Part shown: positions 1 to 64,000 of the stretch, piece after piece
Layout: each line of letters opens with the position of its first letter
Numbering within the stretch: the stretch's first letter is position 1
Assembly: GCF_009792355.1 (NCBI RefSeq)
Contig: NZ_CP047045.1
Span: 2,072,501 to 2,136,500 of the forward strand
Direction: 5' to 3'
Source: Terricaulis silvestris
GTDB lineage: Bacteria > Pseudomonadota > Alphaproteobacteria > Caulobacterales > Aquidulcibacteraceae
Length of the DNA: 64,000 bases
Notes under the pieces: model-generated
Database searches by the model: none
What the model was told of the DNA's origin: nothing
What the model saw: only the letters and a program-made list of their open reading frames with translations
Program-made: the position numbers and the translations under genes

Positions 1-23
1 ATTGTATTAGCTAGGAAATTCGC

Positions 24-461
24 TTGGCTATACGAGATGAAGACGATCAGGATATCGCCGCAAGCGGCGATGCGCTGCGCATGACCGCAGATATCGTCGC
101 CTCCTTTGTCAGCAACAACAAATGCTCTTCTGACGAACTGAGCGAGATCATCCGCTCAGTTCATAAGGCCGTTACAGGATTGTCGGTTTCGAACGGAGCG
201 GCGCCCGCGGAAAGGCCCAAACCGGCCGCGCCAATCGGAAAATCCGTCCACAACGACTACATCATCTGTCTCGAAGACGGCAAAAGGCTGAAAATGCTGA
301 AGCGCTATTTGCGTTCGACTTACGGCATGTCGCCGGATGACTACCGCAAGCGCTGGGGTCTGCCCGCCGATTATCCGATGGTCGCGCCCTCGTACGCCGC
401 ACGCCGCTCCGAGTTCGCCAAGAAGATCGGCCTCGGCAAGGGCGTGCGCCGCAAAGACTAG
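24..461 (+). CDS. MucR/Ros-family transcriptional regulator
   Basis: DNA-binding regulator of the Ros/MucR family, which represses or activates surface, motility and cell-cycle genes in alphaproteobacteria. The family core spans about residues 75-140 and shows CLEDGKRLKMLKRYL followed by WGLPADYPMVAP. At the Ros zinc-ligand positions Cys82 and Asp85 are present but both His positions are Tyr (95 and 100), so zinc binding is unlikely; zinc-free members are known in this family. The start is TTG at 24: AGGAA lies at 13-17 and an in-frame TAG at 12-14 excludes a longer protein. ATG at 81 (residue 20) is the alternative and gives an N-terminus more like characterised MucR. Its 3' end overlaps the convergent gene at 458 by 4 bases. 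Confidence 0.9.
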   Translation: MAIRDEDDQDIAASGDALRMTADIVASFVSNNKCSSDELSEIIRSVHKAVTGLSVSNGAAPAERPKPAAPIGKSVHNDYIICLEDGKRLKMLKRYLRSTYGMSPDDYRKRWGLPADYPMVAPSYAARRSEFAKKIGLGKGVRRKD

Positions 462-685
462 ACGATCTTGCCCGGCCGCTCCGGCGGCGGTTCCTCGTCT
501 TCCTGATCGTCTCTCAGGGCGCGCTCCAGCTTTCTGAGCGCGAGTGTTCGCACATCGACCAACGCCGCATGCGCAGGCGCTTGGATCACGACTTCAATAC
601 CTGTCGCGACATCCACTGCCGCAACGCGCTGCGCGTCGCCGATGCGCGTAATCTCGAAGATGACTTCGCGATCCTCGCCGCTCAC
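458..685 (-). CDS. Small conserved hypothetical protein downstream of hemA (DUF6898-like)
   Basis: Protein of 75 residues with no assigned function. The N-terminal half ([20 protein letters not shown]) reads like a compact beta-rich domain that I recall as an alphaproteobacterial DUF (DUF6898); this family name is from memory. The C-terminus is acidic and proline-rich. I chose GTG at 685 because it overlaps the hemA stop as GTGA, which suggests translational coupling. A longer GTG start at 715 would give 85 residues but would overlap hemA by 34 bases. The gene is probably co-transcribed with hemA. Confidence 0.6.
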
Positions 686-1905
686 CCGGCCACATGCACC
701 GGGCACTTGGCCCACACGGTTTTGAACGCCTCGATCAGCCGATCCATCAGCTCATCGTCATGGAATGGCGACGGCGTGATGCGCAGCCGCTCGGTCCCGC
801 GCGGCACCGTCGGGTAGTTGATCGGCTGCACGTAGATGCCGTGATCATTCAGCAGAATGTCGGAAATCTTCTTGCAGCGCGCCGCATCGCCCACCAGCAC
901 TGGCACGATATGCGTGGTGCTTTCGACCATCACCGGGATGCCAGCCTCGCGCAGCAGCGCCTTCAGCCGCTCCGAGCGCTCCAACAGACGATCGCGTAAA
1001 TGCGGGCATTCCTTCACGATCCGTACGCTTTCCAGCGCCGCAGCCGCAATCGAAGGCGCAAGCGAAGTGGTGAAAATAAAGCCCGAGGCGGTCGAGCGAA
1101 TAGCGTCAATCGCCACCGACGGCCCGGTGACGTAGCCGCCCATCGTGCCGAACGCCTTGGCCAGCGTGCCTTCGATGAAATCGACGCGGTGCATCACGCC
1201 ATCACGCTCAGCAACGCCACCGCCGGTCGGCCCATACAAGCCAACGCCGTGCACTTCATCGAGATACGTCATCGCGCCATACGCTTCGGCGAGATCGCAG
1301 ATCTGTTCGATCGGCGCCGTGTCGCCGTCCATCGAATAGACGCTCTCGAACGCAATTAGCTTGGGCGCATGCGCCGGCGCCTCGTTCATCAAAGCTTCCA
1401 GGTGCTGCACGTCGTTATGACGGAACACGCGACGCTCGCACTTGGCGCGCTTGATGCCCTCGATCATCGAGGCGTGGTTTTGCGCGTCCGAGAAAATCCA
1501 GAGGTCCGGAAACAGCTTCGCCAGCGTCGACAACGTCGCGTCGTTCGAGACATAGCCCGACGTGAACAGCAGCGCCGCTTCCTTGCCGTGCAGCGACGCT
1601 AACTCCAGCTCCAGATCGACGTGATAGCTCGTGGTGCCCGCGATGTTACGCGTGCCGCCGGCGCCAGCGCCGACTTGATCCAGCGCCGCATGCGCCGCGT
1701 CGAGTACTTCGGGGCTCTGGCCCTGGCCGAGATAGTCGTTCGAGCACCACACCACGATGTCGCGGTACGCGCCGTCCTCGCCGCGCAAGCGCGCATGGGG
1801 AAAACGCCCGCGTTCGCGCATGATATCGGCGAACACGCGATAGCGCCCTTCGTCGCGAATGCCCGCGACGGCGCTCTCGAAAACCTGAAGGTCCTGGTCT
1901 CTCAT
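682..1905 (-). CDS. hemA: 5-aminolevulinate synthase
   Basis: PLP enzyme that condenses glycine and succinyl-CoA to 5-aminolevulinate, the first step of heme and tetrapyrrole synthesis by the C4 (Shemin) route typical of alphaproteobacteria. The 407-residue length matches the family. Visible motifs are the glycine-rich [12 protein letters not shown] stretch (79-90), LDEVHGVG with Asp216 and His219, and the PLP lysine Lys250 in [15 protein letters not shown] at 1905 is the natural start; the frame stays open upstream to 2565 but only as antisense of hemB. It is divergent from hemB across about 87 bases, so the first two heme steps could share a control region. A small gene is coupled to its 3' end. 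Confidence 0.97.
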
Positions 1906-1992
1906 CCTATCTGCTAGTGTATAGGCACTCCGCGCCGCCGAAGTAACTGAGACGCGAGCGCGCAACTGAAAGAGAATTTGCGAACCATTCGC

Positions 1993-3003
1993 ATGAATTA
2001 CACCGGACGCTACCCCTCGAGCCGCCCACGCCGCCTTCGCCAAAGCGATTGGGTGCGCCGCCTCACGCGCGAGCATCGCTTGAGCGTGGACGATCTGATC
2101 TGGGCGATGGTCGTGCACGACGGCGCCGAAGACGAAATCCCTGTCGCCGCGATGCCTGGCGTTGCGCGCTATTCCGTTCGCGCCGCCGCCGAAGCCGCCA
2201 AGCGCGCCGCGAAGCTCGGCATTCCCGCCATCGCCGTCTTCCCGCACATCGACGCCGCGAAGAAAGATGCAACAGGGAAGGAAGCGCTCAACAAGAACGG
2301 TCTCATCTGCACAGCCGTGCGCGCCATGAAGGATGCCGCGCCTGATGTCGGCATCATGGTCGATGTTGCGCTCGATCCCTTCACCGATCACGGCCACGAC
2401 GGCCTTCTGCGAGACGGCCGCATCGTCAACGACGACACGGTGAAGGTGCTGACCGAGCAGGCGCTCGTCCAAGTCGAAGCCGGCGCCGACATTGTCGCGC
2501 CGTCCGACATGATGGACGGCCGCGTCGGCGCCATCCGCACAGCACTCGACGCAGCCGGCAAACACGACACCCTGATCATGTCCTACGCCGCCAAATACGC
2601 GTCGGCGTTCTACGGCCCGTACCGCGAAGCCATCGGCTCAGGAAAGCTCGGCTCAGGCGCCGTCGCCAATCCCGGCGACAAGCGCACCTACCAAATGGAT
2701 TTCGCCAACTCCGACGAAGCCATGCGCGAAGTCGCCATGGATGTCGCCGAAGGCGCCGATATGCTGCTGGTGAAACCGGGGATGCCATACTTGGACATCG
2801 TCGCGCGCGTGAAGCAGGAGTTCGGCCTGCCCACCTACGCGTTCCAAGTCAGCGGCGAATACGCCATGATCAAAGCCGCCGCGCAAAACGGCTGGATCGA
2901 CGAAGACCGCGCGATCATCGAAAGCCTAACCGCCTTCAAACGCGCCGGCGCTGATGGCATCGTCACATACTTCGCGCCAAAAGCGGCGGAGATGTTGGGG
3001 TAA
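1993..3003 (+). CDS. hemB: Porphobilinogen synthase (delta-aminolevulinic acid dehydratase)
   Basis: Condenses two molecules of 5-aminolevulinate to porphobilinogen, the step after hemA. Schiff-base lysines are Lys201 (MSYAAKYAS) and Lys261 (LLVKPGMPY). The metal-site loop at 123-137 reads [15 protein letters not shown], so the zinc cysteines of the E. coli/yeast type are replaced by Ala and Asp, placing this enzyme in the magnesium/potassium-type, zinc-independent class. ATG at 1993 gives 336 residues, the usual length. A TTG at 1978 would add five residues; neither start has a well-spaced ribosome-binding site (AAAGAGA at about 1969-1975). It is divergent from hemA. Confidence 0.96.
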
Positions 3004-3010
3004 AACGCTC

Positions 3011-3394
3011 ATGGGCGTTCTGTTCAAATCGGCCGTCGTCGCGGCGATCCTGGCGCTCTTGGCTTACGCCGCAATCGCCATGCCTTTGCCTTTCGTGAGC
3101 GCGTGGTGGAACTGCACCTTCACGTCGCAAGATCACTCGGCATTAAACGTGCGCCATCGCATCGCCGACGGGCTCGTGATCACTCGCTCGCTCGTTGGTG
3201 ACAATCGCGAGGCTGTTGAGCGCTTGCTAGGCGCTCCACTTAAGCCGCCATACAACGGCCTGAGCACCCCATCCAGCGACATGGTCTACTATCTCGGACC
3301 CGAGCGGGGCTTTATCGGGATCGACTCCGAGTGGCTCATCGTTCGATTTGACGGCAGTCAGCGCGTCTCGCGGGTAATCGTTCGATCAGATTGA
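3011..3394 (+). CDS. Hypothetical membrane-anchored or exported protein
   Basis: Protein of 127 residues that I do not recognise. Residues 6-32 form one hydrophobic segment (signal peptide or anchor) and the rest is soluble. The stretch VGDNREAVERLLGAPLKPP near residue 57 resembles the start of SmpA/OmlA-like small envelope domains, in which a helix precedes an LG.P turn, but the similarity is weak. ATG at 3011 lies 7 bases after the hemB stop, so it is probably read with hemB; a longer frame from 2954 overlaps hemB and has no hydrophobic start. It converges on the gene ending at 3398. Confidence 0.6.
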   Translation: MGVLFKSAVVAAILALLAYAAIAMPLPFVSAWWNCTFTSQDHSALNVRHRIADGLVITRSLVGDNREAVERLLGAPLKPPYNGLSTPSSDMVYYLGPERGFIGIDSEWLIVRFDGSQRVSRVIVRSD

Positions 3395-3397
3395 TGA

Positions 3398-3826
3398 TCA
3401 CCCCTTAAAATGCGGCAGAACCGCTGCCAGCCGCGCACCCATTTCCGCGCCCAGCGCCTGCAACCCATTGAACGGCCGCACCATTACTTCGAAATCAACG
3501 ATCTTCCCGTCCGCGTCGAACGCAATCAGATCGATGCCCTTCAAGCTCCGCTCACCAACACGCGCGCTGAACTCCAGCACCACGCTCAGCCCATCCTCGC
3601 TCACCAGCTCGCGGTGATACGCGAAGTCCTCAAACACATTCATCACCGTCGAAATGATCAGCGTCACCGCCTGCGCCGAATGATACGGCTTGAACGCCAT
3701 CGGCGAGCGGAACGTCGCATCGGGATGCACGATAGCGCCGAGCGCCGACATATCTTGCCGCGCCACCATGTCATGCCAGCGCGTTAGCGATGCGGCGACG
3801 TTGGCGTTCAAGTTCGGCAATGTCAT
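3398..3826 (-). CDS. NTF2-like (SnoaL-type) domain protein
   Basis: Single alpha+beta barrel of the nuclear-transport-factor-2 superfamily, 142 residues. The pattern fits the fold: an N-terminal helix (LTRWHDMVARQDMSALGAIV), HPDATFRSPM, and then strands such as LSVVLEFSARVGERSLKGIDLIAFDADGKIVDFEVMVRP seen in pieces. Many SnoaL-like proteins are small-molecule isomerases or hydrolases and others only bind ligands; nothing here fixes a substrate. It begins 9 bases after the upstream gene on the same strand, so the two probably share a transcript. Confidence 0.8.
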   Translation of the reverse strand: MTLPNLNANVAASLTRWHDMVARQDMSALGAIVHPDATFRSPMAFKPYHSAQAVTLIISTVMNVFEDFAYHRELVSEDGLSVVLEFSARVGERSLKGIDLIAFDADGKIVDFEVMVRPFNGLQALGAEMGARLAAVLPHFKG

Positions 3827-3835
3827 GAGCCGAGC

Positions 3836-4888
3836 CTAGCCGGAGCTCCGGCAAAATTCCAACGTCACGCGCCCTTGCAAACCGCCCCCGCGCGGGCCGG
3901 AGAGGCCGTATGTGGTGCTGGCGCCATCGCGCAGCGGCAACGTGACGTTTGGCGGGGCGGCGCCCAGCACGCTGGTCTGGCCACCTCCGTGACCGAAGCA
4001 TTGAAACGTAATCGGATGATCGACCATCGATGTCTGGTAGAGCGTGATCTCCGCCATCTCGCCATCGGTGTGCAGATTGCCCGCGAGTGGCTCGGTGAAT
4101 TCCGCGCCGCTGGTGACCGAACAGCCGCCGACCATGCGATAACGGCCGGTGGCCTGACCCACGCCGCGCATCAACATCTCGCCGTTCTCATACGCGGCGT
4201 AGTGGTTGAACGCGACTTCGCCCTCGGTCCGAAGCTCGTCACCGCCGCCCAGCTGTTCGCTGAACGTGACGCGCGCGTTCGAGCGCTCCAACAAGCGCAC
4301 CAAGGCATGACGCAGCACCTGGATCTGCGCGCCATACGCTTCCACTTCCTCCGCCGCGCGATCGGCGCCGTGCATGGCATGATACGGCCGATAGCCGATG
4401 GCGCGGCAGAACGCGTGATGGCGCTCCTCATGCGCGCGGAGCGCTTCGCCAATGTCCGCACACCGCGACGCCCGCGCGGCTTGCTCAAGCCGCTGCATGC
4501 TTTCGGCGCTCAGCGCACACAATTCGTCGGCGCCGTGCCGATCCCAGTTCTGTTCATCGATCGCCTCGCCGCGCGCGCCATAGTCGAATTCGCCGGTGCG
4601 CGACCCATCCGTCTGCTCCAAGCCTTGGCGCGCCGGGCCGTTGGCGAATTGCTGTAGCGCGATGCGCGCGCTTTCCGGCCCCATCCGCCGCAACTCCGCG
4701 ATCTGCGCCTGAAACGCCCGCTGCAGCCGTTGCGCATTGCGTAGTTCAGCCTGCAGCTCGCCGATGTCCTCGCACGAGCACGCGCGCGATCCGTCATTCT
4801 GCGCGCCGGCAACAGGCATCAGCGCCACGGTCGCCACTACGGCGACCAAAACAACAATAACCGTCAGCTTGGGATTACGCGCAAGCAT
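3836..4888 (-). CDS. Exported hypothetical protein with an HEERH zincin-like motif
   Basis: Protein of 350 residues with an N-terminal signal sequence (hydrophobic 9-24, then MPVAGAQ near 30). Cys37, Cys39 and further cysteines suggest disulfides in the envelope. Residues 40-70 are a helical, coiled-coil-like stretch. Residues 153-157 are HEERH, followed after about 25 residues by AAEEVEAY (178-185); an HExxH motif with a downstream glutamate helix is the arrangement of many zinc metallopeptidases, but I cannot name a family and the motif could be fortuitous. The C-terminal 130 residues look beta-rich. ATG at 4888 has GAAGGAG upstream. A frame open to 5218 only overlaps the next gene antiparallel to its codon use. 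Confidence 0.65.
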   Translation of the reverse strand: MLARNPKLTVIVVLVAVVATVALMPVAGAQNDGSRACSCEDIGELQAELRNAQRLQRAFQAQIAELRRMGPESARIALQQFANGPARQGLEQTDGSRTGEFDYGARGEAIDEQNWDRHGADELCALSAESMQRLEQAARASRCADIGEALRAHEERHHAFCRAIGYRPYHAMHGADRAAEEVEAYGAQIQVLRHALVRLLERSNARVTFSEQLGGGDELRTEGEVAFNHYAAYENGEMLMRGVGQATGRYRMVGGCSVTSGAEFTEPLAGNLHTDGEMAEITLYQTSMVDHPITFQCFGHGGGQTSVLGAAPPNVTLPLRDGASTTYGLSGPRGGGLQGRVTLEFCRSSG

Positions 4889-4953
4889 GGCCGCTCCTTC
4901 GTCAGACGAAGCCGCAGCCTGCACCCTAGCTCTGTTGTGGTTTCGCGCTAGCC

Positions 4954-5805
4954 CTAGGCCGCGCGCTGCATCGATGCTTTGCCCACCGCCTGGCGCACGC
5001 CTTCCGCGATCTCTTCGCGGCGCGGCGCCTGATCGGCGCCCAACGACACCAGCTTCACCACGCCGTTGACGCACACTTCGAGCGCAGCGCGCACGGCCTC
5101 CGGCCGCAAGCCCTTGGCCGAAGTGAGCTGCAGCGCAAACGCGGCGCACGCCCGCATCAGCGGCCCGTCGCCCGCATTCACGGCGTAGGCTTGAACTTGG
5201 CGCAGCGCTAGTTCGCACGGCTCAAGCTTCGAGGAATCCACCGCGTAGGCAGCCGCTGCACCCACCAGATTGTCCAACGCCAGCTTCAGCGTGTTCTGCG
5301 CCGCGGCGGTATCAGCGGTATCGTCCGCCTGGCGGCGCTTGCGCGGCGCGCCGGCCGTCACGATGCCAGCGCGACGGCACGGGCCGACATAGCCTGTTTC
5401 GGTATCGATGAACTCGCGCGGCTGGGTCAGCACTTTCTTGATCGTCGCGAGCAGCACCTTGCCGGACAGAGGCTTGCCGATCAGCGCGTTGCAACCGGCA
5501 TGGCGGCAGTCCTCGGCCATGTTGCGCGAGAACGCGCCTGACGTGATGAAAATCGCGGCCTTGCGGCCCGGCAGTTTCTTGTTGCGGCGGTACACCTTGG
5601 TCCACGCCGCGCCATCCATCGGCGCCATCTCGTACGAGGCGATCACGACGTTGGCGTTATAGACCTCGAGCAGATCGAGCGCATCGACCTGACTTGCGAC
5701 CACACGCACCTTATCGACGCCCGCATTGCGCAGCAGATCGAGGATGATCTGGCCTTCGAACTTGTTGGGTTCGATGACACACACGGTCCAGCTCTTGACG
5801 TCCAT
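4954..5805 (-). CDS. Receiver-domain protein with degenerate phosphorylation site
   Basis: Protein of 283 residues with an N-terminal CheY-like receiver (about 7-122) and a helical C-terminal half of unknown family joined by a basic linker (RKRRQ). The fold markers Thr88 (FITSG) and Lys111 (GKP) are kept, but the acidic pocket is Glu12-Pro13 and the phospho-acceptor position is Ser57 (VVIASYEMAPMDG), not Asp. It therefore probably does not take a phosphate in the standard way and may work as a phosphorylation-independent adaptor. ATG at 5805 is preceded by GGAG; a GTG at 5841 would add 12 residues. No kinase gene lies next to it. Confidence 0.8.
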   Translation of the reverse strand: MDVKSWTVCVIEPNKFEGQIILDLLRNAGVDKVRVVASQVDALDLLEVYNANVVIASYEMAPMDGAAWTKVYRRNKKLPGRKAAIFITSGAFSRNMAEDCRHAGCNALIGKPLSGKVLLATIKKVLTQPREFIDTETGYVGPCRRAGIVTAGAPRKRRQADDTADTAAAQNTLKLALDNLVGAAAAYAVDSSKLEPCELALRQVQAYAVNAGDGPLMRACAAFALQLTSAKGLRPEAVRAALEVCVNGVVKLVSLGADQAPRREEIAEGVRQAVGKASMQRAA

Positions 5806-5898
5806 AATGCCCGCGCTCCGCCCCACACGAAGACGTGACACTACAGCGACGGCCTTAAAATACGTTGAAAACCATGCGTAACGTTAGCTACGCCGCAA

Positions 5899-6765
5899 CT
5901 ATGACTTAGCGCGCTCCAAGCGCGCGATCAGGCTCGACGTGTCCCAACGCTTGCCGCCCATTGCCTGCACGTCCGCATAATACGCATCGATCAACTTGGT
6001 TAGCTCAAGCTTAGCGCCATTGAGCTCCGCTTCATCGAGCACGAGCCCCAGATCCTTGCGCATCCAGTCGACCGCGAAGCCAAAGTCGAACTTGCCATCG
6101 CGCATCGTCTTCCAGCGGTTCTCCATCTGCCAGCTTTGCGCCGCGCCCTTCGAGATTGCCGCGATGACTTTCTCAACGTCGAGGTCAGCGCGCTTGGCAA
6201 AGTGAAGCCCCTCCGCCAAGCCCTGCAGCACGCCGGCGATACAGATTTGGTTCACCATCTTCGCCAACTGCCCCGAGCCTGCCGGACCGATGAGTGTCAT
6301 GTTCGCCGCGTAGGCGGCCATGATCGGCTGCGCTTCAGCGAACACACTCGTCTCGCCGCCAGCCATCACCGTGAGTTTGCCCGCTTCCGCGCCAGCTTGC
6401 CCACCAGACACAGGCGCATCCAGAAAGCCCAGCCCCATCGCTTCGGCCTTCTCCGCCAACTCGCGCGCGATCGCGGCCGAGGCCGTGGTGTGATCGACGA
6501 AGATCGCTCCCTTGCGCATCTTCGACGACGCCGCTTCGAACACCTCGCGCAGATCGCGGTCAGTGCCGACGCACGAGAACACAATGTCGGCGCCATCTGC
6601 CGCGTTGGCCACGGAGCTATACGTCCGCCCCTTGTGCCTCTGCGCCCAGTCACGGGCCTTATCCTCGCTGCGATTGTAGACCGCTACATCATGACCGGCC
6701 GCGGCGAGATGGCCCGCCATCGGCCCGCCCATCACTCCCAACCCAATGAACGCGATCTTCGCCAT
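5899..6765 (-). CDS. NAD(P)-dependent beta-hydroxyacid dehydrogenase (3-hydroxyisobutyrate dehydrogenase family)
   Basis: Soluble oxidoreductase of 288 residues from the family containing 3-hydroxyisobutyrate dehydrogenase, tartronate semialdehyde reductase and 2-hydroxymethylglutarate-type dehydrogenases. The Rossmann motif GLGVMGGPM is at residues 8-16, the substrate signature DAPVSGGQAGAEAG at 116-129 and the catalytic lysine is Lys169 in GQLAKMVNQ. The substrate cannot be told from the sequence. It starts 2 bases after the flavin reductase stop, so the two are translationally coupled; this hints at a shared catabolic step but the partner oxygenase is absent. Confidence 0.9.
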   Translation of the reverse strand: MAKIAFIGLGVMGGPMAGHLAAAGHDVAVYNRSEDKARDWAQRHKGRTYSSVANAADGADIVFSCVGTDRDLREVFEAASSKMRKGAIFVDHTTASAAIARELAEKAEAMGLGFLDAPVSGGQAGAEAGKLTVMAGGETSVFAEAQPIMAAYAANMTLIGPAGSGQLAKMVNQICIAGVLQGLAEGLHFAKRADLDVEKVIAAISKGAAQSWQMENRWKTMRDGKFDFGFAVDWMRKDLGLVLDEAELNGAKLELTKLIDAYYADVQAMGGKRWDTSSLIARLERAKS

Positions 6766-6767
6766 GC

Positions 6768-7268
6768 CTAGCTCCCGGAATTCTGTCTCGGTTCGTCGAT
6801 GCGGCTATAGAGGCCGCGAAAAAACGTAAGCGCGGCGCCGGGCTTCACCCGGAAATCCAGCACCTCGCCAATGATCATGAGATGGTCACCAGCGGTGCGC
6901 TTGTCATGGGTGCGACATGCAATGTGCGCGATGCCCGAGCGCAGCACCGCAGCGCCCGCGAACAGCTCCGCTTCCTCCGGCGCCACGGCCTCAGTCTCGG
7001 CGCGCGCGAAACGGCGCGCTACGGCTTCGTCGTCGGCGCCCAGAACCGTCACGCCCCACAGGTCAGCGCCCGCGAAAAAGTCGTAGCGCGCCGACTGGTC
7101 GCCCACGCACCACAACAGCAGCCGCGGCTGCAGCGACACCGAGGTCAGCGAGTTGACGGTGATCCCCGCCATGCGGCCGTCGGCGCCCGCCGCCGACACC
7201 ACCGTCACGCCGGTGGCGAAGGCGCTCATGGCGCGCCTGTAGCCCTGTTCGGGTCCGTCCTCCGTCAC
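6768..7268 (-). CDS. Flavin reductase family protein (HpaC-like)
   Basis: FMN-binding split-barrel protein of 166 residues resembling the short-chain flavin reductases (HpaC/RutF type) that supply reduced flavin to two-component monooxygenases. Family pattern: RRAMSAFATGVTVVSA, then GITVNSLTSVSLQPRLLLWCV, and the C-terminal IIGEVLDF segment. Start is GTG at 7268. It lies directly upstream of the hydroxyacid dehydrogenase gene and is divergent from motB. No monooxygenase component is encoded next to it, so its physiological partner is not visible. Confidence 0.88.
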   Translation of the reverse strand: MTEDGPEQGYRRAMSAFATGVTVVSAAGADGRMAGITVNSLTSVSLQPRLLLWCVGDQSARYDFFAGADLWGVTVLGADDEAVARRFARAETEAVAPEEAELFAGAAVLRSGIAHIACRTHDKRTAGDHLMIIGEVLDFRVKPGAALTFFRGLYSRIDEPRQNSGS

Positions 7269-7352
7269 GTCTGCTTCAATCTCCGAATGTTCAACACGAT
7301 CTTAACGCTGTTCGGCGAGGGTCGCGCCACTCTCCGCCAGAACGGACGGACT

Positions 7353-8270
7353 ATGACTGCTGCGACCAATCAACGCCCTATCATTATTAAAAAGATCAAA
7401 AAGGTCGTCGGCGGTGGTCACCACGGCGGCGCCTGGAAGGTCGCCTACGCCGACTTCGTGACCGCCATGATGGCGTTCTTCCTGCTGATGTGGCTCATCA
7501 ACACCACCAGCCCTGAGCAGCGCAGGGGTATTGCCGAGTTCTTCGCGCCGGCCAGCGTCAGCCGCGTCTCCTCCGGCGCCGGCGGGCTGCTGGAGGGCAC
7601 CAGCTTCGCCGAGAGCGGCGTCCGCCACGGCCATTCCGCGCCGGTCGCCGCCGCATCAGAACCGCAATACACCTCGAACGCTGAGAACACCGAAGACACG
7701 CAGTCCGCCAACGAAACCGGCGGTCAGCAATCGCCCAACGAAGACAGCCTCTCTCGCGCCCGCACGATGCGCGAGACCGCCGAGTTCGCCCGCGCCGAGA
7801 TCGCGATCCGTCAGGCCATGCAGGACATGCCGGACATCGCCGAACTCTCGCGCAACGTCATCATCGAACAGACGCCCGAAGGCCTGCGCATTCAGATCGT
7901 CGATCAGGAAGGTCGCTCGATGTTCAATTCGGGCGACGCCGCCCCCAACGATCGCGCGCGCCGCCTGATCATCGCCATCTCCGCCGTCATCGCCCAGCTG
8001 CCGAACCGGCTGACCATTTCCGGACATACAGACGGCTCGCAGCCTGGCGGCCGTTACAACTCAAACTTCGAACTTTCAGCCGCACGCGCCAACGAAGCGC
8101 GCCGCATTCTCATGGCTCAAGGCATCCCGTCAGACCGCATTTACGAAGTCGCCGGCCGGGCCGACAGCGAACCATTGTTCGCGGACGATCCAACCGTCCC
8201 CGGCAACCGCCGCATCGCCATCACGCTCTTACGCGAAGCGCCGCCGCTGCCAGCCGATCACGACCTTTAG
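7353..8270 (+). CDS. motB: Flagellar motor stator protein MotB
   Basis: Peptidoglycan-anchored half of the MotA/MotB proton channel that drives flagellar rotation. The short cytoplasmic N-terminus is basic, Asp34 in YADFVTAMMAFF is the conserved proton-binding residue at the start of the single membrane helix (about 34-50), and the C-terminal third is an OmpA-like peptidoglycan-binding domain (SGHTDGS and NFELSAARANEARRIL). Length 305 residues is normal. ATG at 7353 is preceded by a purine stretch; an in-frame ATG at 7287 would add 22 residues. motA is not adjacent, as in Caulobacter-type genomes where the two are unlinked. Confidence 0.95.
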   Translation: MTAATNQRPIIIKKIKKVVGGGHHGGAWKVAYADFVTAMMAFFLLMWLINTTSPEQRRGIAEFFAPASVSRVSSGAGGLLEGTSFAESGVRHGHSAPVAAASEPQYTSNAENTEDTQSANETGGQQSPNEDSLSRARTMRETAEFARAEIAIRQAMQDMPDIAELSRNVIIEQTPEGLRIQIVDQEGRSMFNSGDAAPNDRARRLIIAISAVIAQLPNRLTISGHTDGSQPGGRYNSNFELSAARANEARRILMAQGIPSDRIYEVAGRADSEPLFADDPTVPGNRRIAITLLREAPPLPADHDL

Positions 8271-8366
8271 CCGCTGAGGCGCCCAAGAGGCCTCCGACGG
8301 CATGGCTATCCATCCTGTAATAAACTACCATCGCCACAGCGTGATGGGTGGCCAGGGGATGCGCCC

Positions 8367-9233
8367 ATGTTGAACGAGCAACCGCTCGTGCCGCCGAGAT
8401 CGGTGGTCTCCGCAGTGGGGTCATTCGAAATGCCAAGTGCGGCCGCGGCGCCGGCGGAGATGCTTGAGTCCGCCCCTGCGCCGGAAAAGCTGAACGCCCG
8501 GCCTAAATACCCCGCGCGTGAGCGCGACACGACGCTGCGCACCGAGCTCGTCGACTTCAAATCGACCTCGCCAGTGGCGGGCCACACCGCGAAACCTGCG
8601 AGCGCCGCCGAGGAGCGCACGATCGATGTCTCGTTCGATTTGGCCTTTGTGTCCGACTATCGCCGCGCCGGTGTCAGCCGTTCAGACGGCAATGCCGCAG
8701 TCCAAGGCGCTGTTGATCTGGAGTTCGGCGATGGCTGGAGCGCGGGCGTATCGAGTTCAACCACCGACAGCAAGCACGCGAACTTCGAGATCGCTTTCTA
8801 CGGCGCCAAAGAGTTCGATTTCGGCGACACCGAACTCACGATCGGCGCCTTGGCGATCGTCGATGTCGATCGTCAACGCCTCGATTTCGGCGTTGCGCAA
8901 GCAAGCATCGCGCACCCGATCGGGCCATTCGATGTGACGCTCGCCGTGAACTACGCGTGGGAGCAATCCCACTTGGACGACCAGGACAATCTCTACGTCG
9001 CGGTGCGCGGCAAGAGCTTGATCGGGCGCGCGTTCGGCGCGCCGCTCACGCTCGGCGTCAGCGCGGGCCGCATGGAGGGCCGCATGGCCATGGCCGATGT
9101 GCGGCTCGATTGGTCCGCCAGCCTGACCGCGGACGTGGACGGCACTGACATCGCCTTGTCCTATGTCAACAACGATCTCGACGGGGAACGCGGCGAGGCG
9201 GCGTGGATTGTCTCCATCGCGCGAACCTTTTGA
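8367..9233 (+). CDS. TorF-family putative porin, without visible signal peptide
   Basis: Residues 80-288 match the TorF/Gcw_chp outer-membrane beta-barrel family: DVSFDLAFVSDYRRAGVS, the alternating strands around FDVTLAVNYAWEQ, and a C-terminal phenylalanine (SIARTF) typical of Bam-recognised barrels. The N-terminal 80 residues are low-complexity, proline/alanine-rich and polar, with no Sec signal peptide; no upstream in-frame start supplies one. Either the barrel is exported by an unusual leader or the 5' end has been altered by mutation. The gene starts about 100 bases after motB on the same strand. Confidence 0.7.
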   Translation: MLNEQPLVPPRSVVSAVGSFEMPSAAAAPAEMLESAPAPEKLNARPKYPARERDTTLRTELVDFKSTSPVAGHTAKPASAAEERTIDVSFDLAFVSDYRRAGVSRSDGNAAVQGAVDLEFGDGWSAGVSSSTTDSKHANFEIAFYGAKEFDFGDTELTIGALAIVDVDRQRLDFGVAQASIAHPIGPFDVTLAVNYAWEQSHLDDQDNLYVAVRGKSLIGRAFGAPLTLGVSAGRMEGRMAMADVRLDWSASLTADVDGTDIALSYVNNDLDGERGEAAWIVSIARTF

Positions 9234-9247
9234 AAGGATTTGACGCC

Positions 9248-9550
9248 ATGCTCGCCGCGTACCGCAGCTTGGAGCGTTCAATCGTGAAAGCGATGGCTCT
9301 TACCGCAATAGCCGCCGCGATCACGCTGTTCAGTGGCGGCAGCGCTGAAGCGCGCATATTCGAACCGCAACCGAATTGGTGGAACTCAGGCCGTACCTGC
9401 GCCGCTTCACGCGAGCCAGCCGGGCGCCGCTGGAATGCGCTCCCGGCGCGATCGTGTCGAAGCGCCGAGCCCGACGCCGAAATCGCAACCGCGATACGCG
9501 ACTCCCGAAAAGCCAAGGCCCGATCCGATCGCGGCGCCGACGTCGCTTAA
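9248..9550 (+). CDS. Small exported protein of unknown function, possibly frameshifted
   Basis: Reading from ATG at 9248, with AAAGGA about 10 bases upstream, gives 100 residues: a signal peptide (MALTAIAAAITLFSGGSAEA, ending near residue 35) and then RIFEPQPNWWNSG. Beyond about residue 48 the frame becomes an arginine- and alanine-rich run of the kind produced by reading GC-rich DNA out of frame. Another frame over 9390-9560 reads more naturally (SPTPKSQPRYATPEKPRPD), so a frameshift near 9390 is possible. It follows the porin gene by 14 bases. Function unknown. Confidence 0.45.
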   Translation: MLAAYRSLERSIVKAMALTAIAAAITLFSGGSAEARIFEPQPNWWNSGRTCAASREPAGRRWNALPARSCRSAEPDAEIATAIRDSRKAKARSDRGADVA

Positions 9551-9570
9551 ACGCCGGCGCCTAGATCAAA

Positions 9571-11619
9571 TCACCAAACCCGAACGCGCGCGTCCGGCGC
9601 GAGGTAGAGCGTCGCGTTCGGCTGCACGTTGAACGCTTCGTACCAGCCATCGAGATTGCGCACCGTGAGCGCGCGGTATTGGCCCGGCGCGTGTCCGTCC
9701 GTCATCACTTGCTGGCGCAGCGCTTCTTCGCGTGTCTTGCTCGCCCAGGCTTGTGCGAAAGCGATGAAGAAGCGCTGGTCGCCGGTCAGCCCATCGATTA
9801 CCGGCGCTTCACGGCCGCCGAGCGATGCGTGGTAGGCGTCGAACGCCGCCTGCAAACCGGCGACGTCGGCGATGTTTTCACCGAGCGTGATTTCGCCGTT
9901 GATGTGCAAGCCCGGGAACGGCTCGTAGGCGCTGTACTGGCGCGCCAGCGCATCGCCCTGCGCGCGGAACGCGGCCAGATCGGCCTCGGTCCACCAATTG
10001 CGCAGCATGCCGGTGGAGTCGAACGAAGCGCCGCTATCGTCGAAGCTGTGGCTGACTTCGTGGCCGATCACGGCGCCGATGGCGCCGTAATTGAAGGCCG
10101 CGTCGGCGCTGGCGTTGAAGAACGGCGCTTGCAGGATCGCGGCCGGGAAGTTCATCGCGTTCTGCACCGGCAGGTTCACCGCGTTGACGGTCTGCGGCGT
10201 CATCCACCATTCGGCGCGATCCAGCGGACGGCCGATCTTCGCCAGCTGATGGCGATACTCCAGCAACTCGGCGTTGACGACGTTGGCGTAGGCGTTGTCG
10301 GCCGACACTTCGAGCGTCGAATAATCGCGCCAGCTGTCGGGATAGCCGACGCCCACCACCAGCGTCTCCACCTTGCGCAGCGCTTCCGCCTGCGTGGTGT
10401 CGGCCATCCAGTCGAGACCACGAATGCGCTCGGCAAACGCCGTCTTGATGTTTTCGACCATTGTCCGCACCTCGTCGCGCGCGGAGGCCGGGAAATAGCG
10501 TTGGGCATAGGCTTGGCCGACAGCGTCGCCGAGAAAGCCGTTCACCGCGTCGAGCGCGCGCTTGGCGCGTTCACGCTGCTGCGGCGTGCCCGAGAGCGTG
10601 GTGCCGTAGAACGCGAATGAGGCGGCATCGAGCTGCGTCGGCAGCACGTCGGTGTAGGCATTGATGTGATGGAACGTCAGCCAATCCTTCCAAGCCTGAA
10701 TCGGCTGCGAGCCAACCAGCGCCGCAAGGCGCGGGATGGAACCGTCATGATACGCCGCGAAGCGCTGCTGGTTGCCCAGCTGAGCGGCCGTCAGGAACGC
10801 GTTCCAGTCGATGCCCGGCGCGCGCTGTTCGAGTTCAGCACGGGTCCACACCGCGCCGCGCGACGGGAAATCGCCGGTCTCGGCGCGCGTCATATGTGCG
10901 CGCGCGATCGCCACTTCGAGATTGTAGATGCGCTGCGCCTTGGCGGCGGCGTCTGAAACGCCCGCCAGGGTCAACAATTGTTCGATGTAGGCGCGATAGG
11001 CCGTGCGAATCTCGGCCATCTCCGGATCGTTCGAGAGATAATACTCGCGCTCCGGCAGGCTCAAGCCGCCTTGCATCAGGTACGGCATGACTTCCGGCGC
11101 ACCCAGCGCTTGCGTCACGAACACGCCAAACAGGTTTGAGGTGTTATAGTCGGTCGCGTTGAAGGCATCGACATCGGCGCGAACGGTCGAGCCCAGCACG
11201 CGCGAAAGATCGGCGCGCGTGGTGATCGCATTGATGCGCTGCAGCTCGGCTTGAACCGGCGCCATCCCCGCCGCGTCGATCGCCGCGGTGTTGGCGTAAG
11301 CATTGTAGAAGTTGGCGATGCGCGCTTCGTTGGTGCCCGCCGCTGGATTCGAACTGACGATGCCCTGCACCAGCTCAGTGGTCTGCCGCTCCGTCTCAAG
11401 GAAGGCGATGTAGAAGCCGCCGATGCTAGCGCGATCAGCTGGGATTTCCGTCGTGCGCTGCCAATTGCCGTTGGCGTAGCCGTAGAAGTCGTTGCCAGGC
11501 TGGACGGTCGTGTCCATCGCCTCGAGATTGATGCCCACGTCGCGCGCGCGCTGGCCGCAAGCGGCGACCGTGCATGCCAATCCGGCGCTCAAAACGAGAG
11601 CGGAGAGAAAGCGTCCCAT
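9571..11619 (-). CDS. M13-family (neprilysin/PepO) zinc metallopeptidase lipoprotein
   Basis: Secreted zinc endopeptidase of 682 residues. A lipobox ends at Cys21 (CTVAACGQ), so the protein should be a lipoprotein in the envelope. The N-terminal M13 domain starts QPGNDFYGYANGNWQRTTEIP. The catalytic motif HEVSH is at 520-524 and the third zinc ligand is Glu581 in GENIADVAGL, both diagnostic of M13. The C-terminus ends DARVRVW, as in PepO-type enzymes (R/KxW). Such enzymes cleave short peptides; the substrate here is unknown. It stands alone, divergent from padR across a long intergenic region. Confidence 0.96.
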   Translation of the reverse strand: MGRFLSALVLSAGLACTVAACGQRARDVGINLEAMDTTVQPGNDFYGYANGNWQRTTEIPADRASIGGFYIAFLETERQTTELVQGIVSSNPAAGTNEARIANFYNAYANTAAIDAAGMAPVQAELQRINAITTRADLSRVLGSTVRADVDAFNATDYNTSNLFGVFVTQALGAPEVMPYLMQGGLSLPEREYYLSNDPEMAEIRTAYRAYIEQLLTLAGVSDAAAKAQRIYNLEVAIARAHMTRAETGDFPSRGAVWTRAELEQRAPGIDWNAFLTAAQLGNQQRFAAYHDGSIPRLAALVGSQPIQAWKDWLTFHHINAYTDVLPTQLDAASFAFYGTTLSGTPQQRERAKRALDAVNGFLGDAVGQAYAQRYFPASARDEVRTMVENIKTAFAERIRGLDWMADTTQAEALRKVETLVVGVGYPDSWRDYSTLEVSADNAYANVVNAELLEYRHQLAKIGRPLDRAEWWMTPQTVNAVNLPVQNAMNFPAAILQAPFFNASADAAFNYGAIGAVIGHEVSHSFDDSGASFDSTGMLRNWWTEADLAAFRAQGDALARQYSAYEPFPGLHINGEITLGENIADVAGLQAAFDAYHASLGGREAPVIDGLTGDQRFFIAFAQAWASKTREEALRQQVMTDGHAPGQYRALTVRNLDGWYEAFNVQPNATLYLAPDARVRVW

Positions 11620-12032
11620 TGTCGTTCCCCGTAAAACAGCTGTGCCGAGCCCATAGAGCGCTCAGCCCGCGCTTGGAAGCGTCACGCGACGACACGTAGG
11701 GCGAACCGCATGAACGGCGAGGATTGGGGGATAGATCAGGAGTCTATCCATGCCTTCGCGACGCTAAGCCGTTGATCTTGTGCGATACACCGAAAATCGA
11801 TCCGACCGGCTTCAGCACAGCTGCATACTGGCCTCAACTCTCGCACGGGAGGTTCAAAGGCTAGCCGAGCCCCACGAACGCGAGAGCGGTGATCGAGCGT
11901 GAGCCCTGAGTTTCAGGGAGTAGCCAGCGGGGCCTGAAACCGCTGGGGTCCGGGCAAGGCACGCCCGCGCGTCCGAGCCTCCGGCTCCGGAGTGAAAAGC
12001 TCCTCAACCGGTGGGCCTGAGCAGAACGATCA

Positions 12033-12099
12033 CGGCGGGACGCGTAAAGCGTCGCCCCTTTTTCACTGGCCACCCCGACGCGGCCTACGCGTCCCGCCG
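12033..12099 (+). terminator. Terminator-like hairpin nested in a longer competing palindrome
   Basis: On the + strand GGCGGGACGC (12034-12043) pairs with GCGTCGCC (12049-12056) with a GG bulge, followed by CCTTTTT at 12057-12063, an intrinsic-terminator pattern. The same left arm also pairs perfectly over 14 bases (12033-12046) with 12086-12099, and GCGTCG (12049-12054) pairs with CGACGC (12076-12081). The two foldings exclude each other, as in attenuators. The padR promoter lies just downstream at 12114, so any transcript ended here would start further upstream. Confidence 0.45.
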
Positions 12100-12113
12100 C
12101 TCCCTTGCTGGCC

Positions 12114-12156
12114 TTGACTTCCTTCCCATACCCGCATACCTTTATTACACAAGGTA
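12114..12156 (+). promoter_or_regulatory. padR promoter with palindromic candidate PadR operator
   Basis: TTGACT at 12114-12119 is followed after 17 bases by TACCTT at 12137-12142 as a weak -10. That -10 is the left arm of a perfect 6-8-6 palindrome, TACCTT (12137-12142) and AAGGTA (12151-12156). The right arm also contains the AAGG ribosome-binding site of padR. PadR repressors bind palindromes of about this spacing in their own promoters, so binding here would block both the polymerase and possibly the ribosome. Assignment as the PadR operator is inference from position. Confidence 0.55.
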
Positions 12157-12161
12157 GCTTT

Positions 12162-12488
12162 ATGCCGAACGCAGACGAACAATTCGCCGGCCTCCGAAAG
12201 GGCCTCTTGGAATTCGCGATCCTGACCATCGTGTCGGGCCGCACCGTCTACGTTGGCGATATCCTGGCCGCGCTCGCCCCGACCCCGTTCGCGACCCAGG
12301 AAGGCACGCTCTACCCACTCCTCTCCAAGCTCCGGCGCGAAGAGCAAGTTGACTACCAATGGGTCGAGAGCGGCCAGGGTCCGCCGCGGAAATACTACTC
12401 GCTGACCGACAAAGGCGCCGCGCGCCTCGACGAACTCGCCGCCTATTGGCGCCACCTCACCGCAACCTTGGAAGGCTTGGGACGATAA
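12162..12488 (+). CDS. PadR-family transcriptional regulator
   Basis: Winged-helix repressor of 108 residues, the short (PadR-s2-like) form. The DNA-binding domain covers nearly all of it: RKGLLEFAILTIVSGRTVYV, the recognition-helix region FATQEGTLYPLLSKLRREEQV, and the wing GPPRKYYSLTDKGAARL. A short C-terminal helix would dimerise. The start at 12162 has AAGG at 12151-12154. It is followed after 1 base by a PspC-domain gene; PadR regulators commonly control adjacent membrane-stress genes in this arrangement. Autoregulation through the palindrome at 12137-12156 is likely. Confidence 0.92.
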   Translation: MPNADEQFAGLRKGLLEFAILTIVSGRTVYVGDILAALAPTPFATQEGTLYPLLSKLRREEQVDYQWVESGQGPPRKYYSLTDKGAARLDELAAYWRHLTATLEGLGR

Positions 12489-12489
12489 G

Positions 12490-13647
12490 ATGGAACGCGT
12501 CGTCACGATCAATCTCAACGGCAACCCGTACCAGCTCGAAGAGCCGGCCTACGATGCGCTGCGCGCCTACCTCGATCGCGCCCGCGCCGCCCTCGCCGCG
12601 GATCCGGATCAGTCCGAGGTCATCCGCGATCTCGAGCAGGCCATCGCCGACAAATGCGGCGGCTACCTCTCGACGAGCAAGAGCGTCGTCAACGCCAGCG
12701 AGATGACGCGCATCCTAGAAGAGATGGGTCCAGTCGAAGGCGAGAGCACGGATGCGCCGCGCGCCGAAAGCGCTGTGCCGCCAGGCTACGGCCCCACCAA
12801 GCGACTCTATCGCATCAAGGACGGCGCCTGGATCGCGGGGATCTGCTCGGGCCTCGCCGCCTACTTCGACATCGATGTCGCCATCATCCGTCTGCTCGCG
12901 GTGTTCGTCGGCCTCTTCACCGGCGGCTGGGCGTTCCTGCTCTACATCATCGCGATGTTCATCGTGCCCTCGGCCAACACCAGCGAAGAATGGGCCGCCG
13001 CGCACGGCGTCCCGTTCAACGCGCAAGAGGTGATCGACCGCGCCAAGCGCGAGTACGCAAAGTTCACCGACGAGAGCGGACCAAAGTGGCGCGCAGAAAT
13101 GCGCCGCCAACGCCGCGAATGGCGCGAGCGCATGAAGAACCGCCCGTTCTTCCGCATGCAGGCGGGCTTTGACCGAAGTGGAGGCGCGTCCGATCACGGC
13201 GCGGGCCCTAGCATGCCGCCGGCACAGCCGGCGGGTTATGTCACGCGCGTGTTCGCGGGCCTCATGGCCTTCATCTTCAGCATCATCGGCGCAGCGCTGC
13301 TGATCGCGTTCCTGGTGACGATCTTCACGCTGCTCGGCACCGGCGGCTTCATGGGCTGGACCCCGCCGCTCGACATCCCGTTCTGGCTCGTCATGGTGAT
13401 CGTCTGCATCGCGTTCGCAGCAATCTCGGCGCCCATCGGCGCCCTCCGCCGCGCCTCCTACGCCACCGTCAGTGGGCGTGCGCAAGGCGGCGGGGGTGCG
13501 GACGCTCTCATCACGCTCGCCATCGTCGCGTTCGTCGGTTGGTTCGCTTGGCTCTACGTGCCCGAAGCGCGCGACCTGATGGAGACAAGCTACGTCATGA
13601 TCCGCGACTTCGCCGATCACTGGAATACGGACTGGTTCTGGAACTGA
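12490..13647 (+). CDS. PspC-domain membrane protein
   Basis: Membrane protein of 385 residues. Residues 1-90 are a soluble helical region; the PspC (phage-shock protein C) domain follows at about 97-160, with KRLYRIKDGAWIAGICSGLA, AYFDIDVAIIRLLAVF and a transmembrane helix LLYIIAMFIVP. Three further hydrophobic segments lie at about 250-280, 292-318 and 335-358, separated by a charged, arginine-rich cytoplasmic stretch (about 180-220). PspC proteins sense or respond to envelope stress. No pspA/pspB is adjacent. Its ATG is 1 base after the padR stop, so PadR and this protein form one operon that ends at the terminator at 13673. Confidence 0.92.
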   Translation: MERVVTINLNGNPYQLEEPAYDALRAYLDRARAALAADPDQSEVIRDLEQAIADKCGGYLSTSKSVVNASEMTRILEEMGPVEGESTDAPRAESAVPPGYGPTKRLYRIKDGAWIAGICSGLAAYFDIDVAIIRLLAVFVGLFTGGWAFLLYIIAMFIVPSANTSEEWAAAHGVPFNAQEVIDRAKREYAKFTDESGPKWRAEMRRQRREWRERMKNRPFFRMQAGFDRSGGASDHGAGPSMPPAQPAGYVTRVFAGLMAFIFSIIGAALLIAFLVTIFTLLGTGGFMGWTPPLDIPFWLVMVIVCIAFAAISAPIGALRRASYATVSGRAQGGGGADALITLAIVAFVGWFAWLYVPEARDLMETSYVMIRDFADHWNTDWFWN

Positions 13648-13672
13648 GGTTCCGACAAGGCTCCATAGCCTA

Positions 13673-13709
13673 GGGCGCGGCGGCTCCAACCCGTCGCGCC
13701 CAATTTTTT
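13673..13709 (+). terminator. Rho-independent terminator of the padR-pspC operon
   Basis: GGGCGCG (13673-13679) pairs with CGCGCCC (13695-13701), with further pairing possible inside (CGG with CCG), followed by AA and six T at 13704-13709. It lies 26 bases after the PspC stop on the + strand. The T run touches the stop codon of the convergent gene at 13708. Confidence 0.8.
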
Positions 13710-14115
13710 ACCTGGGACCGGGACGCGTCTCGACGCGAGCGCCGCCTACTGAACGGCGATCAAGTTCAGGCGCACTGCGAGCCGGATAATGCAGCACAAG
13801 CACGTCACCTTCCCACGCCATGTCGCTACCGCCATCGATCGCGAGGAAGTCGGAAGTAACGCGAGCACCGGCAGGCTTGCCGTCCAACGCCGGCAGTCCC
13901 GGAAACCAGCGATCCTGCACCAAGACCTCGTTGCTAAAAGCGTTCATGCCACAATCAATGCTGAGCCAGCGAGCTACATAGCGGCCGCTGGGCGACACGT
14001 TCTCGCTGATGATGTCGTAGCTACAGCCACTGAAACGTAAGAGTGCGAAGGCGACGAGAAGGACCAGACCAATCGCCACTGCCGCCAACGCGATCAGCAG
14101 CGTTCGCATGTTCAT
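13708..14115 (-). CDS. Hypothetical membrane-anchored protein
   Basis: Protein of 135 residues, not recognised. One hydrophobic segment covers about residues 4-26 (LLIALAAVAIGLVLLVAFALL), followed by a soluble domain beginning FSGCSYDIISENVSPSGRYVARWLSIDCGM; the two cysteines could form a disulfide outside the membrane. I set the start at ATG 14115 because it overlaps the M48 peptidase stop as ATGA; a GTG at 14121 is also possible. The coupling suggests a role with the M48/LemA pair upstream, but nothing more can be inferred. Confidence 0.65.
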   Translation of the reverse strand: MNMRTLLIALAAVAIGLVLLVAFALLRFSGCSYDIISENVSPSGRYVARWLSIDCGMNAFSNEVLVQDRWFPGLPALDGKPAGARVTSDFLAIDGGSDMAWEGDVLVLHYPARSAPELDRRSVGGARVETRPGPR

Positions 14116-15179
14116 CCCCACGGCCCCTTGCGATACTGCGGCCGTGCAGAGGGCGCGGTCGGAGCAATCGGTGGCGCAGCGGCAGGCGCGTTAACGCGAC
14201 CGCCCGCGTACTTCATCAGCACTTCGATGCGCTTCTCAATCGGCGGATGCGTCGCGAAAATGCTGGCGAAATCGGAATGCGGATTCTCGATGAACATCTC
14301 GCGCACTTCCGACGGCGCATTGACCGCCGCGTTGCCGGAAATCTTCTGCAGCGCCGAGATCATGGCGTCTGGATTCTTAGTCAGCTCAACGGCGCCGGCG
14401 TCGGCCAAATACTCTCGCCGCCGCGACAGCGCGAAGCGAATGACAATCGCCAGCGCATAAGCAATGGCAATGATGGCGATGGCAACAACAATGGCTACGA
14501 TCGCACCGCCGCCGCCGCGATCCGACGATGATGAAGAGCGCCGCGACGAGCCGCCGCCGTAGGCGCCAAAACGCAACCCACGAAACGCCAACTCGCCGAC
14601 GAACGAGAAAATGCCAACAAAGATCACCGCGATAATGAGCAGCCGAACATCGGCATTTCGGATGTGCGTCAATTCGTGCGCCAGCACCGCTTCCAGCTCT
14701 TCGTCCGTCAGCGTGTTCATCAGCCCACGCGTCACCGTGACGGAGTAATTGCCCTTGTGCAGCCCAGTGGCGAACGCGTTCAGCCCATCCGTCTCAATGA
14801 TCCGCAGCGAAGGCATGGTGATGCCGCGCGAGATGCAAAGGTTCTCAAGCAGATTGTAGAGCTTCGGCTCCACCTTCCGCTCAACCGGCTTCGCGCCCGT
14901 CGCCGCATCGATGATGTTCTGGTAGAACGCGTATGCAATCCCGAACCACAGGATCGCGCCCGCAATTGCGAACGGCCAAGATTGCGCCAGTGCTTGTCCA
15001 GCCCAGATGAAATAGCCGGCAGTCCCGCCCGATCCCGCCGTTGCACCGGACAGGCCCGCGAACCCCAAAAACAGCGCATAGATCAGCAGCAACAGCAAAA
15101 CAGGAAAACCGAGCATCAAGAGCACGGTCTTCCCGTTGTTGTTCCAGATGTGCGTCTGCAGGCCGTAAGCTTCGCCCAC
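14112..15179 (-). CDS. M48-family membrane zinc metallopeptidase (HtpX-like)
   Basis: Integral-membrane protease of 355 residues. Hydrophobic segments lie at about 18-42, 60-86, 178-200 and 230-255; the zinc motif HELTH is at 168-172 and the third ligand is in REYLADAGAVEL near 265. Family members degrade misfolded membrane proteins, as HtpX does, and those next to LemA form a separate subgroup. The linker after the third membrane segment is serine/arginine-rich. The C-terminal tail is alanine/proline-rich. It lies 12 bases downstream of lemA and overlaps the next gene by 4 bases, so the three form an operon. Confidence 0.93.
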   Translation of the reverse strand: MGEAYGLQTHIWNNNGKTVLLMLGFPVLLLLLIYALFLGFAGLSGATAGSGGTAGYFIWAGQALAQSWPFAIAGAILWFGIAYAFYQNIIDAATGAKPVERKVEPKLYNLLENLCISRGITMPSLRIIETDGLNAFATGLHKGNYSVTVTRGLMNTLTDEELEAVLAHELTHIRNADVRLLIIAVIFVGIFSFVGELAFRGLRFGAYGGGSSRRSSSSSDRGGGGAIVAIVVAIAIIAIAYALAIVIRFALSRRREYLADAGAVELTKNPDAMISALQKISGNAAVNAPSEVREMFIENPHSDFASIFATHPPIEKRIEVLMKYAGGRVNAPAAAPPIAPTAPSARPQYRKGPWG

Positions 15180-15191
15180 GGGCGTTGGCCC

Positions 15192-15767
15192 TTAGCTGAA
15201 CTTGACCTGAGGCGGCGCCGCATCCATCGACGCGCGGCTCTCTTCGCCGACGTCGAAGAACTCACGCGGACCGAAGCCGAACATGCCGGCGAAGATCACC
15301 GCCGGGAATTGCTCGCGCGCGGTGTTGTACTCGCCGACAGCGTTGTTGAAGAAGCGGCGCGCCGCGGCGAGCTTGTTCTCGATGTCCGAGAGCTCGGCTT
15401 GCAGTTGCTGGAAGTTCGCGTTGGCCTTGAGGTCCGGATAAGCCTCGCTCAGCGCGATCAGCCGGCCCAGTGCTTGGCCGAGAATGCCTTCCGCCTGGCC
15501 CATCGCCTTCGGATCGCCGGTGCGCTCAGCGCTGACGGCGGCGTTGCGCGCCTGGATCACCGCTTCGAGCGTGCCGGCTTCGTGCGCGGCGTAGCCCTTC
15601 ACAGTCTCGACCAGGTTCGGGATCAGATCGTGCCGCTGCTTCAGTTGCACATCGACGTCGGCGAAGGCTTGGTTGCAGTTCTGCCGCAACGCGACGAGGC
15701 GGTTGTAGATGCCGATCAGCAGCACCGCCAAAACGACGATGACGATCAGGACAATAATCAAAGTCAT
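15192..15767 (-). CDS. lemA: LemA family protein
   Basis: LemA-type protein of 191 residues: one N-terminal membrane helix (about 2-23) and a long helical bundle. Diagnostic stretches are YNRLVALRQNCNQAFADVDV, QLKQRHDLIPNLVETVKGYA, and the C-terminal AARRFFNNAVGEYNTAREQFP. The function of bacterial LemA is unsettled; it is regularly encoded with M48 peptidases, as here. ATG at 15767 has AAAGGG upstream; an earlier frame start at 15827 would place 20 charged residues before the membrane helix and overlap the parC stop. Confidence 0.93.
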   Translation of the reverse strand: MTLIIVLIVIVVLAVLLIGIYNRLVALRQNCNQAFADVDVQLKQRHDLIPNLVETVKGYAAHEAGTLEAVIQARNAAVSAERTGDPKAMGQAEGILGQALGRLIALSEAYPDLKANANFQQLQAELSDIENKLAAARRFFNNAVGEYNTAREQFPAVIFAGMFGFGPREFFDVGEESRASMDAAPPQVKFS

Positions 15768-15819
15768 GGAGACCCTTTCCCGGACGAAGAGACCTATTAG
15801 CGGAAGCTTGTGGGTAACG

Positions 15820-18063
15820 CTATCCAATCACGTCAGAGAAGCGCCCCGAGCGCGAGAAGCCCTTCGGCGCCACTTTGCCGGCGCCGCCGCGCTTGCCGCG
15901 ATAGTCCTTCCATTCAGGCACCTGACGCACACGGCCCGCGCCATCCTCCCAGGTGAGGCCCTCGTCCTTCTCGAACACTTTCACGTCGGCTAGCCCGCGA
16001 TCGTGGTAGCCCTGCAGCTTCACGCCCTTGCCGCGCGTCATCTCCGGCAGATCGCTGAGCGGGAAGATCAGCATCTTCTTGCGTTCGCCGATCACCGCCA
16101 CCTGATCACCAATCACCTTCGCCGCCTGCATGGCGCGACCGTTGAGCACCTGCTTGCCAGAGCGCTTGGTCGCCAGCATCTCGCTCTCCGGCACGACAAA
16201 GCCGTAGCCCTCATGGCTCGCCACCACGCGCTTGGCGCCTTCCTCGTACACGAACAGCGCCACCGCCTCGTCGATGTCGCCCATCTCGATCGTCAACCGC
16301 ACCGGCTCGCCGTGTCCGCGTCCGCCCGGCAGCTTGTGTGCATCGAGCGTAAACGCGCGTCCATCGGAGGCGAACAGCAAGAGCTTATCGGTCGTCTGGC
16401 ACTGCACAATGTGCTGCGCGCCATCGCCTTCCTTGAACTTGATCTCGGTCAGGTCGGCGACGTGGCCCTTCAACGCGCGGATCCAACCCTTCTCCGAGAG
16501 CACCACCGTCACCGGCTCGCGCGTCACGAACGCTTCAAGATCGATCTCCGCGCTCACGGCCGCCGCTTCGCCCAGTTCGGTGCGGCGCTTGCCTAGACTG
16601 GTCTTCGGGTCAAACAGCTTGCGCGTTTCCTTCAGCTCGCCCGCGACCTTGCGCCATTGCTTTCGCGTGTCTTCGAGCAGGCCTTGCAGCTCCTTCTGCT
16701 CTTCACGCAGCGCCGCATCCTCACGGCGGATTTCCATTTCTTCGAGTTTGCGCAATTGACGGAGACGCGTGTTCAGGATCGCTTCCGCCTGCACATCGTT
16801 CAGCCTGAAACGTGCTATCAGCTTCGCCTTCGGATCATCCTCATTGCGGATGATGCGGATCACTTCATCCAGATTGAGAAAGACGATCAGCAAGCCCGCC
16901 AACACGTCCAACCGCGCCGCGATCTTCTCCAAGCGATGCGCCGTGCGCCGCTGGAGTACGTCCCGGCGGTGATCGAGGAAAGCGCGCAGCACCTCCTTCA
17001 GACCCATCACCCGCGGCGCACCCTGCGCGTCCAACACGTTCATGTTGAGCGAAATACGCGTCTCCAGCGCTGTGAGCTTGAACAAGCTCTCCATCAGCAC
17101 AGCCGGCTCAACCGTCCGCGCCTTCGGCTCCAGCACCAGCCGCATCTCTTCAGCGCTCTCGTCGCGCACGTCACCGAGCAGCGGCGCCTTCTTGTCCTCA
17201 ATCGTTGCGGCGAGCGCTTCCACAAGCTTCGACTTCTGCACCAGGTGCGGAATCTCGGTGACAACGATGCGCCACATCCCGCGGCCGAGATCTTCCGTAT
17301 GCCAGCGCGCGCGCACGCGGAAGCCGCCACGCCCAGTCTCGTAAGCTTCGCGGATCGCTTCGGGGGACTCCACCACGATGCCGCCTGTCGGAAAATCCGG
17401 CCCAGGGATGACCTTCAGCAAATCATCCGTCGTCGCCTTCGCATTCTCGATCAACAGCAAACAGCCATCGATCAGCTCGGCGACATTATGCGGCGGAATG
17501 TTCGTCGCCATGCCGACGGCGATGCCGCTTGAGCCGTTCGCCAGCAAATTCGGAAACGCCGCCGGCAACACAACGGGCTCTTCCTTCGAGCCGTCATAGC
17601 TCGGGCGGAAATCGACCGCGTCTTCGTCGATACCTTCAAGCAGCGCTTCGGCCGCTTTGGTCATGCGGCTTTCGGTGTAGCGCATGGCAGCGGGGTTATC
17701 GCCGTCGATGTTGCCGAAATTGCCTTGGCCGTCGATCAGCGGATAGCGCGAGTTAAAGTCCTGCGCGAGGCGCACCAGCGCGTCGTAGATCGATTGATCC
17801 CCGTGCGGGTGAAAGTCGCCCATCACGTCGCCGACGACCTTCGCGCTCTTCCTGAACTGGGCGTCCGCCGTGAGGTTCAAGCGCCGCATCGCGTAGAGCA
17901 CGCGGCGATGCACCGGCTTCAAGCCGTCGCGCACGTCCGGCAGCGCCCGGCTCGTGATCGTCGAGAGCGCATAGGCGAGATAACGCTTGGCCAGCGCTTC
18001 GCCGATCGGCTCATCGATGATCCGCCCGCCTTCTTCCGGCGACCTAGTGATGTCGTCAGCCAT
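15820..18063 (-). CDS. parC: DNA topoisomerase IV subunit A
   Basis: Breaks and rejoins DNA as the A subunit of topoisomerase IV, needed to decatenate daughter chromosomes. It has 747 residues. The catalytic tyrosine is Tyr129 (AAMRYTESRMTK). The quinolone-region sequence FHPHGDQSIYDALVRLAQ has Gln90 where E. coli ParC has Ser80 and Asp94 where it has Glu84. The coiled-coil gate with the HRRDVLQRR helix follows, and the C-terminal beta-pinwheel lacks the QRRGGRG GyrA box, which separates it from GyrA at 40-42.8 kb. It is the last gene of the leftward rpoZ-parC block; parE is not in the window. Confidence 0.95.
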   Translation of the reverse strand: MADDITRSPEEGGRIIDEPIGEALAKRYLAYALSTITSRALPDVRDGLKPVHRRVLYAMRRLNLTADAQFRKSAKVVGDVMGDFHPHGDQSIYDALVRLAQDFNSRYPLIDGQGNFGNIDGDNPAAMRYTESRMTKAAEALLEGIDEDAVDFRPSYDGSKEEPVVLPAAFPNLLANGSSGIAVGMATNIPPHNVAELIDGCLLLIENAKATTDDLLKVIPGPDFPTGGIVVESPEAIREAYETGRGGFRVRARWHTEDLGRGMWRIVVTEIPHLVQKSKLVEALAATIEDKKAPLLGDVRDESAEEMRLVLEPKARTVEPAVLMESLFKLTALETRISLNMNVLDAQGAPRVMGLKEVLRAFLDHRRDVLQRRTAHRLEKIAARLDVLAGLLIVFLNLDEVIRIIRNEDDPKAKLIARFRLNDVQAEAILNTRLRQLRKLEEMEIRREDAALREEQKELQGLLEDTRKQWRKVAGELKETRKLFDPKTSLGKRRTELGEAAAVSAEIDLEAFVTREPVTVVLSEKGWIRALKGHVADLTEIKFKEGDGAQHIVQCQTTDKLLLFASDGRAFTLDAHKLPGGRGHGEPVRLTIEMGDIDEAVALFVYEEGAKRVVASHEGYGFVVPESEMLATKRSGKQVLNGRAMQAAKVIGDQVAVIGERKKMLIFPLSDLPEMTRGKGVKLQGYHDRGLADVKVFEKDEGLTWEDGAGRVRQVPEWKDYRGKRGGAGKVAPKGFSRSGRFSDVIG

Positions 18064-18073
18064 TCTAGCTTCC

Positions 18074-18160
18074 AGGTGTCAGGTCTCGGGTGTCAGGTGT
18101 CAGGAATCGCTGGGAAACGCCAGATGCCCGCTGACACCTGACACCCGGTACCTGACACCT
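18074..18160. repeat. Near-perfect 30-bp inverted repeat built of GTGTCAGG units
   Basis: The left arm 18074-18103 and right arm 18131-18160 are reverse complements at 28 of 30 positions, separated by 27 bases. Each arm contains three copies of the unit GGTGTCAG (or its complement CTGACACC). It fills the whole gap between the parC start and the recO stop; the right arm reaches into the recO stop codon (18159-18161). It could act as a terminator or attenuator between recO and parC or be a mobile palindromic element. No T run follows on either strand. Confidence 0.85.
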
Positions 18161-18887
18161 AAAGTCGTCCTGCAAATCCTAAACGCTGGATCAGCTGGGC
18201 GCGTGCTTCAGGCATGTTCTCCCCACGCTGATCGAACAAACGACGCTCGAGGAAATACCCAGCCAGCGCGAAGGCGTCGGCCACATCACCCGATTTCAGT
18301 TGCGCTTCCGGATCGATCAGAAAGCGCGGCAGCCTCAAAAGAACATCGGCGTGCGGGAGCCCAGCGTCATAAGTCGCTGCGCGGCCCGTGCGCGGGCTGA
18401 CCCAGGCCAAGTTCTCCGTCTCGCCCGTCACCGCGCAGCGCGTGAGATCGATGCCGTAGCCGATCGCGGAGAGCAGACCGAGTTCGAAGCGCGCATAAAG
18501 CGCCGGCCACACATCGTTCTGCGGCATCGCTTCGATCAGCACCATGAAGGCGTCATAGAGCTGCGGATAAGCCTGCCGCTCCGGCAGCGCTGCGCGCACA
18601 AGCGTGACCGCCGACGACAATCCCGCGAGCGCAATCGGATCATCGAGCAGGCGCGTCGCGTGCGGTTCGGCTAATTCCAACGGACTGAAGAAGCCAAGCT
18701 GCTCCGAGAGCCGCGCCTTCCAGCCAGCATGCACGACGTTGCCCGCCTGCAAAATCGGCTGCGACTTCCGCCCTGCATGCACGACGCCGCCATAACGGCC
18801 GTGATCGCGCGCAAACACTTCCGCGACGAGCTTACCCTCGCCGAAGTGCCGCGCACCCAGCACGATCGCGTCGTCCACCCATTCCAT
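18159..18887 (-). CDS. recO: DNA repair protein RecO
   Basis: RecO helps load RecA onto single-stranded DNA coated by SSB in the RecFOR pathway. The 242-residue protein starts MEWVDDAIVLGARHFGEGKLVAEVF, the OB-fold domain, with HGRYGGVVHAGRKS; a helical C-terminal domain follows. No full four-cysteine zinc cluster is visible, as in other alphaproteobacterial RecO. ATG at 18887 shares one base with the preceding stop (TGATG), so translation is coupled to the DUF433 gene. The conserved order era-recO is interrupted here only by that small gene. Its stop codon abuts the inverted repeat at 18074-18160. Confidence 0.9.
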   Translation of the reverse strand: MEWVDDAIVLGARHFGEGKLVAEVFARDHGRYGGVVHAGRKSQPILQAGNVVHAGWKARLSEQLGFFSPLELAEPHATRLLDDPIALAGLSSAVTLVRAALPERQAYPQLYDAFMVLIEAMPQNDVWPALYARFELGLLSAIGYGIDLTRCAVTGETENLAWVSPRTGRAATYDAGLPHADVLLRLPRFLIDPEAQLKSGDVADAFALAGYFLERRLFDQRGENMPEARAQLIQRLGFAGRL

Positions 18888-19099
18888 CAGCGGACTTCTA
18901 CGGACGAACCGAGCTGCTTTGACGCGTACGCCACACAAGCGCGAAGATCATCTGCTTCAAGACAAGGATAATCGCGCAGTATGTCTTCGTTAGTCACTCC
19001 GCTGGCGAGTACGTCGATAACGCGAATGCGCATCCCCCGGACACAGGGCCGTCCGTTCATCTTGCCAGGCTCGACCGTGATGCGATCCAAAAGTGTCAT
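18887..19099 (-). CDS. DUF433 domain protein (orphan antitoxin-like)
   Basis: Protein of 70 residues that is a complete DUF433 domain: LLDRITVEPGKMNGRPCVRGMRI, then VIDVLASGVTNEDILRDYP, the helix-turn-helix-like core, and CLEADDLRACVAYAS. DUF433 proteins are usually antitoxins paired with a PIN-like DUF5615 toxin. No such toxin lies here; instead the gene sits between era and recO and overlaps the recO start by one base. It may be a solitary regulator or a relic of a lost pair. ATG at 19099 is preferred over a TTG at 19117. Confidence 0.88.
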   Translation of the reverse strand: MTLLDRITVEPGKMNGRPCVRGMRIRVIDVLASGVTNEDILRDYPCLEADDLRACVAYASKQLGSSVEVR

Positions 19100-19130
19100 G
19101 CCGCTTATATCGCGCAATTCGCGCGCTGCG

Positions 19131-20063
19131 TCACGCCTCGTAATCCAGCCCCAAGCGTTGATACAGCGCGCGTTCTTCGGTCCAGCCTTCGCGCACCTTC
19201 ACGTGTAGGAAGAGGTGGATGCGGCGATCGAACGCCTCCTCCATCTCTTTACGCGCGAGTTCGCCGATGGTCTTGATGGTCTGGCCCTTGGCGCCGATGG
19301 CAATTTTGCGCTGACTTTCGCGTGAGACGAAAATGGTCTGATCAATCTTGGCAGAGCCGTCCTTGCGCTCTTCCCACGTCTCGGTCTCGACCGTGAGTTC
19401 GTACGGCAGCTCTTCGTGCAAGCGCAGAAATGCCTTCTCGCGCGTGATCTCCGAGGCGAGCACGCGCGCCGGCGCGTCCATGGTTTGATCTTCGGGGAAA
19501 AGCCACGGACCCTCCGGTGCGCGATCAACAAGCGTACGCGCGAGATCGTCAACGCCTTCGCCCTTCCGCGCAGAGATCATGAAGACGTCGGTGTAAAGGC
19601 CTTGCTCAACCAGATCGCGCGTGATTTCCAACAGCGCCGGACGCGCGATGGCGTCCGTCTTATTGAGCGCCAGAATCGATGGCGTGTCGCGTTCCTTCAA
19701 CGCCCGCGTGATCGACGCGGTGTCTTGCACCGAATGCGCGTCAGCGCCCTTCTTGGCGCCATCCGGCGCGTGCGCCGGTGAATCCACGACGTGCACGATC
19801 GCGTCGGCGCCTTCGAGCGCGCTCCAGGCCGCCGCCACCATGGCGCGGTCGAGACGGCGCTTCGGCGCAAACACGCCGGGCGTATCGATCAGAATGAGCT
19901 GCACCTGGTCGCGCATGGCAATGCCGCGAACCAAGGCGCGCGTGGTCTGCACCTTCTGCGTCACCGCCGCGACCTTGGCGCCGACAATCGAGTTCACCAG
20001 TGTGGATTTGCCAGCGTTCGGCGCACCGAGCACCGCAACGACACCACAACGTCGCTCAGCCAT
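19131..20063 (-). CDS. era: GTPase Era
   Basis: Essential GTPase that binds 16S rRNA near its 3' end during 30S ribosome assembly. The 310-residue protein has the P-loop GAPNAGKST at 13-21, the DTPG motif near 59-62 and NKTD near 140, followed by the C-terminal KH RNA-binding domain (FVSRESQRKIAIGAKGQTIK). It overlaps the end of rnc by 8 bases, so the usual rnc-era coupling is present. A 31-base gap separates it from the DUF433 gene. Confidence 0.96.
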   Translation of the reverse strand: MAERRCGVVAVLGAPNAGKSTLVNSIVGAKVAAVTQKVQTTRALVRGIAMRDQVQLILIDTPGVFAPKRRLDRAMVAAAWSALEGADAIVHVVDSPAHAPDGAKKGADAHSVQDTASITRALKERDTPSILALNKTDAIARPALLEITRDLVEQGLYTDVFMISARKGEGVDDLARTLVDRAPEGPWLFPEDQTMDAPARVLASEITREKAFLRLHEELPYELTVETETWEERKDGSAKIDQTIFVSRESQRKIAIGAKGQTIKTIGELARKEMEEAFDRRIHLFLHVKVREGWTEERALYQRLGLDYEA

Positions 20064-20754
20064 GAACGCCTCGCGCCTTCAGAAACGACGACGCCGCCGC
20101 ACGTTGCGCTTCGCGCTTGGAGCCTCCCTCGCCGCGCACTGGCGGAAAGCCGTCGACCCGCGCTTCGACGACGAAGTGCGGCGCGTGCTCTGGTCCGGAT
20201 TGTTCGATCACGGCGTAGCTTAAGCCCTTCTTGCGCGCCGCCGTCCACTCCTGCAGCGCGGTCTTGGCGTCGCGGGGCGCGGTTTTGACATCGTCGAACG
20301 CATCGCCCCAGAAGCGCGTGATGAAAGCCTTGGCCACCTCGAAGCCGCCGTCGAGGTAGAGCGCTGCGATCACGGACTCGCAGATATCGCCCAGAATGGC
20401 TTCCTTGTTGCGCCCGCCATTGGCCTCTTCGGAAGGGGAGAGAATGAGCGCCTCGCCGAGCCCAGCTGCGCGCGCAGCGGTGGCGCAGGCGTGCATGTTG
20501 ACCAGCGCATTGTAACGCGGCGCCAACTCGCCCTCTTGTTCGCTTTGATGTTCGGCAAAGAGTCGCTCGGACACGACCAAGCCCAGTACGCGATCTCCCA
20601 GAAACTCGAGTCGGTCGTAATCGCGCTGCTTCTTGCCGTCTTGCACGCTGCCGTGCGTCAGCGCTTCGCGCAGCAGCGCACGCTGTTTGAAGACGTAGCC
20701 GATGCGCTGTTCCAGCTCCGCAAGCTGGCCGTCGTGCTGGTGCGCCGTGCTCAA
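20056..20754 (-). CDS. rnc: Ribonuclease III
   Basis: Double-strand-specific endoribonuclease that processes rRNA and mRNA. The 232-residue protein has the RNase III signature RDYDRLEFLGDRVLGLVVSE and the second acidic motif GDICESVIAALYLD, then a C-terminal dsRNA-binding domain (DAKTALQEWTAARKKGLSY). I placed the start at TTG 20754 because it overlaps the lepB stop as TTGA and gives the usual length and N-terminus; the frame is open 17 codons further but those overlap lepB. It overlaps era by 8 bases. Confidence 0.94.
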   Translation of the reverse strand: MSTAHQHDGQLAELEQRIGYVFKQRALLREALTHGSVQDGKKQRDYDRLEFLGDRVLGLVVSERLFAEHQSEQEGELAPRYNALVNMHACATAARAAGLGEALILSPSEEANGGRNKEAILGDICESVIAALYLDGGFEVAKAFITRFWGDAFDDVKTAPRDAKTALQEWTAARKKGLSYAVIEQSGPEHAPHFVVEARVDGFPPVRGEGGSKREAQRAAASSFLKARGVHG

Positions 20755-21521
20755 TTCACAGACTTGAGGAAGCGCTCGCCGCGGAAGCCGGTAAAGAGCG
20801 TCCACGGGCGGAAGATCGACGTGCTGGAATCAAATGATACCACCGTGAACTGCGCCGGACCGACCAAGTTGTCGTACGGCACGAAACCCACGACCGACGG
20901 CACGCGGCTGTCAGCGGAATTGTCGCGATCGTCGCCCATCATGAAGTAATTGCCGTCCGGCACCACAAATACGCGGGTGTTGTCGAGTTCGCCGCGCGGG
21001 TTCTTGTCGAACGTCGTGTAGCTGACGCCGTTCGGCAGCGTTTCGCGCCAGGCCGGGATCTGTTCGACGAAGCCCGCTTCGTTTTCGAACGACACGGCGC
21101 CCAATGATTCACGCGTGATCGGTTCGCCATTGATGTGTACGGCGCCGTTGATGACCTGGATGCGGTCGCCGGGCATGCCGATGAGGCGCTTAATGAAGTC
21201 GCGGTCCGGTTCGGGCAGCGGACGGAATACGACAACGTCGCCGCGTTGCGGTTGGCTGCCGAACAGACGCCCACGAGGCAGCAGGCCTTCGAGCGGCGCA
21301 AACGAAAAGCGCCCGTAGCCGTAGGACCATTTTGTCACCACGATGTAGTCGCCGACTTCCAGCGTCGGCTGCATCGAGCCGGACGGAATGCGGAAGGGCT
21401 GAGCGATGGTGAAGCGGAGCACCATGGCCAGCGCCAGCGCGTAGAGGATCGTCTTCACGTTGTCCCAGAAGACATCCATCGCCGGCTGCTGCGAAGAAGA
21501 AGAGGTAGTGCTCATGCTCAT
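20751..21521 (-). CDS. lepB: Signal peptidase I
   Basis: Inner-membrane protease that removes Sec and Tat signal peptides. The catalytic serine is Ser49 in IPSGSMQPTL and the general-base lysine is Lys111 in DRDFIKRLIGMPGD; the box near the C-terminus is GDDRDNSADSRV. One membrane helix precedes the active site (about 22-42). Length 256 residues is typical for alphaproteobacteria. An alternative ATG two codons in (21515) is possible. It is coupled to rnc; 121 bases without a gene separate it from acpS. Confidence 0.96.
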   Translation of the reverse strand: MSMSTTSSSSQQPAMDVFWDNVKTILYALALAMVLRFTIAQPFRIPSGSMQPTLEVGDYIVVTKWSYGYGRFSFAPLEGLLPRGRLFGSQPQRGDVVVFRPLPEPDRDFIKRLIGMPGDRIQVINGAVHINGEPITRESLGAVSFENEAGFVEQIPAWRETLPNGVSYTTFDKNPRGELDNTRVFVVPDGNYFMMGDDRDNSADSRVPSVVGFVPYDNLVGPAQFTVVSFDSSTSIFRPWTLFTGFRGERFLKSVN

Positions 21522-21642
21522 GCGTTTCTCGCTCGTGGGGCCGCGCCGCGGAGACTTTCGCCCGCGCGGGCAAACTGGCGTGCATTCCTTGACGTAGCCG
21601 CCCCCTTGGCGGCGATGGGTTTCCCCAGGCGCGGCAGCCGGA

Positions 21643-22062
21643 TCACTCGCCCGGCTCCTTCCGGTCTAACTCAGCCGAAATGATGACGAAGCCGACAGCC
21701 AGCGGATAGTCGTCCGTCAGGCTTACGTGGATGTGCGCGGTATGGCCGGGCGGGGTCAATTGTTCCAAGCGCCGCAAGGCGCCCCCCGTTAGCCGCATGG
21801 TGGGCTGGCCGCTGGGAAGGTTCGCCACACCCATGTCCCGCCAAAAAACCCCTTGTTTCATGCCTGTACCGAGCGCCTTGGAGGTCGCCTCTTTGGCCGC
21901 GAAGCGCTTGGCGTAGGTGGACGCTCGCTGCTCGGGTCGGCGCTCCGCCCGGCCGCGTTCCTTTTCGGTATACACACGGCGGGTGAAGCGATCGCCAAAG
22001 CGGGCGAGCGTCTGCTCGATGCGGCGGATGTCGATAATGTCGGAGCCGATGCCCAGGATCAT
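21643..22062 (-). CDS. acpS: Holo-[acyl-carrier-protein] synthase
   Basis: Transfers 4'-phosphopantetheine from CoA to the serine of acyl carrier protein. The 139-residue protein starts [19 protein letters not shown] with the magnesium-binding Asp8, and the second motif is [14 protein letters not shown], whose Glu completes the site. It lies 9 bases after pdxJ, matching the conserved pdxJ-acpS order, in which both are in the lepB-rnc-era cluster. Confidence 0.95.
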
Positions 22063-22071
22063 GGGCGCTGC

Positions 22072-22830
22072 TTAACCGGGCGCCCGGGCCGCGTCGATGC
22101 GCCGCCGCATTTCCGACACGGCGTCCGCCAGCCCGATGAAGATCGCCTCGCCCACTAGGAAGTGGCCGATGTTGAGTTCCGCCACCTCGGGGATGGCGGC
22201 AATCGGCGCGACCGTCTCGTAGTCGATGCCATGACCGGCGTGGACTTCCAGCCCGAGCGACGCCGCCTGCTGAGCGCCGGCAACAAGCTGCGTGAGGATG
22301 GCGCGTGCTTGGCCTTCGTCGCCGTCACGCGCGGCGTCGCAGAAAGCGCCGGTGTGTAACTCGATCACCTCGGCGCCGGTGCGGCTCGCCGCTTCAATCT
22401 GCAGCGGATCGGCGCCGATGAAGAGCGATACGCGGCTGCCGTTGTCGCGGAGCTTCTGCACGAACGGGGCGATCCAGTTGTGGCCGTGCGCGACATCAAG
22501 CCCGCCCTCGGTCGTGCGTTCCTCGCGCCGCTCCGGCACCAGGCACACCGCGTGCGGTTTGTGATGCAACGCGATCGCCAGCATCTCTGACGTCACCGCC
22601 ATTTCCAGATTCAGCGGCCGATCCCGTTGGCGCAACATCTTTGCGAGCCGCGTGATGTCGTCGTCAGAAATATGCCGGCGATCTTCGCGCAAGTGCGCCG
22701 TGATCCCGTCGGCGCCCGCTTCAAGCGCGACAACAGCGGCGCGCGCTGGATCGGGATAGGAAACACCACGCGCATTCCGGATCGTCGCGACGTGGTCGAT
22801 GTTGACGCCGAGCCTGACGCGCTTCGTCAT
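22072..22830 (-). CDS. pdxJ: Pyridoxine 5'-phosphate synthase
   Basis: Closes the pyridine ring of vitamin B6 from 1-deoxyxylulose 5-phosphate and 3-amino-1-hydroxyacetone phosphate. The 252-residue TIM barrel begins [18 protein letters not shown] with the substrate-binding Asn and His; further motifs are [16 protein letters not shown] and [11 protein letters not shown]. Its ATG overlaps the pyrE stop (ATGA), and acpS follows, as in many proteobacteria. The deoxyxylulose-dependent B6 route is therefore used. Confidence 0.96.
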
Positions 22831-23411
22831 GCTGCGAGACCGCGCGAGCCTGGTTTGATCGCGGGGAGCGCCGCGAGTTCCGGCGGCAGTTGATCAGCGG
22901 GATAAGCTGGCGCGTTGACACTCGCGAGCGAAACGAGCTTTGCGCCAATGTCAGCCTTGCCGCCGGAGCGATCGATCAAGCACGCCGCGCCAACGAGTTC
23001 TCCGGGATGGCCACGAATAGCGTCTAAGCATTCACGCGACGACAAGCCCGTGGTCACCACGTCCTCGACCATCAGCACGCGCTCCCCCGGCTTAATCTCA
23101 AACCCGCGCCGCAACTGAAACTCACCCTTCTCGCGCTCCACGAACATCGCGCGCGCCCCGAGATGGCGCGCCGTTTCGTATCCCGGAATGATCGCGCCAA
23201 CTGCTGGCGACACCACCACGTCGATCTTGCCGAACGCCGCCTCCGCCTTCTTCGCCAGCGCTTTGCACAGTCGCTCGGTCCGCGCCGGATCCATGAACAC
23301 GGCGTTCTTCTGGAAGAACACCGGCGAATGGAGACCAGAAGAGAGGATGAAGTGCCCCTCCAGCAAGGCGCCGGCCGCGCGGAACTCGTCGAGAGCTTGG
23401 TCTTGATTCAT
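22827..23411 (-). CDS. pyrE: Orotate phosphoribosyltransferase
   Basis: Makes orotidine 5'-phosphate from orotate and PRPP in pyrimidine synthesis. The 194-residue protein has the long PRPP-binding signature [19 protein letters not shown] and the N-terminal [17 protein letters not shown] characteristic of the alphaproteobacterial form. ATG at 23411 gives the expected N-terminus; the frame is open a further 33 codons into DNA that resembles the rel 3' end and is not likely to be translated from there. It overlaps pdxJ by 4 bases. Confidence 0.95.
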
Positions 23412-23496
23412 GCGCCGTATGTAGCGGTTCAACCGCGTCGCGTCGATTGCTGGCGCGCCGCATGGTATGGGATCGAGTCGGCAGGAGGCCGGCCAA

Positions 23497-23553
23497 CCAG
23501 CCGCGCACACGCTCCACGTCGTTCACCGTATTGTTCGTTCGCGCGGCAGCGAC
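23497..23553 (-). pseudogene. Decayed second copy of the rel 3' end
   Basis: These 57 bases match 24291-24347, the last codons of rel, with 41 identities in the 53 bases beginning at 23501 and 24295, including a run of 14. On the minus strand it reads [18 protein letters not shown] against rel VAAMRTSKAVKEVERVRG, 12 of 18 identical, and it lacks the rel stop codon. The rest of rel is absent. Together with the gene at 23567-24220 it has the form left by insertion of DNA into the 3' end of rel with replacement of the gene end, or by a local duplication. Confidence 0.65.
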
Positions 23554-23566
23554 GGCTTGGCTTGCG

Positions 23567-24220
23567 TCACTGCTTTTCACGCTCCATCTCCAGGAGCACG
23601 CGCTGGTCGAGAGAGAGATCAGCGAAAGTCTTCAACAGTTCGCCACACGCCTTCAGCAGCGGCGCGGCGAAGGTGTCCGCCATCAGGGCTTCCATCGGCC
23701 CGTGGGTGACATGCGATCCGTCTGAGACCAAACAGGTGATGCGCGCCTGACCAGGCGACGGCGCGGGGCGGTCAGTCGTTCGCGGTCCGCTCTTGGCCGC
23801 GAAGAGAACAGCTGCCTTCATCACGCGGCTCGTCGCGGCGACCAGCGGCGGTACGATACCGTCGGAAAATGCCACTTTGCCCTCGCTGTTGATGTAACGG
23901 ATGCTGCCATCCGTGAAGACGGCGAACACGTCCTGTCCGCCTTCCATCGGCACTTCGGCAACCACACCGCACACAGTGACCTCGGGAGAAGATTTTCTCT
24001 TGGCGGCCGCGAGTTGATTGCCAGCAAGCGCACGATAGCGCGGATGCGTCTCGGGCGACTCCGCAATGGCGCGCACCTTCTTTTCATCGAAGCGATCCAC
24101 AAGGGGCTTCAGAGCCGGTGCAACCCCCTTCGCGTGCTTGGCCAACAGGTCCGCGTCATCGCAGAACATCAAATTGTAGAAGGTATTCGTGGCTTCGCTC
24201 ACGTACGGTTTGATCTTCAC
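23567..24220 (-). CDS. Uncharacterised protein between rel and a duplicated rel 3' end
   Basis: Protein of 217 residues without an assigned function. The middle part, GVVAEVPMEGGQDVFAVF then TDGSIRYINSEGKV (about 107-138), and the start, TNTFYNLMFCDDADLL, resemble a widespread uncharacterised proteobacterial family with a GxIxEV...GLDxLAxxxDGxxRYIN core; this is from memory. No signal peptide or membrane segment. GTG at 24220 is preceded by GGGGGACAGG; an earlier start at 24304 would overlap rel. The gene breaks the usual rel-pyrE order and is flanked on one side by rel and on the other by a rel-like remnant, suggesting it arrived as a unit. Confidence 0.65.
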   Translation of the reverse strand: MKIKPYVSEATNTFYNLMFCDDADLLAKHAKGVAPALKPLVDRFDEKKVRAIAESPETHPRYRALAGNQLAAAKRKSSPEVTVCGVVAEVPMEGGQDVFAVFTDGSIRYINSEGKVAFSDGIVPPLVAATSRVMKAAVLFAAKSGPRTTDRPAPSPGQARITCLVSDGSHVTHGPMEALMADTFAAPLLKACGELLKTFADLSLDQRVLLEMEREKQ

Positions 24221-24290
24221 CCTGTCCCCCGTTTTTGGCAGCACTGCCGCAATTTGCCCCTGCCTACACGGTCCCGTCGCAGTCGAAAAG

Positions 24291-26522
24291 CTAGCCGCGC
24301 ACACGCTCGACTTCCTTCACCGCCTTCGACGTCCGCATGGCGGCGACGATGTTGGTGAGGTGGCGGGCGTCGGCGACTTCGACGTCGAAGACCATGTCGA
24401 AGAAATCGACGCTGCGCTTGGCGAGCCGGAGATTGAGGATGTCGCCCTCGTTCTCCGCGATGATGCCGCACAACTCCGCCAAGACGCCGCGTTTGTTCTC
24501 AACGGTGGCGATGATCCGCCCGACCGCGAGCGTCCGCGTCAGCGCGTTCGGCGTCCAGGCCAGATCGATCCACGCTGTGGCTTCGTCCTCGAGCTTGCCA
24601 AGTTCTTCGCAATCGATGGTGTGAATCATGATGCCCTTGCCCGGCAATTGCACGCCGAGAATCCGGTCACCCGGAATCGGCGAGCAGCATTCGGCGAAAT
24701 GCAGCGCCACGCCCGGCGTTAAATCGCTGCCGCGCACGTAGAGCTTGGCCTTCTCCAGCTCCATGGGTCGCCGCTTTTCGTCCTTCCGGACCTTGTCCTC
24801 AAGCCCCGGAAATGCCGCGACAGCAACCGCGCTGGCCTTGATCGCCCCTTCGCCGACGGCGGCGAACAGCTCGTCCTCGTCGTGCTTGCCAAGCCGCTCA
24901 GCGGCTTGCTTCAGCGCAGTATCCGCGAGTTCGTGGCCATAACGGTGCAGTGCGTGCGAGACCAACTCGCGCCCAAGCTTGCCGAACTCCTCGCGGCGGG
25001 CCGCACGTTCCAGCCGGCGTTGCGCCGATTTCGCGCGACCGGTCTTCGCCAGCGCTTCAAACCCCGGCAGCGGTGCGATCTTTTCCGACGTGATGACTTC
25101 AACGACGTCGCCGTTACGCAGCACTGTGCGCATCGGGCGCTCGGCACCGTTGATTTTCGCGCCGATGGCGCGGTCGCCGATGTCGGAGTGGACCGCGTAG
25201 GCGAAGTCGAGCGGCGAGGCGCCCTGTGGCAGCGGGATCAGCGCGCCTTTAGGCGTAAAGGTGAATACGTGGTCGGAATACATTTCGAGCTTGGCGTGCT
25301 CGAGGAATTCCTTGGCGTCGCCGCCATGCTCGGCGATTTCCAATAGCGAACGGGTTGCTTCGCGCGCGTCGAGCCCGGCGGAGGCCGCAAGCTCTTCGTC
25401 AAAGCCGTAGGCTTCGTTCTTGTAGCGCCAGTGCGCGGCGACGCCATTCTCGGCGATCTGATCCATCTCCTCGGTGCGGATCTGGATTTCGACGCGCACG
25501 TTGCCAGGACCGATCACCGTGGTGTGGATCGAGCGATAGCCGTTCGGCTTGGGGTTGGAGATGTAATCTTCCACCTGATCCGGCACGCAGCGCCAAGTCT
25601 GGTGGATAAGGCCAAGCGCGCGATAGCAATCATCCGGATTGTTGACGATGACGCGGAACGCATAGACATCCGCGAGATCGGAGAATTCGAGGTTCTTGCG
25701 CTGCAACTTGCGCCAGATCGAGTACGGGAGCTTCTCGCGGCCGAACACGCGCGCATCGATGCCGGCGAACTCGAACACCTCCATGATCGTCTGGATGATG
25801 ATCGCGACGTTCTGGCCTTTCTCAGCGCGCAGCTGCTCTAGGCGCACATTGATAGCGGCCTCGGCTTCGGCAAACGCTTCGTGGAACGAAAGGCTCTCCA
25901 ACTCCCGCGCCATCTTCTCCATGCCGATGCGGCGCGCCAGCGGCCCGTAGATTTCCAGCGTCTCCATCGCAATGCGGCGGCGCTTCTCGGGTTTGGGGAT
26001 GTGGCTGAGCGTGCGCATATTGTGCAGCCGGTCAGCGAGTTTCACGATCAGCACGCGCACATCGCGCGACATGGCGAGGATGAACTTCTGCAGGTTCTGC
26101 GCCTGCTTGTTTTCCTCGCTCTGAATTTCGAGCTGCGAGAGCTTGGTGACGCCTTCGACGAGATCCGCGATCTCACCGCCGAACAGCTTGGCGATGTCTT
26201 CCTTGGTGGCGTCCGTGTCTTCGACTGTATCGTGCAACAGCCCCGCCACGATGGTCGCAGCGTCCAACTTGTACTCAGTCAGAATGCCCGCGACCTGAAT
26301 CGGGTGCGCGAAGTACGGGTCACCGGAGTGCCGGAGCTGACTGCCGTGTTTCGCCGTCGCGTACACATAGGCGCGGTTGACCAAGCTCTCATCAAGCGAG
26401 GGATCGTACGCACGCATGCGCTCGACCAGCTGGAACTGGCGCAGATAACGCGGCGCATCGCCCGCGCCAGCCTTTGCTTGACCAGCCGGGGCTTGGGCGG
26501 CGACTCCGTCACCGCCTGACAT
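24291..26522 (-). CDS. rel: Bifunctional (p)ppGpp synthetase/hydrolase RelA/SpoT
   Basis: Makes and breaks the alarmone (p)ppGpp. The 743-residue protein has, in order, the HD hydrolase domain (HPIQVAGILTEYKLDAATIV, then LLHDTVEDTD at about 71-105), the synthetase domain (RKNLEFSDLADVYAFRVIV and EIQIRTEEMDQIAENGVAAH, about 250-370), a TGS domain (FTPKGALIPLPQGASPLDFA) and a C-terminal ACT domain (about 665-743). The HD motif being intact indicates both activities, the single-enzyme arrangement of alphaproteobacteria. It starts 4 bases after rpoZ. Its last codons are duplicated at 23497-23553. Confidence 0.95.
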   Translation of the reverse strand: MSGGDGVAAQAPAGQAKAGAGDAPRYLRQFQLVERMRAYDPSLDESLVNRAYVYATAKHGSQLRHSGDPYFAHPIQVAGILTEYKLDAATIVAGLLHDTVEDTDATKEDIAKLFGGEIADLVEGVTKLSQLEIQSEENKQAQNLQKFILAMSRDVRVLIVKLADRLHNMRTLSHIPKPEKRRRIAMETLEIYGPLARRIGMEKMARELESLSFHEAFAEAEAAINVRLEQLRAEKGQNVAIIIQTIMEVFEFAGIDARVFGREKLPYSIWRKLQRKNLEFSDLADVYAFRVIVNNPDDCYRALGLIHQTWRCVPDQVEDYISNPKPNGYRSIHTTVIGPGNVRVEIQIRTEEMDQIAENGVAAHWRYKNEAYGFDEELAASAGLDAREATRSLLEIAEHGGDAKEFLEHAKLEMYSDHVFTFTPKGALIPLPQGASPLDFAYAVHSDIGDRAIGAKINGAERPMRTVLRNGDVVEVITSEKIAPLPGFEALAKTGRAKSAQRRLERAARREEFGKLGRELVSHALHRYGHELADTALKQAAERLGKHDEDELFAAVGEGAIKASAVAVAAFPGLEDKVRKDEKRRPMELEKAKLYVRGSDLTPGVALHFAECCSPIPGDRILGVQLPGKGIMIHTIDCEELGKLEDEATAWIDLAWTPNALTRTLAVGRIIATVENKRGVLAELCGIIAENEGDILNLRLAKRSVDFFDMVFDVEVADARHLTNIVAAMRTSKAVKEVERVRG

Positions 26523-26526
26523 GGGC

Positions 26527-26877
26527 CTAGTACCGCTCGTCGCGCTGCGCTTCGGCTTCCTGCTGGAGCGCGCGGAGGACGTCTTCTTCGCTGGTCTCGA
26601 CTGGCGCTGCGATGGCCAGACGATCCTGCTCTTCCTCGGCCGCGGCCGCCGGTTGCACGTCCTGGTAGAGCATCACGTAGCTGTCCCGGAGCTCTTCCGG
26701 GGTAATGGCGCCGTCGCCGATTTCGCGGAGCGAGACGACCGGGTCTTTATCGCGGTCGCGGTCGACCAGGGGCTCGGCGCCGGAGGAAATGTTGCGCGCG
26801 CGGTGCGCGGCCAGGAGCACCAGCGAGAACCGGTTTGGGATTTTTTCTACGCAATCTTCGACGGTTACGCGGGCCAA
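26527..26877 (-). CDS. rpoZ: RNA polymerase omega subunit
   Basis: Smallest RNA polymerase subunit, which stabilises beta' and mediates ppGpp effects. The 116-residue protein begins [28 protein letters not shown] (two runs of the family signature) and has a glutamate/alanine-rich C-terminal extension. Start is TTG at 26877 with GAAGGAAG upstream at a good distance; no ATG fits the conserved N-terminus. It is followed after 4 bases by rel, the normal rpoZ-rel arrangement. Confidence 0.94.
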
Positions 26878-26967
26878 GGCGTGCTTCCTTCAGGTCAAAT
26901 CGGAGCGGAATGGACGCACAACCTAGTGGGTCTCGCGGTATTTCGCAATGCGGCAGGGACGCTGGCC

Positions 26968-27492
26968 CTACCCGGCCTCCACGGCCAGATCGCTAAGCCG
27001 CCGGTAACGGTGTCCCGGCGGCAGCAAGTCGAGCATCTCCGAGGGCGACAAGCCCGTCTCCGGGTGCCGCCAATCGGGCGCCACCTCGTCCATTGGGGCC
27101 AGCACAAAGGCGCGCTCGTGCATGCGCGGATGCGGCAGTGTGATCGCACCGAAGGTTCCGGCGAACCCTTCCACCGCGATGATGTCGAGATCCAGCGTCC
27201 GCGCCGCATTCGGTTCGCGCCGTTCGCGGCCAAAGTTGAGTTCAATGTCGCGCAGCGCCGCGTACAGCGCTTGCGGCGATAAGCCTGCTGGGTCCAGCGC
27301 CGCCACCGCGTTGTAATAGTCGGGCTGATTGCTCAGCGGCCAGGCCGCGCTCTCCCATACTCCAGAGAGCGCAAACGGGGTGAAACCCGCAAGCTCGATC
27401 GCCGACACAGCACGCGCCAACACGCGCGGCGCCGGCACGCCCTCAAATGGCATGTTGGAGCCCAGTGCGATGTAGGCGATTGGTTTGGTCAT
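26968..27492 (-). CDS. folK: 2-amino-4-hydroxy-6-hydroxymethyldihydropteridine pyrophosphokinase
   Basis: Transfers pyrophosphate from ATP to the pterin in folate synthesis. The 174-residue protein begins IAYIALGSNMPFEG and carries the two signature stretches NFGRERREPNAARTLDLDII and LPHPRMHERAFVLAPM. ATG at 27492 is taken rather than a GTG three codons upstream. It lies 90 bases before rpoZ on the same strand; that gap would hold the rpoZ promoter. Confidence 0.95.
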   Translation of the reverse strand: MTKPIAYIALGSNMPFEGVPAPRVLARAVSAIELAGFTPFALSGVWESAAWPLSNQPDYYNAVAALDPAGLSPQALYAALRDIELNFGRERREPNAARTLDLDIIAVEGFAGTFGAITLPHPRMHERAFVLAPMDEVAPDWRHPETGLSPSEMLDLLPPGHRYRRLSDLAVEAG

Positions 27493-27539
27493 GCTGCGCA
27501 CTCATAGCACGGCGCGAGGATTGAAAAGGAAATGCAGCG

Positions 27540-28184
27540 GTGAGCACCGTTCCACCAGAGGCGCCGCGGGACTGCCCGCTGTGCCCACGCTTGGTGGCGT
27601 ACCGCGAAGAAAATGCGCGTAAAGAGCCAACCTGGTTCAACGGCGCGGCGCCCTCGTTTGGCGATCCGAATGCGAAACTGCTTGTCGTCGGCCTCGCGCC
27701 GGGACGCATGGGCGCCAATCGCACCGGACGCCCCTTCACCGGCGATTACGCGGGCGACTTGCTCTACGGCACGCTGAAGAAGCTGGGCCTCGCAGAAGGG
27801 GAGTATCGCGCCGATCCCAATGACGGCTTCACGCTGAAGAACACGATGATCACCAACGCCGTCCGCTGCGCGCCGCCGGAAAACAAGCCAACGCCGGCGG
27901 AAATCGCGACGTGCCGGCCGTTTCTCTCGTCGCGGATCGAAGCGCTGCCAAAATTGAAAGTGCTCTTCGCTCTCGGCTCCATCGCCCACGAAAGCGTGCT
28001 GCGCGCGCACGGTCTAAAGCCCACCTACGCCAAATTCGCGCACCAATGCGAAGCTGAGCTCCCCGGCGGCCGCTGGCTCGTCTCCAGCTACCACTGCTCG
28101 CGCTACAACACGCAGACGCGACGGCTGACGACGGAGATGTTCGAAGCAGCGATGGCGCGCGCCAAAGAATTAGCGCTGGCCTAA
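27540..28184 (+). CDS. Uracil-DNA glycosylase, family 5 (UDGb)
   Basis: Removes uracil and other deaminated bases from DNA. The 214-residue protein has the family-5 hallmark GLAPGRMGANRTGRPFTGDY, in which family 5 lacks the catalytic Asp/Asn of family 1, and the second motif SSYHCSRYNTQTRRLT. Cysteines in CPLCPRL (12, 15), NAVRCAPPENKPTP and ATCRPFL fit the four iron-sulfur ligands. GTG at 27540 has AAGGAA upstream. It diverges from folK and its stop codon is embedded in the first palindromic repeat element. Confidence 0.92.
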   Translation: MSTVPPEAPRDCPLCPRLVAYREENARKEPTWFNGAAPSFGDPNAKLLVVGLAPGRMGANRTGRPFTGDYAGDLLYGTLKKLGLAEGEYRADPNDGFTLKNTMITNAVRCAPPENKPTPAEIATCRPFLSSRIEALPKLKVLFALGSIAHESVLRAHGLKPTYAKFAHQCEAELPGGRWLVSSYHCSRYNTQTRRLTTEMFEAAMARAKELALA

Positions 28185-28282
28185 TATGGACCGCCGGCGC
28201 CCCGCCGGCACGCGCGCGAACGATCAAGCGCCGGCGTTCGCGGGATAGAAAAGAGCCGGCGAGGGCGCCGGCGGTCCATATT
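28183..28282. repeat. Palindromic intergenic element, copy 1 (GGACCGCCGGCG family)
   Basis: The outer arms 28183-28202 and 28263-28282 are perfect 20-base reverse complements that begin AATATGGACCGCCGGCGCCC. Pairing continues inward with GCCGGC blocks (28204-28209 with 28256-28261) and an inner stem CGCGAACG (28215-28222) with CGTTCGCG (28235-28242). It fills the gap between the convergent uracil-DNA glycosylase and smpB genes. Copies 2 and 3 are at 31842 and 38111. Confidence 0.9.
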
Positions 28283-28297
28283 GCTTGTGGCGTTGGC

Positions 28298-28771
28298 TTA
28301 GCCCTTGTCCCGCAGCAAACGCCCCTGCTGGCGCTTCCATTCGCGATCCTTCGTAGCAGCGCGTTTGTCGTGGGACTTCTTGCCGGTCGCCAACGCGATC
28401 TGGACCTTCGCGATACCGCGATCGTTGAAATAGAGCTTCAGCGGCGCAAGCGTGCGGCCCTCGCGATCCACGGCGCTAACCAGCTTCTTCAGCTCGCGCC
28501 CGCGCACCAGCAGCTTCCGCTTCCGGCGCGGCTCGTGATTAAACTGCCCGGCCGGCGGATACACCGGAATGGTCGCGTTGATCAGCCAAAGCTCGCCTTT
28601 CTCTGTGCTGGCGTAGCTCTCAGCAATGTTGGCGCGTCCGCTGCGCAGCGACTTCACCTCGGTGCCGACAAGTTGGATGCCGGCTTCCAGCGTGTCCTCG
28701 ATCGCGTAATCGAACCGCGCGCGGCGGTTCTCGGCGATCAGCTTGCGGTTTGGATCTGCTTTCTTGGCCAT
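28298..28771 (-). CDS. smpB: SsrA-binding protein
   Basis: Binds tmRNA and brings it to stalled ribosomes for trans-translation. The 157-residue protein has the beta-barrel core ([34 protein letters not shown]) and the basic C-terminal tail [20 protein letters not shown] that folds in the decoding centre. It follows dapA by 4 bases on the same strand. I do not see the tmRNA gene (ssrA) in the window. Confidence 0.96.
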
Positions 28772-28775
28772 CGGC

Positions 28776-29675
28776 TTAGAGCAACCCAGCCTGCGTCATC
28801 ACCGCTTTGATCTTCGCCTTCGCCGCATCACTGCACGGAATGATCGGCAGCCGCACGTCTTCCGTGCAATGCCCCAACAGCGAACACGCATACTTTGCCG
28901 GCGCCGGCGACGGTTCGAGAAACAGCACCTTGTGTAGTTCGGCCAAGCGCTCCTCGATCTGACGCGCTGCATCGAACGCGCCCTGCAGCGAAGCGTCCTG
29001 CAGCTGCGCGCAAAGTTTCGGCGCCACGTTTGCTGTAACGGAGATGCAGCCCCGTCCGCCCGACGCATTGAAGCCCACCGCGTTCGGATCGTCGCCAGAC
29101 AATTGGATGAACGCGTCTCCGCAGAGCGTGCGATGGCGCGACACGCGCCCCACATCGCTGCTCGCGTCCTTATCGCCGATCACATTGGCGAGCTTCGAAA
29201 GCCGCCCCATCGTCTCGACGCTGATGTCCACCACCGTGCGGCCTGGCACGTTGTAGACGACAATCGGAATATCGACCGCGTCGTTGATCGCTTTGAAGTG
29301 CGCGCAAATGCCCTCTTGGCTCGGCTTGTTGTAGTACGGCGCCACCACCAGCACCGCGTCGGCGCCCACGGCCTTGCAGCCCTTCGCCAACTCAATCGCA
29401 TGCGCCGTGTTGTTCGAGCCCGCACCCGCAACGACCGGCACGCGCCCTGCCGCTGCCTCAACGCAAAGTTCCACAACCCGAACATGTTCCGCGACGCTCA
29501 GGGTCACCGATTCGCCCGTCGTCCCGCACGGCACAAGCCCGTGTGAACCTTCGGCAATTTGGTGTTCTACAAACAGCTGGAACGCCCGTTCATCTACGAT
29601 TCCGTCACGGAATGGCGTAATAAGAGCCGGTATCGACCCGTGAATCGTGGCGGCGCGCTGGGTGTGGGGTGGCAT
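28776..29675 (-). CDS. dapA: 4-hydroxy-tetrahydrodipicolinate synthase
   Basis: Condenses pyruvate with aspartate semialdehyde in the lysine and diaminopimelate pathway. The 299-residue TIM-barrel protein has [10 protein letters not shown] at 51-60, the catalytic tyrosine Tyr141 in YNVPGR and the Schiff-base lysine Lys169 in [11 protein letters not shown] at 29675 gives the standard length; the open frame continues 62 codons upstream with no family similarity. It forms a pair with smpB and diverges from slt. dapF at 52.7-53.5 kb belongs to the same pathway. Confidence 0.95.
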
Positions 29676-29772
29676 TGGCGCGATTCCTGCCACACTGTCG
29701 GGCGAGGTTAAATAGCGGCTCGTAGCCAGAAGGCTCACGGGCCGAAGCTGTTTCGGTTCGAGGCGGGGAAGA

Positions 29773-31830
29773 ATGGACACTCCCAGAATGGTTCGCATCG
29801 CGGCAATCGCGGCCGTTTCGAGCGCGCTTTTGGTCGCCTCGAGCGCAGGCCAGTCAGGCACGGCGCCCGGCCCGGCGACGGCCGAAGCCGCCGTTTACAC
29901 GCCGCCTCCACCGCTGCCGGTGCAGGCCGAGCGGATGCGGCTGCGCGATGGTTTGGCTGCCGCTGAACGTGAAGACTGGGGCGGCTTGGCCGCGCTACGC
30001 GACAGCGCAACTGATCCGCTAGTGCGGCGCATGCTGCAATGGCGCTGGGCGGCTTCGACCGAAGCGCCGCTCTATTTCTCCGATATTTCCCAGGCGCTCG
30101 ACGAACTGCAAGGCTGGCCTGGCCGCACCACCATGCGCACGCGCGCCGAGCAAGCGATCTTTGACTCCAGCCTGCGCCCGGCGGAGCGCATCGCGTTCCT
30201 GCGCCAAGACGGCGGACCCATTACGGGCGACGGCCGCATCGCGCTCGCGGTAGCGCTGAAAGAAGCCGGCCAACGCGGCGAGGCCAACGACATTGCCCGT
30301 AACGCTTTCCGCGACAGCGGTCTAACCGCGCGCGCCGTTCAAGTCGCCGAACAAGAGTTCGACTTCAGCAGCGAAGACTACGCCGCCCGTGTCGATGGCC
30401 TGCTCTGGCGCGACCAACGCAGCGAAGCCCGCGGCCTGTTCGGCCATCTCTCATCGGCCGATCGCGCCCTCGCCAACGCCCGCATCGCGGTGCAGTCGCG
30501 TCAACGCCGTGGCTTGCAAGCCGCGATCGACGCCGTGCCGTCCTCGCGCCAAGACGATCCCGGCCTGCTCTACGATCGCGCCCAGTACCGCCGCCGCACC
30601 GACCAACCCGTGGACGCCATGCAAATGGCCGCGCGGATCGATGCGCGCCAAGCGCCGATCGCGGCGCGCTCCGACATTTTCCAGGAGCGCCGCCTCTACG
30701 TCCCGCGCGCGTTGCGCGCCGGCAACTACCGGCTCGCGTACGACCTGGTCTCCAATCACGGCCTCACGTCGGGCGAATCTTTCGCCGACGCCGAATGGAT
30801 GAGCGGCTGGCTGATGCTGCGCTTCCTCGATCAGCCGCAGCGCGCCGCCGAACACTTCGCGCATCTCTCGGAAAACGTCTCCGCGCCCGTCAGCCGTTCG
30901 CGCGCGCTCTATTGGCGCGCCGAAGCCGCCCGAGCCATGGGCCAGGCCGGCGACGCCGAGCGCCTCTTCAACGAAGCGGCTCAGTACAGCTTCACTTATT
31001 ACGGTCAGCTCGCCGCCACTCGGGGCAACCGCACGGCGACGCTGTCGCTGCCACAAACCGCCGCCGTCAGCGACGCCGCGCGCAACCGCTTCGAGAACCG
31101 CGAACTGGTCCGCGCGCTGCGGCTCATGGCCGAAGTCGGCGCCCAGAGCGATTTCGAGTCGATTGCGTTCTATCTCGATGACACGCTCGACGATCCGCAA
31201 GAGGTCGAACTCCTGTCCAATCTCGGCCGCGAGCAATCCTATAACCGCACGGCGTTGCGCAACGCCAAGGCCGGTCTTTTCCGCAATGTGATCGCCGTCA
31301 ACGCCGCCTATCCGCTGATCGATCTCCCGGAGACGGTGCGCAGCGGCAACCGCATCGAGCCGGCGCTGGTGCTGTCAATCATCCGCCAAGAAAGCGAGTT
31401 CGACCCAAGCGTGGTCTCGCACGCCAACGCCCACGGCCTGATGCAGCTCATTCCCGGCACGGCGCAGATGCAGGCGCGCCGCGAAGGCTTGAGCTATCAG
31501 CGCGCCTCGCTCACGGGCGATCCGCAATACAACATGACACTTGGCTCCGCGCACCTTGCCGATTTGGTCAACGATTTCGGTGGCTCCTACGTGCTGGCGA
31601 TCGCTTCCTACAACGCCGGCTCCCACCGCGCCCGCGAGTGGATCGCCGATTGGGGCGATCCACGTTCAAGTTCGGTTGACGTGGTGGATTGGATCGAACT
31701 GATCCCGTTCGCGGAGACGCGCAATTACGTGCAACGCGTCACCGAGAACCTGCAAGTGTATCGCTATCGCTTGGCCGGCGAACCAACGCAGATTCAGCTC
31801 GAACGCGACCTGCGCCGCGGCAGCTACTAA
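29773..31830 (+). CDS. slt: Soluble lytic murein transglycosylase
   Basis: Periplasmic enzyme that cleaves peptidoglycan strands to 1,6-anhydromuropeptides. The 685-residue protein has a signal sequence ([20 protein letters not shown]), a long helical superhelix domain (about 60-500), and a C-terminal Slt-type catalytic domain with Glu540 in [11 protein letters not shown], followed by [16 protein letters not shown] and [16 protein letters not shown] at 29773 has GGGGAAGA upstream; an internal ATG at 29788 is also possible. It is divergent from dapA and followed by palindromic element copy 2. Confidence 0.95.
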
Positions 31831-31841
31831 GCCGCCCTCGT

Positions 31842-31911
31842 GGACCGCCGGCGTCTCGCCGGCGGTTTGCTTCAATCGCGACGACCTTGAGTTTGGAGAC
31901 GCCGGCGGTCC
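31842..31911. repeat. Palindromic intergenic element, copy 2 (GGACCGCCGGCG family)
   Basis: Outer arms 31842-31857 and 31896-31911 are perfect 16-base reverse complements, beginning GGACCGCCGGCGTCTC. The left side also folds on itself as a 9-bp stem CCGCCGGCG-TCT-CGCCGGCGG (31845-31865). It lies between the convergent slt and ammonia-lyase genes and ends 6 bases before the latter's stop codon. Confidence 0.9.
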
Positions 31912-31917
31912 GAGAGA

Positions 31918-32865
31918 CTAAACCGCCAGCGCCCGGACGAAGGTTTCCGCATCCACGTTGCCGCCGCTGGCGATGATCGCCACCGTTTGGCCGCGTACAT
32001 CGACGCCGCCTTCCAACAGCGCCGCGAGCGAGGCCGCACCCGACGGTTCCAGCACGAGCTTCAAGTGCCGAAACGCGAACTTCATCGCGCGCAGCACGGC
32101 TTCATCCGACACTGGCACCACGCGTTCGAACCGCGCGCGGGCGATCGGGTAAGTGAGCTCCCCCATCTGCTCCGTCAGCAGCCCGTCGCAGATCGAGCGA
32201 ATGCCCGGCGCGTTGCGCTGGATCGAGCCGGTCTCCAGCGTGCGTTGGATATCGTTGTGCTCGGCAGGCTCCACCGCAAAGATGCGCGCCTTCGGCAGCG
32301 CAAGCGCCGTACCGGTCGACAACCCGCCGCCGCTCGCCGGCACAAATACGATGTCGGGGCTGATCTCTTCACCGATCTCCAAACCCGCCGTGCCTTGGCC
32401 GGCAATTACGAACGGATCGTCGAACGGCTTGATCATGGCCAAGCCGCGATCGCCGGAAAGCTTCGCGCCAATCTCTTCACGGCTTTCTTTCACACGATCG
32501 TAAGTCACCACCTCGGCGCCGAGTGATCGCGTGGTGTCGAGCTTAATCTTCGGCGCATCGATCGGCATTACGATGACAGCGCCGACGCCAAACCGTTTCG
32601 CCGCCGTCGATACCGCGATGGCGTGATTGCCGGACGAGAACGCGATCACGCCTCGCGCGCGCACCTCCGGCGCAAGCGCGGCGATCGCGTTGGTCGCGCC
32701 CCGCATCTTGAAGGCGCCGCCGCGCTGCAGGTTCTCGGCTTTCACGAACACCTTCGCGCCAGTCTGCGCATCAAGCGCGTCGTTGCGGATCAGCGGCGTG
32801 CGCACGGCGATGCCTTTGATCCTTTCGGCGGCTGCCTTCACGTCACCAATGGTCGGGAGCATCAA
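31918..32865 (-). CDS. Threonine/serine ammonia-lyase family PLP enzyme
   Basis: Fold-type II PLP enzyme of 315 residues, related to catabolic threonine dehydratase and serine racemase. The PLP lysine is Lys53 in GGAFKMRGA; phosphate binding is by SSGNHAIAV near 90 and the glycine loop SGGGLSTG near 180; ASGGNVD near the C-terminus contacts the ring nitrogen. There is no ACT regulatory domain, so it is not the allosteric biosynthetic IlvA. Whether it deaminates threonine or serine, or racemises serine, is not clear. ATGA overlap with hrpB upstream. Confidence 0.87.
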   Translation of the reverse strand: MMLPTIGDVKAAAERIKGIAVRTPLIRNDALDAQTGAKVFVKAENLQRGGAFKMRGATNAIAALAPEVRARGVIAFSSGNHAIAVSTAAKRFGVGAVIVMPIDAPKIKLDTTRSLGAEVVTYDRVKESREEIGAKLSGDRGLAMIKPFDDPFVIAGQGTAGLEIGEEISPDIVFVPASGGGLSTGTALALPKARIFAVEPAEHNDIQRTLETGSIQRNAPGIRSICDGLLTEQMGELTYPIARARFERVVPVSDEAVLRAMKFAFRHLKLVLEPSGAASLAALLEGGVDVRGQTVAIIASGGNVDAETFVRALAV

Positions 32866-35294
32866 GAGCCTCTTGGTTTGGCGCGACGCGTCGGCGGCGC
32901 GCTCAGGGGATCTTCGGGCCAGGGGTGCTTTGGGTAACGGCCGCGCATTTCGGCGCGCACCGCGGCGTAAGAGCCGCGCCAGAAGCCTGGCAAGTCCTTC
33001 GTCGTTTGCACCGGCCGATGCGCTGGCGAAAGCAGGCGCAACGTCAACGGCACGCGGCCGCCGGCGATTGTGGGATGCTTGTCCATACCAAACAGCTCTT
33101 GCAGGCGAACTTCGAGCGCCGGTCCGCCCTCGGCTTCGTAGTCAATTGCGAGGGAGGAGCCAGCAGGCGTCTCAAAGCGCGCCGGCGCCTCAGCATCGAG
33201 CCTGCGGCGCTCCTCGTAGTCCAGCGTGTTTTGAAGCGCCCGCGCAACATCTACATCACCGAGACGCGACGCTAGCGCCGGCGCAAGCCAATCATCGAGC
33301 TTGGCGCTCAGCGCGTCGTCAGACCAATCCGGCCACGCCTCACCCTCCAGCGACAGCATCAGCGCCACGCGCGCCCGCACCTGCTTCGCGGCGTCATCCC
33401 AATCCAGCAGCGCCAGGCCATCGTCGCGCACAGCATCGAGCAGCGCCTGCTTCATCTCGTCGGCGTTCAGTTTCTCAAGCGGCGCTTCGGAAAGAACCAC
33501 GCGGCCCAACCGCCGCGTCCGCCGTCCACGCACGGCGCCGGTTGCCGCGTCAACGCTGACTGCTGCACGCGTTTCGATCTGAGCGGAGAAGGCCTCTTCA
33601 ACCTCTTGCGCGGAGATCGCGGCAAACGACAGAATTCTGCTCTTGCCCGCTGTGCCTGTGGTTTCACCGATGACAATGAACGGCGCGGAGGCCATCGGCT
33701 CGGACATGTCCATGCTAGCCGCCCGCCCATTGACCATAAGGAACGCGCCGCCGCCGCGCGATTTCGCGACGCGGTCTGGAAAAGCGCGCGCGAGCACCCG
33801 ACCAGACGCAAGTTCATCGTTGCGACCAGTTCCGCCGCCTGCGGACAGTGAGATGCGGCGGGCTAAACTTCGCGCGGCATCGGCGCGTTTTCCTTTGTCC
33901 CACTCGAGTTGATTCACGCGATCAGCCAAATCGGGGCTGCGTCCTCCTAGACCCTGCTCAGTCAGCAGCACCGCAAGAGTCGCGGCCAACCACGTCTCGC
34001 CGAATTGTTTGGACTCAATGACCATGTGCGCCAAGCGTGGCGGCAACGGCAGCGTCGCTATCGCCGCGCCATGCTCCGTGAGCCGCCCAGCCTCATCCAA
34101 CGCCCCGAGCCGCGTCAGCAGCGCAATCGCTTCGTTCCACGCCGGCTTCGGCGGCGGATCGAGCCACGCCAAGGTCGTCGGGTCGCCCACACCCCACGCC
34201 GCCAAGTCGAGCGCCAAGCCCGAGAGATCAGCATCGAGAATTTCTGGTCGCTCAAACGCCGGCAGCGAACGCGTTTCACCCTCGCTCCACAAGCGCCAGC
34301 AAACCCCCGGCTCCAAGCGCCCCGCGCGCCCAGCCCGTTGCGTGATGGCGGCCTGGCTCGCTCGCACTGTTTCGAGACGCGAGAGGCCTAACGCCGGTTC
34401 GTAGCGCGGTCGCCGCGCCAATCCAGCGTCGACGACGATCCGCACGCCGTCGATGGTCAAGCTGGTCTCAGCAATCGACGTCGCCAGCACCACCTTGCGC
34501 CGTCCCGCTGGCGCAGGAGAGATGGCAGCGTCCTGATCCGCCGGACTCATGGCGCCATAGAGCGGCCGGATGTCCACGTTCGGATCGCGCAGATCGGTGC
34601 GGAGCCGCTCTGCCGTCCGTTCGATCTCCCGCACGCCCGGCAGAAACACAAGTGCGCTGCCCGACTCCGCCGCCAGCGCAGCGCGCACAGCGTTCGCGGT
34701 TTCCTGCTCCAGCAGCGCGCGCGGATCGCGTGGACGATAGACATGCGTGACCGGAAACCTCCGGCCTTCGCTCACAATAACCGGCGCATCACCCAACAGC
34801 GCCGCGACACGCGCGGCGTCTAACGTCGCTGACATCACCACGATCTTGAGATCAGGCCGTAGCGCCGATTGCGTGTCACGCGCGAGGGCTAAGCCAAGAT
34901 CACCCTCCAAACTGCGCTCGTGAAATTCATCAAACAGCACGGCCGCAACACCGCGCAGCTCCGGATCGTCCGAGATCATCCGCGTGAACACGCCTTCGGT
35001 GACAACCTCGATCCGCGTCTTCGGCCCGACGCGCGAATCCAGCCGCACGCGATAACCGATCGTACCGCCCACGGCCTCGCCGCGTTCGCTCGCCATCCGC
35101 GCCGCCGCGGCACGTGCCGCGATCCGGCGCGGCGAGAGCAAGATGATTTTCCCTGTCCGCGCCCACGGCTCATCCAACAGAGCCAGAGGCACACGCGTCG
35201 TCTTGCCCGCGCCGGGCGGGGCGACCAGCACGGCCTCGCCGCGTTCGGCCAGCGCCGCGCGCAAAGTCGGAAGAACGTCCTCAACCGGAAGCAT
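32862..35294 (-). CDS. hrpB: ATP-dependent RNA helicase HrpB
   Basis: DEAH-type helicase of 810 residues. Walker A is APPGAGKTT (25-33), motif II is DEFH in VLFDEFHERSL, and SAT follows in VMSATLDA; the motif VI region is QRAGRAGRLEPG. HA2 and the HrpB-specific C-terminal domain follow, ending LPGFWRGSYAAVRAEMRGRYPKH in pieces typical of the family. In enterobacteria HrpB is non-essential and its RNA target is unknown. It overlaps the downstream ammonia-lyase start by 4 bases. Confidence 0.95.
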   Translation of the reverse strand: MLPVEDVLPTLRAALAERGEAVLVAPPGAGKTTRVPLALLDEPWARTGKIILLSPRRIAARAAAARMASERGEAVGGTIGYRVRLDSRVGPKTRIEVVTEGVFTRMISDDPELRGVAAVLFDEFHERSLEGDLGLALARDTQSALRPDLKIVVMSATLDAARVAALLGDAPVIVSEGRRFPVTHVYRPRDPRALLEQETANAVRAALAAESGSALVFLPGVREIERTAERLRTDLRDPNVDIRPLYGAMSPADQDAAISPAPAGRRKVVLATSIAETSLTIDGVRIVVDAGLARRPRYEPALGLSRLETVRASQAAITQRAGRAGRLEPGVCWRLWSEGETRSLPAFERPEILDADLSGLALDLAAWGVGDPTTLAWLDPPPKPAWNEAIALLTRLGALDEAGRLTEHGAAIATLPLPPRLAHMVIESKQFGETWLAATLAVLLTEQGLGGRSPDLADRVNQLEWDKGKRADAARSLARRISLSAGGGTGRNDELASGRVLARAFPDRVAKSRGGGAFLMVNGRAASMDMSEPMASAPFIVIGETTGTAGKSRILSFAAISAQEVEEAFSAQIETRAAVSVDAATGAVRGRRTRRLGRVVLSEAPLEKLNADEMKQALLDAVRDDGLALLDWDDAAKQVRARVALMLSLEGEAWPDWSDDALSAKLDDWLAPALASRLGDVDVARALQNTLDYEERRRLDAEAPARFETPAGSSLAIDYEAEGGPALEVRLQELFGMDKHPTIAGGRVPLTLRLLSPAHRPVQTTKDLPGFWRGSYAAVRAEMRGRYPKHPWPEDPLSAPPTRRAKPRGS

Positions 35295-35392
35295 GGGGCG
35301 GGATTAACCCGCCGGGATGGCCATGTCTCGCCACATTGGCGTGGCTTGGTCGCCCGGCTATAGGGCTGACTGGAACGAGCTGGGAGCGGAAC

Positions 35393-35932
35393 ATGCGGGT
35401 GGCGATTTTTGGTCGGGTGGCGGCAGCGGCCATCCTCGCGATCGGTTTGGCGGCGTGCTCGTCTGGCCGCACGGCAGACACCCGCCGCGGCGTCGGCGAC
35501 GCGGCTTACATCCCGCTGCGGGACGTCGGCTTGATGCGCCCGGAAATCCCGCTGCTGCTGCGCAATTTGCAATATCCCTATTCCACCGCGACCTTGGCCG
35601 ATTGCCACGCCGTCACGCGCGAGATCGCCGCGCTCGATGGCGTGCTTGGCCCGGAGAGCTATCAGCCTGGCCCCAACCGCAACGTCTGGGACCGCAGCGG
35701 CGACTTCGTCGAAGAACAAGCCATCTCCGCCGCCGAAAGCACCGCGCAAGACCTGATCCCGTTCCGCTCATGGGTGCGGCGCATTTCGGGCGCCAGCCGC
35801 GCGGAACGCGACGCGCTGCGCGCTGTCGCCAACGGCCAGCAGCGGCGCACGTTCTTGCGCGGCTATGGCGCCTCGCTCGGTTGCCCCGGCATGATCCCGC
35901 CGCCGCCGCCCAACGTTGCACGCCAGCGTTAG
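35393..35932 (+). CDS. Hypothetical lipoprotein
   Basis: Protein of 179 residues with a lipobox (IGLAACSS, Cys22), so a likely lipoprotein. The mature part is helical, contains two further cysteines ([10 protein letters not shown] and [11 protein letters not shown]), and ends in a proline-rich tail. I recognise no domain. ATG at 35393 is preceded by GGGAG. It diverges from hrpB and its end overlaps tgt by 4 bases tail to tail. Confidence 0.75.
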
Positions 35933-37053
35933 TCTTCGACCTCGGGCGTAAGACGTGCGCGAAACGCGGCACGGAAGTCATCGAGATTCTGCGCGGCGAT
36001 GGAGTCACGCAGGCGCTGCATCAAATGCTGGTAGTAGGCGACGTTGTGCCACGACAGCAGTACTTGGCCGAGTAGCTCACCGGCTTTGAACAAATGGTGC
36101 AAATAGGCTTTGGAATAGTCACGGCTGGCTGGGCAATCGATGCTCTCATCCACCGGCGTCAGGTCTTCCGCAAAGCGCGCGTTCTTGATGTTGAGCGGCC
36201 CGGCGTCGGTCCACGCTTGGCCATGCCGGCCGGAGCGCGTCGGCAGAACGCAATCGAACATATCAATCCCGCGCGCCACGCTTTCAACGATGTCTATCGG
36301 CTTGCCGACGCCCATCAGGTAACGCGGCCGTTCCTGCGGCAGACACGGCGTGGTGACGTCGAGCGTCGCGAGCATGGCGTCATGGCCCTCGCCGACCGCG
36401 AGGCCGCCAATCGCGTACCCATCAAAGCCCTCGCTCACCAACGACTCCGCGGACTGTCGGCGCAACACGGCGTCCGTGCCGCCCTGCACGATCGCAAACA
36501 AATTCTGCGCATCACGCGCACCGAACGCACGCTTGCAACGCTCGGCCCAACGCAGGGATAGCTCCATCGCTTTCTGCACATCCGCGCGCGGCGCCGGCAG
36601 CGCGGGACATTCGTCCAGCTGCATAACGATGTCGGCGCCGATCTGATCGGCTTGAATTTGAATCGCGACCTCCGGCGTCAGCCGATGCTGTGCGCCGTCG
36701 ACATGGCTGCGGAATGTCACGCCCTCAGCGTCGAGCTTCCGCAGCTGAGAGAGCGACATCACCTGGTACCCGCCACTGTCGGTGAGGATCGGTTTGTCCC
36801 AGCGCATGAAGCGATGCAGCCCGCCAAGTCGCGCCATGCGCTCGCCGCCCGGACGCAGCATCAGGTGATAGGTGTTGCCGAGAATGATGTCTGAGCCGGT
36901 CGAAGCCACTTGCTCCACCGTCAGCGCCTTCACGGTACCCGCGGTCCCCACCGGCATGAACGCAGGCGTGCGGACTTCGCCGCGGGGCGTGCGCAGCACA
37001 CCGATGCGCGCCGCGCCGTCGCGCGCGTGAATCTCAAACGGAAAGCCGCTCAT
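35929..37053 (-). CDS. tgt: Queuine tRNA-ribosyltransferase with incomplete zinc site
   Basis: Exchanges guanine 34 in GUN-anticodon tRNAs for preQ1. The 374-residue protein has the catalytic Asp92 ([10 protein letters not shown]) and nucleophile Asp267 ([13 protein letters not shown]). In the zinc region, [20 protein letters not shown] (302-321), only Cys307 remains: the Zymomonas ligands Cys318, Cys320, Cys323 and His349 correspond here to Ile305, Cys307, Ser310 and His336. Zinc binding is therefore doubtful, although the fold around it is kept. ATG at 37053 overlaps the queA stop (ATGA), so the queuosine genes queA and tgt are coupled. Confidence 0.94.
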
Positions 37054-38108
37054 TCCGCTCGCCATAACAGGCTGGCGTCGCCGTAGGAATAGAAGCGGTA
37101 GCCGTTAGCTATCGCATGCGCATACCCCGCCTGTATGCGTTCAAGCCCAGCGAACGCCGACACCAGCATGAACAGCGTCGAGCGCGGCAGGTGGAAGTTG
37201 GTCCAAAGTCCGTCGACCACGCGAAAGCGATAGCCCGGCGTGATGAAGATATCGGTGCCGCCGGAGACCGCGCTGACGCGTCCGCCCTCATCCGACGCGG
37301 ATTCCAGCGAACGCAGTGCGGTGGTGCCGATCGCGATAACGCGCCGGCCCTCGGCTTTGGCGCGATTGACCGCGTCCGCCGTTGCTGCACTGATTTCGCG
37401 CCACTCCGAATGCATGGTGTGCGCCTCGGTATCTTCGGCCTTCACAGGCAGAAAAGTGCCGGCGCCAACGTGCAGCGTCACGCGCGCACTCTCTACGCCA
37501 GCATCCTCCAGAGCGAGGAGCAATTCGTCCGTGAAGTGCAAACCAGCGGTCGGCGCCGCGACCGCGCCGTCGTTTGCCGCGAACACGGTCTGATAGTCGC
37601 GCGCGTCTTCGGCGTCCGGCGCGCGCTTTCCCGCGATGTACGGCGGAAGCGGCGGCGCGCCGACCAGCGCGATCGTCGCGTCCAGCGCGGCGCCCGAGCG
37701 ATCGAAGCAAAGATCGACGGCGCCTTCGTCGTGTTTCGCCTGGATTGTCGCTTTTAGGCCGTCCTCGAACAGCAATAGGTCCCCCGGCTTCAATCGCTTC
37801 CCCGGCTTGGCCAGGGCGCGCCAGCGATCTGGCGCGAGACGCTCAATCAAATTGAGCGAGACCTGGACATCCGGCGCCTGCGCATCCCGGCTCGGTCGCA
37901 CGGCTCTCAACGCGGCCGCGATTACACGTGTGTCGTTGAACACCAGAAGATCGCCCGGCCTAAACAAGCCCAGCGCGTCGCGCACAGTTCGATCCTCAAA
38001 CCCGCCCTCAGCCGGCACGAGCAACAGCCGCGCGCTATCGCGCGGCCGTGCGGGGCGGAGCGCAATCAGCTCTTCGGGTAGCTGGAAATCAAAGAGGTCA
38101 ACGCGCAT
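37050..38108 (-). CDS. queA: S-adenosylmethionine:tRNA ribosyltransferase-isomerase
   Basis: Converts preQ1-tRNA to epoxyqueuosine-tRNA using the ribose of SAM, the step after Tgt. The 352-residue protein begins [20 protein letters not shown] and shows the family stretches [29 protein letters not shown]-like [13 protein letters not shown], and [17 protein letters not shown]. It precedes and overlaps tgt. Immediately upstream lies palindromic element copy 3. Confidence 0.96.
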
Positions 38109-38110
38109 GT

Positions 38111-38176
38111 CATGGACCGCCGGCGCCCACGCCGGCTAATGCTGCGTTATGCCGGCGAGGGTGCCGGCGGTCCATG
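38111..38176. repeat. Palindromic intergenic element, copy 3 (GGACCGCCGGCG family)
   Basis: Arms 38111-38136 and 38151-38176 are reverse complements at 24 of 26 positions, beginning CATGGACCGCCGGCGCCC, with a 14-base loop. It sits between the queA start and the cyclophilin stop on the same strand, 2 bases before the queA start codon, so the folded element would lie in the queA leader if the upstream gene is co-transcribed. Confidence 0.9.
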
Positions 38177-38180
38177 TAAC

Positions 38181-38642
38181 TCACTCGGCCCGCGCGCTCA
38201 CGATCTTGCCGGGCGTGCGCGGCGGCTCGCCCTTCGGCAGCGCGTCGATGGCCTCCATGCCTTCCTCGACCACGCCCCAGACGGTGTATTGCTTGTCGAG
38301 GAAACGCGCGTCGTCGAGGCAGATGAAGAACTGGCTGTTGGCCGAGTTCGGATCGTTGGTGCGCGCCATCGAGCAGACGCCGCGCACATGCGCCTCGGCG
38401 GAAAATTCCTGCTTCAGGTTCGGCTTCTTCGAACCGCCGGTGCCGTTCTTGTTTCCGCCGTCGCCGCCTTGCGCCATGAAGCCGGCGATGACGCGGTGAA
38501 ACGGCACGCCGTTGTAGAAGCCTTCATTGGCGAGTTCGCCGATGCGCTGCACATGGCCCGGCGCCAGATCGGGCCGCAGCTTGATCTGCACCGTGCCGGT
38601 GTCGAGCTCGAGCGTCAGTCTATGAAAGGAATTATCGACCAC
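38181..38642 (-). CDS. Cyclophilin-type peptidyl-prolyl isomerase, cytoplasmic
   Basis: Cyclophilin of 153 residues that speeds proline isomerisation during folding. The active-site arginine is in FYNGVPFHRVIAGFMAQGGD, and the conserved core continues RGVCSMARTNDPNSANSQFF and LDKQYTVWGVVEEGM. No signal peptide, so it acts in the cytoplasm. Start is GTG at 38642, which overlaps the preceding cyclophilin gene by 28 bases. The two form a tandem pair in the gyrA-coaD-ppi-ppi-queA-tgt order. Confidence 0.93.
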   Translation of the reverse strand: MVDNSFHRLTLELDTGTVQIKLRPDLAPGHVQRIGELANEGFYNGVPFHRVIAGFMAQGGDGGNKNGTGGSKKPNLKQEFSAEAHVRGVCSMARTNDPNSANSQFFICLDDARFLDKQYTVWGVVEEGMEAIDALPKGEPPRTPGKIVSARAE

Positions 38643-39508
38643 CAGCGTCTCTCTCTGTTTTCAGTGCGCGGAACCCGCGCGGGAATTTGCACATCGCACA
38701 CCGAGAAATCGGCTGACCGTTCGCGGCGCGTATCGTCAATCAAATCACGGAACGCCGGGCCATCGGTGCGCAGCACGTATATAGGCGCGCGCTCGGTCTC
38801 GGGCACGTCAGCCGCGATCCGCACCGCGACCATGCGGTCCGGCGTGGGCGGGGGGTTGCCAACGGCAAGCGCCATCACGGCGTTCTGGCCCCACACAACG
38901 CGGCCGAAGATCGAATAGCGCTTGTCGAGATCGGTGTTCGGCGCACGCATGATGAAAAATTGGCTGTTGGCCGAGTTCGGGTTATCCGCCCGCGCCATCG
39001 AGACGACGCCCGGGCAGTGCAGCGCATTGGCGGCAACACGGCCGTCAGCGGTCACCGCCATTTGCGCATCCGGCTGGCTCTCGATCGGGATCGCTTTGTA
39101 AAACCCGAGCCGCGCGCCGCCTTGGTTGGCGGCTTCCACAAACGGCATGTCAGGGCCACGGCGGAAGCGGAACTCCTCGCGTATATCCGGCAAGCTCGAT
39201 GCACCTTCGCCGGTGCCGAGCGGATCGCCGGTCTGCGCCATGAAGCCATCGACGACGCGGTGGAACATGAGGCCGTCGTAGTAGCCCGCCCGCGTCAACG
39301 TCTCGAGGCGCTCGACGTGGCGCGGCGCGATCTCCGGATACATCTCGATCACGATGCGGCCATGGACCGTGTCGATGTAGAGCGTGTGCTCCGGATCGAC
39401 CTGACGCCAATTGCGCGGATCGGGCGCCGATTGCGCCGCCGCGTCCATACTCAGAAGCGAGAGCGCCACAGCGCCCGCCGCCAAAATTCCACATACGCGC
39501 AGCATCAA
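38615..39508 (-). CDS. Cyclophilin-type peptidyl-prolyl isomerase, exported
   Basis: Exported cyclophilin of 297 residues: signal peptide ending MDAAAQS near 26, then the isomerase domain with YYDGLMFHRVVDGFMAQTGD, SMARADNPNSANSQFF and LDKRYSIFGRVVWGQ. A C-terminal extension of about 80 residues (from VAVRIAADVPETERAP) is not part of the fold and ends RRWWSIIPFID. It overlaps coaD by 4 bases upstream and the cytoplasmic cyclophilin gene downstream. Confidence 0.93.
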   Translation of the reverse strand: MMLRVCGILAAGAVALSLLSMDAAAQSAPDPRNWRQVDPEHTLYIDTVHGRIVIEMYPEIAPRHVERLETLTRAGYYDGLMFHRVVDGFMAQTGDPLGTGEGASSLPDIREEFRFRRGPDMPFVEAANQGGARLGFYKAIPIESQPDAQMAVTADGRVAANALHCPGVVSMARADNPNSANSQFFIMRAPNTDLDKRYSIFGRVVWGQNAVMALAVGNPPPTPDRMVAVRIAADVPETERAPIYVLRTDGPAFRDLIDDTRRERSADFSVCDVQIPARVPRTENRERRWWSIIPFID

Positions 39509-40008
39509 GACACCCCGAACTTTGCCTTCAGTCGTCTTTCTACTTCTTGAGGCACGAAGTGCGCGACGCTTCCTTGCAGTCGCGCGATTTCTTTCACCAA
39601 CCTGGACGCGATCGCTTGGTGCGTCGGGTCGGCCATGAGAAATACTGTTTCGATGGCTGGGTTTAGCTTCTGGTTCATCCCAACCATGGCGAATTCGTAC
39701 TCGAAGTCGGCGACCGCTCTAAGTCCCCGGACGATGATTTGCGCCCCTACGCTTTCGGCGAATGACATCAGCAATGTGTCAAAAGGTTGGATGACGATCT
39801 CGGCTTCGCCTTTGATCTTGGCGCACTGCTCCTGAACCATCTCCACCCGCTCCTGGAGGGTGAAGAGCGGGCCTTTGTCCTCATTGATAGCCACGCCGAT
39901 GACGAGGCGGTCCACCAAAGTGGCGGCGCGGGCAATGATATCCACATGGCCGTTGGTCGGGGGATCGAAGGTCCCGGGGTAAAGGCCAACGCTGACTCTT
40001 TTGCTCAC
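39505..40008 (-). CDS. coaD: Phosphopantetheine adenylyltransferase
   Basis: Adds AMP to 4'-phosphopantetheine in coenzyme A synthesis. The 167-residue protein begins VGLYPGTFDPPTNGHVDII with the nucleotidyltransferase TxxH motif, followed by VRGLRAVADFEYEFAM. The C-terminal motif is ASRLVKEIARLQGSV, where most relatives have SSxxVK. It is coupled by ATGA overlaps to gyrA upstream and to the cyclophilin downstream. Confidence 0.96.
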   Translation of the reverse strand: MSKRVSVGLYPGTFDPPTNGHVDIIARAATLVDRLVIGVAINEDKGPLFTLQERVEMVQEQCAKIKGEAEIVIQPFDTLLMSFAESVGAQIIVRGLRAVADFEYEFAMVGMNQKLNPAIETVFLMADPTHQAIASRLVKEIARLQGSVAHFVPQEVERRLKAKFGVS

Positions 40009-42755
40009 TCGCCGCCCTCCTCAGACGCGCCCTCAACAGCTTCGCCCGCCTCGCCGCCCAGCGCCTCTAGGCGCTCGGCCGCGACGACGTGCTCGTCTTC
40101 GCTGACGTTGATCAGGATCACGCCTTGGGTCGCACGTCCAGCGATGCGGATCTGATCGATCGCGGTGCGGATGAGCTGGCCCTTGTCGGTGACCAGCAGC
40201 AGCTCCTCGTCCGTCTTAACCGGGAACGACGCAATCAACCGCGCCTCACCCGTGAGCTTGTGCGCCCGCAGTCCTTTGCCGCCGCGACCGGTGATCCGGT
40301 ATTCGTACGACGAAGCACGCTTGCCGAGGCCGCCGGACGTCATCGTCAGGATGAACTCTTCTTGCGTCTTCAACCACGCCAGGCGCTCGAACGGCACATC
40401 CGCGACTTCACCGGTGTCCTCACCAGCTTCCGCGTCGGCCTCCACGTCAGCGTCGCCCGCGTCACGCGATTGCGCGTCCCACTTAAAGTAGGCGCGCGCT
40501 TCCGCTGGCGTCACCTCTATGTGGCGCAACACGCCCATCCCGATGACGCTATCGCCTTCGGCCAGATTGATGCCGCGGTTGCCAGTCGAGGTGCGCCCTG
40601 AGAACACGCGCACATCCGTTGCCGGGAAGCGGATGCACTGAGCATTTTGCGTCGTGAGCAGGATGTCGTCCGCCTCCGAGCACACCTGCACCGACACGAT
40701 GCCGTCGCCCTCATCCGGCTTCATGGCGATCTTGCCGTTGCGGTTCACCTGCACGAAGTCGCTGAGCTTGTTACGCCGAACACCGCCGGAGCGGGTTGCG
40801 AACATCACGTCGAGCTTATCCCAATCGCGCTCATCCTCCGGCAGCGCCATCACCGATGTGATGGTCTCACCGGCGCCGAGCGGAAAAAGATTGACCAACG
40901 CCCTGCCCTTTGTGCGCGGATCACCCGCTGGCAAGCGCCACGTCTTCATCTTGTAGACCATGCCCGACGACGAGAAGAACAGGATCGGCGCGTGCGTGGA
41001 GGCCACGAAGATGCGCGTGACGAAATCCTCGTCCTTCATCGTCATGCCGGAGCGACCGCGCCCGCCGCGTCGCTGCGTGCGATAGGCTGCCAGCGGCGTG
41101 CGCTTCACGTAGCCGCCATGCGTAACGGTAACGACCATGTCTTCGCGCGGGATCAAAGCCTCGTCGTCGATGTCGCCTTCGGACTCAGAGAATTGCGTGC
41201 GGCGCACAAAGCCGAACGCTTCCTTCACGCCCGTTAGTTCGTCGCGGATTATCGTCAGGATACGTTCGCGGGAGCCGAGGATCTCAAGCAGTTCCTTGAT
41301 CTCTTCCGCGATCTCGTTCGCCGCCTTCGCGATGTCATCGCGGCCAAGGCCGGTGAGGCGCGAGAGCTGTAATGCCAGAATGGCGCGCGCTTGTTCGTCG
41401 GACAGCCGGATCGCATTGCCATCTTCAACAATCGTGCGCGGGTCAGCGATCAGCGCGATCAGCGGCATCATATCGCCAGCCGGCCAAGCCCGCGCCACCA
41501 AGCGCTCGCGCGCCGTGCCCGGATCGGGGCTTTCGCGGATCAGCTTGATCACGTCGTCGATGTTGGCGACAGCAACGGCGAGACCCACCGTCTCGTGACC
41601 GCGCTTCCGCGCTTTGGCCAAGCGAAACTTAGTGCGGCGCGTGATGACCTGTTCGCGGAAGCTCAAGAAGTGGATGAGCATCTGCCGCAAGCCCATCTGC
41701 TCGGGCTTGCCGTTGTTCAGCGCCAGCATGTTGACGCCGAACGAGGTCTGCAGCTGTGAGAAGCGATAGAGCTGGTTCAGCACCACATCGGCCACCGCAT
41801 CGCGCTTCAGCTCGACAACGAGGCGGATACCCAAGCGGTTCGATTCATCGCGCACTTCGGCGATGCCTTCGATGCGCTTCTCACGCACCTGTTCGCCGAT
41901 TTTCTCGACCATCTCGGCCTTGTTCACCTGGTACGGAATCTCGGTGAACACCAAAGCTTCACGACCACGGATGGTTTCGGTGTGATGCTTGGAACGGATC
42001 GTCACTGAACCGCGGCCCGTCAGCAGCCCCATGCGCGCGCCGGCGCGGCCGAGGATTTCGCCGCCGGTCGGAAAGTCCGGCCCAGGCACAATGTCGAGCA
42101 ATTCGAGATCGGTGATCGCCGGATTATCGACCATCGCGACAGCCGCATCGATCACTTCGGACAAATTGTGCGGTGGAATATTCGTCGCCATGCCGACGGC
42201 AATGCCGCCTGCGCCGTTCACAAGCAGGTTCGGATACTTCGCCGGCAGCGCGCTCGGCTCTTGGCGCGACCCATCATAGTTGGCGACGAAATCAACCGTG
42301 TCTTCGTCGATGTCGTCCAACAGCGCGCGCGCCGTCTTGGCCAAGCGGCTTTCGGTGTAGCGCATCGCCGCTGGCATATCGCCGTCGATCGAGCCGAAGT
42401 TTCCCTGCCCGTCGATCAGCGGCAGGCTCATGGCGAAGTCCTGCGCCATGCGGACGAGCGAGAGATAGATCGCCTGGTCGCCGTGCGGGTGATAGCGGCC
42501 CATCACTTCGCCGACCGTGTTGGCGCTCTTGCGGTAGCTCTTGTCGTGCGTGTTGCCGGCCTCATCCATGCCGAACAGGATGCGCCGGTGCACCGGCTTC
42601 AAGCCGTCGCGCACGTCTGGCAGCGCGCGCGAGACGATGACGCTCATCGCGTAATCGAGGTAAGAGCGCTTCAGCTCATCCTCGACGCTGATCAGCGCGA
42701 TGCCTTTGGGAAGAGTTGGTCCGCCGTTCTCGGCGGGATCGGACGTGTCTGACAC
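40005..42755 (-). CDS. gyrA: DNA gyrase subunit A
   Basis: Introduces negative supercoils as the A subunit of gyrase. From GTG at 42755 it has 916 residues; ATG at 42827 would add 24 that do not resemble GyrA. The catalytic tyrosine is Tyr133 (AAMRYTESRLAK). The quinolone region YHPHGDQAIYLSLVRMAQ has Gln94 at the E. coli Ser83 position and Leu98 at Asp87. The GyrA box QRRGGRG is present in RTQRRGGRGRSGM, confirming gyrase rather than topoisomerase IV. A glutamate/aspartate-rich insert (DADVEADAEAGEDTGEV) interrupts the C-terminal pinwheel. Confidence 0.95.
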   Translation of the reverse strand: MSDTSDPAENGGPTLPKGIALISVEDELKRSYLDYAMSVIVSRALPDVRDGLKPVHRRILFGMDEAGNTHDKSYRKSANTVGEVMGRYHPHGDQAIYLSLVRMAQDFAMSLPLIDGQGNFGSIDGDMPAAMRYTESRLAKTARALLDDIDEDTVDFVANYDGSRQEPSALPAKYPNLLVNGAGGIAVGMATNIPPHNLSEVIDAAVAMVDNPAITDLELLDIVPGPDFPTGGEILGRAGARMGLLTGRGSVTIRSKHHTETIRGREALVFTEIPYQVNKAEMVEKIGEQVREKRIEGIAEVRDESNRLGIRLVVELKRDAVADVVLNQLYRFSQLQTSFGVNMLALNNGKPEQMGLRQMLIHFLSFREQVITRRTKFRLAKARKRGHETVGLAVAVANIDDVIKLIRESPDPGTARERLVARAWPAGDMMPLIALIADPRTIVEDGNAIRLSDEQARAILALQLSRLTGLGRDDIAKAANEIAEEIKELLEILGSRERILTIIRDELTGVKEAFGFVRRTQFSESEGDIDDEALIPREDMVVTVTHGGYVKRTPLAAYRTQRRGGRGRSGMTMKDEDFVTRIFVASTHAPILFFSSSGMVYKMKTWRLPAGDPRTKGRALVNLFPLGAGETITSVMALPEDERDWDKLDVMFATRSGGVRRNKLSDFVQVNRNGKIAMKPDEGDGIVSVQVCSEADDILLTTQNAQCIRFPATDVRVFSGRTSTGNRGINLAEGDSVIGMGVLRHIEVTPAEARAYFKWDAQSRDAGDADVEADAEAGEDTGEVADVPFERLAWLKTQEEFILTMTSGGLGKRASSYEYRITGRGGKGLRAHKLTGEARLIASFPVKTDEELLLVTDKGQLIRTAIDQIRIAGRATQGVILINVSEDEHVVAAERLEALGGEAGEAVEGASEEGGE

Positions 42756-42874
42756 GAGATCGCCGGTTCTAAATCTGCTGTTCAGGAGTTGATGAAAACA
42801 GCGAGAAAAACTCGCCTTCGATTCCATCGGAAACTAACATTGTGACGCCGCCGTCGCAAACCAAGGAGCCCCTG

Positions 42875-43459
42875 ATGCGCCCTCTCGCCGCCCTCCTTTT
42901 TGCAGCCCTGCTGACCGCCTGCGCCAGCGGCGCGGGCCGCAGCGACGACTATCCCCAGGCTACGCCGCGAACGGTCTGGATTGTCGGTCCGGATGGGCGG
43001 GCCCTAGGCCAGGCCAATTTCACCGGCGGACCACACGGGGTGTTGATTCAACTCGAATTTTCAGAGCGCGCTTTGCCCCCTGGCTGGCACGGCCTGCACC
43101 TGCACGATCGCGGCGACTGCAGCGACTTCGCCGCCGGCTTCCAAGCCTCCGGCGGCCACCTCGGCATGAACCGCCGTATCCAGCACGGCCTGATGAACCC
43201 GGAAGGTCCCGAAGCGGGCGATCTGCCCAACATCTTCGCGCCGCCATCGGGCGTGTTCGCGGCGGAAGTCTTCGCCCCTTACGTCACCCTGAGCGGCGAA
43301 CGCATCCCTGGCAATGCCAACAGCCGCGAGCGGCTCCCATTGCTGGACGAAGACGGCACAGCGCTGCTGATCCACGCGGCACGCGACGATCAGATGGGCC
43401 AGCCTGTCGGCAACGCAGGCGCCCGCATCGCCTGCGCCGCGCTCACGCCACAGCCTTAA
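42875..43459 (+). CDS. Cu/Zn superoxide dismutase-like lipoprotein
   Basis: SodC-family protein of 194 residues with a lipobox (LLTACAS, Cys16). Copper ligands His75, His77 (GWHGLHLHD), bridging His95 and His167 are present, as are zinc ligands His104 and Asp116 and the disulfide pair Cys82-Cys187. The third zinc His, found in related proteins as GPHAGDLPN, is Glu113 here (GPEAGDLPN). Activity is plausible, since copper does the chemistry, but the zinc site is altered. ATG at 42875 has AAGGAG upstream. Divergent from gyrA; its end overlaps the next gene tail to tail by 17 bases. Confidence 0.88.
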   Translation: MRPLAALLFAALLTACASGAGRSDDYPQATPRTVWIVGPDGRALGQANFTGGPHGVLIQLEFSERALPPGWHGLHLHDRGDCSDFAAGFQASGGHLGMNRRIQHGLMNPEGPEAGDLPNIFAPPSGVFAAEVFAPYVTLSGERIPGNANSRERLPLLDEDGTALLIHAARDDQMGQPVGNAGARIACAALTPQP

Positions 43460-44336
43460 AGCGCCGCTCGGCTAGAGCCACCAATGCGACGCCAGCAAGC
43501 GTCGCTGCGGCGCCGATCAGAATTTGAACCGTGATGCGGTCATGCAGGATCGCGATAGCGAGCGCAAAAGAGATCACGGGCGTCAGCAGCAAGAACGGTG
43601 TCGTGCGCGAGACTTCGTATTTCTGCAGCAGCTTGAACATGAAGGCATTGGCAACGACGGACGACACCAACGCGCCAAACGCGATGAACACCCAAACGCT
43701 CCAATGCGCTGCCTGCGCTGCTTCCACATGGCCGCGTTCAAACGTGAGAGACGCAATCAATAGCGTCGGCGCCGCGGCCAACGCGATCCAAGCTTGCGTC
43801 GCCCACGGATCAAGTCCGCCGCCCAGCTTGCGCACCATCACGGTGCCCGCCCCGTAAATGGCTGACGCGATCGCCACGAGGAAAAGCGGCCAGCCTTGCG
43901 CCAACACGGTCGGATCGAAATTCATCGACGCCGCGCCGACAAACGAGATACCCACACCCGCCCAACGCAAGCGGCTCACGTGCTCGCCCAAAAACAGCGC
44001 CGCAAACACCACCGACGCGGGCGCCCATAACTGCATCGCCACGATCATCGGCGGCAAATCGGTCGCGAGCTTCAAGCCGATGGACTGAATGGCGAAGTGC
44101 AACGGCCCGATGAAAGCCAGCATCGCGAAGAACAGCGGCAATTGCCCCTTCGGCGGCGGCTTCAGCCAAACGGCCAACACCGCCAGCACAATGATGAACC
44201 TGAGCGCCGCCATCATCATAGCCGGCAGCGCGTCCACCGCGATTTTCGCCAGAATATTGTTCACGCCCCAAATCAGCGCGATCGACAGCAGCATGATCAG
44301 ATCAAGCGGCGCGAAGGCGCGAGAGGGCGTTGTCAC
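43443..44336 (-). CDS. EamA/DMT-family transporter
   Basis: Ten-helix inner-membrane protein of 297 residues made of two EamA repeats (about 10-140 and 150-290). The first begins LIMLLSIALIWGVNNILAKIAV and the second PLFLVAIASAIYGAGTVMVRKL. Members export amino acids, nucleobases or other metabolites; the substrate cannot be predicted. Start is GTG at 44336. The gene overlaps the convergent sodC-like gene by 17 bases and is separated by 46 bases from the oxidoreductase upstream. Confidence 0.9.
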   Translation of the reverse strand: MTTPSRAFAPLDLIMLLSIALIWGVNNILAKIAVDALPAMMMAALRFIIVLAVLAVWLKPPPKGQLPLFFAMLAFIGPLHFAIQSIGLKLATDLPPMIVAMQLWAPASVVFAALFLGEHVSRLRWAGVGISFVGAASMNFDPTVLAQGWPLFLVAIASAIYGAGTVMVRKLGGGLDPWATQAWIALAAAPTLLIASLTFERGHVEAAQAAHWSVWVFIAFGALVSSVVANAFMFKLLQKYEVSRTTPFLLLTPVISFALAIAILHDRITVQILIGAAATLAGVALVALAERRFKAVA

Positions 44337-44382
44337 GCCCGCTGGCTACGCCCGCCCGCGACTCGCCGCAAGCGGGCCGCCG

Positions 44383-45372
44383 CTACATTTCAGCCCGAAC
44401 CGCTGCGGCAATCTCGTAAGCCCGCACCCGCGCAGCGTGGTCGTAGATGTGCGACGCTAATATGAGTTCGTCGGCGCCAGTACGGGTCACGAACGCCGCG
44501 ATGCTGGCCTTCACCGTCGCCGGCGAACCGATGGCCGAGCATTGCAGCACCTGATCGAGCTGCGCCCGCTCCATGTCATTCAACGTCGCTTCAAACGCAG
44601 GGTCTGGCGGCTGCAACCGACGCGGCTCACCCCGCCGCAAGCTTGCGAACGCCTGCATCAACGATGTCGCCAGCAAACGACCTTCCTCGTCCGTCGGCGC
44701 CGCGAAAATGTTGAAGCCCAGCATCACGTACGGCTTCTGCAATTGGTCGGACGGCCGGAATGTCGCGCGATAAATCTCGATCGCGCTCATCATCTGCGCA
44801 GGCGCAAAGTGCGACGCGAACGCGAACGGCAACCCAAGCGCCGCCGCGAGCTGCGCGCCGAACGTCGAAGACCCAAGCATCCACAGCGGCGTACTTGCGC
44901 CCTCACCCGGCACCGCGCGCAATCGTTGCCCAGGCTCGCTCGGCCCGAGCAACGCCTGCAATTCCATCACGTCCTGCGGAAACCGGTCCTCGCCGCCAAT
45001 CAACGTCCGCCGCAGCGCACGCGCAGTCAGCCCATCGCCACCAGGTGCGCGCCCGAGCCCCAGATCAATGCGCCCCGGAAACAGCGCCTCAAGCGTCCCA
45101 AATTGTTCAGCAATGATGATCGGCGCGTGGTTCGGCAACATGATCCCGCCGGCGCCGACGCGGATCGTCTTGGTCGCCTGCGCCGCGTTCATGATGGTGA
45201 GCGCCGTCGCCGCACTCGCGACACCCGGCATGGCGTGATGCTCCGCCAGCCAAAAGCGCTTGTACCCCAACCGCTCCGCGGCTTGCGCCAAATCGCGGCT
45301 ATTCGCCAACGCCTGCGCAACGCTCCCGCCTTCAACGATGGGCGCGAGATCGAGAACCGAGAATGGGATCAT
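44383..45372 (-). CDS. LLM-class flavin-dependent oxidoreductase
   Basis: Luciferase-like monooxygenase of 329 residues. The family pattern is [60 protein letters not shown] and [13 protein letters not shown]. This subgroup (MsnO8-like) has broad, mostly undefined substrates and needs reduced FMN from a separate reductase. The HpaC-like flavin reductase in this window is 37 kb away. It lies 50 bases downstream of ssb on the same strand. Confidence 0.9.
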
Positions 45373-45422
45373 GGGCGCGATATGGGCGCTTCATGCGAAG
45401 CGCCCAAGTTCACACTGAGTGA

Positions 45423-45902
45423 TTAGAACGGAATCTCGTCGTCCAGATCCTGGCTGAAGCTTTCGCGCGGGGCGTCGCCGCCGCTGCGCTTGCCGCCAGC
45501 CTTCGCGGTGAAGCCGCCGCCATCGTCCTCATAGGACTTGCCTTCGCCGCCGCCTTTGCCGCCGAGCATGGTGAGCTCGCCGCGGAACTTCTGCAGCACG
45601 ATCTCGGTCGAGTATTTCTCGACGCCGTTCTGCTCGTACTTCCGGGTCTGCAGCTGGCCTTCGATGTAAACCGTCGAGCCCTTCTTCAGATATTGCTCGG
45701 CGACCTTCGCGATGTTCTCGTTGAAGATCACGACGCGGTGCCACTCGGTCTTTTCCTTGCGCTCGCCGCTCTGCTTGTCGCGCCAGCTCTCCGACGTCGC
45801 GACGCTCAGGTTCACCACCGGATCGCCATTGTTGAGCTTCCGCACTTCCGGGTCCTTGCCCAGATTGCCGACCAAAATCACCTTGTTGACGCTACCAGCC
45901 AT
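45423..45902 (-). CDS. ssb: Single-stranded DNA-binding protein
   Basis: Tetrameric SSB of 159 residues: OB fold ([40 protein letters not shown]) over residues 1-110, a glycine-rich linker and the acidic tip DDEIPF that recruits RecO, PriA and others. It is probably SOS-regulated through the LexA box at 46030-46044, 128 bases upstream. In most alphaproteobacteria ssb and uvrA are direct divergent neighbours; here two genes lie between them. Confidence 0.95.
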
Positions 45903-46250
45903 GACGGCCTCCGTTTCCTACGCTCACAAACCAAATCGACTGCGGAGTCCAAGATCACCCTTAGCCTGGGCGTCCGGGCCTTTGATCGACACACCACCTG
46001 ATCCTTGCCCGTAGACCGGGCGGAACTTTGTTCTTATTATGTTCTCACGAATCAGGTTCGCCTGCAAGGTTAAAGCGGGTCGGATCGGGCCGGGAGGGCC
46101 AGGGAGCTAAAGCCTCATGAATTCGCAGCGGTTCGGCCATTCGAACTACGGCAAAGGAGCCCCTGAGCGCCTATTTAGCGCTTATCTCCAACATGGCGTC
46201 CCCGCTTGCCCACAGATATGGGCTGGGGACCATTCGGCAGGACAGCACGC
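45903..46250. other. Divergent control region of ssb and the uvrA operon
   Basis: These 348 bases contain no credible gene. They hold the LexA box at 46030-46044, must contain the ssb promoter on the minus strand and the promoter for the rightward dioxygenase-uvrA operon, and otherwise show only GC-rich sequence such as the G-rich run at 46083-46106. Confidence 0.6.
46030..46044. promoter_or_regulatory. LexA (SOS) box, GTTC-N7-GTTC
   Basis: GTTC at 46030-46033 and GTTC at 46041-46044 are separated by exactly 7 bases (TTATTAT). This direct repeat is the established alphaproteobacterial LexA site. It sits between divergent ssb and the operon containing uvrA, both classical SOS genes, which supports it. 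Confidence 0.8.
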
Positions 46251-47024
46251 ATGACCAGGGCGCCCGCCCTCTTCATAGGCCATGGCTCGCCCATGAACGC
46301 GATCGAGGACACGCCGTCCTCGCGCGGCTGGGCCGAGATCGCGCGCGCGTTTCCGAAGCCGGCCGCCGTCGTGGTGATTTCCGCGCATTGGGTGACCGAA
46401 GGCGTGCGCGTGACGTCGAATGCTAAGCCGGAAACGATCCACGATTTCGGCCGAGGCTTCCCGCAAGCGCTATTCGACGTGCAATACCCTGCTCCGGGCG
46501 ATCCGGCGTTGGCGCGCGCGATTGTCGAAAAGCTGACAGCCTTCGGCGCACAACTCGACGATAGCTGGGGCCTGGACCACGGCGCCTGGAGCGTCCTTCG
46601 CCGCATGTATCCCGACGCCGACATTCCCATCGTGCAAGTGAGCCTAGACGCGCGCCGTCCGCCGCAAGAGCACTACGCCATTGGCAAAGCGCTTGCCGAT
46701 CTGCGCGATGATAACGTGCTCGTCCTCGCCGCCGGCAACATCGTGCACAACTTGCCAGCCTTCTTCCGCACAAAAGAGCTGCTGCCATGGGTTCGCGAAT
46801 TCGACGATTTCATCACTGGCGCAGCCTCGACTGGCGATGACGCGGCCGTTCTAAACTACGCTTCGCGACCGGACGCACGCGACGCCGCGCCGGACTGGGA
46901 ACACTTCTTTCCGGTTTTCTACGCACTGGCCGTCCGCCGCGACGGCGAAACGCCCTACATCTTCAACAAACACTACGAACCCGGGATCTCGATGACAGCT
47001 TTCGGCTACGGTCTGCCAGCATGA
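46251..47024 (+). CDS. Class III extradiol ring-cleavage dioxygenase family protein (DODA/YgiD type)
   Basis: LigB-like protein of 257 residues related to plant 4,5-DOPA dioxygenase and E. coli YgiD. Metal-binding histidines are His11 (FIGHGSPMNA), His46 (ISAHWVTEG) and one in AAGNIVHNLPAF, with DLDHGAW-like WGLDHGAWSVL near 110. It should open catechol-type rings with a bound metal; the substrate is unknown. It is first in an operon with a small membrane protein and uvrA (4-base overlaps), so it may come under SOS control although no DNA-repair role is known for the family. Confidence 0.92.
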   Translation: MTRAPALFIGHGSPMNAIEDTPSSRGWAEIARAFPKPAAVVVISAHWVTEGVRVTSNAKPETIHDFGRGFPQALFDVQYPAPGDPALARAIVEKLTAFGAQLDDSWGLDHGAWSVLRRMYPDADIPIVQVSLDARRPPQEHYAIGKALADLRDDNVLVLAAGNIVHNLPAFFRTKELLPWVREFDDFITGAASTGDDAAVLNYASRPDARDAAPDWEHFFPVFYALAVRRDGETPYIFNKHYEPGISMTAFGYGLPA

Positions 47025-47428
47025 GAGGCCGATTTCTTCCTTATGCAGCGATCGCCTTGCTTGCAGTGACCATCGCAGTGGGTGGCGGCATCACAGCAGT
47101 TTGGCTCGGCGCGCGGCTTGGGGCTCCGGTCTTCTTCACGGTGGTGTTGCTCTTGCTATGTGGCGAATTGATCGCATCCACTCGGCTCAATCGATCCTGG
47201 ACGCTACGCGTTGTAATTGCGGTTGCGCTCACCCTCGTCCAAATTCCAACAACGTTTGGCGGTGCGACGATGTTTGCTTCTGCATTGTTCGGGACAGCGG
47301 ATAGTCAGCTGCCTGCATGGCTCAACAATGCGCAAATGATGTCCATGCAAATGCTGATCATAGGATTGTGGAACGTCGTTAGTCATTTCCTGGTTTGGCG
47401 ATTTCTTCCGACAAAGGCGCCGGCATGA
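47021..47428 (+). CDS. Hypothetical integral membrane protein
   Basis: Protein of 135 residues with about four hydrophobic segments (5-28, 34-51, 62-84 and 108-128), few charges and no recognisable family. It overlaps the dioxygenase stop (ATGA at 47021) and the uvrA start (ATGA at 47425), so the three genes are tightly coupled. Its role with either neighbour is unknown. Confidence 0.75.
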
Positions 47429-50409
47429 GAGACGCACTCACCCACATCCGCGTCCGCGGCGCCCGAGAGCACAATCTCAAGGGCGTGAACGTCGATATTC
47501 CCCGCAACGAACTCGTGGTCATCACGGGCCTCAGCGGCAGCGGCAAATCCTCGCTCGCGTTCGACACCATCTACGCCGAAGGCCAACGCCGCTACGTGGA
47601 GTCACTCTCAGCGTACGCGCGTCAGTTCTTGGAGCTGATGCAGAAGCCCGATGTGGATTCCATCGAGGGCCTCTCTCCTGCGATTTCGATCGAGCAAAAA
47701 ACCACTTCGCGCAATCCGCGCTCCACCGTCGGCACCGTCACCGAAATCTACGACTACATGCGCCTCCTGTGGGCGCGCGTCGGAATCCCATATTCGCCAG
47801 CCACCGGCCAACCAATCGCGGCGATGCAAGTCAGCGAAATGGTCGATCGCATTATGGCGCTGCCCGAAGGCACGCGGCTCTATTTGCTCGCGCCGGTCGT
47901 GCGCGACCGCAAGGGCGAATACAAAAAGGAAATGGCTGAGTACCTGAAGAAGGGCTACCAGCGCGCCAAGATCGATGGCGAGTTCTACGAACTCAGCGAA
48001 CCACCGACGCTCGACAAGAAATTCAAACACGACATCGACATCGTCGTCGATCGTATCGCCGTCAAAGCCGGCATCGAAACGCGGCTCGCGGATTCACTCG
48101 AACAAGCCCTGAAGCTCACCGAAGGCATCGCCTTCGCTGAAATCGCCACCAGCAAGAGCGAAGACGCCACCGGCAAAGCCACGCTGAAGAACAAGTCCGC
48201 CGCGCCAGAGCGGCTCATCTTCTCACAAAAGTTCGCCTGCCCCGTCTCCGGCTTCACCATTCCAGAAATCGAACCGCGCCTCTTCTCCTTCAACAATCCA
48301 GCCGGCGCCTGCCCCGCATGCGACGGCCTCGGCGTCCAGCTCAAGTTCGACCCAGAACTGATCGTCCCCGAACACGACAAAACGTTGAAGGAAGGCGCCG
48401 TCGCGCCGTGGGCGAAGGGTCCCTCGCCGCTCTACGCCCAAACGCTGGAAGCGCTGGCAAAGCACTTCAAAGCCAAGATCACCGCGCCGTGGAAAGATCT
48501 GCCGAAAGAACTCCGCAACGCCATTCTCCACGGCACCAAAGACCCAATCAAGTTCGTCTATGACGACGGCGTCCGCCGCTACGAGACCACGAAGAATTTC
48601 GAAGGCGTGCTGCCAAACCTGGAACGCCGCTGGAAGGAAACCGACTCCGCCTGGGTGCGCGAAGATCTGGAGCGCTACCAATCAGAAGCGCCGTGCCCGA
48701 CGTGCGAAGGCAAGCGCCTAAAGCCCGAAGCACTCGCCGTGAAAGTCGCGATGACCGATATCGCCACCGCCTCCACGCTCTCGATCCGCGCGGCGCGTGA
48801 TTGGTTCGGCGCGCTGAACGATCAGCTTAACCCGAAGCAAAAGGAAATCGCGGTCCGCATCCTGAAGGAGATCAACGACCGCCTGCGCTTCCTGGTCGAT
48901 GTCGGCCTCGACTATCTCTCGCTCGGGCGTGGCTCAGGCACGTTGAGCGGCGGCGAAAGCCAGCGCATCCGGCTGGCGTCGCAGATCGGCTCTGGCCTCA
49001 CCGGCGTGCTCTACGTGCTCGACGAACCCAGCATCGGCCTGCACCAGCGCGACAACACGCGCCTGTTGGAGACGCTGCGCCGTCTGCGCGATCTCGGCAA
49101 TTCAGTGCTCGTCGTCGAACACGACGAAGAAGCCATTATGACCGCCGATCACGTCATCGACATGGGTCCGGCGGCCGGCATCCACGGCGGGACTATCATT
49201 GCCGAAGGCACGCCCGCCGACATCGAGAAGAACAAGAACTCCATCACCGGCGCCTATCTCACCGGCCGCCGCGAAATTCCGATCCCGGAGAAGCGGCGTT
49301 GGATCAACAAGAAGCGCGTCATCACGGTCAAAGGCGCGCGCGGCAACAATCTGCAGAATATCGACGCCGATATTCCGCTTGGCACGTTCACGTGCGTCAC
49401 CGGCGTGAGCGGCGGCGGCAAGTCCACGCTGGTGATCGAGACACTTTACAAAGCTGTAGCGCGACAATGGCACGGCGCCGGCGACGTGCCGGCCGAACAC
49501 GACAAGATCGAAGGCCTCGAACACATCGACAAGATCATCGACATCGACCAATCTCCGATCGGCCGCACGCCGCGCTCGAACCCGGCCACCTACACCGGCG
49601 CCTTTACCCCGATCCGCGATTGGTACGCCGCGCTGCCGGAATCCAAGGTGCGCGGCTACGGACCAGGCCGCTTCTCGTTCAACGTCAAAGGCGGCCGTTG
49701 CGAAGCGTGCCAAGGCGACGGCGTCATCAAGATCGAGATGCACTTCCTGCCGGACGTTTATGTCACCTGCGACACCTGCAAAGGCAAACGCTACAACCGC
49801 GAAACGCTCGAAGTGCTTTACAAGGGCAAGTCGATCTCTGACGTTCTGGACATGACGGTGGAAGAAGGCGCTAACCTCTTCAGCGCTGTCCCGAGCATCC
49901 GCGATAAACTCGAAACGCTAAAGCGCGTCGGCCTCGGCTACGTGCACATCGGACAACAAGCGACGACACTCTCCGGCGGCGAAGCGCAACGCGTGAAGCT
50001 GTCGAAAGAACTCAGCAAACGCGCCACCGGCCGCACGCTCTACATTCTCGACGAACCCACCACCGGCCTCCACTTCGAAGACGTGAAGAAGCTGCTCGAA
50101 GTGCTTCACGAACTGGTGGATAGCGGCAACAGCGTACTCGTCATCGAGCACAATCTCGACGTCATCAAAACCGCGGACTGGGTGATCGATCTTGGCCCGG
50201 AAGGCGGCGACGGCGGCGGCAAGATCGTAGCACTCGGCACGCCGGAAGATGTGGCTAAAGTGAAAGCCAGCCACACCGGCCGCTATCTCGCGCAAGCGCT
50301 GAAGCGCCATGGCGAACGCCGCGGCGCCCAAGCGCCAAAGCTGAAAGCCGCTGCCGCCGAAGCGACGCCGGTGAAGACTACAAAACGCAAAAAGAGCGCG
50401 ACGGGTTAA
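47425..50409 (+). CDS. uvrA: Excinuclease ABC subunit A
   Basis: Damage-recognition ATPase of nucleotide excision repair, 994 residues. Two ABC modules: Walker [15 protein letters not shown] near 31-44 and [14 protein letters not shown] near 660; signature sequences [12 protein letters not shown] and [12 protein letters not shown]. The C-terminal zinc module has its CxxC pairs (CEACQGDG and CDTCKGKRY). The first zinc module reads CPVSGF, with Ser for one Cys, then CPACDGLG, a variant I know from other alphaproteobacteria. ATG at 47425 overlaps the upstream stop. A lysine-rich tail ([10 protein letters not shown]) ends the protein. SOS regulation is expected through the box at 46030. Confidence 0.97.
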
Positions 50410-50422
50410 GCAGAGCGAGCGT

Positions 50423-51397
50423 TTACTCGAAAACTTTCCCGATGTTCGGCGTGTGGCCCTCGATCTTGCCGTCGTCCACCGCCGCGATCGCGGCGCGCGC
50501 GTTCACGCCATAGCTGAACACGACATAGATGACCCCTGTCACCAGCATCAAAAAATACAGGCCGCCGATGATCATCAAATTTTGCAGCGTCCATACTGCC
50601 GCAAAGGCATTCGCCACTTGCTCCGGCGTAGCGTTCACACCGGGCCATCCGCCACGAAATACAGAAGCGAACACAAAAACCAACAATGCGCCAAACACGA
50701 CGAAATAGCCCAGCATCAGCACGAAGAACGACCCGAACAACTCCCAGAACCGCCATTTGGTGACGGTCCACGCTTCCAGGAAGGAGAACTTCTTTCGCGC
50801 GATCGATGTCGCCGCCGCCGGTCCAAGGCGCACGCCGAGGAAGATCAGCGGAATGTATTGAAGCACCGTGATCGGCACCTGCACCATCAGTTGCCACTGC
50901 AACATCGCTGCAGGATCGGTCGGGTTGGCCATCACGTCGCCCATGGTAGCGAACATGATCGCAACCATGATGGTGGACACCACTGTCGACACCACCATTT
51001 GCACAATGAGCCAGCACCAATAGACGCCGTAGACGCGCCACATGTCGGCATCGAGCGTAAGGCCAAACAAGCCCGGCGCTTCGCCGCGTATCATCCATCG
51101 CAAACACGCAGCCTCATAAGCGGCCACCGCCATGTAGGTTGGGAACAACAACAGCAACGCGCTGCCAAACAACCCAAACATTGCAAACACGGCGTCCGTG
51201 CCCGTCTGCTGGTTCACCGCGCCCGTAGCGCCGGCCTGGAACAGTTCCGCAAAAAGCGTCACGCCGCGCCAATTCAGCGCCACGAACGCCCCGAAGATCA
51301 GCGCCAGAATGGCAATCACCACCAATGTCGCCGGCAACAATATCGCGCGGTCGCGCTTTTGCAGCGCAAAGAATGTCGCGTTTAAACGCTGCGCCAT
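50423..51397 (-). CDS. Hypothetical polytopic membrane protein
   Basis: Protein of 324 residues with about six membrane helices (20-42, 68-92, 122-152, 168-186, 222-252 and 280-305) and a conserved-looking amphipathic region ARKKFSFLEAWTVTKWRFWE between the fourth and fifth, of a kind seen in bacterial membrane proteins with repeated helix pairs. I recognise no transporter motif. It is convergent with uvrA, 14 bases away. Confidence 0.75.
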   Translation of the reverse strand: MAQRLNATFFALQKRDRAILLPATLVVIAILALIFGAFVALNWRGVTLFAELFQAGATGAVNQQTGTDAVFAMFGLFGSALLLLFPTYMAVAAYEAACLRWMIRGEAPGLFGLTLDADMWRVYGVYWCWLIVQMVVSTVVSTIMVAIMFATMGDVMANPTDPAAMLQWQLMVQVPITVLQYIPLIFLGVRLGPAAATSIARKKFSFLEAWTVTKWRFWELFGSFFVLMLGYFVVFGALLVFVFASVFRGGWPGVNATPEQVANAFAAVWTLQNLMIIGGLYFLMLVTGVIYVVFSYGVNARAAIAAVDDGKIEGHTPNIGKVFE

Positions 51398-51451
51398 CTG
51401 GTCCCCCTCCGAATTGGCCGGAGCGGACCATGGCGCGCGATGGTGACAAGA

Positions 51452-52253
51452 TCAATCGCGGCCGGAGCCGGCCTCGATCATGAGTGTGGGGACCCCACAG
51501 GTCCCGTCACGTACGGTGAAAACACGCGTCCCAGGCTTCATGCCCAGGCGGACCTCGGAGACATCGAGCTCCGCCTGCGTCAGCCGCGCTCGCTCCGCAT
51601 CCGCATCAGCCACGCGCCAAGAAAGCCCCCAGAGCCGGTCACCGCGGTCCGCGTCGGCCTTGTGCTCTGCGATCTCCACAACCGTATCGCCGACGCGGAA
51701 GAACATTAGGCGCCGGCCTCCGACTTCACGATCCAACCGCATATCGAGCCCAAGACGTGCGCCATAAAACGCCGCCGCGCGCTCCATGTCGGCGCTACGC
51801 ACCACGAGGTGATCCAGCGCCAACGCTCCGTCCGCCACTGCCGGCGCATCACATCGCGCGTCGCGCTGGAGAACGAACATGCGAACACCATGCGTGCGAT
51901 CTTTACCGATCCGAAAACTGCGCCACGTTTCGCGTGTCGCGATCTCTTCCGGCGCCAAACCAACACGCGCGCAACGGCGATGCGCGCGCTCGATATCGGA
52001 TGCGACGAACACGATGCTCTTCAGACCCCTCGCCGCCATCGTCCATCGCCGCGCGCAAGCGCGTTGCATCATCGCTTTCGCCGATTGGGGCCATGAGTTC
52101 GACAGCGACATTGTCCGTAGCGATCAGCGCCGTCGCCACGGCGTTGTGCTCAACGCGCGCAGTGGCGCGTCGTCCCAGCAACGTCTCGTAGGCTTGAATG
52201 CCGGCGTCCAGATCGCGCACGCCGATGACGACATGATCGATGCCCTCGATCAT
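51452..52253 (-). pseudogene. VOC (glyoxalase-like) family protein interrupted by a one-base frameshift
   Basis: Two reading frames together make one two-domain VOC protein of about 266 residues. The first frame (ATG 52253) gives MIEGIDHVVIGVRDLDAGIQ through LRAAMDDGGEG; the second, from about 52030 down to 51452, continues LKSIVFVASDIERAHRRCARV and a second VOC domain beginning ALDHLVVRSADMERAAAFYG. Removing one G from the run of four at 52026-52029 joins them as GGEG-LKSIVF. It may be a true pseudogene, a sequencing error or a slippage site. Intact relatives bind a metal and act as lyases, isomerases or dioxygenases. Confidence 0.8.
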
Positions 52254-52257
52254 GGGC

Positions 52258-52680
52258 TCAGTCGCAGCCGTCGCGTTCGCCCTGGAAGACGATGCGCTCG
52301 GAGCTATCGTCAAAGATCGAGATGCGGAGGCGATCGTAGGCCGCGTCGATGAAAACGCGCCCGCCCTCGAGCGAACCGCTCTCGCCCTCGGCCACAACCC
52401 AGCAGCGCGGGGCAGGATCGTAGGACTGGCAGAACGTCCATCCCTCGCCCTCTGGGCGGAGCGTGTAGCTGCCCCGGTCAGCGCCGACGCCCGCTGCGGT
52501 GTAGGTCATGCGTTCGCCGCGCAGTGCGCCTGGGTTCTCCAGGTCCGCCAGCCAGCGCATGGTCGTGGCTGTGTTATCGGCCTTGCGGTCGATCCAGCAG
52601 CCTTCCAGGCGCTCCGGTGGAGGCGGTACGATTGTCGTCGCGCAGGACGCGACGAGCACCGCTGCAAGCAACGCTCTCAT
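52258..52680 (-). CDS. Hypothetical lipoprotein downstream of dapF
   Basis: Protein of 140 residues with a short lipobox-type leader (LLAAVLVASCATT, Cys13). The mature domain starts PPERLEGCWIDRK and has a beta-rich pattern (MRWLADLENPGALRGERMTY, ISIFDDSSERIVFQGERDGC) that recalls small lipocalin-like lipoproteins; this is only a resemblance. It overlaps the dapF stop by 4 bases (ATGA), and the frameshifted VOC gene begins 4 bases after it. Confidence 0.75.
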   Translation of the reverse strand: MRALLAAVLVASCATTIVPPPPERLEGCWIDRKADNTATTMRWLADLENPGALRGERMTYTAAGVGADRGSYTLRPEGEGWTFCQSYDPAPRCWVVAEGESGSLEGGRVFIDAAYDRLRISIFDDSSERIVFQGERDGCD

Positions 52681-53489
52681 GCCGACGGCAACTCCCCTGT
52701 GTTCTCGAGTTCAACCGGCCCGGTCATCAAAACCCGATCGTCCCCCGCACGCCATTCAATCTCAAGTGATCCGCCGTCAACCAGAACTTCGACTTTGCGG
52801 CCGGTTCGGCCCTGACGATGCGCCGCAACCACAGCCGCGCAGGCCCCGGTGCCGCAGGCCTTGGTCAGCCCCGTCCCCCGCTCCCAGACCCGCAACCGCA
52901 TCTGTTCGGGCGAGCGGATCTCGGCAAACCCTACGTTCACCGCCTGCGGGAACAATGGGTCATGCTCGATCTTGGAGCCGAGGCTTTCGATCGGTACAGC
53001 GCGGACGTCGTTGACGAAGAACACCACGTGCGGGTTGCCCATGTTGACTGCGCCGGGTTCGGAAAAGCCGCCTGCCTCGAAGTCTAGACGCTGCGTGTCC
53101 ATCGCGCGCGCGATTGGAATTTCCTCCCAACGCAGCAGCGGCGATCCCATATCGACTGTGATCAGCGTACCGTTGCGTTCGGCGTAGAGCATGCCGGCCG
53201 GCGTCTCGATCCGCCGCGACGCCGCGCCGCCTTCTTCCATCAGCATCCACGCGACACAGCGCGCGGCGTTGCCGCACGCTTCGACTTCGCCGCCGTCGCT
53301 ATTCCAAATGCGCATGAACGCGTCGGCCCGAATCGAGCGCTCGACCGCGATCACCTGATCGCAGCCGACGCCGGTTTGGCGGTCGGCGATGGCCTTGGCT
53401 TGCGCCGTCGAAAGCGGCAATGAGCCGCGCGAGCGCGCGTCAAGAATGACGAAGTCATTGCCGCAGCCGTTCATCTTGAGATAGCGCAT
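52677..53489 (-). CDS. dapF: Diaminopimelate epimerase
   Basis: Interconverts LL- and meso-diaminopimelate for peptidoglycan and lysine. The 270-residue protein begins MRYLKMNGCGNDFVILDARS and carries the two catalytic cysteines in VEACGNAARCVAW and TKACGTGACAAVVA. ATG at 53489 gives the family N-terminus; a TTG three codons upstream is less likely. It leads a three-gene leftward run with the lipoprotein and the VOC gene. The usual downstream neighbours mtaB/ftsY are not here. Confidence 0.96.
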   Translation of the reverse strand: MRYLKMNGCGNDFVILDARSRGSLPLSTAQAKAIADRQTGVGCDQVIAVERSIRADAFMRIWNSDGGEVEACGNAARCVAWMLMEEGGAASRRIETPAGMLYAERNGTLITVDMGSPLLRWEEIPIARAMDTQRLDFEAGGFSEPGAVNMGNPHVVFFVNDVRAVPIESLGSKIEHDPLFPQAVNVGFAEIRSPEQMRLRVWERGTGLTKACGTGACAAVVAAHRQGRTGRKVEVLVDGGSLEIEWRAGDDRVLMTGPVELENTGELPSA

Positions 53490-53622
53490 CGGTTCCAATG
53501 TAAGGGGGTTCGGCTGCGCACGCCACGCCTTAAGGCTGAGCCGCGACGTCTCGGCCGTCTATGCCCTCTTGGCGTGGAGGGGCGGTTCTGCTTGGTTTGC
53601 CGTCCCTTGGGGAGGGAATCCA

Positions 53623-55731
53623 GTGCGCCTGTCCGCCATCGCCGCCGCGTGTGCGTCCGCCTTCATTCTCGGCTCGTGCGCCACATCAGAGTCACCGAGT
53701 ACAACCGCCATGACCAGCACCGATCCCTATCTCTGGCTCGAACAGGTTGAAGGCGAGCGCGCCATCGCCTGGGTGCGCCAACAGAACGAGCGTTCGCTGG
53801 GCCAACTCGAAAGCGACCCGCGTTTCGCCGAACTGCACGCTGAAGCCTTGGAAATCGCCAACAGCCGCGATCGCCTCCCGCTCGGCGAAATCCGCGAAGG
53901 CTACCTTTACAATTTCTGGCAAGACGAAACCCATGTGCGCGGCATCTGGCGCCGTTCGCCGCTCGCCGCCTACGCACGCGGCGAACCGCAATGGGAAACA
54001 CTGCTCGACATCGACGCGCTCGCCGCGACCGAAAGCGCCAACTGGGTCTACAAGGGCGTCGACTGCCTCGAAGGCCACAACCGCTGCATGGTGCAGCTCT
54101 CCGACGGCGGCCGCGACGCCTCTACCTATCGCGAGTTCGATCTCAGCACGCGCCGCTTCGTCGAAGGCGGCTTCGTTGTCCCCGAAGCGAAATCCTCCAC
54201 CACATGGATCGACGCGGACACGCTGCTTGTCGGCACCGACTGGGGTCCAGAAAACGGAACGGCCACAATGACGGAGAGCGGCTATCCCTTCGTGATGAAA
54301 CGCTGGCGCCGCGGCACACCGCTCGCAAGCGCCGAAGAAGTGATGCGCGGCGCCGCAAGCGATGTCGGCGTCTATGGCGGCACGTTGGAAGACGTCGACG
54401 GCCGCCGCGTTCCCGTCGTTGTCGAAGCTGATACCTTTTTTGAATCTACGTTCTGGCGGCTCGACACGCCGAACGCCGAACGCATCACGCTTCCCGCCAA
54501 AGCCACTTTGATCGGCCTCTATCGCGGCCACCTCCTGTTCACGCTGGAAGAAGCCTGGCGCGGCCTGCCGCAAGGCGCGCTCGCAGCCTATCCGCTGGCC
54601 GACACCAACAGCGACGCACCGCGCGCCGTCGCGCTTTTTTCGCCGAACCCACGCCAATCGATCGAGAGTGTCACCGTCACGCATGACGCGGTCCTCGTTG
54701 CGCTCTACGACAACGTTCGCGGCCAGCTCCTGCGCATCGCGCTCGACGGCAACGAATGGACCCAAAGCCAAGTTGATCTGCCGACCACCGGCTCGATCAG
54801 CTTCGCCGGCTCCTCAGCCACCGACGAACGCGCGTTCGCTGTCTATGAAGATCACCTGACGCCCTCAACGCTCTACGCGCTGGAAAACCGCGCCACCACT
54901 GCGCGCCGCATCCGTTCGCTCCCGCCGCAGTTCGACGCCTCGCCCTATGTCGCCGAACAATTCGAAGCGACCAGCCGCGACGGCACGCGCGTGCCCTACT
55001 TCGTGGTGCGCCGCCGCGACATGCCGCTGAACGGCGAGAACCCGACGTTGCTGTGGGCCTATGGCGGCTTCCAGGTGTCCTACACGCCGACCTATTCGCC
55101 GAACGTCGGCAAGCTTTGGCTCGACAATGGCGGCGTCTATGTGCTGGCCAACATCCGCGGCGGTGGCGAGTTCGGACCGGCTTGGCACCAGGCGGGGCTG
55201 CGCACCAATCGCCAAGTCATCTTCGACGACTTCTACGCCGTCGAGCAGGATCTCGTGAACCGCCGCATCACCAGCCCACGCCGGCTCGGCATCATGGGTG
55301 GATCGAACGGCGGTTTGCTGATGGGCGTCATGCTCAACCAGCATCCCGAGATGATCAACGCCGCCGTCGTGCAGGTGCCTCTGCTCGATATGCTGCGCTA
55401 TGATCAGCTGCTCGCGGGCGCCTCCTGGGTCGATGAGTACGGCTCGCCCTCGAACCCAACCGAACGCGCGTTCCTCGAACAGATCTCGCCCTATCAAAAC
55501 CTGCGTGCGCGCGAAGACTTCCCGCTGCCGTTCGTGCTGACGTCCACCAAGGACGACCGTGTCCATCCCGGCCACGCACGCAAGTACGTGGCGCGGATGA
55601 TCGAACTCGGCATGCCGGTGCTGTACTATGAAAACATCGACGGCGGACACTCGGCCGCGGCCAATCTCAACGAAGCCGCCCGTCGACGCGCGCTCGAATA
55701 CACCTATCTGATGCGGCGGCTGATGGACTGA
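53623..55731 (+). CDS. Prolyl oligopeptidase-family serine peptidase (lipoprotein)
   Basis: S9A peptidase of 702 residues. A leader with a lipobox (FILGSCATS) marks it as an envelope lipoprotein. The beta-propeller domain begins DPYLWLEQVEGERAIAWVRQ and the C-terminal alpha/beta-hydrolase domain has the nucleophile Ser561 in MGGSNGGLL, with the acid in TKDDRVHPGH and the base in DGGHSAA. Such enzymes cut short peptides after proline. GTG at 53623 has GGAGGG upstream; starting at 53569 would bury the leader. It is divergent from dapF. Confidence 0.94.
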   Translation: MRLSAIAAACASAFILGSCATSESPSTTAMTSTDPYLWLEQVEGERAIAWVRQQNERSLGQLESDPRFAELHAEALEIANSRDRLPLGEIREGYLYNFWQDETHVRGIWRRSPLAAYARGEPQWETLLDIDALAATESANWVYKGVDCLEGHNRCMVQLSDGGRDASTYREFDLSTRRFVEGGFVVPEAKSSTTWIDADTLLVGTDWGPENGTATMTESGYPFVMKRWRRGTPLASAEEVMRGAASDVGVYGGTLEDVDGRRVPVVVEADTFFESTFWRLDTPNAERITLPAKATLIGLYRGHLLFTLEEAWRGLPQGALAAYPLADTNSDAPRAVALFSPNPRQSIESVTVTHDAVLVALYDNVRGQLLRIALDGNEWTQSQVDLPTTGSISFAGSSATDERAFAVYEDHLTPSTLYALENRATTARRIRSLPPQFDASPYVAEQFEATSRDGTRVPYFVVRRRDMPLNGENPTLLWAYGGFQVSYTPTYSPNVGKLWLDNGGVYVLANIRGGGEFGPAWHQAGLRTNRQVIFDDFYAVEQDLVNRRITSPRRLGIMGGSNGGLLMGVMLNQHPEMINAAVVQVPLLDMLRYDQLLAGASWVDEYGSPSNPTERAFLEQISPYQNLRAREDFPLPFVLTSTKDDRVHPGHARKYVARMIELGMPVLYYENIDGGHSAAANLNEAARRRALEYTYLMRRLMD

Positions 55732-55790
55732 GCGCAGCGGCTTGACGGCGCGCGCGTCCGCGCCAACAAGCCGGGCTAGGAGACTCGAGC

Positions 55791-56129
55791 ATGAACGTTT
55801 TGCGCGCAGCGATTGGCATTCTGGGACTGGCCCTGCTCGGCTTGGTGATCTGGGCGGCGGTGGCGATGCAAAATCTGCACGGCTCGTTCTTCGACCAGAT
55901 CGCCGTCGTCACCACGCTGCCGTGGGGCATCGCGATGCTGGCGGATCTCTATGTTGGCTTTGTGCTGTTCGCGAGCATCGTGTTTCTGACCGAGCGCTCG
56001 TGGCTGGTCGCAGCACTTTGGGCGGCGCCCATATTTATTCTCGGCAACCTCTGGGCCGCGCTCTGGCTGGTGATCCGCTTGCCGCATCTGGCCAAGCAAT
56101 TGTCGAAGCCCGACTGGCCGACCTCCTAG
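55791..56129 (+). CDS. Small integral membrane protein (DUF1475-like)
   Basis: Protein of 112 residues with about three or four membrane helices (4-26, 44-66 and 72-100) and the polar loop QNLHGSFFDQIAVVTTLPWG. It resembles the DUF1475 family of small membrane proteins, from memory. It follows the peptidase gene by 59 bases and overlaps the convergent oxyR end by 4 bases. Function unknown. Confidence 0.65.
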   Translation: MNVLRAAIGILGLALLGLVIWAAVAMQNLHGSFFDQIAVVTTLPWGIAMLADLYVGFVLFASIVFLTERSWLVAALWAAPIFILGNLWAALWLVIRLPHLAKQLSKPDWPTS

Positions 56130-57043
56130 AACAGCTCGCGCAGCACCTCGCCCAGCATCCGCGCTTCCGCTTCACGCTGACCGCCCTCGCGCCACGCAAC
56201 GCCAATAGCGCGCCCCGCGATCGGCGTCTCAAACGGCCGGATCGCAACGGGCGCCCCTGCCACTGCGCCGCCTTCCGCCGCGATCTTCGGCAGCAGCGTC
56301 ACGCCCATCCCGCCCGCCACCATCTGCACCAACGTGTGCAAGCTGGTCGCGCCCATCTCACTGCTGCGCCGCGGTGTGAGCTTGCAGGCCGATAGCGCGT
56401 GATCCCGTAAGCAATGCCCGTCCTCCAGCAAAAGCACGTCTTCGTTCTTCAGATGCTCCGGCGAAAGGTCATTGCGCTTCGCCAGCGGATGCGTGTCTGG
56501 ACACAACAAATAGAATTCGTCCTCGGCAATCGCCGCCGTCGCTACGCCGTGTGCTTCATACGGCAACGCAATCAGCGCGGCGTCCAACGTGCGCGTGCGC
56601 AACCCCTCCACCAAACGCGCTGTCAGATCCTCGCGCATCTGCAAACGCAGCTTCGGAAACTTGCGCTTTAGCAAAGGCAGCGCACGTGGAAGCAGGAATG
56701 GCGCAATGGTCGGTATCGCGCCCAGGCGAAACACACCGCTAAACGGCTCACCCGCCGTCTGCACCGTCCGCACCATGTCCTCGACTTCGCCGACTGCGCG
56801 CACCGCTCGCTCGGCCGCTTCCTCGCCGGCCGGCGTCAACACCGCGCCAGTGCGGCCGCGCTCCACCAGCACCGCCCCGAGCACCGCCTCCAAGTCCTTG
56901 ATGCCAGCGCTCAGCGTCGGCTGCGTCACACCCACGGCTTCGGCCGCGCCGACAAAGCTCCCCTGAGCGCGGAGCGCGATGAGGAATTGAAGCTGCCGAA
57001 GCGTCGGCATCGAGGAGGCTGGTAGTCGGTCTTCCATAGGCAT
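56126..57043 (-). CDS. oxyR: OxyR-type LysR regulator of peroxide stress
   Basis: LysR-family regulator of 305 residues. The winged helix-turn-helix is at about 14-72 (TLRQLQFLIALRAQGSFVGA). The redox pair Cys211 and Cys220 in LEDGHCLRDHALSAC has the nine-residue spacing and context of E. coli Cys199-Cys208, which forms the peroxide-sensing disulfide. No katG or ahpC gene is adjacent, so its targets are elsewhere. It reads leftwards; its promoter is between 57044 and the hairpin at 57153. Confidence 0.94.
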   Translation of the reverse strand: MPMEDRLPASSMPTLRQLQFLIALRAQGSFVGAAEAVGVTQPTLSAGIKDLEAVLGAVLVERGRTGAVLTPAGEEAAERAVRAVGEVEDMVRTVQTAGEPFSGVFRLGAIPTIAPFLLPRALPLLKRKFPKLRLQMREDLTARLVEGLRTRTLDAALIALPYEAHGVATAAIAEDEFYLLCPDTHPLAKRNDLSPEHLKNEDVLLLEDGHCLRDHALSACKLTPRRSSEMGATSLHTLVQMVAGGMGVTLLPKIAAEGGAVAGAPVAIRPFETPIAGRAIGVAWREGGQREAEARMLGEVLRELF

Positions 57044-57152
57044 TCTCTATATAAGAAGGCCTCTGCCATTTGCAGCGGAACTCACTCCACGTGCGTGCGT
57101 TCTCTCACCATACCCCGCTGCGCCTCTGACCCTCCCCCCGCACAGGCGCATT

Positions 57153-57172
57153 CCTCTCCCAACAGGGAGAGG
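57153..57172. repeat. Hairpin CCTCTCCC/GGGAGAGG between oxyR and a histidine kinase
   Basis: An 8-bp perfect stem with loop AACA (57161-57164). It lies 25 bases downstream of the kinase stop on the minus strand and upstream of oxyR. A stem of this sequence is common between genes in GC-rich proteobacteria. No T run follows on the minus strand, so it is only a possible terminator for the kinase gene. Confidence 0.6.
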
Positions 57173-57196
57173 GCGGGGTTCTTCCTTTTTGGAGTT

Positions 57197-58573
57197 CTAG
57201 GCCGCCGCGAGCGCCGGCGCCGCAGCGTTTTCGCGCATCGGCAGCCGGATCATGAAGGTCGAGCCCGAGCCAAACTCGCTCGTGGCCGTGATCTCGCCGC
57301 CGAGCGCCTGCGCCATACGCTGCGCGATGGAAAGCCCAAGCCCCATGCCGCCCTTTGAACGCGTGGTCGCGCTCTCAATCTGCGTGAACGGCTGGAACGC
57401 GCGCGGCAGGTCTTCCTTGGCGATGCCAATACCGGTGTCCGATACCGCGATCACCAGCACGTCGCCGTTCATGTGGCCTTCGACTTCCGCCGTCACCGCG
57501 ATCAATCCGTTGTGCGTGAATTTCACCGCGTTCGAAAGCAGCGCCGACAGCGAAACCGCGAGCTTGTTACCATCGGTGTGCGCACGCTCGGCGTCAGCAC
57601 TGATGCGGATCGAAATCCGATTGTTAGCGGCGCGCGCCTCGTCCTGAGCATTGGTCACGGCGTCCTCGATCAGCCTGCGCACATCGACATCGCGCAGCGC
57701 CAAGCCCTCATGGCCTGCATCCATGCTCGACATATTGAGAATCTGATCGATCAGACCCAGCAAATGCCGCGCCGAACTGGTGATGCGGCCAGCATCGTCA
57801 CCTAGATCCTTGCGACCCTCAGCGGCCAAATCTTCTTGGATCATTTCCGCGTAGCCGATCACGGCATTCAGCGGCGTCCGCAATTCGTGCGTCATCACCG
57901 CCAGGAATTCCGACTTGGCGCGGTTGGCTTCTTCAGCTTCCGCCCGGCGCACTTCGGCTTCGAGTTGACGCTCCTTCGCCGCCGCGTTCGCAGCGCGCCA
58001 GCCCGCCACCATCTTGGTGTTGTTGAACGCCGAGCGGCCCATGTACGCCAGGAACCCCGCGACGCCGCAGCCAACGCCGAATGTGGCTTGAAACGCGTCC
58101 GCGTGCGCCGGTCCAAACGGAATTAGCGGTATGATGAGCAACGCCGCCGTCGCCGGCAGCGACGAAATCAGCATGAAGCGCGGCGCCTGGAACGTCGATA
58201 ACGTCACACTCACCAGCGAACTCGCCGCCATCAGCACCCCGAGCACCCGGCCTGGACCGCCGCCCATGGCCGCAAGCGCAATCGGCATCGCCGCAAACAC
58301 GCAGATGCTGAAAAAGCTGCCCCGAGCGTATAACCCACCTGCGGTGCGGCGATCGTCCACCCCGCGAGAGTCGATGTAGGACTTCGCGAGCACCTGATCG
58401 AACGCCATCGCCAAGCACAGCACGAGAAACCAGCTTAAACCGGCCGCAATCGAGTTCAGCACGGCCATCGACCCGGCCATGAACAGCACGCCAACGCCGG
58501 TGCGCCAGCGCAGCGTTGCGTGACGCCCGCGCGCAGCAGCCAGCATGGTTGGATCGTTGAAGTTCAGAATCAC
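57197..58573 (-). CDS. Membrane sensor histidine kinase
   Basis: Kinase of 458 residues with five or six membrane helices in the first 180 residues (about 24-62, 86-104, 108-126, 132-152 and 162-178), a short coiled coil (AKERQLEAEVRRAEAEEANR) and then the phosphoacceptor His229 in MTHELRTPLNAVIGYAEM. The ATPase domain has LLSNAVKFTHNGLI (N box), VSDTGIGIAKEDLPRAF (G1) and KGGMGLGLSIAQ (G2). No response regulator is next to it, so it is an orphan by position; the ligand of its sensor domain is unknown. Confidence 0.93.
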   Translation of the reverse strand: MILNFNDPTMLAAARGRHATLRWRTGVGVLFMAGSMAVLNSIAAGLSWFLVLCLAMAFDQVLAKSYIDSRGVDDRRTAGGLYARGSFFSICVFAAMPIALAAMGGGPGRVLGVLMAASSLVSVTLSTFQAPRFMLISSLPATAALLIIPLIPFGPAHADAFQATFGVGCGVAGFLAYMGRSAFNNTKMVAGWRAANAAAKERQLEAEVRRAEAEEANRAKSEFLAVMTHELRTPLNAVIGYAEMIQEDLAAEGRKDLGDDAGRITSSARHLLGLIDQILNMSSMDAGHEGLALRDVDVRRLIEDAVTNAQDEARAANNRISIRISADAERAHTDGNKLAVSLSALLSNAVKFTHNGLIAVTAEVEGHMNGDVLVIAVSDTGIGIAKEDLPRAFQPFTQIESATTRSKGGMGLGLSIAQRMAQALGGEITATSEFGSGSTFMIRLPMRENAAAPALAAA

Positions 58574-58688
58574 GCAGCAAGCCTCGCCCTACGGAAGAGG
58601 CTAGGCACAGCTGCTTGCCTATAGATTAACCGGCGCACGATACTTCGAAGAACACTGGGCGACATTCTAGACATGCAACGATCGCAAC

Positions 58689-59783
58689 ATGGCTGATTTC
58701 GATGTCACAATTGTCGGTGCAGGCGCCGTTGGCCTCGCTTGCGCCTACGCGCTCGCGCGCCGCGGCCAAAGCGTTGTTGTATTGGAACGCGAGAACCGCA
58801 TTGGCGCCGGCGTTTCCTCGCGCAATTCCGAGGTCATCCACGCGGGGCTGCACTACGCCACCGGCTCGCTCAAAGCGCGGCTCTGCGTCGAAGGCCGTCG
58901 CGCGCTCTATCCCTTTCTCGACGCCCACAGCGTCGCCTACGACAAATGCGGCAAACTCATCGTCGCCACCGAAGACGCGGAAATCCCAGCACTCGAAGGA
59001 TTGCTCCAACAAGGCGAGATCAATAGCGTCGAAGGCATGCGCCGCATCGAAGGCGCTGAAGCCCGCGCACTCGAACCGCAACTCCGCGCCGTCGCCGCGA
59101 TCGAGTCCGTCGAAAGCGGCTTGATGGATGCGCACGGCTATATGCTGGCGCTCGAAGGCGAGATCGAAGCGCGTGGCGGCGCCATTGCTCTCAACGCGCC
59201 GTTCCTCGGCGCTTCACCGGGTACTGACGGCTACAGCGTGCGCGTCGGCGGCGAAGCAGCGACGACGATCAGCACAGGCCAACTCATCATCGCCGCTGGC
59301 CTCGGTGCGCAAACGTGCGCGCGGGGCGTCGAGAATTTTCCCGCCGCCCGCATTCCCAAACTCTATCTCGGCAAAGGCAGTTACTTCGCGTTGCAAGGCG
59401 TCAAAGCGCCATTCGCGCGGCTGATCTACCCGCCGCCCATCCCCGGCGCGCTCGGCACGCACTATCGACGCGACCTCGGCGGCGTCGCCCGCTTCGGCCC
59501 CGATCTCCAGTTCGTTGACCACGAAGACTACGTCGTCGATCCCGCCCGCGCCGCCAGCTTCTACGACACCGTCCGCCGCTTCTGGCCATCGCTCCCCGAC
59601 GGCGCACTCCAGCCCGACTATTCCGGCATCCGTCCTAAACTCCACGGCCCCGGCGAACCCCAAGACGACTTCGTCATCGACGACACCGTCGAAAGCCTGA
59701 TCTGCCTCTTCGGCATCGAAAGCCCCGGCCTCACGTCATCGCTGGCCATCGGCGAAGAAGTGGCGCGGCGGCTTGGCGTTTGA
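58689..59783 (+). CDS. FAD-dependent oxidoreductase, L-2-hydroxyglutarate oxidase-like
   Basis: DAO-family flavoprotein of 364 residues. FAD is bound by VTIVGAGAVGLACAYALARR (7-26). SSRNSEVIHAGLHYATGSLKA and the C-terminal GIESPGLTSSLAIGE are characteristic of the LhgO/YgaF group that oxidises L-2-hydroxyglutarate to 2-oxoglutarate and passes electrons to the quinone pool. Related glycerol-3-phosphate-type enzymes cannot be excluded. It is divergent from the histidine kinase and separated from ffh by 160 bases. Confidence 0.92.
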   Translation: MADFDVTIVGAGAVGLACAYALARRGQSVVVLERENRIGAGVSSRNSEVIHAGLHYATGSLKARLCVEGRRALYPFLDAHSVAYDKCGKLIVATEDAEIPALEGLLQQGEINSVEGMRRIEGAEARALEPQLRAVAAIESVESGLMDAHGYMLALEGEIEARGGAIALNAPFLGASPGTDGYSVRVGGEAATTISTGQLIIAAGLGAQTCARGVENFPAARIPKLYLGKGSYFALQGVKAPFARLIYPPPIPGALGTHYRRDLGGVARFGPDLQFVDHEDYVVDPARAASFYDTVRRFWPSLPDGALQPDYSGIRPKLHGPGEPQDDFVIDDTVESLICLFGIESPGLTSSLAIGEEVARRLGV

Positions 59784-59885
59784 CCCGCTACCGCTAACCG
59801 CCTAAACACCCGCCCACGCGCCAGCTTAAAGCTGCGCTTTGACCGGCACACGACCCCATATCAGGGTCCGGAGGCTGGCGAGGCA

Positions 59886-59913
59886 CCCCGCCCGACGTGA
59901 TCGTCCGGCGGGG
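59886..59913 (+). other. GC-rich hairpin in the ffh leader
   Basis: CCCCGCC (59886-59892) pairs with GGCGGGG (59907-59913), with GAC/GTC (59894-59896 and 59903-59905) extending the stem past one C-C mismatch. TAAAACC follows, so it lacks the T run of a terminator. It lies 30 bases before the ffh TTG and could shape ffh expression or end transcription from the upstream gene. Confidence 0.45.
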
Positions 59914-59943
59914 TAAAACCGCTTTGGCGCATGGAGTTACGTA

Positions 59944-61434
59944 TTGTTTGAGGCTCTTTCAGAACGCCTAGGCGGCGTATTCGACAAACTCACTGGGCGC
60001 GGCGCGCTCAGCGAGGCCGATGTCGACGCCGCCCTGCGCGAAGTGCGCGTGGCGCTGCTGGAAGCCGACGTCGCGCTGCCGGTGGTGAAGGATTTCATTG
60101 CCAAGGTTCGCGTCGAGGCGGTGGGCGAGAACGTCATCAAGGCCGTCAAACCCGGCCAGCAAGTCATCAAGATCGTCCACGACGCGCTGGTTGAAACGCT
60201 GGGCGGGGATGGTCCTCCGGAAGGTCTCCGCGTCAACGGCGAGCCGCCGAACGTGATCATGATGGCCGGCCTTCAAGGCTCCGGCAAAACCACCACCACC
60301 GCGAAGCTCGCGCTGCGGCTGACCAAAACCGACAAGCGCCGCGTGCTGATGGCCTCGCTCGACACCCGCCGCCCCGCGGCGATGGAGCAGCTCGCCACGC
60401 TCGGCAAATCCATTGGCGTCGACGTGCTGCCGATCGTCGCCGGCCAGACGCCGCAAGAGATCGCCAAGCGCGCGCTCACCACCGCGCGCCAATCCGGCCA
60501 CGACGTTCTCATCCTCGACACTGCCGGCCGCACCACGCTCGACGACGAGATGATGAGCGAAGCCTCATCGATCGCGCAGATCGCCAAGCCCGGCGAAACG
60601 CTGCTCGTCGCCGACAGCCTCACCGGTCAAGACGCCGTCGAAACCGCCAAGCGTTTCCACGAACGCCTGCCGCTCACAGGCCTCGTGCTGACGCGCGCCG
60701 ATGGCGACGGCCGCGGCGGTGCAGCACTTTCGATGCGCGCCGTTACTGGCCTGCCGATCAAGTTCCTCGGCATGGGCGAGCGCGCCGAAGCGCTGGAGCC
60801 GTTCGACGCCCGTCGCATCGCCGGCCGCATCCTCGGCCAAGGCGACATCGTCGGCCTGGTCGAAAAAGCCGTCGAAAACGTCGATCGCGACGAAGCCGAG
60901 AAAATGGCGAAGAAGATGGCCAAGGGCCGCTTCGATTTCGACGACATGGAAAAACAGCTCGGCCAGCTGATCCAGATCGGCGGCCTGAAGGGCGTCATGG
61001 GCATGCTGCCCGGCGTGCAGAAGATGAAAAACCAGATCAGCGAAGCGTCGCTCGACGATAAGCAGATCCACCGCCAGATCGGCGTCATCCGCTCGATGAC
61101 GAAGGCCGAGCGCGCCAAGCCGGACCTGATCAACGGCAAGCGGCGCGCCCGCATCGCCAAGGGCTCAGGCGTCGAGGTGGCTGAGGTCAACCGCCTCCTC
61201 AAGATGCACCGCAACATGGCCGACATGGCCAAGCGCATGGGCAAGGGCAAATCCCCGATCCCAGGCATGCCCAATATGCCCGGAATGCCCGGCGGGATGG
61301 GGGGCGGCATGCGGTCCCCGGAACAACTGAAGGCGCTCGGCGGCGGCAAACCGTTGCCGGGCCTTAACCCTGCCACTGGAATGCCTGGACTTCCCGGCCT
61401 GCCGGGGCTTCCCGGAAGCGACAAAAAAAGCTAA
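59944..61434 (+). CDS. ffh: Signal recognition particle protein (Ffh)
   Basis: SRP54 homologue that targets nascent membrane proteins to the translocon with 4.5S RNA and FtsY. The 496-residue protein has the N domain ([20 protein letters not shown]), the GTPase G domain ([14 protein letters not shown] near 105-118, [16 protein letters not shown]) and a methionine-rich M domain whose tail is a Gly/Met/Pro repeat ([17 protein letters not shown]). The start is TTG at 59944 with GGAG upstream at the right distance. It heads the ffh-rpsP-rimM-trmD operon. Confidence 0.96.
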
Positions 61435-61457
61435 GAGTTCAAAGGAGAAGCGTAGAA

Positions 61458-61829
61458 ATGTCCCTGAAAATCCGTCTGGCCCGTGGCGGCGCCAAAAAGC
61501 GTCCGTTCTACTCGATCGTAGTGGCCGACAGCCGTAGCCCCCGTGATGGGCGTTTCATCGAGAAAGTTGGAACTTACAACCCTATCCTGAAGGCTGACGA
61601 CCCGGCCCGGGTCGTCCTCAAGCTTGAGCGGATCCAGGACTGGATGAAGAAAGGCGCTTTGCCGACCGATCGCGTCGCCCGGTTCCTTGACCAGGCCGGC
61701 GTTTTCAAACGCGAAGCCAAAAACAACCCCAACAAGGCCCAACCTGGCAAGAAAATGACCGAACGCGCGGCGGCTAACGCCCCGGCGCCGGCCGCTGCTG
61801 CCGAGGCTGAGGCTGCGCCGGAGGCATAA
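61458..61829 (+). CDS. rpsP: 30S ribosomal protein S16
   Basis: Small-subunit ribosomal protein of 123 residues. The S16 core occupies residues 1-85 ([39 protein letters not shown]) and an alanine- and proline-rich C-terminal extension follows, as is common in alphaproteobacteria. It lies 23 bases after ffh with AAAGGAGAAG upstream of the ATG, and 8 bases before rimM. Confidence 0.97.
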
Positions 61830-61837
61830 GGAAGACC

Positions 61838-63052
61838 GTGCCCGACAAGAAGACCGCCAAGACTGCCGCGAAGCCGGCAGCCAAAACCGCCCCGGCCGCC
61901 AAGAAGGCAGCGCCGGCGCCCCGCCGCGAACCGGCGGCCAAGAAGGCTGCGCCTGCCAAACCGGTGAAGGCCGTTAAGGCCGTGCCGCCGCCGAAGGCCG
62001 AGCCGAAGAAGGCCGCTACCAAGCCTGCCGCGCCCGCCCCCAAGGCGGCGCCCCCGGCCAAGGTCGCCAAGAAGGTGGAAACCAAGCCCGCCTCGGCCCC
62101 GAAGGCCGCGGCAAAGCCTGAGCCGAAGGCCAAGGTCGCTGCAAAGCCCGAGGCCAAACCGGCAAAGCCAGCCGCGAAGGCCGCGCCTGAGCCCAAGGGC
62201 AAGACCAAGGTTGCCCCGCCTGTGAAGGCGGCGAAGCCAGCACCCGCGCCTAAGCTTGAGAAGGTGAAAGCGGAAAAACTGCCGAAGCCACCGAAGGCTC
62301 CCAAACCACCGAAGCCGCCCAAGCTTGCGCCGGTCGCTGCTGCGTTCGCCGGGCCAATCCCGTCGAAGCCGCTCGCCGTCGCCGCTGGCCGCGCGCAACC
62401 CGTACTGCGCTCGCCGATCGCAACGCCGGCGCGCGCTGCACCGAAGCCGCTCGCCGCGCCGAAGCCGGTCGCGGCGGCCGAGCCCGAACACGTTGGAGAC
62501 TCCCAAGCCGTGCCATCGTTCAAAGCCAAAGCGCCCGACAAGAAGGGCATGGTGCTTGTGGGCGCCATCGCCGGCGCGTTCGGCGTCAAAGGCGAAGTCC
62601 GTTTGCGCGCTTTCACCGACAAGAACGAGGGCGTCATCTCGTACGGCCCGCTCTACGGCGAAGACGGCAAGATTTTGCTCAAGCCCAAGAGCTGGCGCGA
62701 GCTGAAAGACGGCGTCGCGATCGTCACGGCCGAAGTGAAGTCGCGCGAAGAAGCCGAGAAGATGAAGGGCCAAAAGCTCTTCGTTCCCCGCGCCAACCTG
62801 CCGACCACGGCGGAAGACGAGTTCTATGTCATCGATCTGCTCGGCTCGCGCGCTGAAGCGCTCGACGGCACGGTGCTGGGCGACATCGTCGCGGTGTGGA
62901 ACTTCGGCGCCGGCGACATCCTCGAGTACAAGCCGCCGAACGGCGGTCCCAACGTGCGCATCACCTTCACGCGTGAAGCCGTGCCGCACGTCGACCTTGC
63001 CGCCAAGCGCGTCGTGCTCGATCCCCCGCCGCCGGAACCGCCGGGCAAGTAG
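61838..63052 (+). CDS. rimM: Ribosome maturation factor RimM with histone-H1-like N-terminal extension
   Basis: RimM acts in 30S head assembly, near S19 and 16S rRNA. The RimM domain is only residues 238-404 (MVLVGAIAGAFGVKGEVRLR and the PRC barrel YVIDLLGSRAEALDGTVLGD). Residues 1-237 are Lys/Ala/Pro-rich with repeated KKAAPA, KPAAK and PKPPK motifs, like histone H1 or AlgP tails. The GTG at 61838 is preceded by AAGGAAG, which supports translation of the long form. An internal ATG at 62549, preceded closely by AGAAGGG, could give a normal-length 167-residue RimM as well. Confidence 0.93.
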   Translation: MPDKKTAKTAAKPAAKTAPAAKKAAPAPRREPAAKKAAPAKPVKAVKAVPPPKAEPKKAATKPAAPAPKAAPPAKVAKKVETKPASAPKAAAKPEPKAKVAAKPEAKPAKPAAKAAPEPKGKTKVAPPVKAAKPAPAPKLEKVKAEKLPKPPKAPKPPKPPKLAPVAAAFAGPIPSKPLAVAAGRAQPVLRSPIATPARAAPKPLAAPKPVAAAEPEHVGDSQAVPSFKAKAPDKKGMVLVGAIAGAFGVKGEVRLRAFTDKNEGVISYGPLYGEDGKILLKPKSWRELKDGVAIVTAEVKSREEAEKMKGQKLFVPRANLPTTAEDEFYVIDLLGSRAEALDGTVLGDIVAVWNFGAGDILEYKPPNGGPNVRITFTREAVPHVDLAAKRVVLDPPPPEPPGK

Positions 63053-63066
63053 CGCAGGAGACAGCA

Positions 63067-63465
63067 ATGCAAGTTGCAACCGCGTTGGCGCTTCTGGCCT
63101 GCGCGGTGTTCGTTGCTTGCGCGACACCGCCGCAAGTGAGCGAACATGACCGCTCGTGCGCCGTTTTGGCCTCCGTAGCTGCAACGCGGTCAACAACGCC
63201 TTGGCCTCAACTGAACGGTCGCGACGAAGAAAAAGTGCAGGCCATCCCGACAACACGTATTGCCGATACTGGCTACGCGTGCGGCAACACTATGCACTTG
63301 GAAACCGGCCGCGGCCCGGCGGTCTTCTTCGACATCGGCCTCAGCGCAGATCAGCGCTACGCCTCGTTAGGCATGGGCTCTGCCGATCACGGCGAACGGT
63401 GCCTACTTCAAAGACGGCAAGACGATTGGACCGTCATCGGCTGCATGATGCTCTGGGTCGCCTGA
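63067..63465 (+). CDS. Hypothetical lipoprotein within the rimM-trmD operon
   Basis: Protein of 132 residues with a lipobox (LACAVFVACATP, Cys18). The mature part has five more cysteines (for example in HDRSCAVL, GYACGNT, ERCLLQ and IGCMMLW), suggesting disulfides in the periplasm. I recognise no family. It starts 14 bases after rimM and ends 4 bases before trmD, so it is probably read with the translation genes although its product is exported. It interrupts the usual rimM-trmD adjacency. Confidence 0.75.
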   Translation: MQVATALALLACAVFVACATPPQVSEHDRSCAVLASVAATRSTTPWPQLNGRDEEKVQAIPTTRIADTGYACGNTMHLETGRGPAVFFDIGLSADQRYASLGMGSADHGERCLLQRRQDDWTVIGCMMLWVA

Positions 63466-63469
63466 TCGC

Positions 63470-64000
63470 ATGAGCTTCGCCGCAACCGTCATCACGCTTT
63501 TTCCGGAAGCGTTTCCCGGCACGCTCGGCGTTTCGCTGATCGGCAAAGCGCTGCGCGATGGCGCGTGGTCGCTCGACGCCGTGCAGCTCCGCGACTTCGG
63601 CCAAGGCCCCCACAAGAACGTCGACGACACGCCCGCCGGCGGCGGCGCCGGCATGGTGCTGCGCGCGGATGTGGCGGCCGCCGCGATCGACTCCATCCCG
63701 CGCAACGACCGCCCGCTGATCTACCTCTCGCCGCGCGGCAAGCAATTCGATCAAGCCATGGCCGAGGAATGGTCCGCCGGTCCTGGAATCATCCTCTTCT
63801 GCGGCCGCTTCGAAGGCTTGGACGAACGCGTCATCGAAGCGCGCAACATGCAAGAAGTCGCTGTCGGCGAAGCCGTGCTCGCAGGCGGCGAAGCCGCGGC
63901 GATAGTAGTGTTAGAAGCCTGCGTCCGCCTCATCCCCGGCGTCCTCGGCAACGACGCCTCCATCGTCGAAGAGAGCTTCAGCGACGGTCTCCTAGAGCAC
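63470..64000 (+). CDS. trmD: tRNA (guanine37-N1)-methyltransferase, cut by window end
   Basis: Methylates G37 of tRNAs with a G36 using SAM, in the knotted SPOUT fold. ATG is at 63470; 177 codons are visible and the gene runs past the window end. Motifs are VITLFPEAFPGTLGVSLIGKA, TPAGGGAGMVLRADV, LSPRGKQFDQAMA, FCGRFEGLDERVIE and VRLIPGVLGNDAS. The catalytic Asp169 of E. coli (in DSF) is Glu here (VEESFSDGLLEH), a conservative change I believe is frequent in alphaproteobacteria. It completes the ffh-rpsP-rimM-trmD operon; rplS usually follows. Confidence 0.95.
   Translation, partial: MSFAATVITLFPEAFPGTLGVSLIGKALRDGAWSLDAVQLRDFGQGPHKNVDDTPAGGGAGMVLRADVAAAAIDSIPRNDRPLIYLSPRGKQFDQAMAEEWSAGPGIILFCGRFEGLDERVIEARNMQEVAVGEAVLAGGEAAAIVVLEACVRLIPGVLGNDASIVEESFSDGLLEH

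Follow-up and report, generated by a model that had tools for sequence, protein, structure and literature searches.

Genomic islands that lodge in tRNA and tmRNA genes regenerate the gene that they enter and displace a fragment of it, as outlined for Islander (PMC4383910). For the type VI secretion system (T6SS) effector-immunity arrays of Vibrio cholerae, the account in PMC5361080 proposes homology-facilitated illegitimate recombination, with older immunity genes and 3' ends being displaced downstream of the new module, and for Escherichia coli a route has been outlined in which DNA is circularised and then integrated by a single crossover (PMC3240628). The window analysed in this study, a stretch of 64,000 nucleotides from Terricaulis silvestris, contains a locus in which the last bases of rel recur on the far side of a single gene that lies between rel and pyrE (Table 1). 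We propose, with moderate confidence, that a rel end and the gene adjacent to it were recombined into the ancestor of the window's genome from another lineage of the genus and that a second rel end was left before pyrE.

Table 1. Features of the rel-pyrE locus, in the order in which they are transcribed, with the basis of each assignment
Feature	Coordinates	Strand	Basis
rel, RelA/SpoT-type (p)ppGpp enzyme, 743 aa	24291-26522	-	Pfam HD_4, RelA_SpoT, TGS, RelA_AH_RIS, ACT_4
Present rel end, carrier-type, probably imported	24291-24347	-	Tail placement and controls
70-base spacer from rel stop to gene, not recognisably a native rel-pyrE spacer	24221-24290	-	p 0.23 against the spacers of 17 relatives
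Interposed gene, 654 bases, 217 aa	23567-24220	-	No family above cut-off; Mago-like predicted C-terminal fold
13 bases from gene stop to remnant, novel junction	23554-23566	-	Read from the sequence
Second rel end (remnant), 57 bases, stop changed to TGG	23497-23553	-	44/57 identical
85-base spacer before pyrE, probably native	23412-23496	-	Resembles relatives' rel-pyrE spacers
pyrE, orotate phosphoribosyltransferase, 194 aa	22827-23411	-	Pfam Pribosyltran 3.2e-13

The preliminary description of this stretch had reported a duplicated rel end, and this was confirmed. Ungapped alignment of the final 57 bases of rel with the copy gives 44 identities and a longest identical run of 16 bases, compared with the 41 of 53 and the run of 14 given earlier; the essentials of that description, namely, the shared orientation, the spacing of 794, encoded ends (VAAMRTSKAVKEVERVRG-stop in rel) that are identical at 12 of 18 positions, and a copy that lacks a stop, were all reproduced; the copy reads TGG in the place of the TAG of rel. 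None of 2,000 dinucleotide shuffles of the adjacent 1.5 kb (mean, 11.3; maximum, 19) reached the local score of 31, and an independent repeat search recovered the same pair (56 nt, 79%, spacing 794). Six families of direct repeats (at least 40 nt in length and at most 5 kb apart) are present in the window, and only the rel-end pair involves rel. Elsewhere in the window, at 38322-39286, there are two direct-repeat pairs that are approximately 80% identical, with spacings of 629 and 764, which may mark two neighbouring paralogous genes. A second match of the rel end in the genome (G000:C1:3198148) was attributed to chance; it lies antisense to an open frame resembling a transporter. Seven of the 12 differences between the present end and the remnant fall at third codon positions (p 0.066), a weak hint that the two sequences diverged in part while under coding constraint and that both had once functioned as gene ends.

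Analysis of the spacers indicated which side of the insert is the native one. The spacer on the pyrE side resembled the rel-pyrE spacers of 17 relatives, its mean score being reached by none of 300 shuffles, whereas the spacer behind the present rel end showed no resemblance to the same set (p 0.23); the pyrE side is therefore read as native. Homology between the two spacers was rejected (p 0.20). pyrE itself is 71 to 97% identical in congeners. As had been claimed, one gene without a family above the cut-off separates rel from pyrE; a longer open reading frame that starts at 24304 overlaps the rel stop, and homologues match only from its residue 30 to 32. Promoter and terminator scans gave no promoter-like sites and one terminator-like site, compared with 1.2 expected.

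Insertions between rel and pyrE are frequent in this genus, making the gap a hot spot. Among the 27 classifiable genomes (the 30 of the genus minus G012, G016, and G028), the gap is only 19 to 53 bases long in 17, and the remaining 10 hold extra DNA of about 470 to 2,180 bases. The interposed gene accounts for four of these insertions, a DUF5360 protein for two (G007 and G020), and single other frames for four: a Uma2 frame (G025), an M3 peptidase frame (G015), a DUF4153-like frame (below the cut-off), and a short frame without a family. Loci with accessory genes in the gap include those of G004 (L093), G007 (L006), G009 (L028), G015 (L094), G020 (L021), G021 (L026), and G025 (L022); in G015, rel is split into two frames (residues 1-482 and 482-743), which reflects either a frameshift or an assembly error.

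The anatomy of the window's locus, with a restored end, cargo, and a displaced fragment in the same orientation, had been tentatively read as that of an element that inserted at the rel end, brought in a replacement end, and left the old end at its far border; as considered here, such an element would have been recombinase-borne and would since have lost its recombinase. This anatomy fits, and the foreign-like tail of rel described below spans the same length as the repeat; however, the insert consists of one gene, in which no recombinase was found in the families searched, and none was found among the seven Pfam-scanned of the nine frames listed in seven other rel-pyrE insertions. Furthermore, no copy of a rel end was detected in the other nine insertions of the genus (best local scores of 7 to 11, compared with 32 here), and the identical run occupies the end of the repeat that holds the stop codon, whereas the core of a crossover would be expected at the upstream border. 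Because the insert contains no recombinase and the other nine insertions contain no copied rel end, carriage of the gene as cargo of such an element is not supported, and we judge it very unlikely.

The interposed gene is patchily distributed. Across 61 genomes, comprising that of the window and those of 60 relatives, rel was identified in 60 and the gene in four; the gene was present in four of the 30 genomes of the genus and in four of 299 of the order; in all four carriers (the window's genome, G009, G013, and G014), it lies directly after rel. A profile search of a sample of the phylum gave 3 of 398 genomes, one of them barely (E 8.6e-4) and another being the window's own, and a profile search within one family gave 3 of 233 genomes, with one protein identical to that of Rhodanobacter. 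Scanning of genome contigs outside the genus placed homologues in Geobacteraceae, Rhodanobacter, and Massilia; the homologue from Massilia sp. MS-15 (L042 5001-5606) lies inside what we take to be a type VI secretion gene cluster. One homologue was obtained from a scan of viral contigs, and two queries of a plasmid collection gave none. On an IMG/VR viral contig (L098 4917-5909), a homologue stands a few kilobases before a terminase-like frame. The window's copy is 31 to 41% identical to those of the other carriers and has a very long branch in the gene tree, in which the four genus copies fall on one side (80/83, not starred). The conserved part of the gene starts about 74 to 80 bases past the rel stop in the window and 15 to 18 bases past it in the other carriers; hence, no known carrier resembles the donor. 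The flank after rel in the window shares nothing with the corresponding flanks of the other carriers.

The product of the interposed gene had no family above the cut-off in Pfam, NCBIfam, PHROGs, or PADLOC, and Pfam AroM, which appeared for one of seven members of the gene family at an E value of 0.005, below the cut-off, was rejected. Structure prediction gave a b4-a-b2-a C-terminal domain; for two family members, the products of 23567-24220 in the window and of L040 5001-5612, the eight best PDB entries were Mago, which ranked above other PDB folds. The models therefore predict a Mago nashi-like C-terminal fold, to which sequence comparisons lend no support. The Pfam Mago_nashi profile (PF02792) was not listed at E values up to 10 for seven family proteins, and in seven genomes, it gave one weak match, on a contig other than that of the gene; Mago was absent from the matches listed in profile searches of PDB sequences; and sequence homology was rejected on the basis of an hhalign probability of 3.6 and a score of 21.6, compared with a best score of 21.4 in 60 shuffles, which is no real support. 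Among the matches listed in a literature search, none was a prokaryotic Mago relative by title, which is no proof of absence, and the L040 model had no match at an E value of 0.001 or better in a viral structure library. The likeness to Mago nashi of the exon junction complex would thus lie in the predicted b4-a-b2-a domain; the product differs in being bacterial and in carrying an extra N-terminal helical part.

The ancestry of the present rel end was assessed on a tree of 16 neighbouring ORFs (28 genomes, rel tail excluded), one of which, 29103-29546, may still be antisense; this tree replaced an earlier one with several antisense ORFs (p-AU 0.062 against a carrier clade). The window's genome is sister to five non-carriers (98/97) and lies inside a nine-genome clade (100/100), the other eight members of which are non-carriers, and grouping of the four carriers as one clade is rejected (p-AU 0.0015). 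Its nearest compared relative is about 81% identical in rel DNA. For the last 54 coding bases of the window's rel, placement with the carriers is 19.2 log units above placement at the genome's own position, with weights of 0.84 for G013/G014, 0.07 for G009, and 0.08 near the base of the genus. Along rel, the tail ranked first among 41 segments, with a value of 17.4 (the other 40 had a mean of -1.0, a standard deviation of 4.25, and a maximum of 11.0); across 26 genomes with 12 segments each, none of 312 values reached 17.4 (maximum, 14.6), the next-highest tail being at 9.6. The carrier signal does not extend beyond the final 54 nt: counted from the end, 27-nt segments gave 6.7 and 12.3 and then 0.6, -1.5, and -4.7. 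In an identity scan of 725 segments, the two at the very end ranked first and second in excess similarity to the carriers. Among 2,600 genome triples, 6 (carriers included) reached the carriers' tail excess in raw terms and 87 reached it by z-score. Tests on a rel-only tree, since superseded by the 16-ORF tree, agreed in direction (tail rank 2 of 40 segments, 12.5 versus 13.1). The rel trees and the tail tests were run without G015 and G028, in which rel is broken or partial, and without G016, which has a partial rel and no locus; G003 was missing from the species trees, the tail and remnant placements, the 312-value control, and the codon breakdown.

Two codons, Ser TCG and Arg CGC, provide 12.2 of the 19.2 log units, and 6.9 are left without them. 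The serine TCG is present in all three other carriers; of the 23 aligned non-carriers of the genus, G010 alone has it. The outgroup G036, from another genus, has a TCN serine and RVRG, as in the carrier-type end, so that this type of end may be ancestral and retained. Given the patchy occurrence of the gene within the genus and the grouping of the rel end alone with the carriers, a replacement end arriving with its cargo is the best reading, and on this sequence evidence the present end probably came in together with the gene. The earlier claim that the insert brought a replacement end thus holds as far as tail affinity and gene distribution go, but most of the signal is carried by two codons.

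Alternatively, the gene may have arrived independently from outside the genus in an insertion hot spot, with the likeness of the rel tail to those of the carriers being chance convergence in a short stretch. The frequency of insertions in the rel-pyrE gap is in keeping with such an event, as is the similarity of the window's gene to the Geobacteraceae copy (38 to 39%), which is close to its similarity to the G009 copy (39 to 41%). However, a tail signal above all 312 controls and the position of the genus copies on one side of the gene tree argue against it, and we find this explanation improbable.

The remnant may represent the former rel end of the host, a second copy from the donor, or a mosaic of the two. 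When placed alone, it was diffuse, the position of its own species lying 5.6 log units below the best. The best joint likelihood (-864.4) was obtained with the remnant and the present end as sisters on the carrier branch; with the present end on that branch and the remnant at the host position, the value was -870.5, about 6 log units worse, and the reverse assignment gave -885 to -886. The AAC of the remnant at the serine position is one step from the AGC of non-carriers and favours host origin by 6.1, whereas the CGC arginine that it shares with the present end favours common origin by 6.1. The claim that the remnant is the ancestral rel end therefore draws support from the serine codon but not from the best joint likelihood. 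It had also been predicted that the rel ends of non-carriers would resemble the remnant more closely than they resemble the present end. This prediction failed, as it held for 1 of 26 non-carriers (G036 included), with one further tie; the comparison is a coarse one, since a copy in decay loses similarity to all sequences.

These likelihoods also bear on plain local duplication, which the preliminary description had named as the alternative and in which the rel end would be native, the gene ancestral and lost in most of the genus, and the copied end decayed behind the gene. The sister placement of the two ends is what favours it, together with their common ending, CGT GTG CGC GGC, the penultimate CGC of which is absent in the eight nearest non-carriers shown, and with the indication from the outgroup that the carrier-type end may be ancestral. 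However, the sister pair fits only the carrier branch; at the genome's own place the value falls to -882.0, about 18 log units lower. Retention would also demand losses in the surrounding non-carriers (eight in the nine-genome clade), and the AAC of the remnant fits an AGC ancestor. Local duplication followed by decay is therefore disfavoured, and we regard it as unlikely; the finding is probably more than a decayed local duplication.

We favour the transfer of a rel end and its neighbour between lineages of the genus. The donor piece would have comprised a rel end and the adjacent accessory gene, from a lineage of the genus that carries the gene after rel, and the shared rel end would have served as the recombination anchor. 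One junction would fall within the final 54 bases of rel or immediately ahead of them, leaving rel intact but with the donor's end; the rel reading frame is seamless, and its affinity changes close to the stop. The second junction would be non-homologous and fall within the 13 bases after the gene, and the outcome would be a second rel end of 57 bases, decayed and without a stop, before the native spacer and pyrE. Illegitimate junctions often show microhomology; the one in the window is a novel joint between the gene stop and the remnant. A recombinase would not be needed, since either homology-facilitated illegitimate recombination or integration of a circle by one crossover could give this anatomy; depending on which of these routes was taken, the remnant would be either the former end of the host's own rel or a second copy supplied by the donor.

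If this explanation is correct, gene ends duplicated around a single gene would be readable footprints of recombinase-free capture at core operons, and accessory genes without mobility genes could be dated and sourced. It would also serve as a warning that, in a conserved gene, the final 20 codons can differ in history from the remainder. The rel-pyrE gap of the genus, with extra DNA in 10 of 27 genomes, offers a compact test bed. It can further be envisioned that a core-gene end acts as a portable anchor, with a unit of rel end and cargo moving between species without a recombinase, inserting repeatedly in the rel-pyrE gap, and leaving a worn end behind, the cargo here being a prokaryotic protein with a Mago-like fold; we put forward this broader proposal tentatively and consider it doubtful in its entirety.

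The locus has in common with Islander-type islands a restored gene end and a displaced fragment that bound the insert, and a further feature of integrase islands is found here in that the ancestry of the restored end differs from that of the rest of rel, subject to the two-codon and outgroup caveats. Those islands, as outlined, are integrase elements in tRNA and tmRNA genes, whereas the insert here sits at a protein gene and showed no integrase. With the V. cholerae T6SS arrays, as far as the published proposal describes them, our explanation shares a homology anchor on one side, an illegitimate joint on the other, and old 3' ends downstream; the locus differs in that the terminal bases of rel, a core enzyme gene, would be the anchor, the cargo consists of a single accessory gene, and the tract of foreign sequence in rel is very short, at approximately 54 bases. 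Integration of a circle by a single crossover, as outlined for E. coli, would be expected to flank the cargo with two copies of the anchor, each of them a hybrid. The locus is compatible with such an outcome, although the mosaic signal of the remnant here rests on two codons. Both proposed routes are already known; the combination of a short core-gene anchor with no recombinase is a variant that is worth a systematic search.
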